Assembly: GCA_029865945.1 (NCBI GenBank)
Contig: JARXAH010000044.1
Span: 1-50,424, forward strand
DNA length: 50,424 nt
Direction: 5' to 3'
Source: Bacteriovoracaceae bacterium
Lineage (GTDB): Bacteria; Bdellovibrionota; Bacteriovoracia; Bacteriovoracales; Bacteriovoracaceae
Position numbers and translations under genes: made by a program. How positions within the stretch are numbered: the stretch's first letter is position 1; the number at the start of each line of letters is the position of its first letter. The notes under the pieces were generated by a model. The model made no database searches, was not told where the DNA came from, and saw nothing but the letters and a program-made list of their open reading frames with translations. Positions 1 through 50,424 of the stretch are shown here, in pieces.

Positions 1-2
1 AA

Positions 3-413
3 ACGCCAGTTGAGATTACGGACTATCAAAAGTTTTTGAACTCACTGAAAGTCATGTGGTTTGATCCGCAAAGTTCCAGTGAATTTAAATCCAAAATAAT
101 CAAAAAACTGGTGTCACGAATTGATGTGAAAGTTGATGGGGTAGAGGTAACGTTCCACGTTGAGAAAAGTTATTTTAATCGGGAAATGAAGACAATAGTC
201 TCTCGTCCCCAAATTCATGAGGGTGTCCAAGTAACTGAAAATTCAAAAATGTTAGAAGATTTTAGCAGAAATGCGTGTTCGAGTACTTGTCGTAATGGTG
301 CCTCGGAAGGGACTCGAACCCCCACGACCTTGCGATCGGCGGATTTTGAATCCGCTGCGTCTACCGTTCCGCCACCAAGGCACATAAATTTGATGGATAA
401 ATGTGAACTATAA
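3..413 (+). CDS. C-terminal end of a probable serine recombinase (partial, open at left edge)
   Basis: The frame is open from the first bases of the window, so the N terminus lies outside. Residues encoded around 90-185 (KKLVSRIDVKVDGVEV, then TFHVEKSYF) resemble the last beta-strand stretch that follows the zinc-ribbon and coiled-coil parts of large serine site-specific recombinases. The catalytic domain is not in view, so the assignment rests on this C-terminal similarity alone. The frame does not stop after that motif. It runs on antisense through the whole tRNA-Leu gene and stops at 413, giving about 40 residues that are just translated tRNA complement. This suggests the gene's natural end was replaced by the tRNA junction or simply lacks a nearby stop. 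Confidence 0.45.
   Translation, partial: TPVEITDYQKFLNSLKVMWFDPQSSSEFKSKIIKKLVSRIDVKVDGVEVTFHVEKSYFNREMKTIVSRPQIHEGVQVTENSKMLEDFSRNACSSTCRNGASEGTRTPTTLRSADFESAASTVPPPRHINLMDKCEL
296..381 (-). tRNA. tRNA-Leu (anticodon CAA)
   Basis: The minus strand folds as a tRNA. The acceptor stem GCCTTGG pairs with CCGAGGC (one G-T pair), followed by discriminator A and an encoded CCA at 298-296. The anticodon stem GCGGA/TCCGC closes the loop TTCAAAA, giving anticodon CAA (Leu, UUG codons). The TTCGAGT T-loop and an extended variable region fit a class II leucine tRNA of 86 nt including CCA. The recombinase fragment lies just beyond its 3' end, the usual side for integrated elements. Confidence 0.93.
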
Positions 414-447
414 AATCTTGAATCCCATTCTTAAGGATAAGGTGATT

Positions 448-1446
448 TCAGTCAAGAACTTCTTTTAACGCGCGAACCGAACCTTCTGAGTCGTATCGAA
501 AAATTGATTGTTCACACAATTTATCAAATGGCCCAGTATTAATGAGGCAAGAAAACTTTAAATAATCGATTAAGTAATCTGGCACACCCATTCGTAATAA
601 TTTCAAACCCTGATTAATAAGCCCTAACAATCCAATAGGAAAAGGCAGTGTATCCTTGCCATGCAAAATTTCTAACGCCTTCGTTAGAGGTAAATGCCCT
701 GCAGGCGCCACATTATAAATTCCTGACGGAAAAGGAGTCGTTATGGACTTAATGATGGCGAGCGCCATATCGGATTGATAAATAAATTGATACATAGGCG
801 CGTAATCAATTGGCCTCCAAGGATTTTTTGACATGAGCAACTTAGTCACTGCGTTCATAATATGTGGGCCAATGATATTACAAGGACGAAGAATAATCGT
901 ATTAACCGAATTTATATGTTGCCACATCCATGAACTTCCCATTTGATCCATCTCCACAACATCTCTCAAATCGGGATGATCCAAACTCGCTCGAAGAGGC
1001 GAATTTTCATCTAAGAATAGGGGATTATCATTTCTTGCCCCATAAACCAAATAACTGGACAATAAAAGCACTTGCTTCACTTCATGTTTCTTACACAAAT
1101 CCAGAACGATTTTTGTTCCCATCACATTGAGCTCTAATCTTTCTTGGAGAAGCTTTGCGCTCTGACTTCCTGCTTGGGAAATTCGGCCAAGATGTAAAAC
1201 CACATCAGGCCTAAAATCACGAAAGATCGATTCAAATTGTCCGAGGGTATAGCGTATACTTCTTAAGTCCACTTGCAGGCTTTTAAAAGGATTACTCACA
1301 GGACGAGAATCAATTCCCAAGATTTTCCAATGAGGATGAGTGCGAATTAATTTCTTAATTGTAATTTGGGCAAGGCCACCAGCAACGCCAATAACTAAAA
1401 CATTTTTTTTATCTAGGCCATTTTGATCAGCGTTATTATTTTTCAT
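448..1446 (-). CDS. NAD(P)-dependent epimerase/dehydratase-like SDR protein
   Basis: This 332-aa protein has a Rossmann fold of the extended short-chain dehydrogenase type. The nucleotide-binding loop GVAGGLAQ is at residues 20-27, the acidic strand end is LGIDSRPV, and LLLSSYLVYG and IILRPCNIIGP mark the sugar-epimerase-like subgroup. The catalytic YxxxK pair is not obvious: where it would be expected the sequence reads VEMDQMGSSWMW, so it may be non-catalytic or atypical. Its ATG overlaps the end of the upstream acyltransferase gene by 11 bp, so the two are probably translationally coupled. A similar SDR/acyltransferase neighbour pair is known in mycobacteria (the Rv0501/Rv0502 type), which hints at a lipid or glycolipid role (inference). 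Confidence 0.8.
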   Translation of the reverse strand: MKNNNADQNGLDKKNVLVIGVAGGLAQITIKKLIRTHPHWKILGIDSRPVSNPFKSLQVDLRSIRYTLGQFESIFRDFRPDVVLHLGRISQAGSQSAKLLQERLELNVMGTKIVLDLCKKHEVKQVLLLSSYLVYGARNDNPLFLDENSPLRASLDHPDLRDVVEMDQMGSSWMWQHINSVNTIILRPCNIIGPHIMNAVTKLLMSKNPWRPIDYAPMYQFIYQSDMALAIIKSITTPFPSGIYNVAPAGHLPLTKALEILHGKDTLPFPIGLLGLINQGLKLLRMGVPDYLIDYLKFSCLINTGPFDKLCEQSIFRYDSEGSVRALKEVLD

Positions 1447-2386
1447 TTTTATTCACTATGGAATTTTTTAATCGATTAAGAGTTTCGATCCAAAATTCTT
1501 TTGGGGGGATTTCATCAATTATTTTTTTTAATTTAATCGTTGGCCGTTGCTCTTTTCTTCCAGCATCAATCGCATTTTGCATCATTTTGTGTAAATTCAC
1601 GACGAAGGGCATGAGTTCTTCATCCGTTTGTGCGGCATGATGGCCATCAGGAAGTTCCATCGGGGGAAGAAAATAAATATCCACTGGTGATGGTAGCGGG
1701 ATCATCCCCATTGGCCCAAACCACGGAAAAAAAGGAGTTAACGGAAAAGAAGGAAATCCCAACATCTTTGCAATTTTGGGAGCTTGCCAAACCAGCGGAT
1801 ACATTTCTTCGGCCCCAATCACAACCACTGGTTGGATCGGCGTTTTATGATGAAGGGCCATACGCAAAAATCCTAAGGAGAATTTTTGCATGCGATAAAA
1901 ATCTGGAGTGGATTTAGAAATTCCGCGCACTCCCTCGGGAAAAGTTAAAACATTTTCACCACGCTTCATGCAAATTTCACAATTTTTTCGATCACCTAAG
2001 ATCACTCCATTTTCCATGGAAAATTTTCCCAAAAAGGGAAGTCCCATTAAAAATCTTTCTCCCATACCTCTTAAAATAATGGGCCTGGGAGTTGAATGTA
2101 AAAAAGTGGCCATGGCGAGTAGCAACCCATCAATAGGTAGTTGCCCTGTGTGATTGGAAACAAACATGCGATTAGAATTAATTTTTTGAATATTTTCGGC
2201 CCCAAAAACACGAACATTAAAATAGTGTTCATAGAGGGGCAACAAAAGCCTAAAGGTATTGGCAAACTTATCCACATCAAGCCCAAAGGGATCTGGGTTT
2301 TTTAAATAGTGACTCTTAGATTTCGAAAACTTCTCATTTAAGTTTAATTTGTCGGGAAGTAAGGCCAAGTTGTAAGTTTTGTCCAT
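1436..2386 (-). CDS. Lysophospholipid acyltransferase family (PlsC-like) protein
   Basis: A 316-aa membrane-associated acyltransferase that would move an acyl chain from acyl-CoA or acyl-ACP onto a glycerol- or lipid-type acceptor. The catalytic block is NHTGQLPIDG (His79, Asp86), a spaced variant (H-x6-D) of the usual HX4D box seen in the NHSG-LP-D branch of the family. The acceptor-binding block FPEGVRG is at 149-155. A long N-terminal segment precedes the domain. It is first in a two-gene unit with the SDR gene, overlapping it by 11 bp. The exact acceptor cannot be read from the sequence. Confidence 0.85.
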   Translation of the reverse strand: MDKTYNLALLPDKLNLNEKFSKSKSHYLKNPDPFGLDVDKFANTFRLLLPLYEHYFNVRVFGAENIQKINSNRMFVSNHTGQLPIDGLLLAMATFLHSTPRPIILRGMGERFLMGLPFLGKFSMENGVILGDRKNCEICMKRGENVLTFPEGVRGISKSTPDFYRMQKFSLGFLRMALHHKTPIQPVVVIGAEEMYPLVWQAPKIAKMLGFPSFPLTPFFPWFGPMGMIPLPSPVDIYFLPPMELPDGHHAAQTDEELMPFVVNLHKMMQNAIDAGRKEQRPTIKLKKIIDEIPPKEFWIETLNRLKNSIVNKNEK

Positions 2387-2415
2387 ATTCCAATTTCCTC
2401 ACTCTTTGTCATATA

Positions 2416-2442
2416 CTTGATGATGAAGCATCAAGCTGATGC
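2416..2442. repeat. Two overlapping, mutually exclusive hairpins in a divergent promoter gap
   Basis: CTTGATG-ATGAAG-CATCAAG (2416-2435) and GCATCA-AGC-TGATGC (2428-2442) are both perfect stems that share the middle CATCA arm, so only one can form at a time. They lie between the divergent starts at 2386 and 2478. They could be an operator or a leader-RNA structure. Confidence 0.4.
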
Positions 2443-2477
2443 AGGCCAATGTTTTAATCTTATCTCTTTAAGGAAAA

Positions 2478-2807
2478 ATGATGAATTCCTACGACAACCA
2501 TAAATACAAAAGTAAATTAGGCCAGTTCTTTACCTCCTGTAAATCAGAATTCCTTCGCGCTGCCAAACTTGGACAAACCATGTTGGGCGCTGGCTTTCTT
2601 AATGATCAAAGATCTACCATCCACAGAGATTTAGGCGAGTGGTTGATTGAGCAAATTGAAACTGGAAAACTAGACATCAATTCCGACTATGTTAAGGGCT
2701 GCGAAGAAGAATTAAAGAAAATTGACGGAAAGATTCAACTATTGGACCGAGAAATTAGTGAACTTAAATCGGCCTATCCGAATCGGGAAGATGGCGTTGC
2801 GTCATAA
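2478..2807 (+). CDS. Hypothetical protein, 109 aa
   Basis: A small, charged, mostly helical soluble protein with no signal peptide or membrane segment. AAGGAAAA just upstream is a reasonable ribosome binding site. The C-terminal third (residues 70-100, ELKKIDGKIQLLDREISELK) has a heptad-like pattern suggesting a coiled coil. I do not recognise a family. Its 3' end overlaps the convergent engB gene by 44 bp. Codon use looks like that of its neighbours, so it is probably a real gene. Confidence 0.7.
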   Translation: MMNSYDNHKYKSKLGQFFTSCKSEFLRAAKLGQTMLGAGFLNDQRSTIHRDLGEWLIEQIETGKLDINSDYVKGCEEELKKIDGKIQLLDREISELKSAYPNREDGVAS

Positions 2808-3468
2808 GTTTTCTTAAGCAAAAACTGGCCAAGTATTGAGCAATTACATTCTGTAGCCCGACTTCGTCTTGGGAACATTTAAAAACTGCCGACCACCTGG
2901 AATTTTTTGAAAGCTCTATAAATTGAGTATTAAATACGTGTCTTTCACTTTGATTTTTTAATCCATCAATTTTATTGGCCACCAAGATAAGTTCCATGGA
3001 GAGTTGTTTCATAAATGATAAGAAGGCCAAATCACTGGACTCTGATAAATGTCTTGCATCTTGAATCACAACGCCCAGACACCAATCTTCCACTAGTGGA
3101 AAAAAAGTTCCAAGGAGCGCATCCCATTTTCTTTTTTGATCGTGACTTACTTTTGCATGTCCGTGTCCCGGTAAATCATAAACATAAAATTTTTCTTGTG
3201 GACTGGTGCTGAGAGTGAATTCAAAAATATTTATTTCTTTGGTTTTTCCTGGCGTTTTTGAAGTCCTTGCCATTCCTTGTTTGAAAAGATGGTTGATGAG
3301 GGTTGATTTCCCTACATTGGATCTTCCAATCATCGCCAGACCGATAGGAATTTTTTTTTGATGTTCTTTGGGGTATTGCTCCCACCATTTTTGAAACTGT
3401 TCAGCTTCTGAAATTCCTGCGATAAATTTTACCTTCGTTCGTTCTATGGGAGAGTTAATTTGTGTCAT
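2764..3468 (-). CDS. engB: Ribosome-biogenesis GTPase EngB (YihA/YsxC)
   Basis: A TrmE-Era-EngA-EngB-type GTPase needed for late large-subunit ribosome assembly. All motifs are visible in its 234 residues: G1 GRSNVGKS at 48-55, a G2 region rich in Thr (ARTSKTPGKTKEIN), G3 DLPGHG at 98-103 (commonly DLPGYG in the family), and G4 NKID at 165-168. The protein is slightly longer than the typical 200 or so residues, with extra sequence at both ends. It is transcribed alone on the minus strand and is convergent with the small gene at 2478-2807. Confidence 0.96.
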   Translation of the reverse strand: MTQINSPIERTKVKFIAGISEAEQFQKWWEQYPKEHQKKIPIGLAMIGRSNVGKSTLINHLFKQGMARTSKTPGKTKEINIFEFTLSTSPQEKFYVYDLPGHGHAKVSHDQKRKWDALLGTFFPLVEDWCLGVVIQDARHLSESSDLAFLSFMKQLSMELILVANKIDGLKNQSERHVFNTQFIELSKNSRWSAVFKCSQDEVGLQNVIAQYLASFCLRKLMTQRHLPDSDRPI

Positions 3469-3566
3469 GAATGGCCTACTGTCTTTCTTGTTAAAATTTA
3501 AAATTACTTAATTTTACCTAACTCGCTAGTATCACTCCTGTCAATTTATATCAAATGGAGTCAGCA

Positions 3567-4823
3567 GTGAAATTAAATGAAGTAAGTATGCAATTAACAC
3601 CGATGATGGGACATAAAAAATATATACCCGGCCATTATTTAGATTATGTTTTTTATTCTCATGGTGCGGACGTTGATCCAGCCCTTGGGCATTTATGGGA
3701 ATTGCCCTCCATGCCCAGAGATCCTTTTGCCCTTCACCTTAAATTTGATCAAGTGAGCGGATCCACCTTCGCAATGTCGCTCATTAAAAAGAAAAGTTTT
3801 ATTCTCAATGGGAGCAAAGTATTTTCAGCGGAATTAAAGTTGGGTGATCAAATCATCTTGGGCCACAATGTCATTAAATTTTTAGAATATAAACAACAGG
3901 ATCCTTTATCATCTCAAAGTGATTCTAACGAAGAAGCATTGGCCGAATCCTTTTGGTCATCACCACTTCATTTGCTCATTGAAGGGGAAACAGGTGTAGG
4001 AAAAACGAGGCTTGCTAAAAAAATTTATGAGCACCATCAAAATGTAAAAAAGTGGTGCCACATAAATCTATCATCCTTTTCCCCATCATTAATGGAATCA
4101 GAATTATTTGGTCACGTAAAAGGATCCTTTACGGGAGCATTAAATGACAAAAAAGGGGCGCTCGAAGATTCCCACCAAGGCCTACTCTTTTTAGATGAAA
4201 TTGATTCTCTGCCTTCTGAAATTCAAGTGAAATTACTTTTGTTTCTTGATGATCAAACATTCCGCCCAGTGGGATCAAATATGTCCAAGAAAATTAAAAC
4301 GAAAATCATATTCGCCTCAGGGCGTCCACTGCTCTCGCTTGTGGAAGCAGGAATTATAAGAAAAGATTTTTATTTTAGATTGGCCAGTGGTTTGAAAGTT
4401 CAACTGAAGTCTCTTAAAGAAGATAAAGATTTAATTGCCAAGTATGTCATGGACTTTTGCCAAGAGAATTCCTATACGATTTCAGCAGAGCTATTAACTT
4501 ATTATAAGAATTTTTCTTGGCCTGGAAATTTTAGGCAGCTTAAAGACCATCTCATTAAGAAATCCATTTCTGCCAAGAAAATGAAGATGAGATTAGAATT
4601 TGATTTGCACGATGAAGGCCTGCTTCTATCTGGTTCAAAATTATCTCCCATCAATTCACTCGTCGATGGTAAAAATCATTTGCTTACGCTTGATGAAATT
4701 AAAAATTTATATACTCAAAAAATATTTCACTTCAGCAATGGAGATTGGCAGCAGACTGCTGATGTGTTGGGAATTAGCAAGAAAACAGTAAAGACGATTA
4801 TTTTAGGTGAAACGGGATCGTAA
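3567..4823 (+). CDS. Sigma-54-dependent activator with a degenerate FHA-like N-terminal domain
   Basis: Bacterial enhancer-binding protein of about 418 aa. Residues about 55-112 (FALHLKFD, SFILNGSKV, LKLGDQIILG) resemble an FHA beta-sandwich, but the usual R/S/H phosphothreonine-binding residues are not evident. The AAA+ core is intact: Walker A GETGVGKT, the sigma-54 contact loop GSFTGA, and Walker B LLFLDE. A Fis-type helix-turn-helix closes the protein (NGDWQQTADVLGISKKTVKT). GTG at 3567 is chosen because GGAG sits 6 nt before it; ATG at 3555 has no clear ribosome binding site but is in frame. Unlike the two related proteins later in the window, this one should be able to activate sigma-54 polymerase. 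Confidence 0.88.
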   Translation: MKLNEVSMQLTPMMGHKKYIPGHYLDYVFYSHGADVDPALGHLWELPSMPRDPFALHLKFDQVSGSTFAMSLIKKKSFILNGSKVFSAELKLGDQIILGHNVIKFLEYKQQDPLSSQSDSNEEALAESFWSSPLHLLIEGETGVGKTRLAKKIYEHHQNVKKWCHINLSSFSPSLMESELFGHVKGSFTGALNDKKGALEDSHQGLLFLDEIDSLPSEIQVKLLLFLDDQTFRPVGSNMSKKIKTKIIFASGRPLLSLVEAGIIRKDFYFRLASGLKVQLKSLKEDKDLIAKYVMDFCQENSYTISAELLTYYKNFSWPGNFRQLKDHLIKKSISAKKMKMRLEFDLHDEGLLLSGSKLSPINSLVDGKNHLLTLDEIKNLYTQKIFHFSNGDWQQTADVLGISKKTVKTIILGETGS

Positions 4824-4836
4824 GGGATTTCTTTTT

Positions 4837-5676
4837 TCAGTTAACCAATAAGTATTCGATGTGAACGGCCTTTACTTCTCCTGCAATTTCTCTGGTCTTA
4901 AGGACTTGGTCTATTTCGTATTTTATTTTTTCTCTTTGAATATTTTTACCTTCATCAGTGAGAGAGAATTGAGGATCCATCGGCTCCAGTGTCAGTTGAA
5001 GATGGTCTTGAAAGATAATTCGGTTATTTAAAAAGTACATTTGGGCCGTACGATTATTAAATTCCACGGTCAAATCAAGATTAAGGTGCTTCATCCTCCT
5101 AGGGCCATTCATAAATAGGGGGAACTTTACTTCATTCATTCTAATTTTTTTTTCGCGAAAGTTATAATAATCAGGCAGGGCAACTTTGGGGTTTTCTGCT
5201 TCTTTTTCTTGCATGAAGGGAAGGGAGACAACAAATTTTTTAGATGAACTTACTAAATGAAAGGCATTTAAGATCGCAAATAACACTAGGAGAGAGAGGA
5301 AGAAAAATTTCTTTGGCCCAAGATTTTCGATCCAATGAATAAATCTTTTGCACCTTGCGGTGATTTCGACATAGATAAAATCGAAAGTTTTTTTTAATCC
5401 TTGAGTTTTAAGGATAAACAAACTTTGAAAAACTAACCTGTAATAGTAGCTCAGGGTTTTATTAGTTTGAGAGGCAAGCGCCTTCAAACTTTGGATGATG
5501 TGTTTCACAAAATTTGAAAGAGAAGTCGCAAGTTTATTAATTGTTTGAGTTGTTTTTTTTACAGGTAGGAGAAGTCTTTCTTTGGAAATAATTTTTAAAG
5601 GTGAAGCAAATAATTTTCCTAGAAATCCATTAATAATTTTTTCGACTCGCTCAATTATTTGCAATAGCTTTTCCAT
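4837..5676 (-). CDS. FliL-like single-pass membrane protein with a long cytoplasmic N-terminal extension
   Basis: About 279 aa from the ATG at 5676, which has AAGG 5 nt upstream. In-frame starts at 5694 (ATG) and 5712 (GTG) are possible but have poorer sites. The first 120 residues are basic and helical, followed by one membrane span (FFFLSLLVLFAILNAFHLV). The C-terminal 100 residues match the pattern of the periplasmic FliL domain: a FPLFMNG strand, LNLDLTVEFNN, a central RIIFQDHLQ segment, then DEGKNIQREKIKYEID and a final hydrophobic strand. FliL sits beside the stator at the flagellar base. This copy is not in the flagellar operon and has an unusually long N terminus, so it may be a paralogue with a separate role. 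Confidence 0.6.
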   Translation of the reverse strand: MEKLLQIIERVEKIINGFLGKLFASPLKIISKERLLLPVKKTTQTINKLATSLSNFVKHIIQSLKALASQTNKTLSYYYRLVFQSLFILKTQGLKKTFDFIYVEITARCKRFIHWIENLGPKKFFFLSLLVLFAILNAFHLVSSSKKFVVSLPFMQEKEAENPKVALPDYYNFREKKIRMNEVKFPLFMNGPRRMKHLNLDLTVEFNNRTAQMYFLNNRIIFQDHLQLTLEPMDPQFSLTDEGKNIQREKIKYEIDQVLKTREIAGEVKAVHIEYLLVN

Positions 5677-5786
5677 ACTCACCTTATCGACCATTGTGGA
5701 AAAAATCTCCACTCTAAGGCCCGATCTTTTTTACTTTTACCCTTTGGACGGCCAAGCCGAAAAGGGTGGTGAGAGGAATTTCAATT

Positions 5787-6446
5787 ATGAGCAAAATGCT
5801 TAGGTTTTCGACATTATTTTTTGGATGCTTAAGTCATTTGATGATTCATTCTTGTGCCCTCAATTCTGAGCGAAGTTTTCAAGAAATCATGGTTGAACAA
5901 GAAGAATACTACGTTGCTGGACGAGATTTTCGCTTTATGTCTGGCGACACCGGCAAACGTCACTACACTCAAGAAGAAATCATGGAGCGCACTCCCGCCG
6001 CAGAGCGATTAGCTCCAGAATTAAGAGAGCAAATTCAACTTCGTCGTGAAGTTACGGAATTGGAACAAGTTCAGCCCCAGATATTCGTGGAACAATATGA
6101 CCGCTACAAAGAGTATTTCGCTACTGAGTCAGAAAAAGTTTATTATTTGCGATTAACATCCATGGAAGAAAGAGAACGATTTCTCATCGACAAAGGAATT
6201 AAACGAGCACCCGCCAATGTGGCCAACAATAATAGTGGGAGCTCAAATTTTTCTGATCGTGATAGTTGGGAATACAAATCTAAGTCAGCGGTTTGGAATG
6301 AATTTGGTGCCCCTCAAAAAGTTGAATCCTCCTCAGAAAGCGAAGAAAGATGGACCTACGAATTACCGAAGGGTACAGGAGCTCGTTCCTTTTATTTTTC
6401 TGGAGAGAAAGTAAAAGAAGTTCAACAAGATCGTAGGTATCCCTAA
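5787..6446 (+). CDS. Putative outer-membrane lipoprotein, unknown function
   Basis: 219 aa from ATG 5787, which has GAGAGGA about 9 nt upstream; a GTG at 5766 is in frame but less likely. The N terminus is a lipoprotein-type signal: a short basic start, a hydrophobic stretch, and a possible lipobox ending in Cys (LMIHSC). The mature part is hydrophilic and Glu/Arg-rich, with a long probably helical centre, an Asn/Ser-rich linker around residue 160, and a C-terminal segment with Trp/Tyr (WNEFGAPQKVES, RWTYELP). This last part looks like the short beta-type module seen in small outer-membrane-assembly lipoproteins (tentative). No known family was recognised. Divergent from the FliL-like gene. 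Confidence 0.65.
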   Translation: MSKMLRFSTLFFGCLSHLMIHSCALNSERSFQEIMVEQEEYYVAGRDFRFMSGDTGKRHYTQEEIMERTPAAERLAPELREQIQLRREVTELEQVQPQIFVEQYDRYKEYFATESEKVYYLRLTSMEERERFLIDKGIKRAPANVANNNSGSSNFSDRDSWEYKSKSAVWNEFGAPQKVESSSESEERWTYELPKGTGARSFYFSGEKVKEVQQDRRYP

Positions 6447-6583
6447 GCTTGCCCTAAAATTCTTCCGGGGGCTTCCCTAAAATCATAAAGCTAGATAGAA
6501 TCAGCACCACTAGTGAATAAACAAAATATCAATAACCGTCAAAATTAGTCTGAATTAAAGTATAGAAACGGGGTATCACGGAT

Positions 6584-7546
6584 ATGGATTATATTCTTGA
6601 ATTTGAAAAACCAGTATATGCCCTCGAAAATCAGATCAAAGAATTAGAGTCCAACCAAGGATCGAATCTAGATTTGTCGGGAGAGATCAAGGCCCTGCGA
6701 GATAAGGTCGACCATTTGATTGTGGAGATTTATAAAAATCTTTCACCTTGGGATAGAGTGCAATTGGCGAGACATCCTCTCCGTCCGCACAGTATTGATT
6801 ACATAAAAGAATTGATCACTGACTTTCATGAACTCCACGGAGATCGTCAATTTTCGGACGACGCTTCTATCTTGGGAGGTTTGGGATGGCTCGATGACCA
6901 AAAAGTCGCAGTCATTTCAATTGAAAAAGGGCGCAAGACTCAAGATAAAGTATTACGAAATTTTGGAATGCCTCACCCTGAAGGATACCGAAAGGCCAAG
7001 CGCTTAATGGATTTGGCCGAGCGATTTCACATTCCGCTGATCACCTTTGTCGATACTCCTGGGGCCTATCCAGGAATAGCGGCCGAAGAACGCGGCCAAG
7101 CGCAGGCGATTGCCGATAATTTGGAATTCATGTTTAGTTTGAAAATACCGATTATGAGTTTCATCATAGGTGAAGGTGGATCCGGAGGAGCATTGGGAAT
7201 TGCAATTGCCAATCAGGTAATCATGCTTGAGCATTCGATTTATTCCGTCATTTCTCCAGAGTCGTGCGCCTCCATTTTATGGTCAGATCCTAAAAAAGCA
7301 GAGCAAGCGGCCAATTCTTTAAAGTTAACTTCATTAGAAGCTAAGAGATTGGGCGTCGTGGATCAAATTTTGTCCGAACCGCCAGGCGGGGCCCACCGAA
7401 ATCCCAAAGAAATATTTGAATCCGTTAAAAAATTAATTTCTCAAAATTTATTGCCTGAGCTTAATTCCCTTTCGGGTGAACAAAGAAAAGAGCAACGATT
7501 TGAAAAATTTAGAAAAATGGGAAATTCCTTTTTGAGGAATTCCTAG
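6584..7546 (+). CDS. accA: Acetyl-CoA carboxylase carboxyltransferase subunit alpha
   Basis: 320 aa, the usual family length. It carries out the transfer of the carboxyl group from carboxybiotin to acetyl-CoA with AccD, the first committed step of fatty-acid synthesis. Recognisable blocks are LARHPLRPHSIDYI, FHELHGDRQFSDD, FVDTPGAYPG and GEGGSGGALGIA (the oxyanion/CoA-binding turn), then ISPESCASILW. First gene of a tight run: gmk starts 2 nt after its stop and rel 11 nt after gmk, so fatty-acid initiation, GMP kinase and (p)ppGpp metabolism are probably co-transcribed. Confidence 0.97.
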   Translation: MDYILEFEKPVYALENQIKELESNQGSNLDLSGEIKALRDKVDHLIVEIYKNLSPWDRVQLARHPLRPHSIDYIKELITDFHELHGDRQFSDDASILGGLGWLDDQKVAVISIEKGRKTQDKVLRNFGMPHPEGYRKAKRLMDLAERFHIPLITFVDTPGAYPGIAAEERGQAQAIADNLEFMFSLKIPIMSFIIGEGGSGGALGIAIANQVIMLEHSIYSVISPESCASILWSDPKKAEQAANSLKLTSLEAKRLGVVDQILSEPPGGAHRNPKEIFESVKKLISQNLLPELNSLSGEQRKEQRFEKFRKMGNSFLRNS

Positions 7547-7548
7547 TT

Positions 7549-8133
7549 ATGTCAAAAAATTCCGACGATAAAAGAGGAAAAATGATCATCATCGTGGCCC
7601 CGTCTGGTACAGGGAAGTCCACGCTCATCAAAAAACTATTGCAAGATTTTCCTATGCTTAAGTGGTCTGTCAGCCATACGACGCGCAAGCAACGCTCAGG
7701 GGAAGTAGACGGAAAAGATTATTTCTTTACAAATGAAAATTTTTTTAAAGAAGAAATAGAAAAAAATTATTTTATTGAGTGGGCCTTAGTGCACGGAAAT
7801 TACTATGGTACGAGCAAGCTTTTTGTAGACGAAGGATTGAAGCAAGGAAAATTTTTGTTATTTGATGTGGATGTTCAAGGGGCCGATCGATTGCTTAAAG
7901 ATTACCGAAGTGATGCAACGGCGATTTTTATCACACCACCTTCCTTGGAAGATTTATCCATTCGCTTACGAAAGCGGGGAACGGATTCTACGGAAGTGAT
8001 TCAAAAAAGATTGAGTAATGCGCAAAATGAATTGAAGCGAAAAAATGATTATGATCGCTTGGTACTCAATGAAGATGTTGAAAAGGCCTATGAAGAGCTT
8101 AAGCAAATTTTTAAAGAAATTATAACGACGTGA
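7549..8133 (+). CDS. gmk: Guanylate kinase
   Basis: 194 aa. Phosphorylates GMP to GDP with ATP. The P-loop APSGTGKST is at residues 17-25, and the GMP-binding block is VSHTTRKQRSGEVDGKDYFF. The lid region RLRKRGTDSTEVIQKRL and the strand FDVDVQGA are also present. It lies between accA and rel with almost no spacing. The product lies upstream of the guanine nucleotides that the next gene, rel, uses, so the pairing is functionally sensible and common in proteobacteria. Confidence 0.97.
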   Translation: MSKNSDDKRGKMIIIVAPSGTGKSTLIKKLLQDFPMLKWSVSHTTRKQRSGEVDGKDYFFTNENFFKEEIEKNYFIEWALVHGNYYGTSKLFVDEGLKQGKFLLFDVDVQGADRLLKDYRSDATAIFITPPSLEDLSIRLRKRGTDSTEVIQKRLSNAQNELKRKNDYDRLVLNEDVEKAYEELKQIFKEIITT

Positions 8134-8144
8134 TGAATTAACTT

Positions 8145-10358
8145 ATGAATATTAATGATCGATTAGATTTTTCCCATGAACCCGTCATTACGGTCGATGA
8201 TATTATCTCGAGAGTTCAGGCCTATCACACGGACGTAGATGTCGAGTTATTAAAATCCGCTTTTGAATTTGCTAATTATGCTCACCGCAATCAAAAGCGA
8301 AGTTCTGGTGAACCCTATATTATTCATCCCCTCAATGTTTGCGCCACACTGATCAAATTGAAGATGGATGTGGAAACCATTGCGGCCGGATTTTTACACG
8401 ACGTCGTGGAAGATTGTGATATTTCCCCACACGAGATCGAATCCAAATTTGGGACGAGTGTTGCTACTATTGTGGTGGGATTAACAAAAATTTCCAAAAT
8501 TGAATTTAGATCAACCGAAGAATCCCAAGCAGAAAATTTTAGAAAAATGGTCGTAGCGATGGCCAAGGATTTGCGAGTGATTATTGTGAAGCTCGCTGAT
8601 CGCATGCACAACATGAGAACTTTGCAATACGTTTCAACTTCGAAACAACAAAAAGTGGCCCAAGAAACCCTAGACATTTATGTTCCCTTGGCGAGCAGAC
8701 TGGGGATTCATTCCGTCAAGAGTGAACTAGAAGATTTGTGTTTGCGATATTTGCACCCTGATGTCTATTACCGCATGGCCGAAAATGTGGCGATGAAGCG
8801 CTCTGAGCGCGATCATTACATAAGTGATACGATTCAAGTGATCAGAGAGAAGCTGGAAGAATATACAGTGAAGGCCGATGTGACGGGAAGGCCGAAGAAT
8901 TTTTATTCGATTTATCGCAAGATGCACAATCGGGGAGTGGAGTTTGATGAAGTTCAAGACTTACTCGCCTTTCGAATTTTAGTAAGTAACATTACTGAGT
9001 GTTATAAAACTCTTGGCGTCATTCACAGTTATTTCACTCCGATCCCTGGGCGTTTCAAAGATTACGTCGCGATCCCCAAACAAAATAATTATCAAAGTTT
9101 ACACACAACTGTTATTGGGCCAAAGGCCGAGCGAATTGAAATTCAAATTCGTACTCACGAAATGCATGAAGTCGCAGAGAAAGGAATTGCGGCCCACTGG
9201 AAATATAAAGAACGTGGATCAGGCATTGTCGATCCTCAGGCCTTCACATGGGTAAAAGATTTATTGGAATTTAATCAGTCCGTAAAAAATAGCTCTGAAT
9301 TTATGGACGCTGTGAAAGATGATTTAGATATGGGAGGAGTTTTTGTCTTTACTCCCAATGGTGATGTGAAGGAATTGCGCCAAGGGGCCACGCCACTAGA
9401 TTTTGCTTACGCCGTTCATACGGAAGTGGGGCATCGCTGCGTGGGCGCGAAAGTGAATGGCAAAATTGTATCCCTTAAATTTCGTATGAAGTCTGGTGAT
9501 ACGATTGATATTTTAACTAGTAAAAATCAAGCGCCGTCAAAAGATTGGTTGAAAATTGTAAAGACGGGGCGAGCGAAAACAAAAATTCGTCAGTACTTGG
9601 CCAAAATAGAGCGCGATCGCAGCCGCGATATGGGAGAGCAGCAATTAGACCGAGCACTCAATGGTTATGGAACAAATTCTAAAGCACTAGATAAACGTGG
9701 CGAATTTAAAAAGGCCTTAGAAGCGTTCAATGCAAAACACTTAGAAGAATTATTTGTCCACATTGGATCGAACCGTTGTCACGCAAAAGATGTTTTACCT
9801 TATATACCGTCATTAAAAATTGTAGCGGAAGCAAAAGAAAAAGCTCCCGATTATTCGGCCACCATTGAGAAGGCCGCGAAAAAATCGGCCACCAAAGATA
9901 ATGCCGTCATCGTTGATGGACTCGATGATGTCGTCGTGCGCATGGGCAAATGCTGTAGTCCGATCCCGGGTGATGACATTCTGGGTTTTATTACCAAGGG
10001 GCGAGGAATTACCATTCACTCAGTCTCTTGCAGTCGCATGCAAGAAATTGAACAGGGACGAAGAATTGACGTGACTTGGAATTCGTTCTACGCCTTCAAG
10101 CATCCCGTGAGCATTCGAGTGGTGACCAATGACAGGCCTGGGATTTTGGCGCTGGTATCGAAACATATTAATAATGCCGGCATCAACATTCGAAGTGCCA
10201 TGGCGAAATCATTACCCGATCAAAGGGGTGGTTTGCTCTTTGAAATTGAAGTCAAAGATTATAGCGAATTACTTAAAGTCGTTTCTTCCATTAAATCCAT
10301 AGAAGATGTGTTGGTGGTCGAACGGGCCAATCAGCTCTCGACAGTGGCGCTGACCTAG
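8145..10358 (+). CDS. rel: Bifunctional (p)ppGpp synthetase/hydrolase (Rel/SpoT)
   Basis: 737 aa with the complete long RSH architecture. The HD hydrolase domain looks intact (ANYAHRNQKRSSGEPYI, LHDVVED). The synthetase domain is also intact (GRPKNFYSIYRKM, DLLAFRILV, NNYQSLHTT, IEIQIRT). It is followed by a TGS domain (VFVFTPNGDVKELRQGATPLD), a Cys-containing zinc-finger-like segment (VVRMGKCCSPIPGDDI), and a C-terminal ACT domain (VTNDRPGILALVSKHINNAGI). Because both catalytic domains are preserved, it should make and degrade the alarmone rather than be a synthetase-only RelA. Last gene of the accA-gmk-rel run. Confidence 0.96.
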   Translation: MNINDRLDFSHEPVITVDDIISRVQAYHTDVDVELLKSAFEFANYAHRNQKRSSGEPYIIHPLNVCATLIKLKMDVETIAAGFLHDVVEDCDISPHEIESKFGTSVATIVVGLTKISKIEFRSTEESQAENFRKMVVAMAKDLRVIIVKLADRMHNMRTLQYVSTSKQQKVAQETLDIYVPLASRLGIHSVKSELEDLCLRYLHPDVYYRMAENVAMKRSERDHYISDTIQVIREKLEEYTVKADVTGRPKNFYSIYRKMHNRGVEFDEVQDLLAFRILVSNITECYKTLGVIHSYFTPIPGRFKDYVAIPKQNNYQSLHTTVIGPKAERIEIQIRTHEMHEVAEKGIAAHWKYKERGSGIVDPQAFTWVKDLLEFNQSVKNSSEFMDAVKDDLDMGGVFVFTPNGDVKELRQGATPLDFAYAVHTEVGHRCVGAKVNGKIVSLKFRMKSGDTIDILTSKNQAPSKDWLKIVKTGRAKTKIRQYLAKIERDRSRDMGEQQLDRALNGYGTNSKALDKRGEFKKALEAFNAKHLEELFVHIGSNRCHAKDVLPYIPSLKIVAEAKEKAPDYSATIEKAAKKSATKDNAVIVDGLDDVVVRMGKCCSPIPGDDILGFITKGRGITIHSVSCSRMQEIEQGRRIDVTWNSFYAFKHPVSIRVVTNDRPGILALVSKHINNAGINIRSAMAKSLPDQRGGLLFEIEVKDYSELLKVVSSIKSIEDVLVVERANQLSTVALT

Positions 10359-10435
10359 ATTTTTGCACCACTTAAGAATAAGGCAAATTCCTCCCTACCT
10401 TTACCGAAAATAACAATGGTCCCATACTAATAACT

Positions 10436-10450
10436 GACGCAGGATGCGTC
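10436..10450 (+). terminator. Possible terminator hairpin after rel
   Basis: GACGCA-GGA-TGCGTC is a perfect 6-bp stem with a 3-nt loop, followed by CCTTCTTTG. The T run is weak, so it could equally be an operator or 5' leader hairpin of the PilZ gene that starts at 10493. Confidence 0.35.
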
Positions 10451-10492
10451 CCTTCTTTGTGTCCACACTCACTATCATTCTAAGGAGTTGCC

Positions 10493-10951
10493 ATGACGGC
10501 AAAAGTTCTCGATTTCAATAAAAAACGACTTCAGAGTATCGAAAATAAACGACGCCAATTTGAGCGCGTGTTGTTTAGTGATTTAGTAGGTTGCTATACG
10601 GTACTAGACGGAAAAGACGCCGTGGCCAAAGTGCAAATTGTCGACATCTCTTCTACGGGATGCTTAGTGGAAATGCATCACAAACTTTTGCGCGAATCCT
10701 TCAAGGAAGGAGACGAATTAAAACTCAGACTCTATTTTACGGAGCGCAGTTTTATTCCCCTCATTTTAAAAGTTAAGCGAAGTGATAAGCAAACTCACCC
10801 CGAACTTCAGCATCAAGTATGGCATTATGGTTGCGAATTCGATCGAACCCTTCCCTCCTTTAAAGCGGTCGAATCGTTTATTCAATTTATGTATAAGTTT
10901 GCAGAATTTTCCAGAGTTGATGAAAAAAATCAGAAACTTTATTTTATCTAG
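10493..10951 (+). CDS. PilZ-domain protein (probable c-di-GMP effector)
   Basis: 152 aa. Both c-di-GMP contact motifs of PilZ are present: RxxxR as RQFER at residues 22-26, and D-x-S-x-x-G as DISSTG near residue 50. The rest follows the PilZ barrel pattern (GDELKLRLYF, then FIPLILKVKRSD and WHYGCEFD) and a short C-terminal helix. There is no other domain, so it is a stand-alone receptor that would act on an unknown partner. A strong AAGGAG site precedes the ATG by 6 nt. Its position between rel and unrelated genes gives no clue to the target; flagellar or surface motility is an inference from the family. Confidence 0.88.
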   Translation: MTAKVLDFNKKRLQSIENKRRQFERVLFSDLVGCYTVLDGKDAVAKVQIVDISSTGCLVEMHHKLLRESFKEGDELKLRLYFTERSFIPLILKVKRSDKQTHPELQHQVWHYGCEFDRTLPSFKAVESFIQFMYKFAEFSRVDEKNQKLYFI

Positions 10952-11001
10952 CCATAAACTATGAACTACTAGTAGCGATTATTAATTTATTTAGTTAAGT
11001 T

Positions 11002-12084
11002 ATGTCCATGAAGATTGCAATTATTGGACATGGTTCTTTAACTCAAAACATCATCAAATGGCTAAGCGAACAAGAGATCGAAACCGTTTGGTTTACTTCA
11101 AAACCTCAACTCAAAAATGAAGAATTAGATTTTCCTTACCTGAAAATCATTCATGAACCTATCTCTCGCATTCAAAAAGAATTTGAAGAAGAGGGAATAG
11201 AAATGGTCCCTTTGAGGGATTTATTTTGGGTCGTGACGAAAACTCAAGTTTTCAAGGCCGATGAGGCGTGGGGAAATCTTCCCTTGGAAGTACAAAAAGA
11301 TATGCTACGTCCTATGGAAAAATATGAATCGGTTGATGCGATTATCGAATTCAATAATGAAACGTCGTTTTATCTGCACCCATTCCTTGGGGGAAATTCT
11401 TTGGCCATCGATGAGGCGTGGGTTAAGCAGGTGCATTCTCATTTATTTTTTGAAGGCACAGAAATCGATTCCTTTTTAAATTCCATTGATGGAAAATCTT
11501 CAAGAAAATTATTTATCCTTGGAACAAGCTCCCAGATAAATGAATGTCTTCCTATCCTTTGGGATAAAGTTCAAAATCAAAAATTGCAAATTTTTTGGTC
11601 TCTAGGTTGTGATGGGGACACGGTGGATAGCGTTTCAAAAAAGATACCTTTTCTATTTGAGCTCCTCGAGCAAAAGAAAAACCTTGAAGATAGTGCTGCC
11701 AAAAAGTACTTTAAAGATTACGATATCTGGAATGAACTTGAGTCCTACGAGAAGGCCAAAATTCCTGCGCCACAAAAACCAAGTATAAATTTCACTATAA
11801 TTGAAAATTTTAAAATTAAATCTTTTGCCAAATTATCTAATCATCAAGAGCTCATGATTCATCTAGAGTGTCCTCCTTGGATTGATTTAAATGCGCCTCC
11901 ACTTGTTCTTAGTGTGGATGGGTGCTGGAACATGCAAACCATGAAGAAGTCCTACCATCAGATGTATATGCCCAACCAAACTCATGGGGTATTGTCCTAT
12001 GATGAAAAATCCGTGGACGATGAATTAGCTATTAGAGAGGATATAATAAAGCGCATTTTTTCTTTTTTTTCGAAAGTAGATTGA
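11002..12084 (+). CDS. Rossmann-like protein of unknown function, 360 aa
   Basis: The N terminus (KIAIIGHGSLTQNIIKWL) has the shape of a dinucleotide-binding beta-alpha-beta turn, though the glycine pattern GHGSLT differs from the classical GxGxxG. A second strand-like segment, KLFILGTSSQIN, falls near residue 170. The C-terminal third is rich in aromatic and Pro residues (HLECPPWIDLNAPPLVLSVDG) and does not match a dehydrogenase. No signal peptide. I do not recognise the family. The stop is followed 4 nt later by the start of a lipoprotein gene, so the two probably form a unit. ATG at 11008 is an equally possible start. Confidence 0.7.
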   Translation: MSMKIAIIGHGSLTQNIIKWLSEQEIETVWFTSKPQLKNEELDFPYLKIIHEPISRIQKEFEEEGIEMVPLRDLFWVVTKTQVFKADEAWGNLPLEVQKDMLRPMEKYESVDAIIEFNNETSFYLHPFLGGNSLAIDEAWVKQVHSHLFFEGTEIDSFLNSIDGKSSRKLFILGTSSQINECLPILWDKVQNQKLQIFWSLGCDGDTVDSVSKKIPFLFELLEQKKNLEDSAAKKYFKDYDIWNELESYEKAKIPAPQKPSINFTIIENFKIKSFAKLSNHQELMIHLECPPWIDLNAPPLVLSVDGCWNMQTMKKSYHQMYMPNQTHGVLSYDEKSVDDELAIREDIIKRIFSFFSKVD

Positions 12085-12088
12085 ATTC

Positions 12089-12787
12089 ATGAAGTTGATT
12101 TATATGAGTTTATTTTTTCTCATTCAAAGTTGTACTACTGGTGGGCCACGTTATCAGAAGATTGATCCTACTATGGCGAATCAGCCTGGCAGTTTATCCA
12201 TGGATTGGTTTTTGGCACCCATTCCCGATTGGATTAATTTTTCTCCCACTAACCAATGTGAGAAAGAAAATAATTGGACCTACCTAGATATTTCAAAAAT
12301 TTCTCCGCAACTAGGATTATCTTACCCGCAAGCTCTCGAGCTTCAAGCACGCATCAATCAATATCCCGATTTTTTAAAACTCCCGGAAACAGAGCGCTTC
12401 AAACTATTTTTTGATGAACTCACTAAAGTGATTAATAAAATATCATTGATCAATCCCATTCCTGAAGTCGCCAAAAATCTAGTCATTATTTCCATCGACT
12501 CGATTAAAGCAACCAAAAATTGGAAAAGTATTTTAACCACTTTAAGTGAGAACCCTAAGTGGGATACCTTCATTCCGATTATTGTTTCCGAGTGTTTAAG
12601 CACTCAGACTTTAAAAAATATATTGAGTGAACTGCCTCCTAATTCCCCTTTTCAATGGTCGATTGGCGCAGAATTTGTTTCAACATTCTCCTTTGATGGG
12701 AAAAATCAATATCAATGGGGAATCGGTTGGGATAAATTTTTTCTTGGAAAAAAAATAAGCTACTTTAATGAGTGGCAGGCAAAATAA
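12089..12787 (+). CDS. Putative lipoprotein, unknown function, 232 aa
   Basis: The N terminus is a lipoprotein signal: MKLIYMSLFFLIQSC with the lipidated Cys expected at residue 15, followed by TTGG. The mature chain contains a run of amphipathic helices (residues about 70-190) and ends with an aromatic beta-like segment (YQWGIGWDKFFLG). No Asp at +2 argues against inner-membrane retention by the enteric rule. It is 4 nt downstream of the Rossmann-like gene. Its last 23 bp overlap the convergent recJ gene. No known family recognised. Confidence 0.7.
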   Translation: MKLIYMSLFFLIQSCTTGGPRYQKIDPTMANQPGSLSMDWFLAPIPDWINFSPTNQCEKENNWTYLDISKISPQLGLSYPQALELQARINQYPDFLKLPETERFKLFFDELTKVINKISLINPIPEVAKNLVIISIDSIKATKNWKSILTTLSENPKWDTFIPIIVSECLSTQTLKNILSELPPNSPFQWSIGAEFVSTFSFDGKNQYQWGIGWDKFFLGKKISYFNEWQAK

Positions 12788-14531
12788 AATCCATGACTTC
12801 TAATTGCAGGGAACGTTTTTCTCGGTAAATATTTTCACTAATTTTTGCAATCACATTGAGTTTAATTTTTTGCTTGTTTTGCAAGTCGAGTAATTGCTGG
12901 GGCCCCATTTTTCCTGGGCGCGATAAATAAAAAAAAGAAATTCCTTTAATCGCACGCTTACCAAAACCTGTTTTTCCATTTCCTAGCATCCACTGCAAAT
13001 GGCCTCCCCTAAGAATCGTAAAATCCTCCAGTACAATATCTTTAATTTTGAAAATAGGCGCTGGATTGCCATTGCCAAAGGGCTCCAAAGTTTGAAGGGC
13101 CATAAAAAATTCGAAAGTAATGTCTTCAAATTGAATTTCTAAATCGGGATCCACAAGGAGGGATGGGACACCCGTAGGAAAATCTTTTTCGATCACTTGG
13201 TTTAATTGTACCTTGAGATCGAGAAGAGAATCTTCTGGTAAAGTCATTCCTGCGGCCGCACTGTGGCCACCGAATTTATGAAAGAGCGGTTTGATCAATT
13301 CTAAATATTGAAAGATATTAAACCCTTTCGGCGCGCGCGCAGAACCTTTGATTAGGCCTTGGGTATGAGCATCTTTCGCAAACACAAGAGCTGGTTTCGC
13401 AAAATGATCCACCAATTTGGAAGCAACAATTCCAATCACGCCTTCATGCCAATCACTGCGGTAAACAACAATAGAGTGACTGTGCTCACCAGAATTTGTT
13501 TCGCGCTCAACAATTTTGATCGCTTCTTCGGCCATTTGCTTTTGCTTATCTTTTCTTTGCTGATTAATGATCTGAAGTTCTTGCAATAAATTTTGGCATT
13601 CGACTTCGTCATGACTGGTTAGTAATTTAAGCGCACTTTCAGGATGCTCCATGCGTCCCTTGGCATTAATTAATGGCCCAATGCCAAATCCCACCATGTC
13701 ACTTTTTATGTACTCTTTAGTTGATGGGCCATACGTTTCATAAAGCAAACGAACACCCGGGTACGGTGTTTTCTCCATGGCGCGAAGACCATGACCTACT
13801 AATAAGCGATTAACAAAATTGAGTTTCGCTAAATCTGCAAGACTACCCAATCCCACAAAAGCGAGTAGGGGATATAAACTAGGAATGGTTTTTCCACGCT
13901 TCATTAATTCTTGTCTAATGCAAACGCTCAGCGCAAAGGCCACGCCCACCCCAGCGATCGCACCGAGTTGGGGGTGGCCATCGTCACGTCTGTTAGGATT
14001 AATCACAGCGAAGGCATCCGGTAAGGTGGGCGCAATATCTTGATGATGATCCGTGATAATGAGGGTGAGATTTTTTTCTTTTGCATAGGCAGCTGGAGAT
14101 ACGGCAGTAATTCCACAATCCACAGTGATGAGAATTTCAATTCCTTTGGCGATGGCATCATCGATGGAAGATTCATGAAGGCCATAACCTTCCTTAAATC
14201 GACTTGGCTGAAGGGCATGAATATTTTCATTTCCCTCGCAAAGTTTAAGAAAATGGATGAGTAAGGCACAAGACGTTGTCCCATCTACATCGTAGTCGCC
14301 ATAAATTCCAATTTGTTTTTTTTCTAAAATGGCGCCTGCCAAAAATTCCGCCGCCTTGGGCATGTCTTTCATCTCGTAAAAAGAAGGGAGGACGGACAAA
14401 CTGCCATTGAAAAAATTATGAATTTCTTCCTCGGTCATTTTGCGATTTCTTAATATTTTTTTGATGAGCGGATGGATCGTAGGGGATGAGTCGATCGGTC
14501 GTTGGGTTGTATTGGAAAGATTTGGTATCAT
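12765..14531 (-). CDS. recJ: Single-stranded-DNA-specific exonuclease RecJ
   Basis: 588 aa, the normal RecJ length. A DHH-family 5'-3' ssDNA exonuclease acting in RecF-pathway recombination and mismatch repair. Motif I is D79-Y-D-V-D83 within GDYDVDGTTS, motif III is D161-H-H in ITDHHQ, the DHHA1 domain carries the GHSAAAGMT glycine motif, and the C terminus has the OB-fold-like segment (FGNGNPAPIF, VLEDFTILRGGHLQW). Metal-binding residues look complete. Transcribed alone; its 3' end overlaps the lipoprotein gene at 12787. Confidence 0.96.
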   Translation of the reverse strand: MIPNLSNTTQRPIDSSPTIHPLIKKILRNRKMTEEEIHNFFNGSLSVLPSFYEMKDMPKAAEFLAGAILEKKQIGIYGDYDVDGTTSCALLIHFLKLCEGNENIHALQPSRFKEGYGLHESSIDDAIAKGIEILITVDCGITAVSPAAYAKEKNLTLIITDHHQDIAPTLPDAFAVINPNRRDDGHPQLGAIAGVGVAFALSVCIRQELMKRGKTIPSLYPLLAFVGLGSLADLAKLNFVNRLLVGHGLRAMEKTPYPGVRLLYETYGPSTKEYIKSDMVGFGIGPLINAKGRMEHPESALKLLTSHDEVECQNLLQELQIINQQRKDKQKQMAEEAIKIVERETNSGEHSHSIVVYRSDWHEGVIGIVASKLVDHFAKPALVFAKDAHTQGLIKGSARAPKGFNIFQYLELIKPLFHKFGGHSAAAGMTLPEDSLLDLKVQLNQVIEKDFPTGVPSLLVDPDLEIQFEDITFEFFMALQTLEPFGNGNPAPIFKIKDIVLEDFTILRGGHLQWMLGNGKTGFGKRAIKGISFFYLSRPGKMGPQQLLDLQNKQKIKLNVIAKISENIYREKRSLQLEVMDFILPATH

Positions 14532-14587
14532 CTCCCCAGGGTAACAAACGGAGAGTTACAGTTCAATTTTAATGCATTCATTTAAAT

Positions 14588-15166
14588 TTATTTTGAAACG
14601 GTTCGTATAACTGTTCGTATATTAGTATTGTTTTTGAAGGTGTTGAGAGATCCAGGTAAGTATTTAAAATCTACTGTAAGATTTTTATTGGACTGAAGCC
14701 CGACGCCCATGCCCAGTCCATAAATTTTCATGGCAGGTATATTTTTACTTGGCCGCAAGCTTAAAAGGCTTACTCCACCTACAAAATAAGTAGAAAGACT
14801 ATTGGCGCGTGTCGTATACCAAATATCGCTCTTATGCTTGAATGAAAGAGTGGTATTTAAATTTAGTGTTTCAAAGTTTACACTATTTTTTAGTCCTATA
14901 AATAGTATTTCTCCTGAGATCTTTTCTCCAATTTGACTTGACCATTTATTGTCAGAAATCGTCAATCTCCATCTTGGCGCTTGGGAATCTTTCATGGATT
15001 CACATTCTCCGTCCCAAAAAACAGACTTTTTCGCTGAATCAAATTTTTTAGGAAAACATTTCCACTGAATATTAGGAAACCATTGGGCCATGAGTGTGGC
15101 ATAACAATTCGTCAATATGGAAACGTTGGCGGTAAAAATAAGGATGAATAAAATTAAGAATTTCAT
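14588..15166 (-). CDS. Secreted protein of unknown function, 192 aa
   Basis: The N terminus (MKFLILFILIFTANVS, then ILTNCYATLMA) is a long hydrophobic signal sequence. The rest is rich in beta-prone alternating residues with Thr/Ser/Asn (FETLNLNTTLSF, LSTYFVGGVSLLSLR, LTVDFKYLPGSL). This pattern fits a small periplasmic or outer-membrane beta-structured protein, but no family is recognised. It lies just upstream of recJ on the same strand, separated by 56 bp. Confidence 0.65.
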   Translation of the reverse strand: MKFLILFILIFTANVSILTNCYATLMAQWFPNIQWKCFPKKFDSAKKSVFWDGECESMKDSQAPRWRLTISDNKWSSQIGEKISGEILFIGLKNSVNFETLNLNTTLSFKHKSDIWYTTRANSLSTYFVGGVSLLSLRPSKNIPAMKIYGLGMGVGLQSNKNLTVDFKYLPGSLNTFKNNTNIRTVIRTVSK

Positions 15167-15273
15167 ATTACTTTTTTACCTATTGCGTAGGAAACATTTA
15201 CAACTTTTTACTTCGGCGCCATATAAATCATGGGGTTGGGATTAACGTCTAGTGAAAATTTTGGATAGGTAAA

Positions 15274-15561
15274 TTATTCTGGATCAGTGAAATTTTTACT
15301 TAGAGATTCATCGCAGGGCGTCCATAAAACAGCAACCCCTTTAATGAGATCAGATTCTTGGATTTCCTGAGCGTGGGAAAATAGTTCTTGATATTTTTGG
15401 TGTTCATCATGAATTTTTTGGAAATAAAGAGACGGAAGAAAGGATTTTTGGCAGTGAGGACAGCGCTCCAACTCCACTTCTGTTTCATGGCATTTACCAC
15501 AACGATGGCATAGCCTGATTAACTTATTTTTTCCTGATTGGAGATTTGATATTTTCGTCAT
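15274..15561 (-). CDS. Small zinc-ribbon protein, 95 aa
   Basis: Two CxxC pairs (C18-HR-C21 and C34-PH-C37 in LCHRCGKCHET and RCPHCQKS) form a four-Cys zinc ribbon, with a further Cys at 24. The remainder is a hydrophilic helix (QKIHDEHQKYQELFSHAQEI) and a short tail with one more Cys. No catalytic domain. Such small ribbons usually bind nucleic acid or protein. The RBS is weak (AGGTGAG about 12 nt from the ATG). It borders the large inverted-repeat block to its left side in transcription. Confidence 0.7.
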   Translation of the reverse strand: MTKISNLQSGKNKLIRLCHRCGKCHETEVELERCPHCQKSFLPSLYFQKIHDEHQKYQELFSHAQEIQESDLIKGVAVLWTPCDESLSKNFTDPE

Positions 15562-15634
15562 AGTCTAGTAACTCACCTATGGTTCCTATCGGTAGGGAAA
15601 AATTTTCCTTTAATGGTAACTATACTCATTGGAA

Positions 15635-15752
15635 TTTGGTTTTCAGGGTAGTGGATGAGGTTCCAAACCAAAGGTTTGGAAGGCGTATGGATATACGTCG
15701 ACGACGGAAATGATCCAACGATTTGGATCATTTGCGCACCCTGAAAACCAAA
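15635..15752. repeat. Cruciform element: closing stem enclosing three hairpins
   Basis: A perfect 15-bp inverted repeat (15635-15649 and 15738-15752, TTTGGTTTTCAGGGT and its complement) closes a 118-nt block. Inside are three hairpins: 15661-15681 (perfect 9-bp stem, 3-nt loop), 15684-15697 (5-bp stem, 4-nt loop, followed by the palindrome CGTCGACG), and 15708-15733 (perfect 11-bp stem, 4-nt loop). There is no ORF in it. It could fold as a four-way junction in RNA or single-stranded DNA, and may be a non-coding RNA, a non-autonomous mobile element or a protein-binding site. Confidence 0.75.
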
Positions 15753-15764
15753 GTGCGATGGGTA

Positions 15765-15882
15765 TACCTTAGGTCCCTCGTAAATTTCGACACTCTACGA
15801 TCTCCTTGACCTGCGGCTTGCTTTGATCCAGCCTCGGACCGTCAATCTAGTCGTATCGAAATTTCCAGAGGGCCTTAAGGTA
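15765..15882. repeat. Long imperfect hairpin element, second 118-nt inverted block
   Basis: The arms 15765-15790 and 15856-15882 are an imperfect inverted repeat with about 22 of 27 positions matching. Nested inside are the pairs TACGA/TCGTA (15796-15800, 15851-15855), TTGAC/GTCAA (15806-15810, 15841-15845) and GGCT/AGCC (15815-15818, 15830-15833). It lies 12 nt after the first cruciform and has the same span. A 7-bp inverted repeat GTAACTA/TAGTTAC (15616-15622, 15881-15887) encloses both. Confidence 0.6.
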
Positions 15883-15931
15883 GTTACAATTCTTTTTAAG
15901 TCGTTACCTTTTAAACCCGAGAGAAAAACTC

Positions 15932-17152
15932 ATGAATTCATCATTATTAAATTTTGAGAACAAAGATCTCTCCCTTCTTCCCTCTGTATCATTGGCCCGT
16001 GATCTACAATCAAAACTGGGAGAAGGTCATCAATGGATTTTTCATGATGCCCTAAGTGAGGGCCCAAAAAACTACAAAGGCCCATCCCTTTTAAAATTTA
16101 AAAATAAATCGATTGCGGTGGGTGCCTATGATTCTTCTAGTGAGTTGCGCTATCGATTCTTGTCATGGCTTCCGATGGAGGGCGATGAATTTTTGAAACG
16201 ATGGAAACTTGCCATCAAGAGGAGACACCGATATTTAGATAAAAATGAGCGATTAAAAACAAATTCCTTTCGCCTTATTTTTGGTGAGGGCGATGATTTT
16301 CCAGGAATCGTCATTGATATTTTTGCCAATATTGCTGTCATTCAGTTGGATCGCCCGTGGCTTAAAAAAATTTGGAATTTAGAGGCCTGGATCAAACTCA
16401 TTCGAGAAGATTTGCCATTTATCGAGGGGATTTTATTAAAATCTAAAACTTCGGCCAAAGAAAATGAGGGAGAGGAGAGTGAAGTTCTTTTTGGGGACGT
16501 GCCCGAAATCATAGAATTTAAAGAAAATCAAATGATCTTTAAAACAAAAATAAGAGAGGCGGCCAAAACGGGATTTTTTCTAGATCAAAGAGATAATAGG
16601 TTGCTCATCGAAAAATTTACCAGTGGGTGCCGTGTCATTAATTTTTTTTCCTACACCGGGGGCTTTTCTGTTTTTGCTGCGAGGGGAGGAGCGAGTGAAG
16701 TGATCAGTGTGGATATTGCTAAGGCAGCGATTGATAATTGCGAAGAGCATTTTGTATTAAATAAATTAAACACGAAACGAACTCATATTTGCAATGATGC
16801 TTTTGAATATTTAGAGTTGATGAAAAAGAAAAAAGAAAAATTTGACTTAGTCATCATTGATCCTCCGAGCTTTGCTCCCAATGCCAAAGCTAAAGAAAAT
16901 GCCATGAAGGCGTATGAAAAATGTTTTGCGATGGGTGCAGAATTAGTTTCAAAAAATGGTTTATTGGCGTTTAGCTCATGTTCAGGACATGTTTCATTGG
17001 AAGATTTTGGGCATGTGATTAATGCAAGCGTTTCAAAAGCGAAGCGCCGCGCAAAAATTATCGCGTGGGGGCATCAGCCTTCTGATCATCCTTATCCGCT
17101 GGCGATGAAGGAACTTCATTATCTTAAGTTTTGTTTGTTGGAGTTGGGATGA
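15932..17152 (+). CDS. RlmI-type class I SAM-dependent rRNA methyltransferase
   Basis: 406 aa, close to E. coli RlmI (396). The N-terminal 85 residues follow the PUA-plus-EEHEE layout of the family. The SAM site is FFSYTGGFSVFAARGGASEV, with the acidic loop ISVDIAK, then motif IV LVIIDPPSFAPN. The Cys in SSCSGHVS corresponds to the catalytic cysteine region of m5C enzymes. The linking sequence GFFLDQRDNR is diagnostic of this family. RlmI makes m5C in 23S rRNA; the exact nucleotide here is inferred from the family and could differ. Transcribed alone, with the inverted-repeat block upstream. Confidence 0.9.
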   Translation: MNSSLLNFENKDLSLLPSVSLARDLQSKLGEGHQWIFHDALSEGPKNYKGPSLLKFKNKSIAVGAYDSSSELRYRFLSWLPMEGDEFLKRWKLAIKRRHRYLDKNERLKTNSFRLIFGEGDDFPGIVIDIFANIAVIQLDRPWLKKIWNLEAWIKLIREDLPFIEGILLKSKTSAKENEGEESEVLFGDVPEIIEFKENQMIFKTKIREAAKTGFFLDQRDNRLLIEKFTSGCRVINFFSYTGGFSVFAARGGASEVISVDIAKAAIDNCEEHFVLNKLNTKRTHICNDAFEYLELMKKKKEKFDLVIIDPPSFAPNAKAKENAMKAYEKCFAMGAELVSKNGLLAFSSCSGHVSLEDFGHVINASVSKAKRRAKIIAWGHQPSDHPYPLAMKELHYLKFCLLELG

Positions 17153-17254
17153 AAAATATAACTTAATTTCGGTAAATGATAAAGCGATATCTTCATTAGA
17201 ACTGATATGAAAAGTTACTATTCTTCATGAAATACCTAAGAAATTAACTGATTC

Positions 17255-17272
17255 GAAACAAAAAGTTGTTTC
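17255..17272. terminator. Hairpin downstream of the rlmI-like gene
   Basis: GAAACAA-AAAG-TTGTTTC is a perfect 7-bp stem. It is followed after 14 nt by a T-rich run ending in TTTTTTTT, so it is a weak factor-independent terminator candidate. Nothing else is seen in the 236-bp gap. Confidence 0.3.
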
Positions 17273-17388
17273 ATCATATTTCATTTATTTTTTTTATGTA
17301 AAACACAATAAAGGGATTTTTTTGCCTACATACCTCCTATCTGGAAAATGAGTTATCTTGTAATTCAGGGGTCCGACTATGACACGAA

Positions 17389-18177
<789 letters not shown>

Positions 18178-18188
18178 TTGGATTATTT

Positions 18189-18494
18189 ATGATTTTAAAA
18201 TTATGCCTAAATAAACTGTTTTTTTTTATTTGTGCGCTATATTCTAGTTTAGCCATATGTGCAGTTGATGACAGTAATATAAAGAATTTGGCAGAAAGGT
18301 CTCAATTAGGAAAAAATGTAAAACTAGATCAGGGTTCAATTGCAGTACTTGATCAATATGCAAGATCAATTGGCCCAAATAAAGATAAACGTTTTATTGT
18401 AATTATGTCTTGCTCTCAAAAAATAGAAAAGAGATCAAAGACAGCTACGAACTGCGAGTTTGCAAAAACGAAAGGTTTGATAAATCCACAGTAA
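18189..18494 (+). CDS. Small secreted protein, 101 aa
   Basis: The N terminus is a clear signal peptide (LFFFICALYSSLAICA with cleavage likely before VDD). The mature part of about 75 residues is basic, with a pair of cysteines (IMSCSQKIEK and TATNCEFAK) that could form one disulfide. It begins 11 nt after the phase-variable Cys-rich gene and is probably in the same transcript. I do not recognise a family. It would come under the same transcription but not the same frame switch. Confidence 0.65.
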   Translation: MILKLCLNKLFFFICALYSSLAICAVDDSNIKNLAERSQLGKNVKLDQGSIAVLDQYARSIGPNKDKRFIVIMSCSQKIEKRSKTATNCEFAKTKGLINPQ

Positions 18495-18616
18495 AATAAT
18501 AAGCGCTTAATCGATTGAAGAAGTTAGAAATTAATTACCTACACAATTCTCGTTACGTAGGAACATAGGCAGGCACCTGTTGATGTGCGTGATGATCCAT
18601 GTTCACTTTTGGCAGT

Positions 18617-18895
18617 TTACAGGCATGCCGAAAAATAAGCATGATAAGCAGCGTTTGCTTGCTGGTTAGACTCAGAGAGTTCTCTTTCCAAATTAATATA
18701 TTGGGTATCCTTGAGTGGACTACCTAGAGATCCTATCTCTTCTAATCTTTTCTCTAGTTTTGCTGACAACTGACCACTCGTTTGCATTTTAGAAGCATAA
18801 TCCTCAACAGCATAAATGCATTCTTGACTAGGGCGCGCATGACACACATTGAAAAGTGGTCCGTAAACCATCAAACTAAAAATTAATTTTTTCAT
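18617..18895 (-). CDS. Small periplasmic protein, 92 aa
   Basis: Signal peptide MKKLIFSLMVYGPLFNVCHA with an AxA-like cleavage after CHA. The mature chain of about 70 residues is a predicted helical hairpin rich in Glu, Gln and Ser, with Cys near each end (QECIYA and the final FSACL), which would allow a disulfide tying the two helices. The start ATG has no strong ribosome site but follows GGGTTTT. Function unknown. Convergent with the small secreted gene ending at 18494. Confidence 0.6.
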   Translation of the reverse strand: MKKLIFSLMVYGPLFNVCHARPSQECIYAVEDYASKMQTSGQLSAKLEKRLEEIGSLGSPLKDTQYINLERELSESNQQANAAYHAYFSACL

Positions 18896-19003
18896 AAAAC
18901 CCTTTTGCTTATGGATTCAAGCAAGTATTTGCTTGCATTTGTAATGTCGGCCAATGGGATCTAATAAAAATTATCGATCATCTAAAAGCTGGCAAGGTCT
19001 TTT

Positions 19004-19012
19004 TGTTATAAT
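19004..19012 (+). promoter_or_regulatory. Extended -10 promoter candidate (TGTTATAAT)
   Basis: TG-T-TATAAT is a perfect extended -10 box with no good -35. Transcription would start near 19019, 14 nt before the first copy of the 38-nt repeated element, so it may drive that element and the decayed reading frame behind it. Confidence 0.45.
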
Positions 19013-19032
19013 ATTTGCATTAGGAAAATAAA

Positions 19033-19070
19033 TGACGCAAATCTCATAACGCCGGGGTGATGGCACCCTT
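19033..19070 (+). repeat. 38-nt structured element, copy 1
   Basis: 35 of 38 bases match the copy at 20367-20404. It contains the hairpin GGGTG-ATGG-CACCC. Its last part can also pair as GGCACC-CTT-GGATGCT followed by T6, a terminator-like alternative that would break the first hairpin. Confidence 0.7.
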
Positions 19071-19099
19071 GGATGCTTTTTTAAGTCACCTAGGACTGA

Positions 19100-19568
19100 A
19101 CCAACCTTATAGAGGATGAGGTATGTGGTGAGCCGAAGAGAGCAAATACATTAGCCATTGATTCAAGACAAGTTGCTAATGACTCGATTACTTTTTTTGC
19201 GTCAGGTGAAAAATTTGTTATTACAAGAGATTCTTTAGCAGCTCTCGCAGCAATTTTTGCTTGGGAAATTGTTTCAATATTTTTTTTTCTCTTTACCTTA
19301 TATTATGTGCCACAGAAAAGATTGAAGGCCCAGCATAAAATGAGGTTTTTAAGAAATATTTTGTGGGTAGTTACAAGTTTTTCTTGAAAATAGTGATTCA
19401 AGTAAAATAATCCATTTTTTACCTTTTGACTTTAACGCAAGCGCTTATGTTACAGAAGGTATAAAGGCCCTTGATCTACAATATTGCGACGTTTTTAATA
19501 ACTACCAAGAGATTGAAAATAAAATATTTAACGAAGAGCTTCATGAAGATCCTGTAAGCGATGAGTAA
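19100..19568 (+). pseudogene. Frameshifted, start-less remnant of a membrane protein gene
   Basis: A frame opens after a stop at 19097-19099 and reads as protein-like sequence (KRANTLAIDSRQVANDS, ITFFASGEKFVITRDSLAA) with one membrane span (AAIFAWEIVSIFFFLFTLYY). It stops at 19385-19387. Removing one T from the run at 19378-19382 joins it to a second protein-like frame (SKIIHFLPFDFNASAYVTEG, KALDLQYCDVFNNYQEIE) ending at 19568. No start codon is available at the front. So it appears to be a decayed or truncated gene with a frameshift; a sequencing error is an alternative for the frameshift but not for the missing start. Family not recognised. Its end overlaps the S66 fragment on the other strand. 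Confidence 0.5.
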
Positions 19569-19755
19569 ATGATCCACAATTAAGATAATCAATATCGTAA
19601 ACATTTTTTGCGAAGGAGACTATTAACCCAAGGGTATTGAGGGATTTTATCGATATAGAATTTTGGTCTTCTGTAAAGATTTTTAAACTTTGAGAAGGAG
19701 CACCTACTCTTATTTCATCTCCCACCACAAGTTTTTTTGGAAAAATATTTTGCAT
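19528..19755 (-). pseudogene. Truncated S66 peptidase (LD-carboxypeptidase/MccF-like), N-terminal fragment
   Basis: The 75 residues match only the first quarter of the S66 family: FPKKLVVGDEIRVGAPSQS corresponds to the family's opening 'KPKxLKxGDxIGxxAPSxP' block, then LNTLGLIVSFAKNVYD and FTHRLQDLHEA match the 'LexLGFxVxxgxxv...RxxDLheAf' stretch. Intact family members are about 300-350 aa and hold Ser/Glu/His catalytic residues further on, all missing here. The frame stops right after HEALR, where the family normally continues with a D-P motif. It is therefore a remnant of an enzyme that cuts peptidoglycan peptides or processed microcin C. The breakpoint lies where the decayed plus-strand frame ends. 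Confidence 0.7.
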
Positions 19756-19781
19756 ACCTAAACCTTCAAATTTACAGAATC

Positions 19782-20030
19782 TTACTCTTTTTTATATGGC
19801 CCAACTGTTTGATCGATCCATTCCAATAATTTTTTGATCTTAGAAAAAGTAGCGATGGAAATCACTTTGGTATCATCATTTCGCAATAAATGTCTTAAAT
19901 CCACCAATAATTCTATTTGGATAAAAGTATTATATAAAATATCTTCCACCTTATTTGCTAAATCTAAATTGCCGCTTTCTTTAAGCTCGTGAATAATTTT
20001 TTTTGTTTCTTCAATATAGTTATAATTCAT
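19782..20030 (-). CDS. Small helical protein upstream of the S66 fragment, 82 aa
   Basis: A short hydrophilic protein predicted to be nearly all helix (IEETKKIIHELKESGNLDLA, KVEDILYNTFIQIELLVDLR, FSKIKKLLEWIDQTVG). No signal peptide, Cys or membrane span. The pattern of an N-terminal 'LKESG..DLANKVEDIL' helix pair followed by a conserved Trp resembles small proteins seen beside peptidases or as immunity-like partners, but I cannot name a family. It ends 26 nt before the S66 fragment starts on the same strand, so it was probably co-transcribed with the once-intact peptidase. Confidence 0.55.
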   Translation of the reverse strand: MNYNYIEETKKIIHELKESGNLDLANKVEDILYNTFIQIELLVDLRHLLRNDDTKVISIATFSKIKKLLEWIDQTVGPYKKE

Positions 20031-20436
20031 TTTTTGTACCTATTTTTCCAAGCTAATATGACTATCTATCCTCACATGGCCTTTCTCCAATACCACTTCA
20101 ATTGACGGTGGTCAACCTGGCTATTAAGATAGAAAAGATTGTCTCATAAAAAACTTCAAATTTGAAACCCGCTCTAGATCTACTGCGGAACTACTTTTCA
20201 ACATTGAAACATAGATGGAGAAGCCGTTTTAAGAATATTTAGGCAAAATATCTGGGAAACTCTTGGTATTGTTGGTAAAATAAAAGTCTTTTGAGAAATT
20301 TTATTTGTAGGAAAAAATTTCCTGACTTTATTTAATAAAATCAGAGTTTGAAATGCTAAAACAAATTGACGCAAATCTTATAACGCCGAGGTGATGGCAC
20401 CTTTTCGGGATGCCATCTAAAATTTTTGATTAATCG
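20031..20436. other. Gene-free stretch holding the second 38-nt element
   Basis: No supported coding frame in 406 bases. A short protein-like patch around 20214-20292 (DGEAVLRIFRQNIWETLG) is bounded by stops and could be a remnant. A TTGAC/GTCAA hairpin is near 20102-20115. The repeated element is at 20367-20404. Confidence 0.5.
20367..20404 (+). repeat. 38-nt structured element, copy 2
   Basis: It differs from copy 1 at three positions. Two of them (G to A and C to T) fall opposite each other in the hairpin, giving AGGTG-ATGG-CACCT, so pairing is kept. Here GATGGCA can instead pair with TGCCATC (20411-20417 region) to form a terminator-like stem. Confidence 0.7.
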
Positions 20437-20946
20437 CTATTTCTGAACGCAAATGTAATAAGAAATAACTCGCTGACTAGAAGGCAGCGCCTTCACAACT
20501 GGAGTGAGAGTACATTTACTATTTTGTGTTCCGGTGTATTCTCCAATTAAGTAGCCATTGGCATCGACCCTGAGAGAAAAATATTGGGGCGTTTTTGAGC
20601 CGCGATTAGAAGTCGAAGCAGCTCCAATTAGCTCTGTGCCATTATTGACCATATATTGTCCATGCATTGGATTACTTTTTTGGTCGAAAACAAAAAATCC
20701 ATCAAATTTAGAGAACTTTAAATCCATCATATCATATTGAGTGAAATCTTCATTCATCGCAGAAATCTCTTTGCACTTGAAAATTTTGTTGAAAAGGTCA
20801 CTTTCCTCAGGAGCTTTCGCTTTTTCAAAACGATCTCTCAAGCTTTTTACAACTGGATCCTCATCCGGAGTACCACTAGATTCTGCAAAAGATAAAAGAC
20901 TCAAGGATGAAAATGACAATAAGGTAACCAGTAAAAGTTTCTTCAT
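20437..20946 (-). CDS. Secreted protein of unknown function, 169 aa
   Basis: ATG 20946 is chosen because AAGGGG lies 8 nt upstream and the protein then starts with a textbook signal peptide (MKKLLLVTLLSFSSLSLLSF, cleavage after FAE or nearby). The frame could extend to 21063 but this adds sequence with no ribosome site. The mature domain has two or more cysteines (FKCKEIS, SKCTLTPV, YYICVQK) and a beta-rich middle (GFFVFDQKSNPMHGQYMVNN, YFSLRVDANGYLIGEYTG) like a small lipocalin- or barrel-type fold, though no family is recognised. It lies directly after the DUF486 gene. Confidence 0.7.
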   Translation of the reverse strand: MKKLLLVTLLSFSSLSLLSFAESSGTPDEDPVVKSLRDRFEKAKAPEESDLFNKIFKCKEISAMNEDFTQYDMMDLKFSKFDGFFVFDQKSNPMHGQYMVNNGTELIGAASTSNRGSKTPQYFSLRVDANGYLIGEYTGTQNSKCTLTPVVKALPSSQRVISYYICVQK

Positions 20947-21069
20947 AGAATTCCCCTTTTTAAAATAAAAAACTAACAAAGCAAATTCTAGAACACAAGT
21001 AATAAAAAATGATGAATACAGGGATTCAAATAATTTTTTGTTTAGAGTGAAGGGCAAAATCATTTACGT

Positions 21070-21399
21070 CTATTTGAAAACAAAGTAAACCGCACCCAAC
21101 AGGCAGGCCGCGGCCCAAAGATGATTTAAATTAAACTTAACATTCATGTAAAAAATTGAGAACGCAACGAACACTAAGAGAGTTATACATTCTTGAATCA
21201 GTTTTAATTGGGGTAAAGTAAGATATTGAAAGCCAATTCTGTTCGCTGGCACTTGAAAGCAATATTCAAAAAATGCAATTCCCCAACTGATAAACACGAC
21301 GGCCCACAAGGGCCTGGTATTGAGGTTCTTTAAGTGCCTATACCACGCAAAAGTCATAAATAAATTGGAAATAAGAAGTAACGTTATACTTTTAATCAT
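21070..21399 (-). CDS. DUF486 family small membrane protein
   Basis: 109 aa with four predicted membrane helices. The family signature is clear: FMTFAWYRHLKN, WGIAFFEYCFQVPANRIGFQ, then LPQLKLIQECITLLVFVAFS and a final LNHLWAAACLLGAVYFVF. DUF486 proteins are distant relatives of small multidrug/DMT transporters; substrate unknown. It starts 3 nt after the upstream polytopic membrane gene, so the two are probably one transcript. Confidence 0.88.
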   Translation of the reverse strand: MIKSITLLLISNLFMTFAWYRHLKNLNTRPLWAVVFISWGIAFFEYCFQVPANRIGFQYLTLPQLKLIQECITLLVFVAFSIFYMNVKFNLNHLWAAACLLGAVYFVFK

Positions 21400-21402
21400 A
21401 AT

Positions 21403-22845
21403 TTATGGATCTCTAAAAAAGTCTTTAAAGAAATTCGCATGGGGATCACCCAAATATTGAAAGACAATATCTTTATTAAATGAGGCCATAGAATCAGGGC
21501 GATAGTATTCTCCTTTTTTTGCGAAGCCTCTATAAATATCACTCACAAAGGAGAAAGAACCGAGAATTAATAAAAAGGTGATAGAAAGAAAAATTTTAGA
21601 TTTTTTGGGTAGTTGAGCAATGACTGCAAAAGCGAAAAAGAACATGAGGAAAAGAGAAGGAAGAGAGGCGCGCATGGAAAAATCGCTAAAAATTCCGTAG
21701 TAATAAAGTGGCCACAAAAATAAAACGAACACTAAAACAAAAAATAGCGGCCTCCATTCTTTAACGTTCGCCATTTTTTTTAATCCAAGAAAAACAACAG
21801 ACAGCAAAATAACAAATTCTAAAAATACAAACCGAAGATAACGCGGTAGAAATTCCCAGAAACCACCTAAGTGATCAATCATATTCTCTTTGGGACTCGC
21901 CTGAGGAATGGTGGAGTAGTAACTAAATAAGACGAGGCCTAAAATAAATGATCCGAGTATTCCCACGACCGCAGGTGTCCATTGTTTTTTGAGTTCACTC
22001 CACTGACGCCACAAACATAAAAGGGAAAAGGGGAGGACGCCCATCATCACAAAGGGAGACCAAAAAAAAGAGACGACGAGCAAAACATATTGAAGAAAAA
22101 TCAACCGATGTTGATATGCAAAAATAAACAACGTCATCGTGATCCAACACCCTAGTGCGTGCTGGGGAACCCAAAAAAGCGCGTGGGTATTTCCCGTATA
22201 TTGAAAACTTCCTCCCCCCGACCACCACTCAGGTAATTCACCAAATTGTAAATCTGCTGCCTGAGTAAAAAAAATGGATCCAATGAGGTCAAGGCCTCCA
22301 CAGATGGGGAAGAGGGCCCAAACCCAAGGCCTCATTTTAAAAAAGGAGAGTTGAGATAAAATTTGGTAGCAACAAAAAAGAATCGCAACCGTCATGAACA
22401 AGAGAAACAATTCTGCGGTTGGGTAGTTAAAAATTTTTCCCACAAAACCTGCAAGCAGATAGTGGCCGAGATAATAGACGAGATAAAAGGGGCCGCCATT
22501 GGAAGTTTCTGGGTAGTAGATGGGCCAGGGGCGATTGACGAGATCAAATAAAATTCCATTGTGTTTCGTGTAATCATAATTTTGGTACCAAAAATGTCCG
22601 ATGCCCGCAAAATAGCACCAAGAAAATATGGCGAAGAGAGCAAAAAATAAATGTCTTTTTGAGAGGGAAATTTGGAGCTTCATCGCCTCTTTAGCTTCAA
22701 AATCTAAGCGGTAAATGAGGCCTAAAAGAATGGCCGTGAAAATGAGGCCATAGGTCATATGAAAAAATCCTAAAAAAAAGAGGATAAGCGGAAGACAAAA
22801 GAGAGCGATGAGGAGACGAACGTAAAATTTAAGTGAAATATCCAT
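21403..22845 (-). CDS. Polytopic membrane protein, possibly GT-C-like, 480 aa
   Basis: About eleven hydrophobic spans spread along the whole chain, with a first large periplasm-type loop that carries conserved-looking polar and aromatic residues (FAGIGHFWYQNYDYTKHNG, LVNRPWPIYYPET). The N-terminal span, the loop after it, and the later loop with EWWSGGGSFQYTGNTHALFW resemble the layout of GT-C glycosyltransferases that use polyprenyl-phosphate sugars, but no catalytic Asp pair can be named with confidence. Upstream of DUF486 in the same unit and divergent from mpl. Confidence 0.7.
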   Translation of the reverse strand: MDISLKFYVRLLIALFCLPLILFFLGFFHMTYGLIFTAILLGLIYRLDFEAKEAMKLQISLSKRHLFFALFAIFSWCYFAGIGHFWYQNYDYTKHNGILFDLVNRPWPIYYPETSNGGPFYLVYYLGHYLLAGFVGKIFNYPTAELFLLFMTVAILFCCYQILSQLSFFKMRPWVWALFPICGGLDLIGSIFFTQAADLQFGELPEWWSGGGSFQYTGNTHALFWVPQHALGCWITMTLFIFAYQHRLIFLQYVLLVVSFFWSPFVMMGVLPFSLLCLWRQWSELKKQWTPAVVGILGSFILGLVLFSYYSTIPQASPKENMIDHLGGFWEFLPRYLRFVFLEFVILLSVVFLGLKKMANVKEWRPLFFVLVFVLFLWPLYYYGIFSDFSMRASLPSLFLMFFFAFAVIAQLPKKSKIFLSITFLLILGSFSFVSDIYRGFAKKGEYYRPDSMASFNKDIVFQYLGDPHANFFKDFFRDP

Positions 22846-22969
22846 TTTTCAATCCTTTTTTGGGATCCGTGCTTTTTTTATGTCGCAAAAAGTATTACCT
22901 TTAAACATCATCGATAAATAAATTTTTTACGTAAATACATTTCGAAGTAAAAATTCTTAAGGAAGGCCC

Positions 22970-24415
22970 ATGAACTTACAAAATTTTTGGAACAATGAAT
23001 CCCTTGCAAAACATAAATCAGAAGTGAAAAAAATATTTTTTTACCGCATCTCTGGGATGGGAATGGGAACAACGGCCACACTCTTTAAAGACCAAGGATA
23101 CCAAGTCGCCGGATGTGATATGCAATTTTATCCTCCCATGGGGGATTACTTAAAGAAGCGAGCGATTCCTTGTTTTACCATGGAACAAACCAACGAAGAA
23201 CTTTTGAAACAATATGATTTAATAGTCGTAGGAAACTCAGTGGGCAAGGGATCAAAAGATGCCACTCTGATCGAAAATTGCGGCGTCCCTTTTACCTCTT
23301 TTCCGGCGCTCTTAGGTGAATATATTTTAAAAGAAAGAGAGGTCGTAGGGATTGCCGGTACTCATGGAAAGACGACAACAACTTACTACATGATCCAAGT
23401 CTTAAGTGGCCTAGGATTAGATGTCGGGTACTTGGTGGGCGGTGTTCTTGATGACCGAGAGGCCTCAAAATTAGGATCCCATAAATATTTCATTATTGAA
23501 GCGGATGAATATGACTCCAGTTACTTTCAGAAGTTTTCTAAGCTTCGCTTATACCAAATAAAACATTTAGTTTTATCGGCATTAGAGTATGATCATGCCG
23601 ATATTTTTCCTACACTTAAAGACATCACGAATCAATTTTTACCAGTTGCTGCTGGATTAAAGAGTTTTTTAGGAAATCATGATTACCCTGAAGCAAAAGT
23701 CGTGGCAGATGAATTTCAAAAATTCAGCAAAAGTAAGCCTGCTTACTATGGTTTAGAATATGAGGGCGGGCCTTACGAGATTGAGCAAAGTGAGAAAGGA
23801 TCGACCTTTAAGTTGCGAATCGACGGGAAGGAAGAATCCTTTCAAACCAATATAGTGGGTAAGCAAAATATTTTAAATTTAACCGCTTGTATTTTATTTT
23901 GTGTGCAAGAAAAATTGCCGCTCTTAAAGGTAAAAGAAATTTTAAAAAATATGAAAAACGTAAAGCGCCGGCAAGAATTTAAAGGTCACTATGGCGAACT
24001 CATTGTCATTGATGATTTTGCCCATCATCCCACCGCCATTAAATTAACTCTCGATTCCGTAAAAAAACTTTATCCTAATAAACCCGTTCATATCATTTTT
24101 GAAGCGATCACCTCTACGGCGCGAAGTGACGCCTTTCAAAAAGAATTTGCGGAGTGTTTTACGGGAGCTGATTCCGTATTGGTGGCCAACCCTCAAGTTC
24201 CGACCAACGCCACACAGTTGAAAAATTTAGATTATGCTAAGTTATCTCAAGACTTAAATTCCTTTGGTCACTTTTCTCGTGAATATAAAAAATTAGAAGA
24301 TCTTCGCAGCAAAATTGATGAGTGGAAAAAAACTCCAGGAATTCTTTTGGTCTTGAGTAATAGAACAGTATTGGGGCTTTGGGAGTCTAGTTTCGTTCAA
24401 GAGCTAAAAAAATAA
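22970..24415 (+). CDS. mpl: UDP-N-acetylmuramate:L-Ala-D-Glu-meso-DAP ligase (Mpl)
   Basis: 481 aa. Mpl re-attaches the recycled tripeptide to UDP-MurNAc in the cytoplasm during peptidoglycan recycling. Its blocks are the N-terminal Mur Rossmann segment (ISGMGMGTTATLFKDQGYQV), the ATP-binding loop GIAGTHGKTTTTYYM (about residue 130), the signature EADEYDSSYFQKFSKLRLY (about 177), the HADIFP segment, and the C-terminal FAHHPTAIKLTLD. These features separate Mpl from MurC, notably the EYDSSYF motif. AAGGAAGG precedes the ATG. Its stop overlaps the next gene by 1 nt (ATGA-type coupling), linking it to a secreted protein. Confidence 0.93.
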   Translation: MNLQNFWNNESLAKHKSEVKKIFFYRISGMGMGTTATLFKDQGYQVAGCDMQFYPPMGDYLKKRAIPCFTMEQTNEELLKQYDLIVVGNSVGKGSKDATLIENCGVPFTSFPALLGEYILKEREVVGIAGTHGKTTTTYYMIQVLSGLGLDVGYLVGGVLDDREASKLGSHKYFIIEADEYDSSYFQKFSKLRLYQIKHLVLSALEYDHADIFPTLKDITNQFLPVAAGLKSFLGNHDYPEAKVVADEFQKFSKSKPAYYGLEYEGGPYEIEQSEKGSTFKLRIDGKEESFQTNIVGKQNILNLTACILFCVQEKLPLLKVKEILKNMKNVKRRQEFKGHYGELIVIDDFAHHPTAIKLTLDSVKKLYPNKPVHIIFEAITSTARSDAFQKEFAECFTGADSVLVANPQVPTNATQLKNLDYAKLSQDLNSFGHFSREYKKLEDLRSKIDEWKKTPGILLVLSNRTVLGLWESSFVQELKK

Positions 24416-26103
24416 TGAAATTGATAATGATATTGTTTTTATGCGCTTGGTTTTCTTCTGAAGTTACAGCAAGAAATTTAACTGTTGTCGTCAATGAATC
24501 CTTTCGTGGACGTACTATTGAGAATTTGAAACAGCTGCATGCCCGCTACGATCTCGTCTTTAATGATTTTCAATCCCAGGTTTGCCTCCCCGGAGATACT
24601 GAAAAATTTAAAGATTTATTTAAAAAATTTAGAAGTGAGGGAATGTTCATCCCCCTAAAGGATGAAAAATTAAATAAAGAATCTTTGAAAATTGGAATAA
24701 GAATCTGGAAAGAAAAAATAAAATGGTTAAATCAAACCATCCAAAAACTAAATTCTGCCTCAACCCTTGAAAACCCAGGGCCCATCCTTAATGAATTAAA
24801 ATCTCTCATCGATGAAAATCTAAAATTACAGTATCAAATTGCCCAAAATAATAAAGATAACAATGAAACTCACTTAGTGAATATTTCCAAGACCCAAATT
24901 GCGCTCTTTAAGGAAAAATATCAGCAACTTGAAATGGCGATCTTTTATCTTTTAAATTTTCAATATCCTGTCGATCACTTATTAAACCGAGAGCAATTTG
25001 AAAAATTAAAAACGGCCGGTGAAAATACGGATGAAGTTTACATGCTACGTAAAATTACGGAAGACGGTGCGCTCGATCGTGATCGAGGCCAGTCAGATAT
25101 GTTTTTGCGTGCCGTTCTTGATACGTTTCGCTTGGCGATGGACAATCAAGCACTTTTTTTTGATCGCAAGTTTCGCGCAGACTTTGATTATCTCATGGGG
25201 GCCTTGTTGCGTTACTATGGCCAAAGCAAATCCGTGATCACGGATAGACTGGTAGATTGGTTAAATCGCAGTAAAAAGACAGTGGATTTTTATGAGGTAC
25301 TACTTAAAGATTCTAAAAAATCCACTGAGGTGTTAGGAAATTTTTCTCAAGCGACCCAAGATTTGCAATCCTTTGTTACAGAAAAATTGGCCCACACCTA
25401 TCAATTCTGGTCGTCCCAGCCAGATGAACTAAAAATGATTTTTGTAATGGAAACCATTCTCTTTCATGAAGTTGGTCCACTTGATCCCCTTGATATAGAA
25501 AAATCTTGGGTCGGCCAAGTGGTGATGAACCGAATCAATAAAAAAGGCTATGAGCATTTAAACCCCAAAGAAGAATTGACAAAAAATTTAGTTTCTAAAG
25601 GGATTAATCCCTTGGATTTGTGGTTAAACGTACTCTTTCGCAAGGGAGAATTTTCTTTTACTTACTTTTTTTTGCCGAGTGCGGCGAAGATATTTTGTAC
25701 GGAAACTTTACCGTCCTCTAAAAAATTGCGCGTTCAAAATATTCGCTTAAGTATGCACTTACTTCGATTTGCAGATGAGCCAGACCGATTAACGACAGCA
25801 GAGCGATATTTTTCTCGCGTCTCCATGCTCGGAAGAATGGATATGACACGCATTTGGAATAATTATGTTGCGGTGGAGGAAAGGCCAGGAAAGAGCGTGA
25901 CTCCCAATCTCGAGCAAGTAAAATGCATCCAACAAGGAGTTGATTGCTTTCGTTATCTTTACGATTTTTTTTGGCAAAATGAACACTATTTTGTCATTGA
26001 AATAAAGGGAAATCGTTTTGTATGGCGCCAATACTTGGGCAGAAACTATTTATGGACCGTAAGGGATCCGGATCTCTTTCAGTTTTTTCGCCCCTTAACT
26101 TAA
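24415..26103 (+). CDS. Secreted protein coupled to mpl, possible divergent SleB-type hydrolase
   Basis: 562 aa with a signal peptide (MKLIMILFLCAWFSSEVTA). Residues about 90-330 are helical with a long coiled-coil-like stretch. From about 345 the sequence reads FVMETILFHEVGP, then VGQVVMNRINKKGYEHL (about 369) and GEFSFTYFFLPSAAKIFC (about 411). This order resembles the cell-wall hydrolase_2 (SleB) domain, which has an 'E-A-x-G-E', an 'A-V-x-x-V-x-x-N-R' helix and a 'QFS' strand. The Glu347 in METILFHE would be the candidate catalytic acid. The match is visual and partial. Overlap with mpl fits a peptidoglycan role. Confidence 0.55.
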   Translation: MKLIMILFLCAWFSSEVTARNLTVVVNESFRGRTIENLKQLHARYDLVFNDFQSQVCLPGDTEKFKDLFKKFRSEGMFIPLKDEKLNKESLKIGIRIWKEKIKWLNQTIQKLNSASTLENPGPILNELKSLIDENLKLQYQIAQNNKDNNETHLVNISKTQIALFKEKYQQLEMAIFYLLNFQYPVDHLLNREQFEKLKTAGENTDEVYMLRKITEDGALDRDRGQSDMFLRAVLDTFRLAMDNQALFFDRKFRADFDYLMGALLRYYGQSKSVITDRLVDWLNRSKKTVDFYEVLLKDSKKSTEVLGNFSQATQDLQSFVTEKLAHTYQFWSSQPDELKMIFVMETILFHEVGPLDPLDIEKSWVGQVVMNRINKKGYEHLNPKEELTKNLVSKGINPLDLWLNVLFRKGEFSFTYFFLPSAAKIFCTETLPSSKKLRVQNIRLSMHLLRFADEPDRLTTAERYFSRVSMLGRMDMTRIWNNYVAVEERPGKSVTPNLEQVKCIQQGVDCFRYLYDFFWQNEHYFVIEIKGNRFVWRQYLGRNYLWTVRDPDLFQFFRPLT

Positions 26104-26122
26104 AAGATTTTTTAAAGAGTAG

Positions 26123-26151
26123 TTGATCATATTTTTAAGCGGAGCTATATT
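26123..26151 (+). promoter_or_regulatory. Housekeeping-type promoter candidate for metK
   Basis: TTGATC at 26123-26128 and TATATT at 26146-26151 are separated by 17 bases, the optimal sigma-70 spacing. Start of transcription would be near 26158, leaving about 40 nt of leader, too short for a SAM riboswitch. Confidence 0.5.
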
Positions 26152-26199
26152 AGCCTGTATAATATCTAAATATGACTTAAGAAATTAAGAGGATTTGTT

Positions 26200-27378
26200 A
26201 TGAATACAAAAGATCAATACTTTTTTACCTCAGAGTCCGTTACAGAAGGACATCCCGATAAAATCGCCGATCAAATTTCTGATGCTGTTCTAGATGCGCA
26301 TCTCAAAGTTGATCCTCATGCTCGCGTGGCATGCGAAACCCTCTTAACAACGGGCCTCATTGTTGTTGCTGGGGAGATTACTTCTAAAAATTCTCAAGTA
26401 AATTATCAAAAGATTGCAAGGGAAACCGTCTTAAATATTGGTTATGATCACAGTGAAAAAGGATTCGATGCTCACACGTGCGGTGTCATTGTTACTGTCG
26501 GGCAACAGTCCCCAGATATTTCAATGGGCGTTGATGAGGCCAATGATAAAGAGCAGGGCGCTGGTGATCAAGGTATCATGTTTGGATACGCTGTGAATGA
26601 AAGTAAAGAATTTATGCCACTCACCATCGAGCTGTCTCATCGATTAGCGGAGCGACTTAGCTTTGTGAGAAAAAATCAAATTGCTCCGCTCCTTAGGCCC
26701 GATGGTAAAACTCAAGTGACGGCACAGTATGAACAAGGAAAAATTAAACGAATTGATTCCATCGTTATCTCCACTCAACACGCCGAAGAAATGACTTTGT
26801 CACAAGTGAAAGAAGTGGTGATGGAAACGGTGGTGGCACCTGTCATCCCTAAAGAATTAATTGATTCCCAAACTAAATACTATATCAATCCCACTGGCCG
26901 CTTTGTTATTGGTGGGCCTATGGGTGATTGTGGTTTAACCGGCCGAAAAATTATTGTGGATACTTACGGGGGACACGGCGCCCATGGTGGCGGCGCATTC
27001 TCTGGAAAAGATCCTTCCAAAGTCGATCGTTCAGCGGCTTACGCTGCTAGGTATTTGGCAAAAAATATCGTGGCCGCAGGAGTAGCTGAGAAGGCGTTAG
27101 TGCAAATTTCTTATGCGATTGGTGTCGCTAGGCCGCTTTCCATTTTTGTTAATACGTTTGGTACGGGAAAAGTTAGTGATGAAAAAATCGCTTCATCTTT
27201 GAATCAAATCATGGACTTGCGTCCTAAATCGATTATCGAGCGACTTCAATTAAAACGTCCTATTTTTTCTCGCACAGCGGCCTATGGTCACTTTGGACGA
27301 ACTAGTCAAAATGATGGTGGCTTTTCGTGGGAAAAGTGTGATCTAATTAATGAGGTAAAGTCGATCCTTTTTAGTTAG
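26200..27378 (+). CDS. metK: S-adenosylmethionine synthetase
   Basis: 392 aa, close to the usual bacterial length. Makes SAM from methionine and ATP. All signature blocks are present: [20 protein letters not shown] near the start, [12 protein letters not shown] in the middle, and [20 protein letters not shown] followed by [24 protein letters not shown] lies 8 nt before the ATG. It has its own promoter candidate and is followed 25 nt later by a small membrane protein gene. Confidence 0.98.
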
Positions 27379-27403
27379 TACTCCAATCATTTTTTTTTAC
27401 CAA

Positions 27404-27637
27404 GTGGGATGTGTGGTTGTGTTGGAATTTTTGCTTCACTTAGTCATTCGCTATATCCCATTTTGGTCTTTTCCTTGTATTTTGATAGCTGGTCAATTGG
27501 GTATGACCATGCGAAAGCAAGGAAAGAAAAAAATCTTTCATTACTGTTTATACATTATATTTTTTAATCTCATCGCTTTGAGCTTTTTTTTCTATGCTGG
27601 AGGCCCGCAAGAGGCCGTCAATATGGTGTTTAGGTAG
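27404..27637 (+). CDS. Small membrane protein, 77 aa
   Basis: Two predicted membrane helices (VVVLEFLLHLVIRYIPFW with FPCILIAGQLG, and HYCLYIIFFNLIALSFFFYA) separated by a basic cytoplasmic loop (MRKQGKKK). The start is GTG at 27404, or another in-frame GTG at 27413 or 27419; there is no strong ribosome site. It lies 25 nt after metK. Not recognised; retained because its hydrophobic/basic pattern is protein-like and because no better explanation exists for the gap. Confidence 0.5.
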   Translation: MGCVVVLEFLLHLVIRYIPFWSFPCILIAGQLGMTMRKQGKKKIFHYCLYIIFFNLIALSFFFYAGGPQEAVNMVFR

Positions 27638-27713
27638 TCATTTTCTTACACTTTTGGGCATTCGTTGACACAAATTTTTCATCCCACTAACATGTAAATG
27701 AGGTTCGTTTTTC

Positions 27714-29279
27714 ATGGAAGACATTCAAATAATATCTGATTCGTTTCTAAATTCTCCTTTAAATAACCCAGACTTAAAGAAAACCGGACAAGTAGTTTTT
27801 TGTAAACGTCCTCTTATCGTCTACTTTGATACCTCCAATCAGTTTTCTCAAAAAATTACCCAGCATCTTTCTAAATCCCTAAATGCCAACGTATTACACT
27901 TCGAAAATTACAAAGATTTAGTAGAAGCGACTGTCGGCAGCAAGGGAGAGTTGGCCACTGAGATTCAGGTGGAGAGTCAGGGGCCATTTTGCTTTCTCTT
28001 TCACTCCCATGCTCAGTATCATGAAGAGGGCCTGCTTTATATTGAAACGCTAAAGCAAAAAAAATATCATTTTTTCTCCATGTCCATTGCCAGTTATGCT
28101 CAAATTCCAGAGCTAGTAGAGGTGTCTTCAAAGAATTCTCTAAGCTATTTGACGATTCCTTTTGAGTTGCCTCAGTTAACCGAATCCATCGTGAAGGGAT
28201 TTGCTCAAAAAGTTCAAGTATTGATCGCAGATTTATCCAAGCAAAATGAGTGGGACACCAACCAAATTAGCGTTCAATTTAAGCAAGAAGAAACGTCTCA
28301 AATTTCAGAAGAATCCCTGGCCGGAATTGTGGGGCGATCATCCGTCATGCGATTGTTGTTCGATCGAATTAACCGAAGTGCATCCAATGATACGCCAGTA
28401 TTTTTATGCGGTGAAAAGGGCACTGGCAAACACCTCATCGCCCAAGTCATTCATAAACTTTCGGGCCGCGGTCAAAATTCGCTCAATCAACTGAATTGCC
28501 GCTTGGTGCCAGCTCAAATTTTAGAGCAAGAATTATTTGGAAGTTTTAGAATTTCCTCAAACAGCCAGCATATCCAATCGGTAGGAAAAATTGAATCCTC
28601 TCAAAAATCAACTCTGCTTCTAGCAGAAATTGATTACCTCACAAAAAATTTACAAGAGCGTTTGATAAAATTTGTACAGTCCAAGCAAGTCGACGGACAA
28701 ATGGGTGCTAAACCTACTCGTGTGGATCTAAAACTTATTTTTTCAGGCGAGAAAAATTTAGAAAAATTAGTGCTGGAGGGAAAATTTCGTGAAGATTTTC
28801 TCTACTCCCTTGGACACACTTTAATCAAAGTTCCTGCACTAAGAGAGCGCAAAGAAGATATTTCATTATTGATTGGTCACTTTGTTAAAAAATATACCAG
28901 TACTAATAAATCAAACTTTATTACTTTTTCAGGGCCATGCATGGACATCCTCATGCGCTACGATTGGCCAGGAAATGTAAAAGAGTTAGAAGATCTCGTT
29001 ATGTATCTCGTGATTCATCGAGGCGGGACGGTGATCAATCCGGAAGATTTACCTATCAATATCCATTCACCCAAAGTTGTTCAGATTAATAATTTAAAGG
29101 AACAAGTATATTTACCTGAGACCGGAATTAATCTCAAAAGCATGATTAGTGATCTTGAAGACGCTCTCATTATTCAGGCGATGGGCCGAACTAATGGGAA
29201 TAAACATAAGGCCGCACAGCTGCTCGGCCTTAACCGAACTACGCTTATTGAGAAAATGAAAAAGAAGAAATTGAGTTGA
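27714..29279 (+). CDS. NtrC-like regulator with degenerate receiver and degenerate AAA+ core
   Basis: 521 aa. Residues 32-162 have the strand-helix rhythm of a receiver domain (PLIVYFDTSNQFSQKI, then FCFLFHSHAQ and SYLTIPFELPQLTESI), but the phospho-acceptor Asp is replaced in FLFHSHA and the Lys of the usual KPF is lost. The AAA+ part has Walker A GEKGTGKH (233-240), but the sigma-54 contact loop GAFTGA is missing (ELFGSFRISSNSQHIQS) and Walker B reads LLLAEID with Asp replaced by Ala. The C-terminal Fis HTH is good (NGNKHKAAQLLGLNRTTLIE). Predicted to bind DNA without standard phosphorylation or sigma-54 remodelling. It precedes the flagellar cluster. Confidence 0.85.
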   Translation: MEDIQIISDSFLNSPLNNPDLKKTGQVVFCKRPLIVYFDTSNQFSQKITQHLSKSLNANVLHFENYKDLVEATVGSKGELATEIQVESQGPFCFLFHSHAQYHEEGLLYIETLKQKKYHFFSMSIASYAQIPELVEVSSKNSLSYLTIPFELPQLTESIVKGFAQKVQVLIADLSKQNEWDTNQISVQFKQEETSQISEESLAGIVGRSSVMRLLFDRINRSASNDTPVFLCGEKGTGKHLIAQVIHKLSGRGQNSLNQLNCRLVPAQILEQELFGSFRISSNSQHIQSVGKIESSQKSTLLLAEIDYLTKNLQERLIKFVQSKQVDGQMGAKPTRVDLKLIFSGEKNLEKLVLEGKFREDFLYSLGHTLIKVPALRERKEDISLLIGHFVKKYTSTNKSNFITFSGPCMDILMRYDWPGNVKELEDLVMYLVIHRGGTVINPEDLPINIHSPKVVQINNLKEQVYLPETGINLKSMISDLEDALIIQAMGRTNGNKHKAAQLLGLNRTTLIEKMKKKKLS

Positions 29280-29322
29280 TTTAAGTCCAGTTGGATTTGA
29301 TTTGGATCTTTTATTGTTTGGA

Positions 29323-30432
29323 TTATTCTAATTTTTTTATTTCTAGACTCAGTAATTCATTTTCTTGTCTGATTTTTTTAATTTCAGCATCATAAAAATT
29401 ATAATTGATAAGAGCACTAGTTCGTTGGGCCTCGCTATTATTTTCATCCGCTTTGTCTATTTTTTTGTTTTCTGTATCGCGCATTTCTTGTAACCCACGT
29501 ACCAGCTCTTTGTTGGTCCGAATTTGGCGTTCATAAAAAATAATTAAATCATCTGTTTCGGCGGCAATAAGAAAACTTAATGCTTTCGCATTTAAGTCAG
29601 CAATTTGCTGGGGAGTTGGATCTTTCAAGACGGGCAAAAAATAAGGTGTTGGAGGATTAGCATTTTCATTAAATTCGCTGTTGAGAATAAAAAAATTTCT
29701 AGGAGAGGCCCGATTAAGCTTATCTGGGAACTGATCTAATAGTTGTTTGGACTGTCTGTTAGGAAGTTTTAATATTGATGCTAATCCTGAAAAAAATTGC
29801 AATCCGTAGCTTTCGAAATTGATAAGAGTGAATAAAAAGAGATAATTATTAAAATAATTGAATCTTGATTTCATCATTCGTGCAAAATTTAAAATTTTTA
29901 AATGCTCTTGAGTGAAACCCAGTTGATACTTTGAATTATACATTTTAGCTAGGTCTATAAAAATTAAATCCGCATAATCTCCGGTTAATGTACTCCAGTT
30001 AATGATCTCGTTGGAAGAATTGGTATAGTTATAGTATTGAGTATTATAAAATTTAATGGATTGTGCAAAAAGGTCGAAATTTAATTTAACATTCTCAGAT
30101 TGATTTTTCGAAGAAAGTACTTTTACAATTTCTTCAGGAGTTAGATAAGGCAAGCTCTCATGATAATTCCAAAAAGTTCGGTAAACGTCATCTGTGGAGG
30201 CGAATTTAGTATTCGCCGAATTAGAACCAGTTGGATTACTGAATTTGGCTTCAAACCATTTCGTTAATTTTTCTCCTACCCATGAGCGCGTGTAAGGACT
30301 GGAATTTGTGACTGGAGGGGTCACTGTTACTGAGCATCCGAGAACATAATCTTCTCCATTGAAAATAATTTCTGCGTAACTAATTTCAATGCTTAAAATA
30401 AATAACAAAGACCTTAGATTTAATAAAGTCAT
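29323..30432 (-). CDS. Secreted protein of unknown function, 369 aa
   Basis: ATG 30432 is preferred over the in-frame 30471 because GAGAGG precedes it and the chain then starts with a signal peptide (MTLLNLRSLLFILSIEISYA). The mature part is rich in Asn, Tyr and Phe; residues about 60-280 are mixed helix (FWNYHESLPYLTPEEIVKVL, LDQFPDKLNRASPRNF). The last 80 residues form a strong coiled coil (RTNKELVRGLQEMRDTENKK, IKKIRQENELLSLEIKKLE). No family recognised. It stands opposite the flagellar transcription unit, divergent from the 911-aa repeat protein. Confidence 0.7.
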   Translation of the reverse strand: MTLLNLRSLLFILSIEISYAEIIFNGEDYVLGCSVTVTPPVTNSSPYTRSWVGEKLTKWFEAKFSNPTGSNSANTKFASTDDVYRTFWNYHESLPYLTPEEIVKVLSSKNQSENVKLNFDLFAQSIKFYNTQYYNYTNSSNEIINWSTLTGDYADLIFIDLAKMYNSKYQLGFTQEHLKILNFARMMKSRFNYFNNYLFLFTLINFESYGLQFFSGLASILKLPNRQSKQLLDQFPDKLNRASPRNFFILNSEFNENANPPTPYFLPVLKDPTPQQIADLNAKALSFLIAAETDDLIIFYERQIRTNKELVRGLQEMRDTENKKIDKADENNSEAQRTSALINYNFYDAEIKKIRQENELLSLEIKKLE

Positions 30433-30666
30433 GCTTGGCCTCTCGTTAATTGCCTCAGTATCATTTTGCACTAAGCTAAAAATAGGGCCAGACAGGGAAA
30501 ATTTATTTTTTTTATTAATAGGATTTCAATAATTTATATATTTTTAAAATGGTAAAGCTTGAGAGTTATGCTTTTTTTTTAAGTAGTGAGCATTTTTTTC
30601 CACTCTAACTTGAAACTGACAATTAGAATATGATTTAGAGAGGAGATTATTTCCCCTTTTGAGGAA

Positions 30667-33402
30667 ATGAGCGTCATTATTTTGAAAAAATTCATTCATG
30701 GATTGAATATTTTTTTCCTGTTTCTCGTTTGCTGCACTAGTGAAGTAATCAGTGCAAGTATCAAACAAGAAAAAACCGAGCGCTACTTGCGTTGGATTTT
30801 ACCATTTTCTAAAGATAAAATTACCATCTCCAAAGATAATAAAAGCCTAATGATTGAAACACTTGATAGTAGCATCTATGAAGCCCTCTGCCAGGAATTA
30901 AAATCAAAATCGCTGGATAAAGAATATTTCAAGTCGATCATTCCAACGGAAAAGAACAATTCATCAGGCGCCTATCAGTTGGCCTTGCAGCTAAGCAAAG
31001 ATAATGTGGAAATGTTTCAATTTAGACGCGAAGAAGATCAATCGCTCATCATTGATTTTTGGGTCAATAATGAGGATTCAGCTAGTGCTAAGGATACTGA
31101 GGAACTAACAAAATCAGAAAAAATTAAAAAGAAAAAAGAATTATCCATAGAAATAAAAGAAGATTGGATCGAACCAGATAAAGTGGTGGTGGAAAAGAAA
31201 AAAGAAGAGAGAAAGAAAGATGAATTATTATTTGCCAAAGAAAAATTAGACAAAATTACTGAGAACGTAAAATTACTTAGTGAATCACCCCAGAGAAATG
31301 AAAAAAAAACTACCTACCTAGATTTTCGTTATGGATCATCTTTTTTATGGAAATATGAACCCATCATGCCCATGATAGAAAAAGATATCGACCTTACAGT
31401 GAAGACTCCGGAATTTTTATATCCAGTCGTTGACCGTCCAAAGTTTAAAGAAGAAAGAGAAGCTCACCTCCAGCTCATGATCAACTTCTATAAAAAAAGA
31501 AACTTTGGTTTCATGAAAAAAAGTATCGATCTCTTTGAGAAAAGATATAAATTGCGCCCTAATGAAAGGGAGCTTATTAAATATCTATCTGCTCTCTCAC
31601 TTATTCAATCTCATTTTAAATCTAGTAATCCCTCTCTCTTTGCATCGGCGATCGTTTTATTAGAAGAGTTACTACAAGAAACTACTGATTCTACGATGAA
31701 GCAAACCTTGTACCGCTATATAATTCAATACAAGATAGATCAGAAAGACTATGTAGGATCGCTTAAATTTGCTCGCGACTTTTTCATATTCTCTCAAGAA
31801 AAAAATATTAAATCTCAAATATTTATTAGTTCGAAAACGATCATGTTTGCACTAGCGAAATTGGGAGAGGTCGATAAGCTTGATAAATTTATGGAAGAAC
31901 CTTCCGTGCAAGATTGGTTAGACGGACAAGAGGGACTGGGGTTCAAATTTTACTCCATGTATTTGCGAGGAGATTTTGGGGCCATCACAAATCAATTTGA
32001 AAAACGAGAGAAGGGGTTAACGAAACCCTTCTATCCTCCCATTTTATTTACTGTCGCGGAAGCTTACTTTAATTTAGGGGAGTTTGAGAAATCCCTCGCG
32101 CTCTATAAAGATTTTGTAAAAAGTTATAGTTTCATTTCTGAAGCTTCTTTTGCACGATTGCGTATCGCTCTCAATATGGATTTACTTGATTACCCATTCA
32201 CGCAAGTCACAAGTTCTTACCTAGAGGCGATCAATTTATCGACTCTCGCGAAAGCACGATATGAGGCCAAACTGCGCTATATAGGGCTCGCTTTCAACCG
32301 AAAAGTCACGTTGGCACCAAATGATAGTGACAAAACGATCCTGGGTTTTTTTGATTATCAAATGGATGAAGAAATCCAAGTGAAAGATAATCTGAAACAA
32401 TTACTATGGTTGACTAGATTGCGATCACTTATTCGGGAAAAGAAATACGAACTTGCAATGACTTACTGGCAAACACTTCCCCTCGATGAAATAGACTCCT
32501 CTTACAAAGAAGTTTTCGTGAAAGATGGCACGGAAATTGTAATTGGTTTATTGCAAGAGTCCTTTACGGCAAATGATTATGCCAAGGTACTCAAAAGGTG
32601 GGGGATGTACCAAATGCCATTTAGTGAATATTTAGCGAAATCAAAAGATGCCCTTTATTATATTTCGCAATCGGCGCTTAAATTAAACTTAACTGACATT
32701 GCACAACAGTACATCGAAAAATTTTCAACTGTGCAGGAATATAATTTTCCGATTTGGGTGGATCGTCTTCACAGTGCCAATGATTTTGATTTGCTTATTT
32801 TTAAGAGTTATCTTAAGCAAAAAAACATGACGGCCGCTCGTTCGACTCTCGCTAGCTTGACAAAAAATTCCCTACTCTGGAACTGGGGACAGGCCATGAT
32901 GATGTTTGAAGAGAAAAAATTACCAGAGGGAAAAAATTTCACCGAAAGTATTTTAATTACGGAGAAAGTGTCAAAATTAGATAAACAAGATTTAGTCGAT
33001 TTATTACTCAACTATTTTGATGCTCAGGAAAATGTTGATTGGGACGAGGGAGTGAGATCACGTGTTTCTGCCATCTTACAAGGTATATCGATTGAAAATT
33101 TGCAATTTAAAAATGTAATTGAAAAAGGCCACTATTTGTTAACTGAGTGTTACGCTAGAGATTCAGTAAAAGATTTTGATAATATCGAAAAAAGTTGGAA
33201 TTTTTTTAAATCGAATTTTCCCGAGTCAGGATATATTTATAGAATGAACTATATCTACGCCTCATCCTTGATCAAAAATAAGAAATTTAAGCAAGGTAGA
33301 TCGAGCTTAGATGATTTGATTAAGAATGCGAAAACTCCGAGCTACATAAGGGAAATGGCAAAGAATGATATTAACTCGCTGACGGATTCAGCGAACATAT
33401 AA
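30667..33402 (+). CDS. Large secreted helical-repeat (TPR-like) protein, 911 aa
   Basis: Signal peptide HGLNIFFLFLVCCTSEVISA, then an N-terminal domain of about 110 residues, a very Lys/Glu-rich linker (residues 140-210), and roughly 700 residues of helical repeats. The pattern resembles tetratricopeptide or SEL1-like arrays (ILFTVAEAYFNLGEFEKSLA, YKDFVKSYSFISEASFARLR, LLTECYARDSVKDFDNIEKS). Such arrays hold protein complexes together. It is the first gene of the flagellar run, 55 bp before the GAFTGA-less regulator, so a scaffold role at the flagellar base is possible (inference). The ribosome site spacing is poor (GAGG just before ATG). Confidence 0.75.
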   Translation: MSVIILKKFIHGLNIFFLFLVCCTSEVISASIKQEKTERYLRWILPFSKDKITISKDNKSLMIETLDSSIYEALCQELKSKSLDKEYFKSIIPTEKNNSSGAYQLALQLSKDNVEMFQFRREEDQSLIIDFWVNNEDSASAKDTEELTKSEKIKKKKELSIEIKEDWIEPDKVVVEKKKEERKKDELLFAKEKLDKITENVKLLSESPQRNEKKTTYLDFRYGSSFLWKYEPIMPMIEKDIDLTVKTPEFLYPVVDRPKFKEEREAHLQLMINFYKKRNFGFMKKSIDLFEKRYKLRPNERELIKYLSALSLIQSHFKSSNPSLFASAIVLLEELLQETTDSTMKQTLYRYIIQYKIDQKDYVGSLKFARDFFIFSQEKNIKSQIFISSKTIMFALAKLGEVDKLDKFMEEPSVQDWLDGQEGLGFKFYSMYLRGDFGAITNQFEKREKGLTKPFYPPILFTVAEAYFNLGEFEKSLALYKDFVKSYSFISEASFARLRIALNMDLLDYPFTQVTSSYLEAINLSTLAKARYEAKLRYIGLAFNRKVTLAPNDSDKTILGFFDYQMDEEIQVKDNLKQLLWLTRLRSLIREKKYELAMTYWQTLPLDEIDSSYKEVFVKDGTEIVIGLLQESFTANDYAKVLKRWGMYQMPFSEYLAKSKDALYYISQSALKLNLTDIAQQYIEKFSTVQEYNFPIWVDRLHSANDFDLLIFKSYLKQKNMTAARSTLASLTKNSLLWNWGQAMMMFEEKKLPEGKNFTESILITEKVSKLDKQDLVDLLLNYFDAQENVDWDEGVRSRVSAILQGISIENLQFKNVIEKGHYLLTECYARDSVKDFDNIEKSWNFFKSNFPESGYIYRMNYIYASSLIKNKKFKQGRSSLDDLIKNAKTPSYIREMAKNDINSLTDSANI

Positions 33403-33457
33403 TAATCAAGGTAAGCGCTTTGCGCCGCCAACGACAAACGAAAGACAGGAGGTCTTC

Positions 33458-34405
33458 ATGTCAGTGTTTCAAGTAAGTTCGCAACAACTCATTGGAAAAA
33501 ATTTTAAATTCCAAAAGGCCATGGAAAATGCGCGAACCCTCGCTGTAAGCAAGGCGCCTTTGCTCATTGTCGGTGAAGCAGGTACGGGTAAGAAAAGTCT
33601 TTGCAATTTCATTCATCAAAATTCCGCCAGAAAAGACAGGCCCCTTATTTTTGTCGATTGTTCACTTGATGTTTTAGAAGTGCAAAAAGAAATTCTCGGA
33701 CATCGCGATCGAGAGGGCAAATTTATCAAAGGTGTTTTAGAGCGAGCAAACGGTGGGATGGTGGTCTTCACAAATATTGATTGTCTGGATGAAAATTTTC
33801 AGAAAAAACTTTTTTCCATTCTCAGTGAATTAACGGATTACGATATTGATATCAGACTGATGGCGACGACTGAAAAAAATCTCTCCAAGATGGTGGCCGC
33901 TGGACGATTTTACCGTGCTCTCTTTACTTTCTTTGGAAATTCAATGATTGGCCTTCCCGCACTTAGAGAGCGAACGGAAGATATCAATGACATCGTTCAC
34001 TACTACGGCGAGTTATTCGCAAGTAAGTATGAAAAAGGAAAAATTGAATTTACAGAAGATGCCTTAATGAAATTTCAAGAGAATCAGTGGGCGAAAAATT
34101 TTACCGAATTGAAAGATCTTTTAGAAAACGCCATCATGAATTCCAATCATAATGTCATTGATACTCTGGCCCTTGAAATGGCAGAAAAGAAAGCGGAAGG
34201 CAGATTAGTTGATGATGACGAAAATTTTTTGAAATTGATGAGTTTGCGAGACGCTGAAAAATTATTAATTAAAAAAGCACTCATACATACAGCGGAAAAT
34301 AGAACCCAAGCGGCGAAGATTCTTGGAGTGTCCATTAGAACATTGCGAAATAAAATTAATGAGTATCGCACGGAAGGGACACAATATTTTGTGAACTTAA
34401 GATAA
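33458..34405 (+). CDS. GAFTGA-less AAA+ regulator of the flagellar cluster
   Basis: 315 aa, made of an AAA+ domain and a Fis-type HTH with no N-terminal sensor domain. Walker A GEAGTGKK (39-46) is kept. Where the family has 'GHEKGAFTGA' the sequence reads GHRDREGKFIKG, so the sigma-54 contact loop is gone. Walker B is VVFTNID, lacking the Asp-Glu pair. The 'R-finger' block reads GRFYRALF. The HTH (NRTQAAKILGVSIRTLRNKI) is strong. It is placed 17 nt before flgB with an AGGAGG ribosome site, so it is likely a regulator or anti-activator of flagellar genes rather than a sigma-54 activator. Compare the protein at 27714-29279. Confidence 0.85.
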   Translation: MSVFQVSSQQLIGKNFKFQKAMENARTLAVSKAPLLIVGEAGTGKKSLCNFIHQNSARKDRPLIFVDCSLDVLEVQKEILGHRDREGKFIKGVLERANGGMVVFTNIDCLDENFQKKLFSILSELTDYDIDIRLMATTEKNLSKMVAAGRFYRALFTFFGNSMIGLPALRERTEDINDIVHYYGELFASKYEKGKIEFTEDALMKFQENQWAKNFTELKDLLENAIMNSNHNVIDTLALEMAEKKAEGRLVDDDENFLKLMSLRDAEKLLIKKALIHTAENRTQAAKILGVSIRTLRNKINEYRTEGTQYFVNLR

Positions 34406-34422
34406 TAGAGAAAGACAACAAT

Positions 34423-34830
34423 ATGGAAATCACAGATAAAACCGCCAACGCATTAGCAGCAGCGATCAAGTTTAGAGAAATGAAACAAAAAATCATTTCT
34501 TCAAATATCGCCAATGCCGATACACCAGAATACAAAGCGAAGACCATGGATTTTGAGGAGTCGTTGGGGCGAGCTTTAGATGTGGATGGAAAAATGTCTA
34601 TCACGACTACGAATGATCGTCACTTCAATGTGGGATCTGGTGGCTTTGCGGGTTTGGAGCCTGAAATTTATGATGATCCCAATGGTATTCAATCAGATGA
34701 TGGAAATACCGTTGATATGGAAAAAGAATTGGCCAATATGGCCGATAATAAAATTCAGTACGATGCTGCGGTAAATTTATTGAACAAAAAGTTAGCGCTC
34801 ATGAAGTATACGTTAAATACTGAAAAATAA
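34423..34830 (+). CDS. flgB: Flagellar basal-body proximal rod protein FlgB
   Basis: 135 aa. Rod subunit polymerised on the periplasmic side of the MS ring. The family pattern of N-terminal helix (ALAAAIKFREMKQKIISSNI), then ANADTPEYKAKTMDFEESL, a central variable part, and C-terminal VDMEKELANMADNKIQYDAA followed by LLNKKLALMKYTLN is complete. First of the rod genes; flgC follows after 46 nt. Confidence 0.95.
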   Translation: MEITDKTANALAAAIKFREMKQKIISSNIANADTPEYKAKTMDFEESLGRALDVDGKMSITTTNDRHFNVGSGGFAGLEPEIYDDPNGIQSDDGNTVDMEKELANMADNKIQYDAAVNLLNKKLALMKYTLNTEK

Positions 34831-34876
34831 TATTAGGTAGGAATAATGAACGTTTCAGTTTTGAAAGGAAAGAATT

Positions 34877-35317
34877 ATGGAATTAGGAAATAGTTTTAAA
34901 ATTTCAGCATCGGCCTTAACAGCGCAGCGCAAGCGTATCGATGCCATTTCTTCCAATCTTGCTAACGCACAGACGACGAGGACCGCTGAAGGCGGCCCAT
35001 ATCGCCGTAAAGAAGTTGTTTTTGGATCGGAACCAGTGAGAAAGAATTTTTCTGATGTCTTAGATGAATCAAAAGATGTGGATGCTCAAGAAGTACATGT
35101 CGTCGATGTTCAAAGTAGTGATAAACCACCTATACCCAAGTATGAACCCAACCATCCCGATGCTGATCCGGATGGATTTGTCTATTACCCAGATATTAAT
35201 ACGATGAAAGAAATGGCCGACATGATGAACGCTCAGCGAAGTTACGAAGCCAATGTGAATTCGATGAATATTAGTAAATCTATGGCCCTCAAAGCTTTGG
35301 AGATTGGAAAAAATTAA
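34877..35317 (+). CDS. flgC: Flagellar basal-body rod protein FlgC
   Basis: 146 aa. Rod subunit working with FlgB and FlgF/G. The N-terminal block SFKISASALTAQRKRIDAIS with SNLANAQTTRTAEGGPYRRK and the C-terminal block EMADMMNAQRSYEANVNSMN followed by SKSMALKALEIGKN are the standard family ends. GAAAGGAAAG precedes the ATG. Confidence 0.95.
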   Translation: MELGNSFKISASALTAQRKRIDAISSNLANAQTTRTAEGGPYRRKEVVFGSEPVRKNFSDVLDESKDVDAQEVHVVDVQSSDKPPIPKYEPNHPDADPDGFVYYPDINTMKEMADMMNAQRSYEANVNSMNISKSMALKALEIGKN

Positions 35318-35352
35318 TTTAGAGTAATTGTTTTTCATTGAAAGGATTGAGT

Positions 35353-35715
35353 ATGAGTATTTTAAATGTGGGTCAGATGAGTTCGACTCTTGGAACGGGA
35401 AAAATCAAAGAGTGGGCGAATTCTCAAAATCAAAGTTTAGAGTTAGGAAATATAAATCCGCCTCTTGGGGCCGGTGACCAAACAGCGGCCACGCCCCAAA
35501 GTTTTGCCAGTTTTCTTAAAACTTCTTTATCCGACGTCAATCAAATACAAAGCTCAGCTAACGAATCTATTCAAAGACTAGTTAGCGGAGAGGAACAAGA
35601 TATCCATGAAACGATGCTTTTAGTAGAAAAGGCAGAGTTGGCGTTTAAAACCATGGGACAAATAAGAAGTAAAGTGATTGAGGCGTACAGAGAGATTATG
35701 AGAATGCAGATTTAA
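35353..35715 (+). CDS. fliE: Flagellar hook-basal body protein FliE
   Basis: 120 aa from ATG 35353, which has AAAGGA 7 nt upstream; an in-frame TTG at 35338 is less likely. FliE links the MS ring to the rod. The C-terminal 90 residues match the family (FASFLKTSLSDVNQIQSSAN, VSGEEQDIHETMLLVEKAEL, FKTMGQIRSKVIEAYREIMR). N-terminal 30 residues are variable. It is followed by an 82-nt gap with a hairpin before fliF. Confidence 0.93.
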   Translation: MSILNVGQMSSTLGTGKIKEWANSQNQSLELGNINPPLGAGDQTAATPQSFASFLKTSLSDVNQIQSSANESIQRLVSGEEQDIHETMLLVEKAELAFKTMGQIRSKVIEAYREIMRMQI

Positions 35716-35735
35716 TTGATTGCAAAAAAAATTGA

Positions 35736-35772
35736 TTTTGTTTTCGCTTCAATGATGAAGCAAAAAACAAAG
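35736..35772 (+). repeat. Hairpin between fliE and fliF
   Basis: TTTTGTTTTCGCTTC (35736-35750) pairs with GAAGCAAAAAACAAA (35757-35771) with one bulge and a 6-nt loop. It lies 15 nt before the fliF ribosome site. No T run follows, so it may be an mRNA processing or stability element rather than a terminator. Confidence 0.45.
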
Positions 35773-35797
35773 TGACCAGAGAAGCTAGGAGGGTTTC

Positions 35798-37492
35798 TTG
35801 GAAAAAATGATCAAAGACATTATTAAAAATTTTACGGAGTTTTTAACAAGTTTATCAGGCCCGAAACGTGTGGCAGTCATTGCAACTTTGATCGCCATCG
35901 GCTGTACGATCACTGGTCTTTTTATATGGGCAGGCCAAACTCATTATAAAACTCTTTATTCCAATTTAACGACGGAAGATTCCGCGCTGATTTCTCAAAT
36001 ATTAGAGGAAGGAAAAATTCCTTATCTCGTGGAAGATGAAGGAAAAACGCTCAAAATTCCTGATGATAAAGTGGAAGTTTTACGACTAGAAATTGCCAAG
36101 CGGGGAGTTTCCTTTCAAACAACACTCGGCTATGAAGTTTTTGATAAGCAGGCCTTTGGAACCACTAATTTTGTTCAAAAGGTTAATAGACAGCGAGCGA
36201 TTGAAGGAGAGTTAGTCAAAACGATTACTCATTTAAAAGGGGTGATTAGGGCACGGGTACATTTGTCGCTTCCAGAATCGAGTCCTTTCGTTAGTGAAAA
36301 GAAAAATCCTACTGCCTCAGTCGTGCTTGACGTGCGCCCTGGATATACGATGAGCTCAGACGAAATCAAAGGAATTTCGCACCTTGTTTCTGCGGCCATT
36401 GAAGGAATGCGTCCTGAATTTGTCGTTGTCTTAGATACAGGGGGCAAGAAATTATCAGAAAATGTTTCAGATAGTATGACCGCCGAAACCGCAAATCGTG
36501 TCGCTCTTGAAGCGTCCATGAATTCAAAATATGAAAAACAAGTGGAAGAAATTCTAAGTAGAGTCGTAGGTTCGGGAAAAATAGTGGCGAAAGTTTCCGT
36601 CAATTTGGATTACACCGAAAAATTAGAAACAGAAACAACCTATGACGGTGAAAATAGTGCGATTGTATCAGAAGTATCCAATACTCAAAAATTTCAGGGA
36701 GCAAGGCCTTCTCCACAAGGAGTACCTGGAGCTAAAAGCAATGTTCCAGGAGAAAATCCTCAACCACAAACGCCGATGACAACCAGTGATACTGACAAAA
36801 ATTTAGTAACAAAAAATTATCATGTTCCCTCAAAAGTAACCCAAGCAAAAAAACCTGCGGCCGAAATTAAGGCCGTCAATGTGGCAGTTATGGTGGATGG
36901 AAAGCGAGTCCCCCTTTTAGATGCCAGCGGAAAACCCGTTTTGGATACTCAAGGATTGCCAAAAACCAAATATGAAGCTTGGACGGAATCGGAACTACAA
37001 AATTTTTCTGAAATCGTAAGTTCATCACTGGGAATTAAACCAGAACGCGGCGATAAAATCGTGATGAAAAATATGGAATTTGCCCAAGAAGATATGAGTC
37101 ACGCTGAGAACTGGATGGCGAAACAACAGCAAGCGGAATTCATTCGCAATCTAGTAAAATATGTGGTGATTGGAATTATTGTTTCCCTCTTTTTTATTCT
37201 CATCGTGAGACCGTTTATTCAGTGGATCACAGATAACTCAGTGGATTCCATTGAAGATTTTTTACCAAAAACTTTATTAGAATTAGAATCTTTGCAAGCA
37301 AATCAAAAATTGCCAGGACTGGAAGATTCTCTTCCTGCCATTGAGGAACGTCTCAATCCTGATAAGGTGGAAAGTAACTTGCTAAAAGATAAAGTGGTGG
37401 GACTCATTGAACAAAATCCTATGAAAGCTGCCCAAGTAGTAACAGGCATGATTCATACGATGGAAGAATCTAAATCAAATGCAGCAGCGTAA
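35798..37492 (+). CDS. fliF: Flagellar MS-ring protein FliF
   Basis: 564 aa. Forms the inner-membrane MS ring and with it the export gate housing and rotor mount. There are two membrane helices (residues about 22-45, VIATLIAIGCTITGLFIWAG; about 450-470, VVIGIIVSLFFILIVRPFI). Between them are the ring-building motifs YSNLTTEDSALISQILEEG, GTTNFVQKVNRQRAIEGELV and ARVHLSLPE. The variable central region is Pro/Gln-rich. TTG at 35798 is chosen because AGGAGGG is 4 nt upstream; the next ATG (35807) would be 13 nt away. The C-terminal tail should bind FliG. Confidence 0.95.
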   Translation: MEKMIKDIIKNFTEFLTSLSGPKRVAVIATLIAIGCTITGLFIWAGQTHYKTLYSNLTTEDSALISQILEEGKIPYLVEDEGKTLKIPDDKVEVLRLEIAKRGVSFQTTLGYEVFDKQAFGTTNFVQKVNRQRAIEGELVKTITHLKGVIRARVHLSLPESSPFVSEKKNPTASVVLDVRPGYTMSSDEIKGISHLVSAAIEGMRPEFVVVLDTGGKKLSENVSDSMTAETANRVALEASMNSKYEKQVEEILSRVVGSGKIVAKVSVNLDYTEKLETETTYDGENSAIVSEVSNTQKFQGARPSPQGVPGAKSNVPGENPQPQTPMTTSDTDKNLVTKNYHVPSKVTQAKKPAAEIKAVNVAVMVDGKRVPLLDASGKPVLDTQGLPKTKYEAWTESELQNFSEIVSSSLGIKPERGDKIVMKNMEFAQEDMSHAENWMAKQQQAEFIRNLVKYVVIGIIVSLFFILIVRPFIQWITDNSVDSIEDFLPKTLLELESLQANQKLPGLEDSLPAIEERLNPDKVESNLLKDKVVGLIEQNPMKAAQVVTGMIHTMEESKSNAAA

Positions 37493-37537
37493 AGAATTTT
37501 TATGGGAAGAATAAATAACTAATGGTCGCGAGGAAAA

Positions 37538-38569
37538 ATGGCCGAAGAAAATTTTGACCCAGACCAAGACTACTCGCTCCTCACAGGGCAAGACAAAGCG
37601 GCGATACTTCTTAGTACCGTGGGAACCAACGCGACCAAAATGATATTTAAGTATCTCAAAGATAATGATATTAAGCGAATTATCGCAGCGATGACCAACA
37701 TTAATAAAATTCCCATTTGGCAAGTAAAGAGAGTCTTAGAAGATTTCTATCAGCAGATCAATGAAGAAAATGAAATACTTTTTTCAGACAACAAAGGAAG
37801 AGATTTTATCTTTTCTGCGCTTGGCGAAGATCGTGCAAAATTACTTTTAGGTCAGGTTGCGGAATTTGGAAGTTCCAATTCACTTGAATCTCTCGAGCTA
37901 GTTGATACCAAAACATTATCTGATTTTCTTATTCACGAGCATCCTCAAACAATTTCACTGATTGTTGCCCACTTAGAGAGTGATAAAAAAGTTGACGTCG
38001 TAAGAAGATTACCTGAGACGATGCAAGCAGAAATTGTGATGAGAATTGCCAATCTTGATAAGGTTTCTCCAGATCTGATTTCCCAATTAGATGAAATCTT
38101 AAAAGTAGAACTTTCTGCTCGAGGATCTCTGGATGCTAAACAGTTGGGTGGTGTTCAACCAGTGGCGGAAATGCTCAACCTTATGGATAAATCCACAGAG
38201 AAAAATGTTATCAGTAAAGTGGAAGAAAAAGATCCCGAGTTGGCAGAAGAAATTCGTAAACGTATGTTTGTCTTCGATGACCTTGTTCATGTGGATGATG
38301 TGGGGATTCAAGAACTTCTTCGTGCTGTGGATAACTCGAAAATGGTTCTTGCTCTTAAAACTTCCACAGAAGAAGTTAAAAATAAACTCTTCAAGAACAT
38401 GTCTGGACGTGCGGCCAATATTCTTAAAGACGATTTACAAAATCTTGGTCTTACCAAAATTTCTGAAATTGAAAAAGCTCAACAAGAAATTATTCAAATT
38501 ATTAAAGATCTCGAACAAAAAGGTAAGGCCACTGTTAACCGCGGTGGAGAAGGTGAGCAATATATATGA
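37538..38569 (+). CDS. fliG: Flagellar motor switch protein FliG
   Basis: 343 aa. Rotor protein that contacts FliF, FliM and the stator. The N-terminal FliF-binding domain (LTGQDKAAILLSTVGTNATK), the EHPQTISLIVAHL middle motif, and the C-terminal torque domain (MFVFDDLVHVDDVGIQELLR, MSGRAANILKDDL) are all visible, with charged residues in the torque helix. The Glu/Gln-rich end overlaps fliH by 4 nt (ATGA). Confidence 0.96.
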   Translation: MAEENFDPDQDYSLLTGQDKAAILLSTVGTNATKMIFKYLKDNDIKRIIAAMTNINKIPIWQVKRVLEDFYQQINEENEILFSDNKGRDFIFSALGEDRAKLLLGQVAEFGSSNSLESLELVDTKTLSDFLIHEHPQTISLIVAHLESDKKVDVVRRLPETMQAEIVMRIANLDKVSPDLISQLDEILKVELSARGSLDAKQLGGVQPVAEMLNLMDKSTEKNVISKVEEKDPELAEEIRKRMFVFDDLVHVDDVGIQELLRAVDNSKMVLALKTSTEEVKNKLFKNMSGRAANILKDDLQNLGLTKISEIEKAQQEIIQIIKDLEQKGKATVNRGGEGEQYI

Positions 38570-39390
38570 CCTCATCTTCGTACAAATCCAAGGCGTTTAA
38601 AATTGATGACCGAACTATTTCGACCCTGGGAGAAGTTCGAGAATTTACCATTCCCAATTTATCTGAAGATCGAAGAGATTTTAAGATGCTTGATTTTACC
38701 CCAAAAGCTGATTTTTCAGCTCTAAGACAAGAGTATCAAAAATCTCAAGACCAGCATTTCAAAATTGATCACATTGTGAGTGAACGAAGAGGTCATCAAC
38801 AGTACGAAGATAATCTTATTGAAAATTCGATCCATGAAAAAGTAGAAAAAAAAATAAAAGAAATTGAATCCCAATATAAAGAACGCGGTCATAATGAAGG
38901 CCTAGAGTTGGCCAGACAAGAAATTCAACTGGAACTTTCTAAATCGGTAAAAGCAAAACTTGATGATATTGACGAAATGGTTCAGGAGATAATGTCATTA
39001 AGAAAAAAAATAATGGAAGAGTCTTTCAGTGATATGTTGAAAACATTACAGCTCATTTCCAAATGGATGGTTTATAAAACCATGGATCAAGAATCCATTT
39101 TATTATTAATGAAACGTGCCTTTCATGAAATTGGTACCGAACAAAATATTCTCATAAAATTAGATAAAGAAAATTACCTAAGAAAAGAAGATGTCCTTCG
39201 TTCCCTCATTGAAGAGTTTGGCGAACTAAAACATATCCGATTTGTTTGCGATGAAAAACAAATAAGGCCTGGTTTTCAAATCGAACTTGATAACGTGCTT
39301 GTCGACGCTTCCTTCGAATCTCAAATGCAAAGAATTGATTTACTTTTTGAAAAAATGAGAGAAAAAGGCAATGAAGACCTACCTGAATAA
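38566..39390 (+). CDS. fliH: Flagellar export regulator FliH
   Basis: 274 aa. FliH binds the export ATPase FliI as a dimer and links it to the switch complex. The N-terminal 90 residues are variable. A long helix with repeats of charged residues (HEKVEKKIKEIESQYKERGH, ARQEIQLELSKSVKAKLDDI) corresponds to the GxxxG-type stalk region, and the C-terminal domain (LRSLIEEFGELKHIRFVCDE, GFQIELDNVLVDASFESQMQ) matches the V-ATPase E-subunit-like fold of the family. It overlaps fliI by 20 nt. The gene is assigned partly from position between fliG and fliI. Confidence 0.85.
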   Translation: MTSSSYKSKAFKIDDRTISTLGEVREFTIPNLSEDRRDFKMLDFTPKADFSALRQEYQKSQDQHFKIDHIVSERRGHQQYEDNLIENSIHEKVEKKIKEIESQYKERGHNEGLELARQEIQLELSKSVKAKLDDIDEMVQEIMSLRKKIMEESFSDMLKTLQLISKWMVYKTMDQESILLLMKRAFHEIGTEQNILIKLDKENYLRKEDVLRSLIEEFGELKHIRFVCDEKQIRPGFQIELDNVLVDASFESQMQRIDLLFEKMREKGNEDLPE

Positions 39391-40735
39391 TATTGCATTA
39401 ACTCTCGATCAATTACTGCCTTATGAAGTAGTAGGAAAAGTCTTGTCCACCCGTGGGCAAGTGTACGAAACCTACTTACCTCAAGCAACCGTTGGCTCAC
39501 GTGTACTATTTTCTGCAGACAATAATGAAAAAGTGGAAGGTGAAGTCGTGAGCATCAAAGAAAAACTTTGTTATTGCATTCCCTACTTTGAAATTACTGG
39601 GATTAATAGCAACACCAAAATATTTTTAAAGAACATGGATAATAAAATAAAATTATGTCCGGAGCTCCTCGGACGCGTGGTCGATTGCAGTGGAATTCCC
39701 ATTGATAAAGGCCCATCGCTGGAAAGTTTGGCCGAAGAAGAGCGCAGCATTTATGGTGTGGCCATGAATCCTTTAGATAGAGTTTCCATAAGTGAACCGA
39801 TGTACACCGGAATAAAAAGTATCGATAGTTTTCTTACTCTCGGCAAGGGCCAGCGGATTGCGATTATGGCCGGATCGGGTGTTGGTAAATCCGTTCTCAT
39901 GGGCATGATTGCAAGAAATACTCACGCTACGGTAAACGTGATTGCTTTAATTGGAGAACGGGGCCGTGAGGTTTTAGATTTTATTAAAGACGATTTGGGA
40001 GATGAAGGATTAAAAAATTCTGTGATCGTTACGGCAACTTCTGATACATCACCACTCATGAGAATCAAGGCCGCTTACACTGCTACTACGATTGCAGAAT
40101 ATTTTCGCGACTTAGGTCACGATGTCATGTTTATGATGGATTCGGTCACTCGTTTCGCCATGGCCTGCCGGGAAGTCAGTATGAATGTGGGAGAACCTCC
40201 AGGCCCCAAAGGATATGGCCCCTCTGTTTTTGCCAAACTTCCAAAATTATTAGAACGCATGGGAACCAAAAAAGAGGCCGGAAGCATCACGGGGATTTAT
40301 ACGGTACTAGTGGAGGGTGGAGATTTCGATGAACCTATTGTTGATTCGATTCGATCAATCGCTGATGGGCACATCGTTTTATCGCGTGAATTGGCATCAA
40401 GAAATTTTTATCCTGCCATTGAAGTTTTGCAATCAGTATCTCGAGTTATGAATAAAGTAGCGAAACGCGAACATCAAGTTTTATCAGGGCATTTAAGAGA
40501 CTTAATGAGTATTTATAATCAATCTGAAGATTTAATTAATTTGGGTGCCTATGTGAAAGGGGCGAACATTAAATTAGATAAAGCGGTGGCGATTAAAGAT
40601 GATATGGATAAATTTTTAAAACAAGATTACGACGAGAAAAGTGACTATGAATCCCTCTTTGATCTCATGGTAGAAATTGCGAGAAAGGGTGAACGAAGTG
40701 TAAATCCCGAGTTGTTTAATGAAACTGATCAATAA
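39371..40735 (+). CDS. fliI: Flagellar export ATPase FliI
   Basis: 454 aa. Rotary-type ATPase of the flagellar type III export apparatus. The beta-barrel N terminus is followed by LLGRVVDCSGIPIDKGP, Walker A AGSGVGKSVL (about residue 174), GERGREVLDFI, Walker B VMFMMDSVTRFA, and VLVEGGDFDEPIVDSIRSI. C-terminal segment ends with RKGERSVNPELFNETDQ. All ATP-binding residues look intact. Co-translated with fliH. Confidence 0.97.
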   Translation: MKTYLNNIALTLDQLLPYEVVGKVLSTRGQVYETYLPQATVGSRVLFSADNNEKVEGEVVSIKEKLCYCIPYFEITGINSNTKIFLKNMDNKIKLCPELLGRVVDCSGIPIDKGPSLESLAEEERSIYGVAMNPLDRVSISEPMYTGIKSIDSFLTLGKGQRIAIMAGSGVGKSVLMGMIARNTHATVNVIALIGERGREVLDFIKDDLGDEGLKNSVIVTATSDTSPLMRIKAAYTATTIAEYFRDLGHDVMFMMDSVTRFAMACREVSMNVGEPPGPKGYGPSVFAKLPKLLERMGTKKEAGSITGIYTVLVEGGDFDEPIVDSIRSIADGHIVLSRELASRNFYPAIEVLQSVSRVMNKVAKREHQVLSGHLRDLMSIYNQSEDLINLGAYVKGANIKLDKAVAIKDDMDKFLKQDYDEKSDYESLFDLMVEIARKGERSVNPELFNETDQ

Positions 40736-40750
40736 TCGTGAACAATAAAA

Positions 40751-41182
40751 ATGAAAAAATTCAAATTTAAATTATCACCACTGCTTAAAATAAAAGAACT
40801 GGCGAAATTTCAATTGGAGCAAAAATTAGGAAAATTGAATGAAGAAATTCGTTTGCGTGAGGAAGAAATAAAAAATAATTTTGATGATATAAAAAATTTA
40901 TTAAATTCTGCTTCACCTGAAGGAGGGACAAATCTCTTGATTGGTTTTGATTACCTCGGTCATCGGAAGAAAAATATTCAATTACTAAAAATAGATTTAA
41001 ATCAATGGCTAGATTCGCGGGTAAAATTAATGCAGCAGATTACCCAAGTAACTCGTGAAATCGAAAAAGTGGAAGAAATTAAAAACGAAAAATTAAAGGC
41101 TTGGAAAAAAGAATTAACGAAGAAAGAAGAAATGGTCATTGAGGAAAACTATTTAATTAAAAATCATTATAGTGTGGATTAG
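40751..41182 (+). CDS. fliJ: Flagellar export chaperone FliJ
   Basis: 143 aa, a nearly continuous antiparallel coiled coil (FKLSPLLKIKELAKFQLEQK, KVEEIKNEKLKAWKKELTKK) typical of the FliJ stalk that sits in the FliI hexamer. The N-terminal 'F-k-L-x-x-L-L' start and length match FliJ; sequence identity within the family is always low, so position after fliI is the main argument. Its end overlaps the start region of the next gene. Confidence 0.85.
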   Translation: MKKFKFKLSPLLKIKELAKFQLEQKLGKLNEEIRLREEEIKNNFDDIKNLLNSASPEGGTNLLIGFDYLGHRKKNIQLLKIDLNQWLDSRVKLMQQITQVTREIEKVEEIKNEKLKAWKKELTKKEEMVIEENYLIKNHYSVD

Positions 41183-41189
41183 GAATTTT

Positions 41190-41768
41190 ATGAGAAATTT
41201 TTTTACTATTTTTATGTTTATTTTTGTATTAGATTCTCAATCACTGTCGGCCAAAGAAATTCCTGAACTAAATACGGAATCTAAAGATAAGGCACAAGAA
41301 AAAATTTATACACAAGCTGAATTTGATGAAAAATTGAATAAGAAATTATTAGAAGAGGTCACAAAAATTAAAAAAACAGGTCTAGTCGAGCTGACTCAAG
41401 CGCTGCTTAAGCGGGAGCAGGCGATTGGAGAGCAAGAAGAAAAACTCAAGCAAAAAGAAACAGAGATAAAATTTCAAGGAAAAGATTTTGATGCCAAGAT
41501 TGCAGAGTTCGAAAAACGGCAAAAAGAGTTTATTGCCTGCAATCAAAAAGTGGAAAAAGATTCCGCCGTGCGCGTTTCAAAAATGGTAGATGTCATTAGC
41601 ACCATGAAACCTGACCGGGCCGCTGCACTACTATCAACGCAAACCCCTGAATTAGCAGTGCAAATACTCTCATTATTAGAAAGCCAAAAAACTTCAAAAA
41701 TTTTTAACGTCATGGATAAAGAAAAATCTGCCCAGCTTCAAAAGATGTACCTAGATATGAAAAGATAG
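41190..41768 (+). CDS. MotE/YlxF-like flagellar periplasmic protein (MgtE N-domain-like)
   Basis: 192 aa from ATG 41190, which has AGGA 7 nt upstream; an upstream in-frame ATG at 41172 adds 6 residues. Signal peptide (MRNFFTIFMFIFVLDSQSLS) followed by a long Lys/Glu coiled coil and a C-terminal domain SAVRVSKMVDVISTMKPDRA then ALLSTQTPELAVQILSLLES, which resembles the MgtE intracellular N-terminal domain found in MotE and YlxF. Those proteins sit between fliJ and fliK in many flagellar operons and help stator or hook-length proteins; role here inferred. Confidence 0.75.
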   Translation: MRNFFTIFMFIFVLDSQSLSAKEIPELNTESKDKAQEKIYTQAEFDEKLNKKLLEEVTKIKKTGLVELTQALLKREQAIGEQEEKLKQKETEIKFQGKDFDAKIAEFEKRQKEFIACNQKVEKDSAVRVSKMVDVISTMKPDRAAALLSTQTPELAVQILSLLESQKTSKIFNVMDKEKSAQLQKMYLDMKR

Positions 41769-41777
41769 ATCTAATAT

Positions 41778-43106
41778 ATGACGCAGATTACATCAGCTAA
41801 TATTCAAACCGATACTTCTTCCTCTTCTCCTACGGCGAAAAAAATTTCTTCACTTGCTCATCAATCGCAAATGAAAAAAAAGGATTCCTTTTTTAATCCC
41901 TCTGAAGAATTGGACAGCAACAATTTTTTAATGGCGATGATGTCACAATCTCCATCTGGATCGGCAGATGTAAAAAGTTCTTTAGATAAAAATAATTCCT
42001 TCGATTCAAGTCAAAAAATTCTTAGTCAACTTATGAGCAGATTGAATGGTGCGAGTGATGTGATTACACAAGAAGTTAATGAAGTTAGCGATAGAGCAGA
42101 TAGTAATTCACCTGACGATATGCGCCTGAAGCTAGGAGCTCATACTTTAAAAAATTCCCAGTTAATGAATTCATTAAACTCTCAACATGGGCACTTATCA
42201 ACGGATGATATGTTGAGTCTGAAAAATAAATTTGCTCACTCGAATGCCCATCACATGGGACGGCCTTTGTCGGAACAGAATCATTCCTATAGTCAGATGG
42301 ATTCGCAAGGGGTTAATTCAAGAAATTCATTCTTAGGAAAAACCAAAAAAATAACTTCCTTGAAGAATGGAGATTTTCAAATTAATCCGAGGCCATCGAT
42401 GATCGTGGATAATAAATTATCTTTAAACCCGATGCTAGGAAATAATTCTCAATACCAAAATCAAGATTCTAACTTAAGTGATCGTGGACAAATTTCATTG
42501 ATCAATCATAAAAATTCTTCAAACCTCTCTGAGCTGACTGCAACAATTAAAAATTATATTGTTAAGCAGAATATGGCGCAACGTTTGGAAAAATTAGATT
42601 TTCATGTTGATCATTCTACTCTAGGGAAAATTGATATCTCCGTTTCAAAAATGGAATCTGCCCAATTAGGAAATGATACTTTTGAAATTAAGTTATCACC
42701 TTCCAATCTTGCGACCCAGCAACTCCTTATGGAAAACAGAGGAGAGCTACAAAATCAACTTAAGTTGGCCGGCATTCATACCTCAGACATTAAAGTCGAG
42801 CAAAATTCATCATTAAATTCTTTATCTTTTGATCGATCGATAGCGCAGTTGTCTGATCCCTCTCAAGTGAAGGACTTAGCTCAAAATGCTTCCGCAGGTT
42901 TTTCTTCTCAGTCTAATTCTAATTCTCAATCTCAGTCTCAATCCCAGTTTCAAAATCATTCATCACCCTCTGAATCTTCTTGGATGAGCGATCTTCTTGG
43001 TAATGAAAATTCCAAAAGTTCTCAGTCTTACGGGGGAAGTGAGGGCAGAGAGAGAAGAGACGAGATGTGGAATATTTTAAATGAAAAGCGTAGGTCTTAT
43101 GCCTGA
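41778..43106 (+). CDS. fliK: Flagellar hook-length control protein FliK
   Basis: 442 aa. Secreted molecular ruler that switches export specificity. The N-terminal two thirds are Ser/Asn/Gln-rich and unconserved. The C-terminal domain (KLDFHVDHSTLGKIDISVSK, TFEIKLSPSNLATQQLLMEN, LQNQLKLAGIHTSDIKVEQ) follows the Flg_hook pattern 'LxPxxLGxVxV...LrxxLxxxG'. The last 90 residues are a Ser/Gln tract with repeats (SNSNSQSQSQSQFQ). Its last 26 bp overlap flgD in another frame. Confidence 0.85.
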   Translation: MTQITSANIQTDTSSSSPTAKKISSLAHQSQMKKKDSFFNPSEELDSNNFLMAMMSQSPSGSADVKSSLDKNNSFDSSQKILSQLMSRLNGASDVITQEVNEVSDRADSNSPDDMRLKLGAHTLKNSQLMNSLNSQHGHLSTDDMLSLKNKFAHSNAHHMGRPLSEQNHSYSQMDSQGVNSRNSFLGKTKKITSLKNGDFQINPRPSMIVDNKLSLNPMLGNNSQYQNQDSNLSDRGQISLINHKNSSNLSELTATIKNYIVKQNMAQRLEKLDFHVDHSTLGKIDISVSKMESAQLGNDTFEIKLSPSNLATQQLLMENRGELQNQLKLAGIHTSDIKVEQNSSLNSLSFDRSIAQLSDPSQVKDLAQNASAGFSSQSNSNSQSQSQSQFQNHSSPSESSWMSDLLGNENSKSSQSYGGSEGRERRDEMWNILNEKRRSYA

Positions 43107-44052
43107 AATTGGAAGACCAGTCACATCTGAGCAATCTCAACTTATGAAGGCCGAAATCCTTAAGCCAAAACTTGATAAAGAAGTGGTGGATAAAATTGCA
43201 GGCACAACCAGAAATGATCGATCCAAACTTTTTGCCAAAAAAGATCCTTCGAAACTAGATAAAGATGATTTTTTAAAAATGCTTTCCAATCAGATACAAA
43301 ATCAAGATCCGCTCAACCCGGCCGATCAAAAACAATTTACCCAAGAACTGGCCCAATTTTCTCAGCTCGAGCAAATGACCAACCTGAATAAAAAATTTGA
43401 AACCTGGGCCGGAAACCGGGAATTAGAAAAAAAATTATCAGCGGCCCAATTTGTTGGAAAGCGTGTTGTGACTGAAGGAAATTCTATCACTCATGGACAG
43501 GAAGGAAGACCGCCAGGGGCAAAAATCGTCTTCAATCTAGATCGCAACGCAAAAGAAGTTATTGTGAGAGTTAATGATAAGGGTGGAAATTTAACAGCAG
43601 AAATTCCCATGAGCAATCAAGGTAGTGGTTCCCACGAAGTTGATTGGAATGGCAAGGCCACCGATGGTTACCCGGCCCCCCCTGGAGAATACCAAGTATC
43701 CATTAAAGCGTGGGATGAAAATTTAAAAACTATCATTCCTGAAACGCGTGTCGGAGGACTTGTGGAAGGGGTCTATTTTGATGGCGATGAAATTATGTTA
43801 ACCGTGGAAGGAAGAAAGGTTTCACTAAAAGATGTTAAGAGTTTTCATGAAGGGAATAAATCAGTGGAAAAACAATTGAAAGCTTTTCAAACAGAAGCTA
43901 CCAACCCGCTATTACAAAAAGTAATTGAAAATCAGCAACAGCAACAGCAACTACAACAAAAGCAAGATCTTCAAGCGCAAGCACTACAGCAACCTATCCC
44001 TTCAAATGGTAGTGACGTCGATCAACCTATGACATTGGATGAAAATTTATGA
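43081..44052 (+). CDS. flgD: Flagellar hook-capping protein FlgD
   Basis: 323 aa. Scaffold cap for hook assembly. The conserved N-terminal signal is LDKDDFLKMLSNQIQNQDPL followed by NPADQKQFTQELAQFSQLEQ and MTNLNKKF, then the tudor/Ig-like middle (VGKRVVTEGNSITHGQEGRP, GSGSHEVDWNGKATDGYPAP). Odd: after the normal FlgD end there is a Gln-rich tail (from about residue 285, ENQQQQQQLQQKQDLQAQAL), not part of the family. It overlaps fliK by 26 bp and the next gene by 4 nt. Confidence 0.92.
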   Translation: MKSVGLMPEIGRPVTSEQSQLMKAEILKPKLDKEVVDKIAGTTRNDRSKLFAKKDPSKLDKDDFLKMLSNQIQNQDPLNPADQKQFTQELAQFSQLEQMTNLNKKFETWAGNRELEKKLSAAQFVGKRVVTEGNSITHGQEGRPPGAKIVFNLDRNAKEVIVRVNDKGGNLTAEIPMSNQGSGSHEVDWNGKATDGYPAPPGEYQVSIKAWDENLKTIIPETRVGGLVEGVYFDGDEIMLTVEGRKVSLKDVKSFHEGNKSVEKQLKAFQTEATNPLLQKVIENQQQQQQLQQKQDLQAQALQQPIPSNGSDVDQPMTLDENL

Positions 44053-44540
44053 TCAACACAGAATTACAATCGATTCTTAGTTCTTATAAGAGTGGCGATC
44101 TCAAGCGCCCGGGGGGCCCTGGGAGCACAGGAAGTAATAGTGCTGCTCGAGGTGCAGAAAAATTAGATAAACTTAAATCCGCCGAAGAATTAGGTAAACC
44201 AAAAGAAGTAAGCTTCGAAGAAGTACTGAAAGGAAATTCCAAGGAAGTACCCCTCGAAGCTAAAGTGGCAGCTAAGAATGGTGATAGCGATCTTCTCATC
44301 AGCCAGCATGCGATAAAAAGAATGACTGAGCGAAATATAACTTTAGATGCTGAAGAATTTACTAAATTAAAATCCGCGCTCCAAAAATTGCGGACAAAAG
44401 GAGGACAAGATTCCCTCGTTATTACCAATAAAGCTGCTTACATTTTAGATGTAGGAAATAATAAAGTGGTAACCGCGATGGATAAACAAAGTTTAAATGA
44501 TAATGTTTTTACAAAAATTGATTCAACATTAATTTTGTAG
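44049..44540 (+). CDS. Flagellar operon protein (TIGR02530 type)
   Basis: 163 aa. The C-terminal half (LLISQHAIKRMTERNITLDA, QDSLVITNKAAYILDVGNNK, VVTAMDKQSL) is the signature of the TIGR02530 flagellar family, which sits between flgD and flgE in many operons. N-terminal part is variable and Gly/Pro-rich. ATGA overlap with flgD shows coupled translation. Molecular role not established by sequence; likely involved in hook assembly. Confidence 0.85.
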   Translation: MINTELQSILSSYKSGDLKRPGGPGSTGSNSAARGAEKLDKLKSAEELGKPKEVSFEEVLKGNSKEVPLEAKVAAKNGDSDLLISQHAIKRMTERNITLDAEEFTKLKSALQKLRTKGGQDSLVITNKAAYILDVGNNKVVTAMDKQSLNDNVFTKIDSTLIL

Positions 44541-44702
44541 AATGAAAGTCGTGTTTTGTTTTTGTTTTCTTTTTTATTTTATTTTTTTTATTAACTGAAG
44601 CGAAGAGTTTTACGTCTGGCCCTTTTTTGTTAGGAAGACGTCCTAGAAATTCCATAGTTGATGGAACTAGCTCTCGCAGATCGAAGCCTATGGAGGGGCA
44701 TA

Positions 44703-45986
44703 ATGTCTATATTAAATTCACTAAACATTGGTATCACAGGTCTTAAGGCGCAAGGCGGAAGCATGAGCGTGATTGGTGATAACATTGCCAACGCGGGTAC
44801 TTTTGGTTTCAAAAGTTCGCGGGCGCAATTTCAAGATCTCATGGCGAGATCGATGAAAGGTATTGAAGGTGGTAATCAAATTGGTGCTGGTGCGAAATTA
44901 TCTCAAGTGACACCGCAGTTTAATCAGGGAGCAGTTAACCGAACAGAAAATGTGACAGATCTTGCGATTGAAGGAAATGGATTTTTTGTCGTCGATACAC
45001 CGTTTGGTCGTAGCTACACACGTGATGGTTCTTTCAATTTGGATAAAGAGGGTAAACTGGTGACGAGTGATGGTTATAATATTATGGGATTTCAAGTGGA
45101 TGAAAAAGGGAACATGACCAATAAGTTGGGTGAAATAAAATTGGGCAGCACCACGATTGCTGCGCGCGCTTCAGAAGAAGTTAAGTTAATGGTCAACCTC
45201 GACTCAAGATCCTCGGTCGCTCCGTTTGATCCCAACAACCCTGATAAAACTTCCCAGTTTAATACAAGCGTGACCGTGTTTGATAACGTTGGTACTGAGC
45301 GCGTGGTGCATTTGTTTTTTGAAAAAAAGGCAGACAATAAATGGGATTATCACGCGATGGTTGACGGCGCTGATGCGCAAGGTGGACAACCTGGGAAATT
45401 ATTGGAGATGGCAAAAGGTTCGCTTGCTTTCTCTGATCAAGGACAATTGCAACAAGTGGATGAAGGAACAAATTCTTTTAATTTTAATAAAGGTGCAAAG
45501 CAAGGGCAAAAAATTAAATTTAATTTTGGTAAAACTCTTGCTGAAGGTGGAAATGGTTTTGAGGCCGCCACGCAGTTTGGATCAAGATCGAATGTGGCCC
45601 GTCATACCCAAGATGGAAATTCAGCGGGGACCATGCAAAGTATTTCCTTTAATGATGAAGGCACGTTAACAGGTTCTTATGACAACGGAGTGCAACGAGA
45701 TTTGGCCCAAGTTTCCATTGGGAAATTTCAAAATAACGAAGGCCTAATAAAATTAGGAAAAAACTTATTTAAAGAAACTCGCAAGTCAGGCCCAGTCGTC
45801 GTGGGTGCACCTGGATTCGATGGCCGTGGAAAAGTTCTCTCCAAGTCGATAGAGCTCTCAAATGTCGATATTGCTGATGAATTTATTAGTTTGATGAACG
45901 CACAAAGAAATTTTCAAGCTAACACAAGAACGATCTCTACCAGCGATCAGATGTTGCAAGAAGTGTTAAACATTAAACGTGCTTAA
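44703..45986 (+). CDS. flgE: Flagellar hook protein FlgE
   Basis: 427 aa from ATG 44703, with GGAGGGG 4 nt upstream; a longer frame from 44658 lacks this. The N-terminal rod-hook motif (SLNIGITGLKAQGGSMSVIG, DNIANAGTFGFKSSRAQFQD), the flagellar basal-body segment TDLAIEGNGFFVVDTPFGRS, the hook-specific domains in the middle, and the C-terminal helix (EFISLMNAQRNFQANTRTIS) make this a complete FlgE. Last gene of the flagellar run. A 162-bp gap with a T-rich stretch and a TTCCAT/ATGGAA hairpin precedes it, so it may also have its own promoter. Confidence 0.95.
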   Translation: MSILNSLNIGITGLKAQGGSMSVIGDNIANAGTFGFKSSRAQFQDLMARSMKGIEGGNQIGAGAKLSQVTPQFNQGAVNRTENVTDLAIEGNGFFVVDTPFGRSYTRDGSFNLDKEGKLVTSDGYNIMGFQVDEKGNMTNKLGEIKLGSTTIAARASEEVKLMVNLDSRSSVAPFDPNNPDKTSQFNTSVTVFDNVGTERVVHLFFEKKADNKWDYHAMVDGADAQGGQPGKLLEMAKGSLAFSDQGQLQQVDEGTNSFNFNKGAKQGQKIKFNFGKTLAEGGNGFEAATQFGSRSNVARHTQDGNSAGTMQSISFNDEGTLTGSYDNGVQRDLAQVSIGKFQNNEGLIKLGKNLFKETRKSGPVVVGAPGFDGRGKVLSKSIELSNVDIADEFISLMNAQRNFQANTRTISTSDQMLQEVLNIKRA

Positions 45987-46013
45987 TCAACCTGATCTGC
46001 TTAAATAAAATTT

Positions 46014-46050
46014 AGTCGCCGAAGAATAAAAATTTTTCGGCGACTTTTTT
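46014..46050. terminator. Strong bidirectional rho-independent terminator
   Basis: AGTCGCCGAA pairs perfectly with TTCGGCGACT (10 bp), with an AT-rich loop that can extend pairing, followed by T6. The reverse strand gives a T-poor but usable version. It separates the flagellar operon from the convergent gene ending at 46049. Confidence 0.9.
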
Positions 46051-46528
46051 AGATACTCTCAAAAATAAATTTGGCGTTCTTCGCTTGATCTTTAAGGGCC
46101 AATGGAAATTTTTCAACAGAAAATTTATTTAATTTATTTTCAAAAATAAAAAAATAATCAAAGGAATTTTCATTGCTTACGTCTTTTATTTTCAGCAATT
46201 GAAATACAGTGGCAAGTTCCTTTTTTAAAAAAAGTTCCTCCGAATAATTACTTATCGTAATGATAGGAAAGGGCCTGGAATAAAAATGACTTATATAAAG
46301 GGATTTAAAATTTACATTTGAAGATGATTCTGTTTGTTTTGATATTTGCTGGAAAATATTGGGGATATTAATATCAGTGATTCCAGATACGAGAAAAAGA
46401 AATTCGTCGTGCCAGCTAGCATTTTTTATATCAAGGCCCGCGGTGAAAAAAACTATTCCCTGAGAATAAATATTTAGTCTTTTTGTGAGGAAATTAGCTG
46501 ATTTGGGAACGTAAGTTTCAACTGTCAT
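46049..46528 (-). CDS. Hypothetical protein downstream of nusB, 159 aa
   Basis: A soluble, slightly beta-rich protein with no signal peptide, membrane span or Cys. Segments such as GLDIKNASWHDEFLFLVSGI and SLYISHFYSRPFPIITISNY have alternating hydrophobic residues. No family recognised. It is translationally coupled to nusB (4-nt overlap) and ends at the strong terminator, so it is the last gene of the acpP-to-nusB run. Confidence 0.65.
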   Translation of the reverse strand: MTVETYVPKSANFLTKRLNIYSQGIVFFTAGLDIKNASWHDEFLFLVSGITDINIPNIFQQISKQTESSSNVNFKSLYISHFYSRPFPIITISNYSEELFLKKELATVFQLLKIKDVSNENSFDYFFIFENKLNKFSVEKFPLALKDQAKNAKFIFESI

Positions 46529-46983
46529 GCAAGTTGGCCTAATTTTTCCAGTAGCCCATTTACAAAACTTCCAGATTGTTCGTTGCCATAAGTTTTGGCC
46601 AGTTCTACGTACTCATTGATGACCACTGGAGTTGGTGTGGGTGGGTTCAAAAATTTCATCTCAACTAATGCTAATAAAATGGCCGTTAGATCGACTGGGT
46701 TGAGTCGCTCAATTTTCCAATTGGTTAAATTTTGGATGACTAATTCCTCAAGCTTGGTTTTTTCAACTAATGCGTAATGAAAAATTTCTTCCACAAAATT
46801 TTCTTGCGCATGTTCAAGAACTCCTAACGTCGTTTCCGCGTCCTTACGTAAATCTTTGATTTTTATTTTATCGGACCCAACTGATCCATCGAGTTTATTT
46901 ATCTGAATTTGAAAACGATAAAAAAATAAAAAAGCATATTCCCTTGCTTTCCTTCTCCCTCTCACCAGCGTTACATTTTCCAT
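46525..46983 (-). CDS. nusB: Transcription antitermination factor NusB
   Basis: 152 aa, all helical. NusB with NusE binds boxA RNA and supports rRNA antitermination. The N-terminal block RGRRKAREYAFLFFYRFQIQ and the C-terminal block LTAILLALVEMKFL, VVINEYVELAKTYGNEQSGS with FVNGLLEKL fit the family. Separated from nrdR by 48 nt. Confidence 0.93.
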   Translation of the reverse strand: MENVTLVRGRRKAREYAFLFFYRFQIQINKLDGSVGSDKIKIKDLRKDAETTLGVLEHAQENFVEEIFHYALVEKTKLEELVIQNLTNWKIERLNPVDLTAILLALVEMKFLNPPTPTPVVINEYVELAKTYGNEQSGSFVNGLLEKLGQLA

Positions 46984-47031
46984 TTTTAAACTTTTTACTT
47001 TTTTTTTATTATTTACGTTTTATTTTTTTAT

Positions 47032-47523
47032 TTAGTGCTCAGTCGGTTGACCTATTTGTTGTCTCGATTTTATTTTATCTGGGTTTTTCAAATCAAAATA
47101 AAATTCATCAATATCTTCAAAACGTTTATATACCGAAGCAAAGCGCACATAGGCAACGGGATTGATTCCTTTCAAATAAAACATGACTTTTTTTCCTATA
47201 TCTTGCGACTCAATCTCGGTTTGTCCTAATTCTAGTAGCCAACGCTCAATATGTTCCATAATCGACTGCACGACATCTTTTGGAATGGGCAATTTTTGGC
47301 ACGCCTTTTCTAGCCCACGCGCTAATTTTTCTCGCTGATAATTTTCCCTTCTGCCATCTTTTTTGCAAATACTAGGGAAGTGAATTTCTACATATTCGTA
47401 GCTAGTCATTCGCTTCGAGCATCCAATGCATTTTCTTCTTCGCCTAATGGCACGACCATCTTCTAGTGGCCTGGAATCCAATACTTTGGTTAAACTTTTT
47501 TTGCAAAAGGGGCACTTCATCAT
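47032..47523 (-). CDS. nrdR: Transcriptional repressor NrdR
   Basis: 163 aa. Represses ribonucleotide reductase genes using dATP/ATP bound to its cone domain. The N-terminal zinc ribbon has C-P-F-C and C-I-G-C pairs (KCPFCKKSLTKVLDSRPLED, RRRRKCIGCSKRMTSYE) and the ATP-cone follows (REKLARGLEKACQKLPIPKD, YLKGINPVAYVRFASVYKRF). Together with glyA and nusB this is a typical neighbourhood for the gene. No NrdR box or nrd gene was recognised nearby. Confidence 0.95.
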   Translation of the reverse strand: MMKCPFCKKSLTKVLDSRPLEDGRAIRRRRKCIGCSKRMTSYEYVEIHFPSICKKDGRRENYQREKLARGLEKACQKLPIPKDVVQSIMEHIERWLLELGQTEIESQDIGKKVMFYLKGINPVAYVRFASVYKRFEDIDEFYFDLKNPDKIKSRQQIGQPTEH

Positions 47524-47546
47524 AGCTAAAATTTATCTTCTTTGAA

Positions 47547-48815
47547 TTAAAATGTTGTCGTTTCATCTTTGAAAAGTGGGAATTCTCGGCAAAAAGCTTT
47601 TACTTCTTTGGCGATGTCTTTTTGAATCGTTTCATTTGTTGGATTATTCAGTGATTTTACAATCCAATCTGAAATGAATTTCATTTCCCCTTCTTTCATT
47701 CCTCTGGTCGTAATCGCTGGTGTTCCAAGCCTAATACCTGACGTTACAAAGGGACTTCTTTGGTCATTGGGAATCATATTTTTATTACAAGTAATTCCCA
47801 CATGATGAAGGAGTGTACTTGCTTCTTTTCCTGAAAGATTTAGGTTAATGGTTTTTAGTAAAATTAAATGATTATCGGTACCACCTGAAACCATTTCAAT
47901 TCCGGCCTCCATTAAATTTTTGGCCATTGCCTTGGCATTTTTTACGACTTGCTCTTGATAAGTTTTAAACCCTGGTTTCAGTGCTTCACCGAAAGCAACG
48001 GCCTTAGCGGCGATCACATGTTCTAGTGGTCCACCTTGAATGCCTGGAAAAATTTGTGAATTCAAACTTTTCTCCCACTCTTTACTGCTTAAAATAATTC
48101 CCCCGCGTGGGCCTCTGAGCGTTTTATGAGTGGTGGAAGTAATAAAATCTGCAAGGCCAACAGGCGTTGGATGTACTCCTGCCGCGACCAATCCAGCAAT
48201 ATGGGCCATATCGACAAACAGATAAGCACCCACTTCCTTCGCAATACTGGACATCGCTGCAAAATCAATAAATCTTGAATAGGCAGAAGCACCCGCGATA
48301 AGCATTTTGGGTTTTTCTTTTTTTGCAAGATCTCTCAATTGATCATAATTAATTTGTTCCGTTTTTGAATCGAGGCCATAATGAATCGCTTGAAATAATT
48401 TTCCAGAAAAATTGACAGGACTTCCGTGAGTTAAATGTCCGCCTTGCCCTAAATCCATTCCCATGAATTTATCCCCTGGCTTCAGGGCCGCAAAGTAAAC
48501 GGCCATATTGGCGCCCGACCCAGAGTGGGGTTGAACGTTGGCATACTCACACGGAAAAATTTTTTTTAAACGATCAATGGCAATTTGTTCGGATTCATCG
48601 ACAAATTCGCAACCATCGTAATAACGTTTTCCTGGATAACCTTCAGCATATTTGTTGGTAAGAATGGATCCTTGCGCGGCCATGACTGCAGGCGAGCAAT
48701 AATTTTCCGACGCGATTAACTCAATCCCAAGTCGTTGTCTCATGTCTTCATTTTCAATAATTCTTCCGATCTCCGGATCAGTCAGTGAAACGTCTCTTGT
48801 GACTTCATAAGACAT
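47547..48815 (-). CDS. glyA: Serine hydroxymethyltransferase
   Basis: 422 aa. PLP enzyme converting serine and tetrahydrofolate to glycine and methylene-THF. The PLP lysine is K231 in [13 protein letters not shown]. Other blocks are [58 protein letters not shown] lies 6 nt before the ATG. Second-generation housekeeping gene between fabF and nrdR. Confidence 0.97.
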
Positions 48816-48854
48816 AAATATTTCCTATGTTAGGGTATTGTTTTTTTTTGCGAT

Positions 48855-50141
48855 CTAAATTTTTTTGAAAATTAAGCTGGAGTTCGTTCCCCCAAAACCA
48901 AAGGAATTATTGAGAGCGTACTTAATTTTTCTCTTAACAGATTTGTTTGGAGTGTAGTTTAAGTCGCAATCAGGATCCGCTTGGTCTAAATTTATGGTTG
49001 GAACAATTGTATCATGTAAAAGGGATTTAACACAGAGAACACTTTCAATCCCAGCCGCTGCCCCCAATAAATGCCCGGTCATGGACTTAGTAGAGTTGAT
49101 ATTTATGTCATAGGCATGCTTACCGAAGACTTCTTTAATCGCCAACGTCTCGGCCTTATCACCTAGCTGAGTCGAGGTTCCGTGAGCATTGATGTAATCA
49201 ATTTCTTCTGGACGAATTTGAGCACACTCCAACACCGACTGCATGCATTGAATGGCCCCTAATCCTTCTGGGTGTGGTGCTGTAATATGGTGGGCATCAG
49301 AGCTAGAACCTGTTGCCACTAATTCTGCTAAAATATTCGCCCCACGTGCCTTGGCATGTTCATAATTTTCTAAAATTAAAATTCCGGCCCCTTCTCCCAT
49401 CACAAAACCATCCCGATCCTTAGAAAAAGGACAGCTTGCCTTGTAGGCCGGCACGTCTCTTGTGGAGAGCGCTTTCATGCTATGAAATCCTGCGAGCGTA
49501 AATTTACTCGTCACCGCTTCTGCTCCGCCCGTAATCGCCACATCCATTTTCCCCAAGGCAATTTGCATATAGGCATTTTCAATGGCGTGTCCCGCTGAAG
49601 CACAAGCACTGGCGATCGCCAAGTTGGGACCTAGTAAACCTAACTTCATGGAGATGAGCCCACTGGCCATATTGGGAATGAGGGAAGGAATAAAAAAAGG
49701 GGAGGTTCGAGGCTGGGACTTCGTTAAAAATTCTCGGTAGGTCGTCTCAATAATGGGAAATCCCCCCATCCCCACACCAAGAATCACTCCGGTTCGCTTC
49801 TTTGAAGGATCATTTTCTAATTTTTCAAGGCCTGCATGAAAATAGGCCTCATGAGATGAATGTAAGGCGTAATGAATAAAGCGATCAAAGCGGTCTCGCT
49901 CTTTGTCCGCAAGTAAATCTGGACTAATGGAAAATCCAACAGGAATTCCTGCGACCTTAACAGGGTAGGAAAAAGGTACCCCTTGTTCGTGGTCCCATTG
50001 AGCTTGCTCAATTAATCTCACACCAGATTGGCCAAGAGTGGCCCGATTCCATATCTCATCAAGGTTATGACCAAGACCACAAATGGCCCCAAGACCTGTA
50101 ACGACGACCCGATTTACATTCTTTGAGCTATTTAAGTTCAT
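48855..50141 (-). CDS. fabF: Beta-ketoacyl-ACP synthase II
   Basis: 428 aa. Condenses malonyl-ACP with acyl-ACP in fatty-acid elongation. The thiolase-fold active-site triad is present: Cys180 in ASACASAGHAIE, the first His in NAHGTSTQLGDKAE, and the second in MTGHLLGAAAGIE, with the family terminus NNSFGFGGTNSSLIF. The ribosome site is weak. Directly downstream of acpP, its substrate carrier. Confidence 0.96.
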   Translation of the reverse strand: MNLNSSKNVNRVVVTGLGAICGLGHNLDEIWNRATLGQSGVRLIEQAQWDHEQGVPFSYPVKVAGIPVGFSISPDLLADKERDRFDRFIHYALHSSHEAYFHAGLEKLENDPSKKRTGVILGVGMGGFPIIETTYREFLTKSQPRTSPFFIPSLIPNMASGLISMKLGLLGPNLAIASACASAGHAIENAYMQIALGKMDVAITGGAEAVTSKFTLAGFHSMKALSTRDVPAYKASCPFSKDRDGFVMGEGAGILILENYEHAKARGANILAELVATGSSSDAHHITAPHPEGLGAIQCMQSVLECAQIRPEEIDYINAHGTSTQLGDKAETLAIKEVFGKHAYDININSTKSMTGHLLGAAAGIESVLCVKSLLHDTIVPTINLDQADPDCDLNYTPNKSVKRKIKYALNNSFGFGGTNSSLIFKKI

Positions 50142-50167
50142 AGGTAAATCTTGGAAAAAAATTAAAT

Positions 50168-50404
50168 TTAGCTATTTTTTTTTACTTGGATGTATTGAAT
50201 AACGTCATTGACTGTTTTGAGTTTTTCCGTTTCTTTCTCGGGAATTTCTAGCCCAAACTCGTCTTCCATTTTCATCATCAACTCAACCATGTCCAAGGAA
50301 TCAAGATTGAGATCATCAATAAAATTACTATTTGGCTGAATATTGGCAGGTTCAATTTTAGTAGTCTCAGAAATTAACTTAACAATTTTATCTTTTAATT
50401 CCAT
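50168..50404 (-). CDS. acpP: Acyl carrier protein
   Basis: 78 aa, acidic four-helix carrier. Ser36 in the NLDSLDMVELMMKMEDEFG motif is the 4'-phosphopantetheine attachment site. AGAGGA lies about 5 nt before the ATG. First visible gene of the minus-strand housekeeping run; fabF follows 26 nt later, and FabD/FabG may lie outside the window. Confidence 0.97.
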   Translation of the reverse strand: MELKDKIVKLISETTKIEPANIQPNSNFIDDLNLDSLDMVELMMKMEDEFGLEIPEKETEKLKTVNDVIQYIQVKKNS

Positions 50405-50424
50405 AAAATCCTCTTTTACTATTT

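Follow-up and report, generated by a model that had tools for sequence, protein, structure and literature searches.

Two hairpin-rich miniature transposable elements, one very probably nested in the other, in a Bacteriovoracaceae genome

What kind of sequence folds this strongly in a place where no gene accounts for it? The question is raised by a 370-bp gap in the window (here, the whole stretch of DNA that was analysed, 50,424 nucleotides long), which separates two divergent genes starting at 15561 on the minus strand and at 15932 on the plus strand; its neighbours are a 95-aa protein without a Pfam hit and a downstream methyltransferase (Methyltrans_SAM). A sequence-only reading had pointed out two palindromic blocks in this gap, described them as tandem, and suggested an undescribed non-coding RNA, a non-autonomous mobile element folded like a recombination site, or a REP/BIME-like cluster. 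The excess of pairing is real on both strands, with a z of about -8.6: the region 15600–15900 folds at -118.8 kcal/mol on the plus strand, as compared with -75 ± 5.1 for shuffled sequences (z -8.57), and at -108.9 against -69.8 ± 4.6 on the minus strand (z -8.58), and none of 100 shuffles was as stable as the real sequence. The gap is also gene-free, in that no ORF of at least 80 aa overlaps the structured region. The first block does have its perfect 15-bp closing stem, the second is indeed a long imperfect hairpin (15767–15887), and a 7-bp repeat, GTAACTA/TAGTTAC, encloses both (15616–15622 / 15881–15887). Among the three inner hairpins of the first block, those of 9 and 11 bp stand as described, while the middle one has 7 bp and not the 5 bp first given.

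The answer starts from where else the blocks occur. The assembly analysed comprises 3.08 Mb in 103 contigs and is 96% complete. When it was searched with the 281-nt region spanning both blocks, the matches fell into two disjoint sets of copies, those of the first block alone and those of the second block alone, and the flanks of the extracted copies were unrelated outside each block. Target-site duplications were found for both, TA for the first (element A) and 8 bp for the second (element B). The suggestion of a non-autonomous mobile element therefore holds for each block, both being dispersed, multi-copy repeats with such duplications, and the genome-wide count rules out a single-copy curiosity. 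The junction in the window reads GTAAC-TA-[A]-TA-CCTTAGG, while uninterrupted copies of B read GTAACTACCTAGG across the site of the A insertion, and nearly all other complete B copies have the left end GTAACTACC or one close to it (for example GTAAATGCC, GTAACAACC or ATAACGACC). From GTAACTA[142 nt]TACC in the window as against GTAACTACC elsewhere, it follows that A inserted in the left end of B and duplicated the TA, which accounts for the apparent tandem arrangement as well as for the enclosing repeat. The blocks are not tandem: they are unrelated in sequence, the first sits inside the left end of the second, and the 7-bp repeat is B's own terminal pairing, interrupted by A. We are thus confident that the window holds an IS66-type MITE into which an IS630-type MITE has inserted. 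The features of the locus, as we read them, are the following.

15608–15615, no strand: left flanking 8 bp of B, probably its decayed target duplication (CTTTAATG); a weak match, with 5 of 8 positions shared with the right-hand copy
15616–15622, no strand: left terminal fragment of B, GTAACTA, separated from the rest of B by A
15621–15622, no strand: TA target-site duplication of A, left, from the comparison of the junction with uninterrupted B
15623–15764, plus strand: element A, 142-nt IS630-type MITE of the full-length subtype with three inner hairpins, from its copies and TIR match
15635–15752, plus strand: closing stem of A, 15 bp (15635–15649 / 15738–15752), enclosing the hairpins
15661–15681, plus strand: hairpin H1 of A, 9 bp, missing as a unit in the 129- and 106-nt subtypes
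15682–15699, plus strand: hairpin H2 of A, 7 bp, from folding
15705–15736, plus strand: hairpin H3 of A, 11 bp plus 2, missing as a unit in the 122- and 106-nt subtypes
15765–15766, no strand: TA target-site duplication of A, right, from the same comparison
15767–15907, minus strand: remainder of B, IS66-type MITE with a multi-arm interior, from its copies; right end GTTAC decayed, where intact relatives end GTAGGTAGATAC with an 8-bp target-site duplication
15799–15849, minus strand: conserved core arm of B, CCGAG-stem-loop-stem-CGCAGG with a GA/GCA internal loop, slightly decayed (models R1 and R2)
15908–15915, no strand: right flanking 8 bp of B, probably its decayed target duplication (CTTTTAAA); weak

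A DNA search of the nearest genomes for orthologous intergenic sites met other genera and no empty site, and the best homologues of the downstream methyltransferase, at about 45–50% identity, are too distant for the intergenic region to be read from them. The closest relatives of this methyltransferase suggest that the genome probably belongs to a Bacteriovoracaceae-like member of the Bdellovibrionota. Elsewhere in the window, at 17395–17441, there is an error-free (TTTC) tract of 11.8 units where the ORF at 17389 starts, in its signal-peptide region FFLSFFLSFFLS; this tetranucleotide tract within a coding sequence is a candidate phase-variable switch.

Element A is present in at least 18 full or near-full copies, plus further solo ends. 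None carries a transposase gene, and with the flanking TAs counted they measure 106–157 nt: 146–157 nt for the full subtype, about 129–132 nt without H1, 121–124 nt without H3, and 106 nt without both, so that the hairpins come and go as whole units. The TIR of A is TATACCCATCGCACTTTGGTTTTCA, and its terminal repeat TATACYCATYGSAMTTTGGTTTTCA bounds, with few changes and on both sides, MITEs of two further genera (G022 and G093) whose interiors are unlike that of A. In one related genome (G126), the IS630 end TATACCCAACGCACTTGAGTTTTCA, which matches that of A, lies 25 nt past the transposase ORF (NF033545); transposase homologues in G043, G044 and G094 have related ends 25–36 nt past the ORF, the left end of the IS630 of G047 is related as well, and ends related to those of A are present in loci L204–L227. 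A TIR shared with the IS630 elements of relatives, taken together with the TA duplication, identifies A as an IS630-type MITE. In the 96%-complete assembly itself there is no IS630 transposase of the A type, only one DDE_3 gene, with the TIR TATAGATCGTAACGAAAATAATTTCAG. This lowers, and does not exclude, the chance of a resident enzyme; MITEs outlive their partner transposases, and a partner in the same genome is not strictly defining. The sole IS630 of the genome (L150:1365-2483, contig C103) is intact with 30-nt TIRs, and a copy of A begins 30 bp past its right end. We rejected this IS630 as the transposase of A, since despite such proximity its own 30-nt TIR differs.

Element B occupies up to 37 places in the genome, although some pairs of places at contig ends could be the two parts of a single copy. 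When intact, B is 146–216 nt long, begins with GTAACTACC and ends with GTAGGTAGATAC. Of 14 intact copies, 10 are flanked by an exact 8-bp direct duplication and none by an exact 9-bp one, and the flanks agree at a mean of 7.07 of 8 positions, as compared with 3.57 when partners are shuffled. The genome has two IS66 transposases, on contigs C76 and C9. The C76 element (transposase NF033517, 280 bits) ends in GTATCTACCTACGTCCC on both sides, with the 14 terminal nucleotides identical to B's right end and closely similar to its left (GTAACTACCTAGGTCCC), and has no recognisable target duplication of its own; the C9 element has the ends GTAACTACCCA and the target duplication AAAAAAAG. Members of the IS66 family make 8-bp direct repeats and have terminal repeats starting with GTAAGCG (PMC11946415, PMC3281130). 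B shares the 8-bp direct duplications with this family, and the ends GTAAC/GTATC with the resident single-ORF IS66 elements; it differs in having no gene and in starting with GTAACTACC / GTATCTACC instead of GTAAGCG, and the resident IS66 elements start likewise. The 8-bp duplications and the ends in common with resident IS66 make B an IS66-type MITE. The copy in the window is an old one, as its right end (15907) and its duplication are decayed. In the literature searched, no description turned up of a MITE that derives from IS66 and has a structured interior.

The near-identity of B copies often breaks the assembly of this genome. Copies lie at, or within a few bases of, the ends of contigs C4, C7, C8, C27, C33, C39, C41, C44 and C47–C50, and C52, C53, C68, C73, C89 and C99 also end at or near one. 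The copies of A and B that were examined are intergenic, save for a few that overlap ORFs which are open-ended or loosely called. They have no orientation bias relative to the neighbouring genes, and outward promoters or terminators are no more frequent in the elements than expected by chance. Any RNA effect of these intergenic copies without a preferred orientation would thus be local and not operon-specific.

Two other explanations of palindromic, intergenic elements have to be weighed at this point. A REP/BIME cluster mobilised by a RAYT tyrosine transposase would share both of these properties, and the genome does have one Y1/RAYT-like gene; the elements, however, are 106–216 nt long with IS630- and IS66-type ends, rather than 20–40 bp units tagged with GTAG, no repeat of the A or B kind lies beside that gene, and target duplications of fixed, IS-specific lengths contradict the idea, which we regard as very improbable. 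We also considered membership of the REP/BIME class by its usual definition, that is, 20–40 bp palindromes tagged GTAG or CGTC with a RAYT gene flanked by them, and rejected it, as size, ends and target-site duplications all differ. The RAYT-like gene (L161:737-1366, minus strand, contig C15) scores 74 bits with NF047646 against an NCBIfam cut-off of 80, and has only AT-rich inverted repeats alongside. The second explanation, a site for recombination of single strands, for instance an integron attC or some other four-way junction, could draw on the imperfect hairpin of about 120 nt with its unpaired bases, but the copies sit on different contigs between random flanks and 8-bp direct duplications, and by inspection their ends are without the R boxes RYYYAAC/GTTRRRY. 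Nothing in the dispersed copies supports folding of the recombination-site kind, and we give this explanation next to no credence.

Having settled on two MITEs, we come to what their folds are for. The conservation of pairing is most striking in B: on the minus strand, 97% of the 50 pairs are kept across 17 distinct copies, and 12 pairs have changes on both sides, a result that none of 500 shuffles equalled and that a slide of the alignment by a single column destroys. Of the types of variant pair on this strand, 14 are G-U and none is A-C, while the unpaired columns, with few changes, have no such mutational bias. A G-T in one strand of a DNA cruciform corresponds to an A-C in the opposite strand. 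The excess of G-U without A-C hence suggests that the B fold is constrained on one strand, probably and most simply as RNA. In A the pairing is less well kept, and the tendency is weaker than in B, with G-U over A-C at 15 to 5 on the plus strand. One could argue instead that the pairing of B is a DNA-level by-product of transposition, made of terminal repeats and cruciform-prone palindromes with no RNA role, since the terminal repeats of any MITE pair and folding is strong on both strands. This is rather improbable in our judgement: the inner arms, far from the ends, covary too, a double-stranded cruciform would not favour G-U over A-C at 14 to 0 on one strand, and the changes in unpaired columns, few as they are, point to no mutational bias that could have produced it.

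The part of B that reaches furthest is its core arm. A covariance model of this arm (R1), built from 10 sequences, the window copy among them, finds the window core at E 5.2e-10, as one of its training sequences, and has matches in 10 of the family's 125 genomes. The elements concerned differ widely in their ends (TATACTGATGC..GCATCAGTATA, TACCAAGCC.., GGGGCCGTTG.., GTAACTGCTC.. and others); among the matches is a homologue of B with compensated stems in G085. A broader model (R2) was made from 25 sequences, with 7 of its 11 pairs changed on both sides and none of 500 shuffles as good. It matches 71 of 368 genomes of the phylum, in 43 of 181 genera, counting single weak distant matches unchecked; the window core scores 43 bits (E 1.5e-11), a fit rather than an independent detection, as it too is a training sequence. 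The pairing noticed in the window is thus conserved in relatives. No family in Rfam 15 corresponds to it, as covariance-model searches gave tRNA alone, both for the window at gathering scores and, at E ≤ 1, for 20 loci with A, B, core-bearing and related elements.

In B the core arm is flanked by optional arms, and GATCCAACGATTTGGATC is common to the H3 hairpin of A and an extra arm of long B copies. Other arms recur as well: optional hairpin arms that have AACGATTT as their loop, as well as the arm GACTGTGC..GCACAGTC, are present in several element families with different ends (loci L123 on contig C42, L166, L283, L286 and L290), as if MITEs had exchanged hairpin arms.

With a core of such distribution, it may be asked whether B as a whole, or only its core, represents a true family of non-coding RNA genes, in which RNA function came first and the transposon ends and mobility are secondary. 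In favour of this, the core arm occurs with compensatory changes in at least 14 families of the phylum, the same core lies inside different outer frames, G-U is favoured over A-C, and folding favours the core strand in 37 of 38 and in 15 of 19 elements, which are not independent of each other. Against this, copy number and presence differ greatly between genomes, 297 of the 368 being without a match, and several distant members fold equally well, or better, on the opposite strand. We consider the gene-family reading unlikely, if worth keeping in mind. The earlier suggestion of an undescribed non-coding RNA accordingly survives in part: the gene is not borne out, whereas a structured RNA within a MITE is plausible from the covariation of the core, the single-strand constraint and the lack of an Rfam match.

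A different setting of the core was met in another family of the phylum, in G170 and G208 (loci L327–L342). Here the copies are 85–90% identical to each other in the core and 31–48% identical in the 10 outermost bp at either side, and yet in every copy these two outer stretches pair with one another at 7–10 of 10 positions, as compared with a null of 3.8. The core therefore lies within a stem that differs at every locus. Some of these stems are terminator-like, with adjoining runs of A or T, and others are not. The pattern suggests that the core enters palindromes already present, at their axis, or else that its insertion creates the inverted flanks. There are parallels in the literature: YPAL of Yersinia, a 168-bp hairpin element, inserts at or beside dyad symmetry with duplications of 3–26 bp (PMC2229807), and the palindromic REP sequences are hot spots for insertion sequences (PMC1525189). 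The G170 and G208 elements resemble YPAL in their apparent insertion at dyad symmetry, and resemble insertions into REP in apparently having palindromes as targets, except that each palindrome is a different one.

As a tentative, possible reading, then, the interior of B would belong to a phylum-wide class of small folded elements in which a core arm (CCGAG-stem-CGCAGG with tandem purine loops) under single-strand, probably RNA, selection sits inside different transposon frames (IS66-type, IS630-type and others) and, in certain families, at the centre of palindromes that differ from locus to locus. If this is true, the core would be a mobile structured unit that invades hairpins and thereby rides unrelated transposons.

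Element A has close counterparts among described elements. The Correia elements, or NEMIS, of Neisseria are about 100–155 bp long, with a 24-bp TIR, TA at the ends and a target duplication; their length classes differ by an internal segment, and their strongly folded transcript is a proposed RNase III substrate (PMC2229807). A resembles them in size, in its TIR with TA, and in having a target duplication, length classes and a strong fold; it differs in the sequence of the TIR and in subtypes that vary by whole hairpin arms. RUP of Streptococcus pneumoniae is an intergenic IS630-type MITE at TA, presumed to be mobilised in trans by IS630-Spn1 and often found inside other mobile elements (PMC2229807). 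The likeness extends to A being IS630-type, intergenic, targeted to TA and inside another mobile element, B; the assembly, however, holds no matching IS630, and A has a multi-arm interior.

Starting from the dispersal, ends, target duplications, nesting and conserved pairing established above for A and B, the history of the locus is very probably as follows. B entered a gap of some 70 bp between divergent genes, and A later inserted into the TA of B's left terminal repeat. Having no protein genes, both were presumably moved in trans by full-length insertion sequences recognising their ends: for B the resident IS66 of C76 or a close relative, for A an IS630 transposase of the type present in related genomes. 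The core of B, in the minus-strand sense, would act as folded RNA, most likely by making read-through transcripts fold into something stable and open to processing, as has been suggested for NEMIS; such a structure might allow B to be tolerated in short intergenic gaps.

It is worth pointing out that nested MITEs are of an ordinary, known kind. What is new here is the modular make-up of the interiors, together with a conserved, apparently single-strand-constrained core common to unrelated transposon frames. Two unrelated transposon types have interiors of interchangeable hairpin arms, and one of these interiors holds a folded core that is conserved across the phylum and has no described RNA family. 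If the core turns out to be a functional RNA or a hairpin-seeking unit, it would offer a testable case of bacterial structured RNAs and transposons being built from one another.
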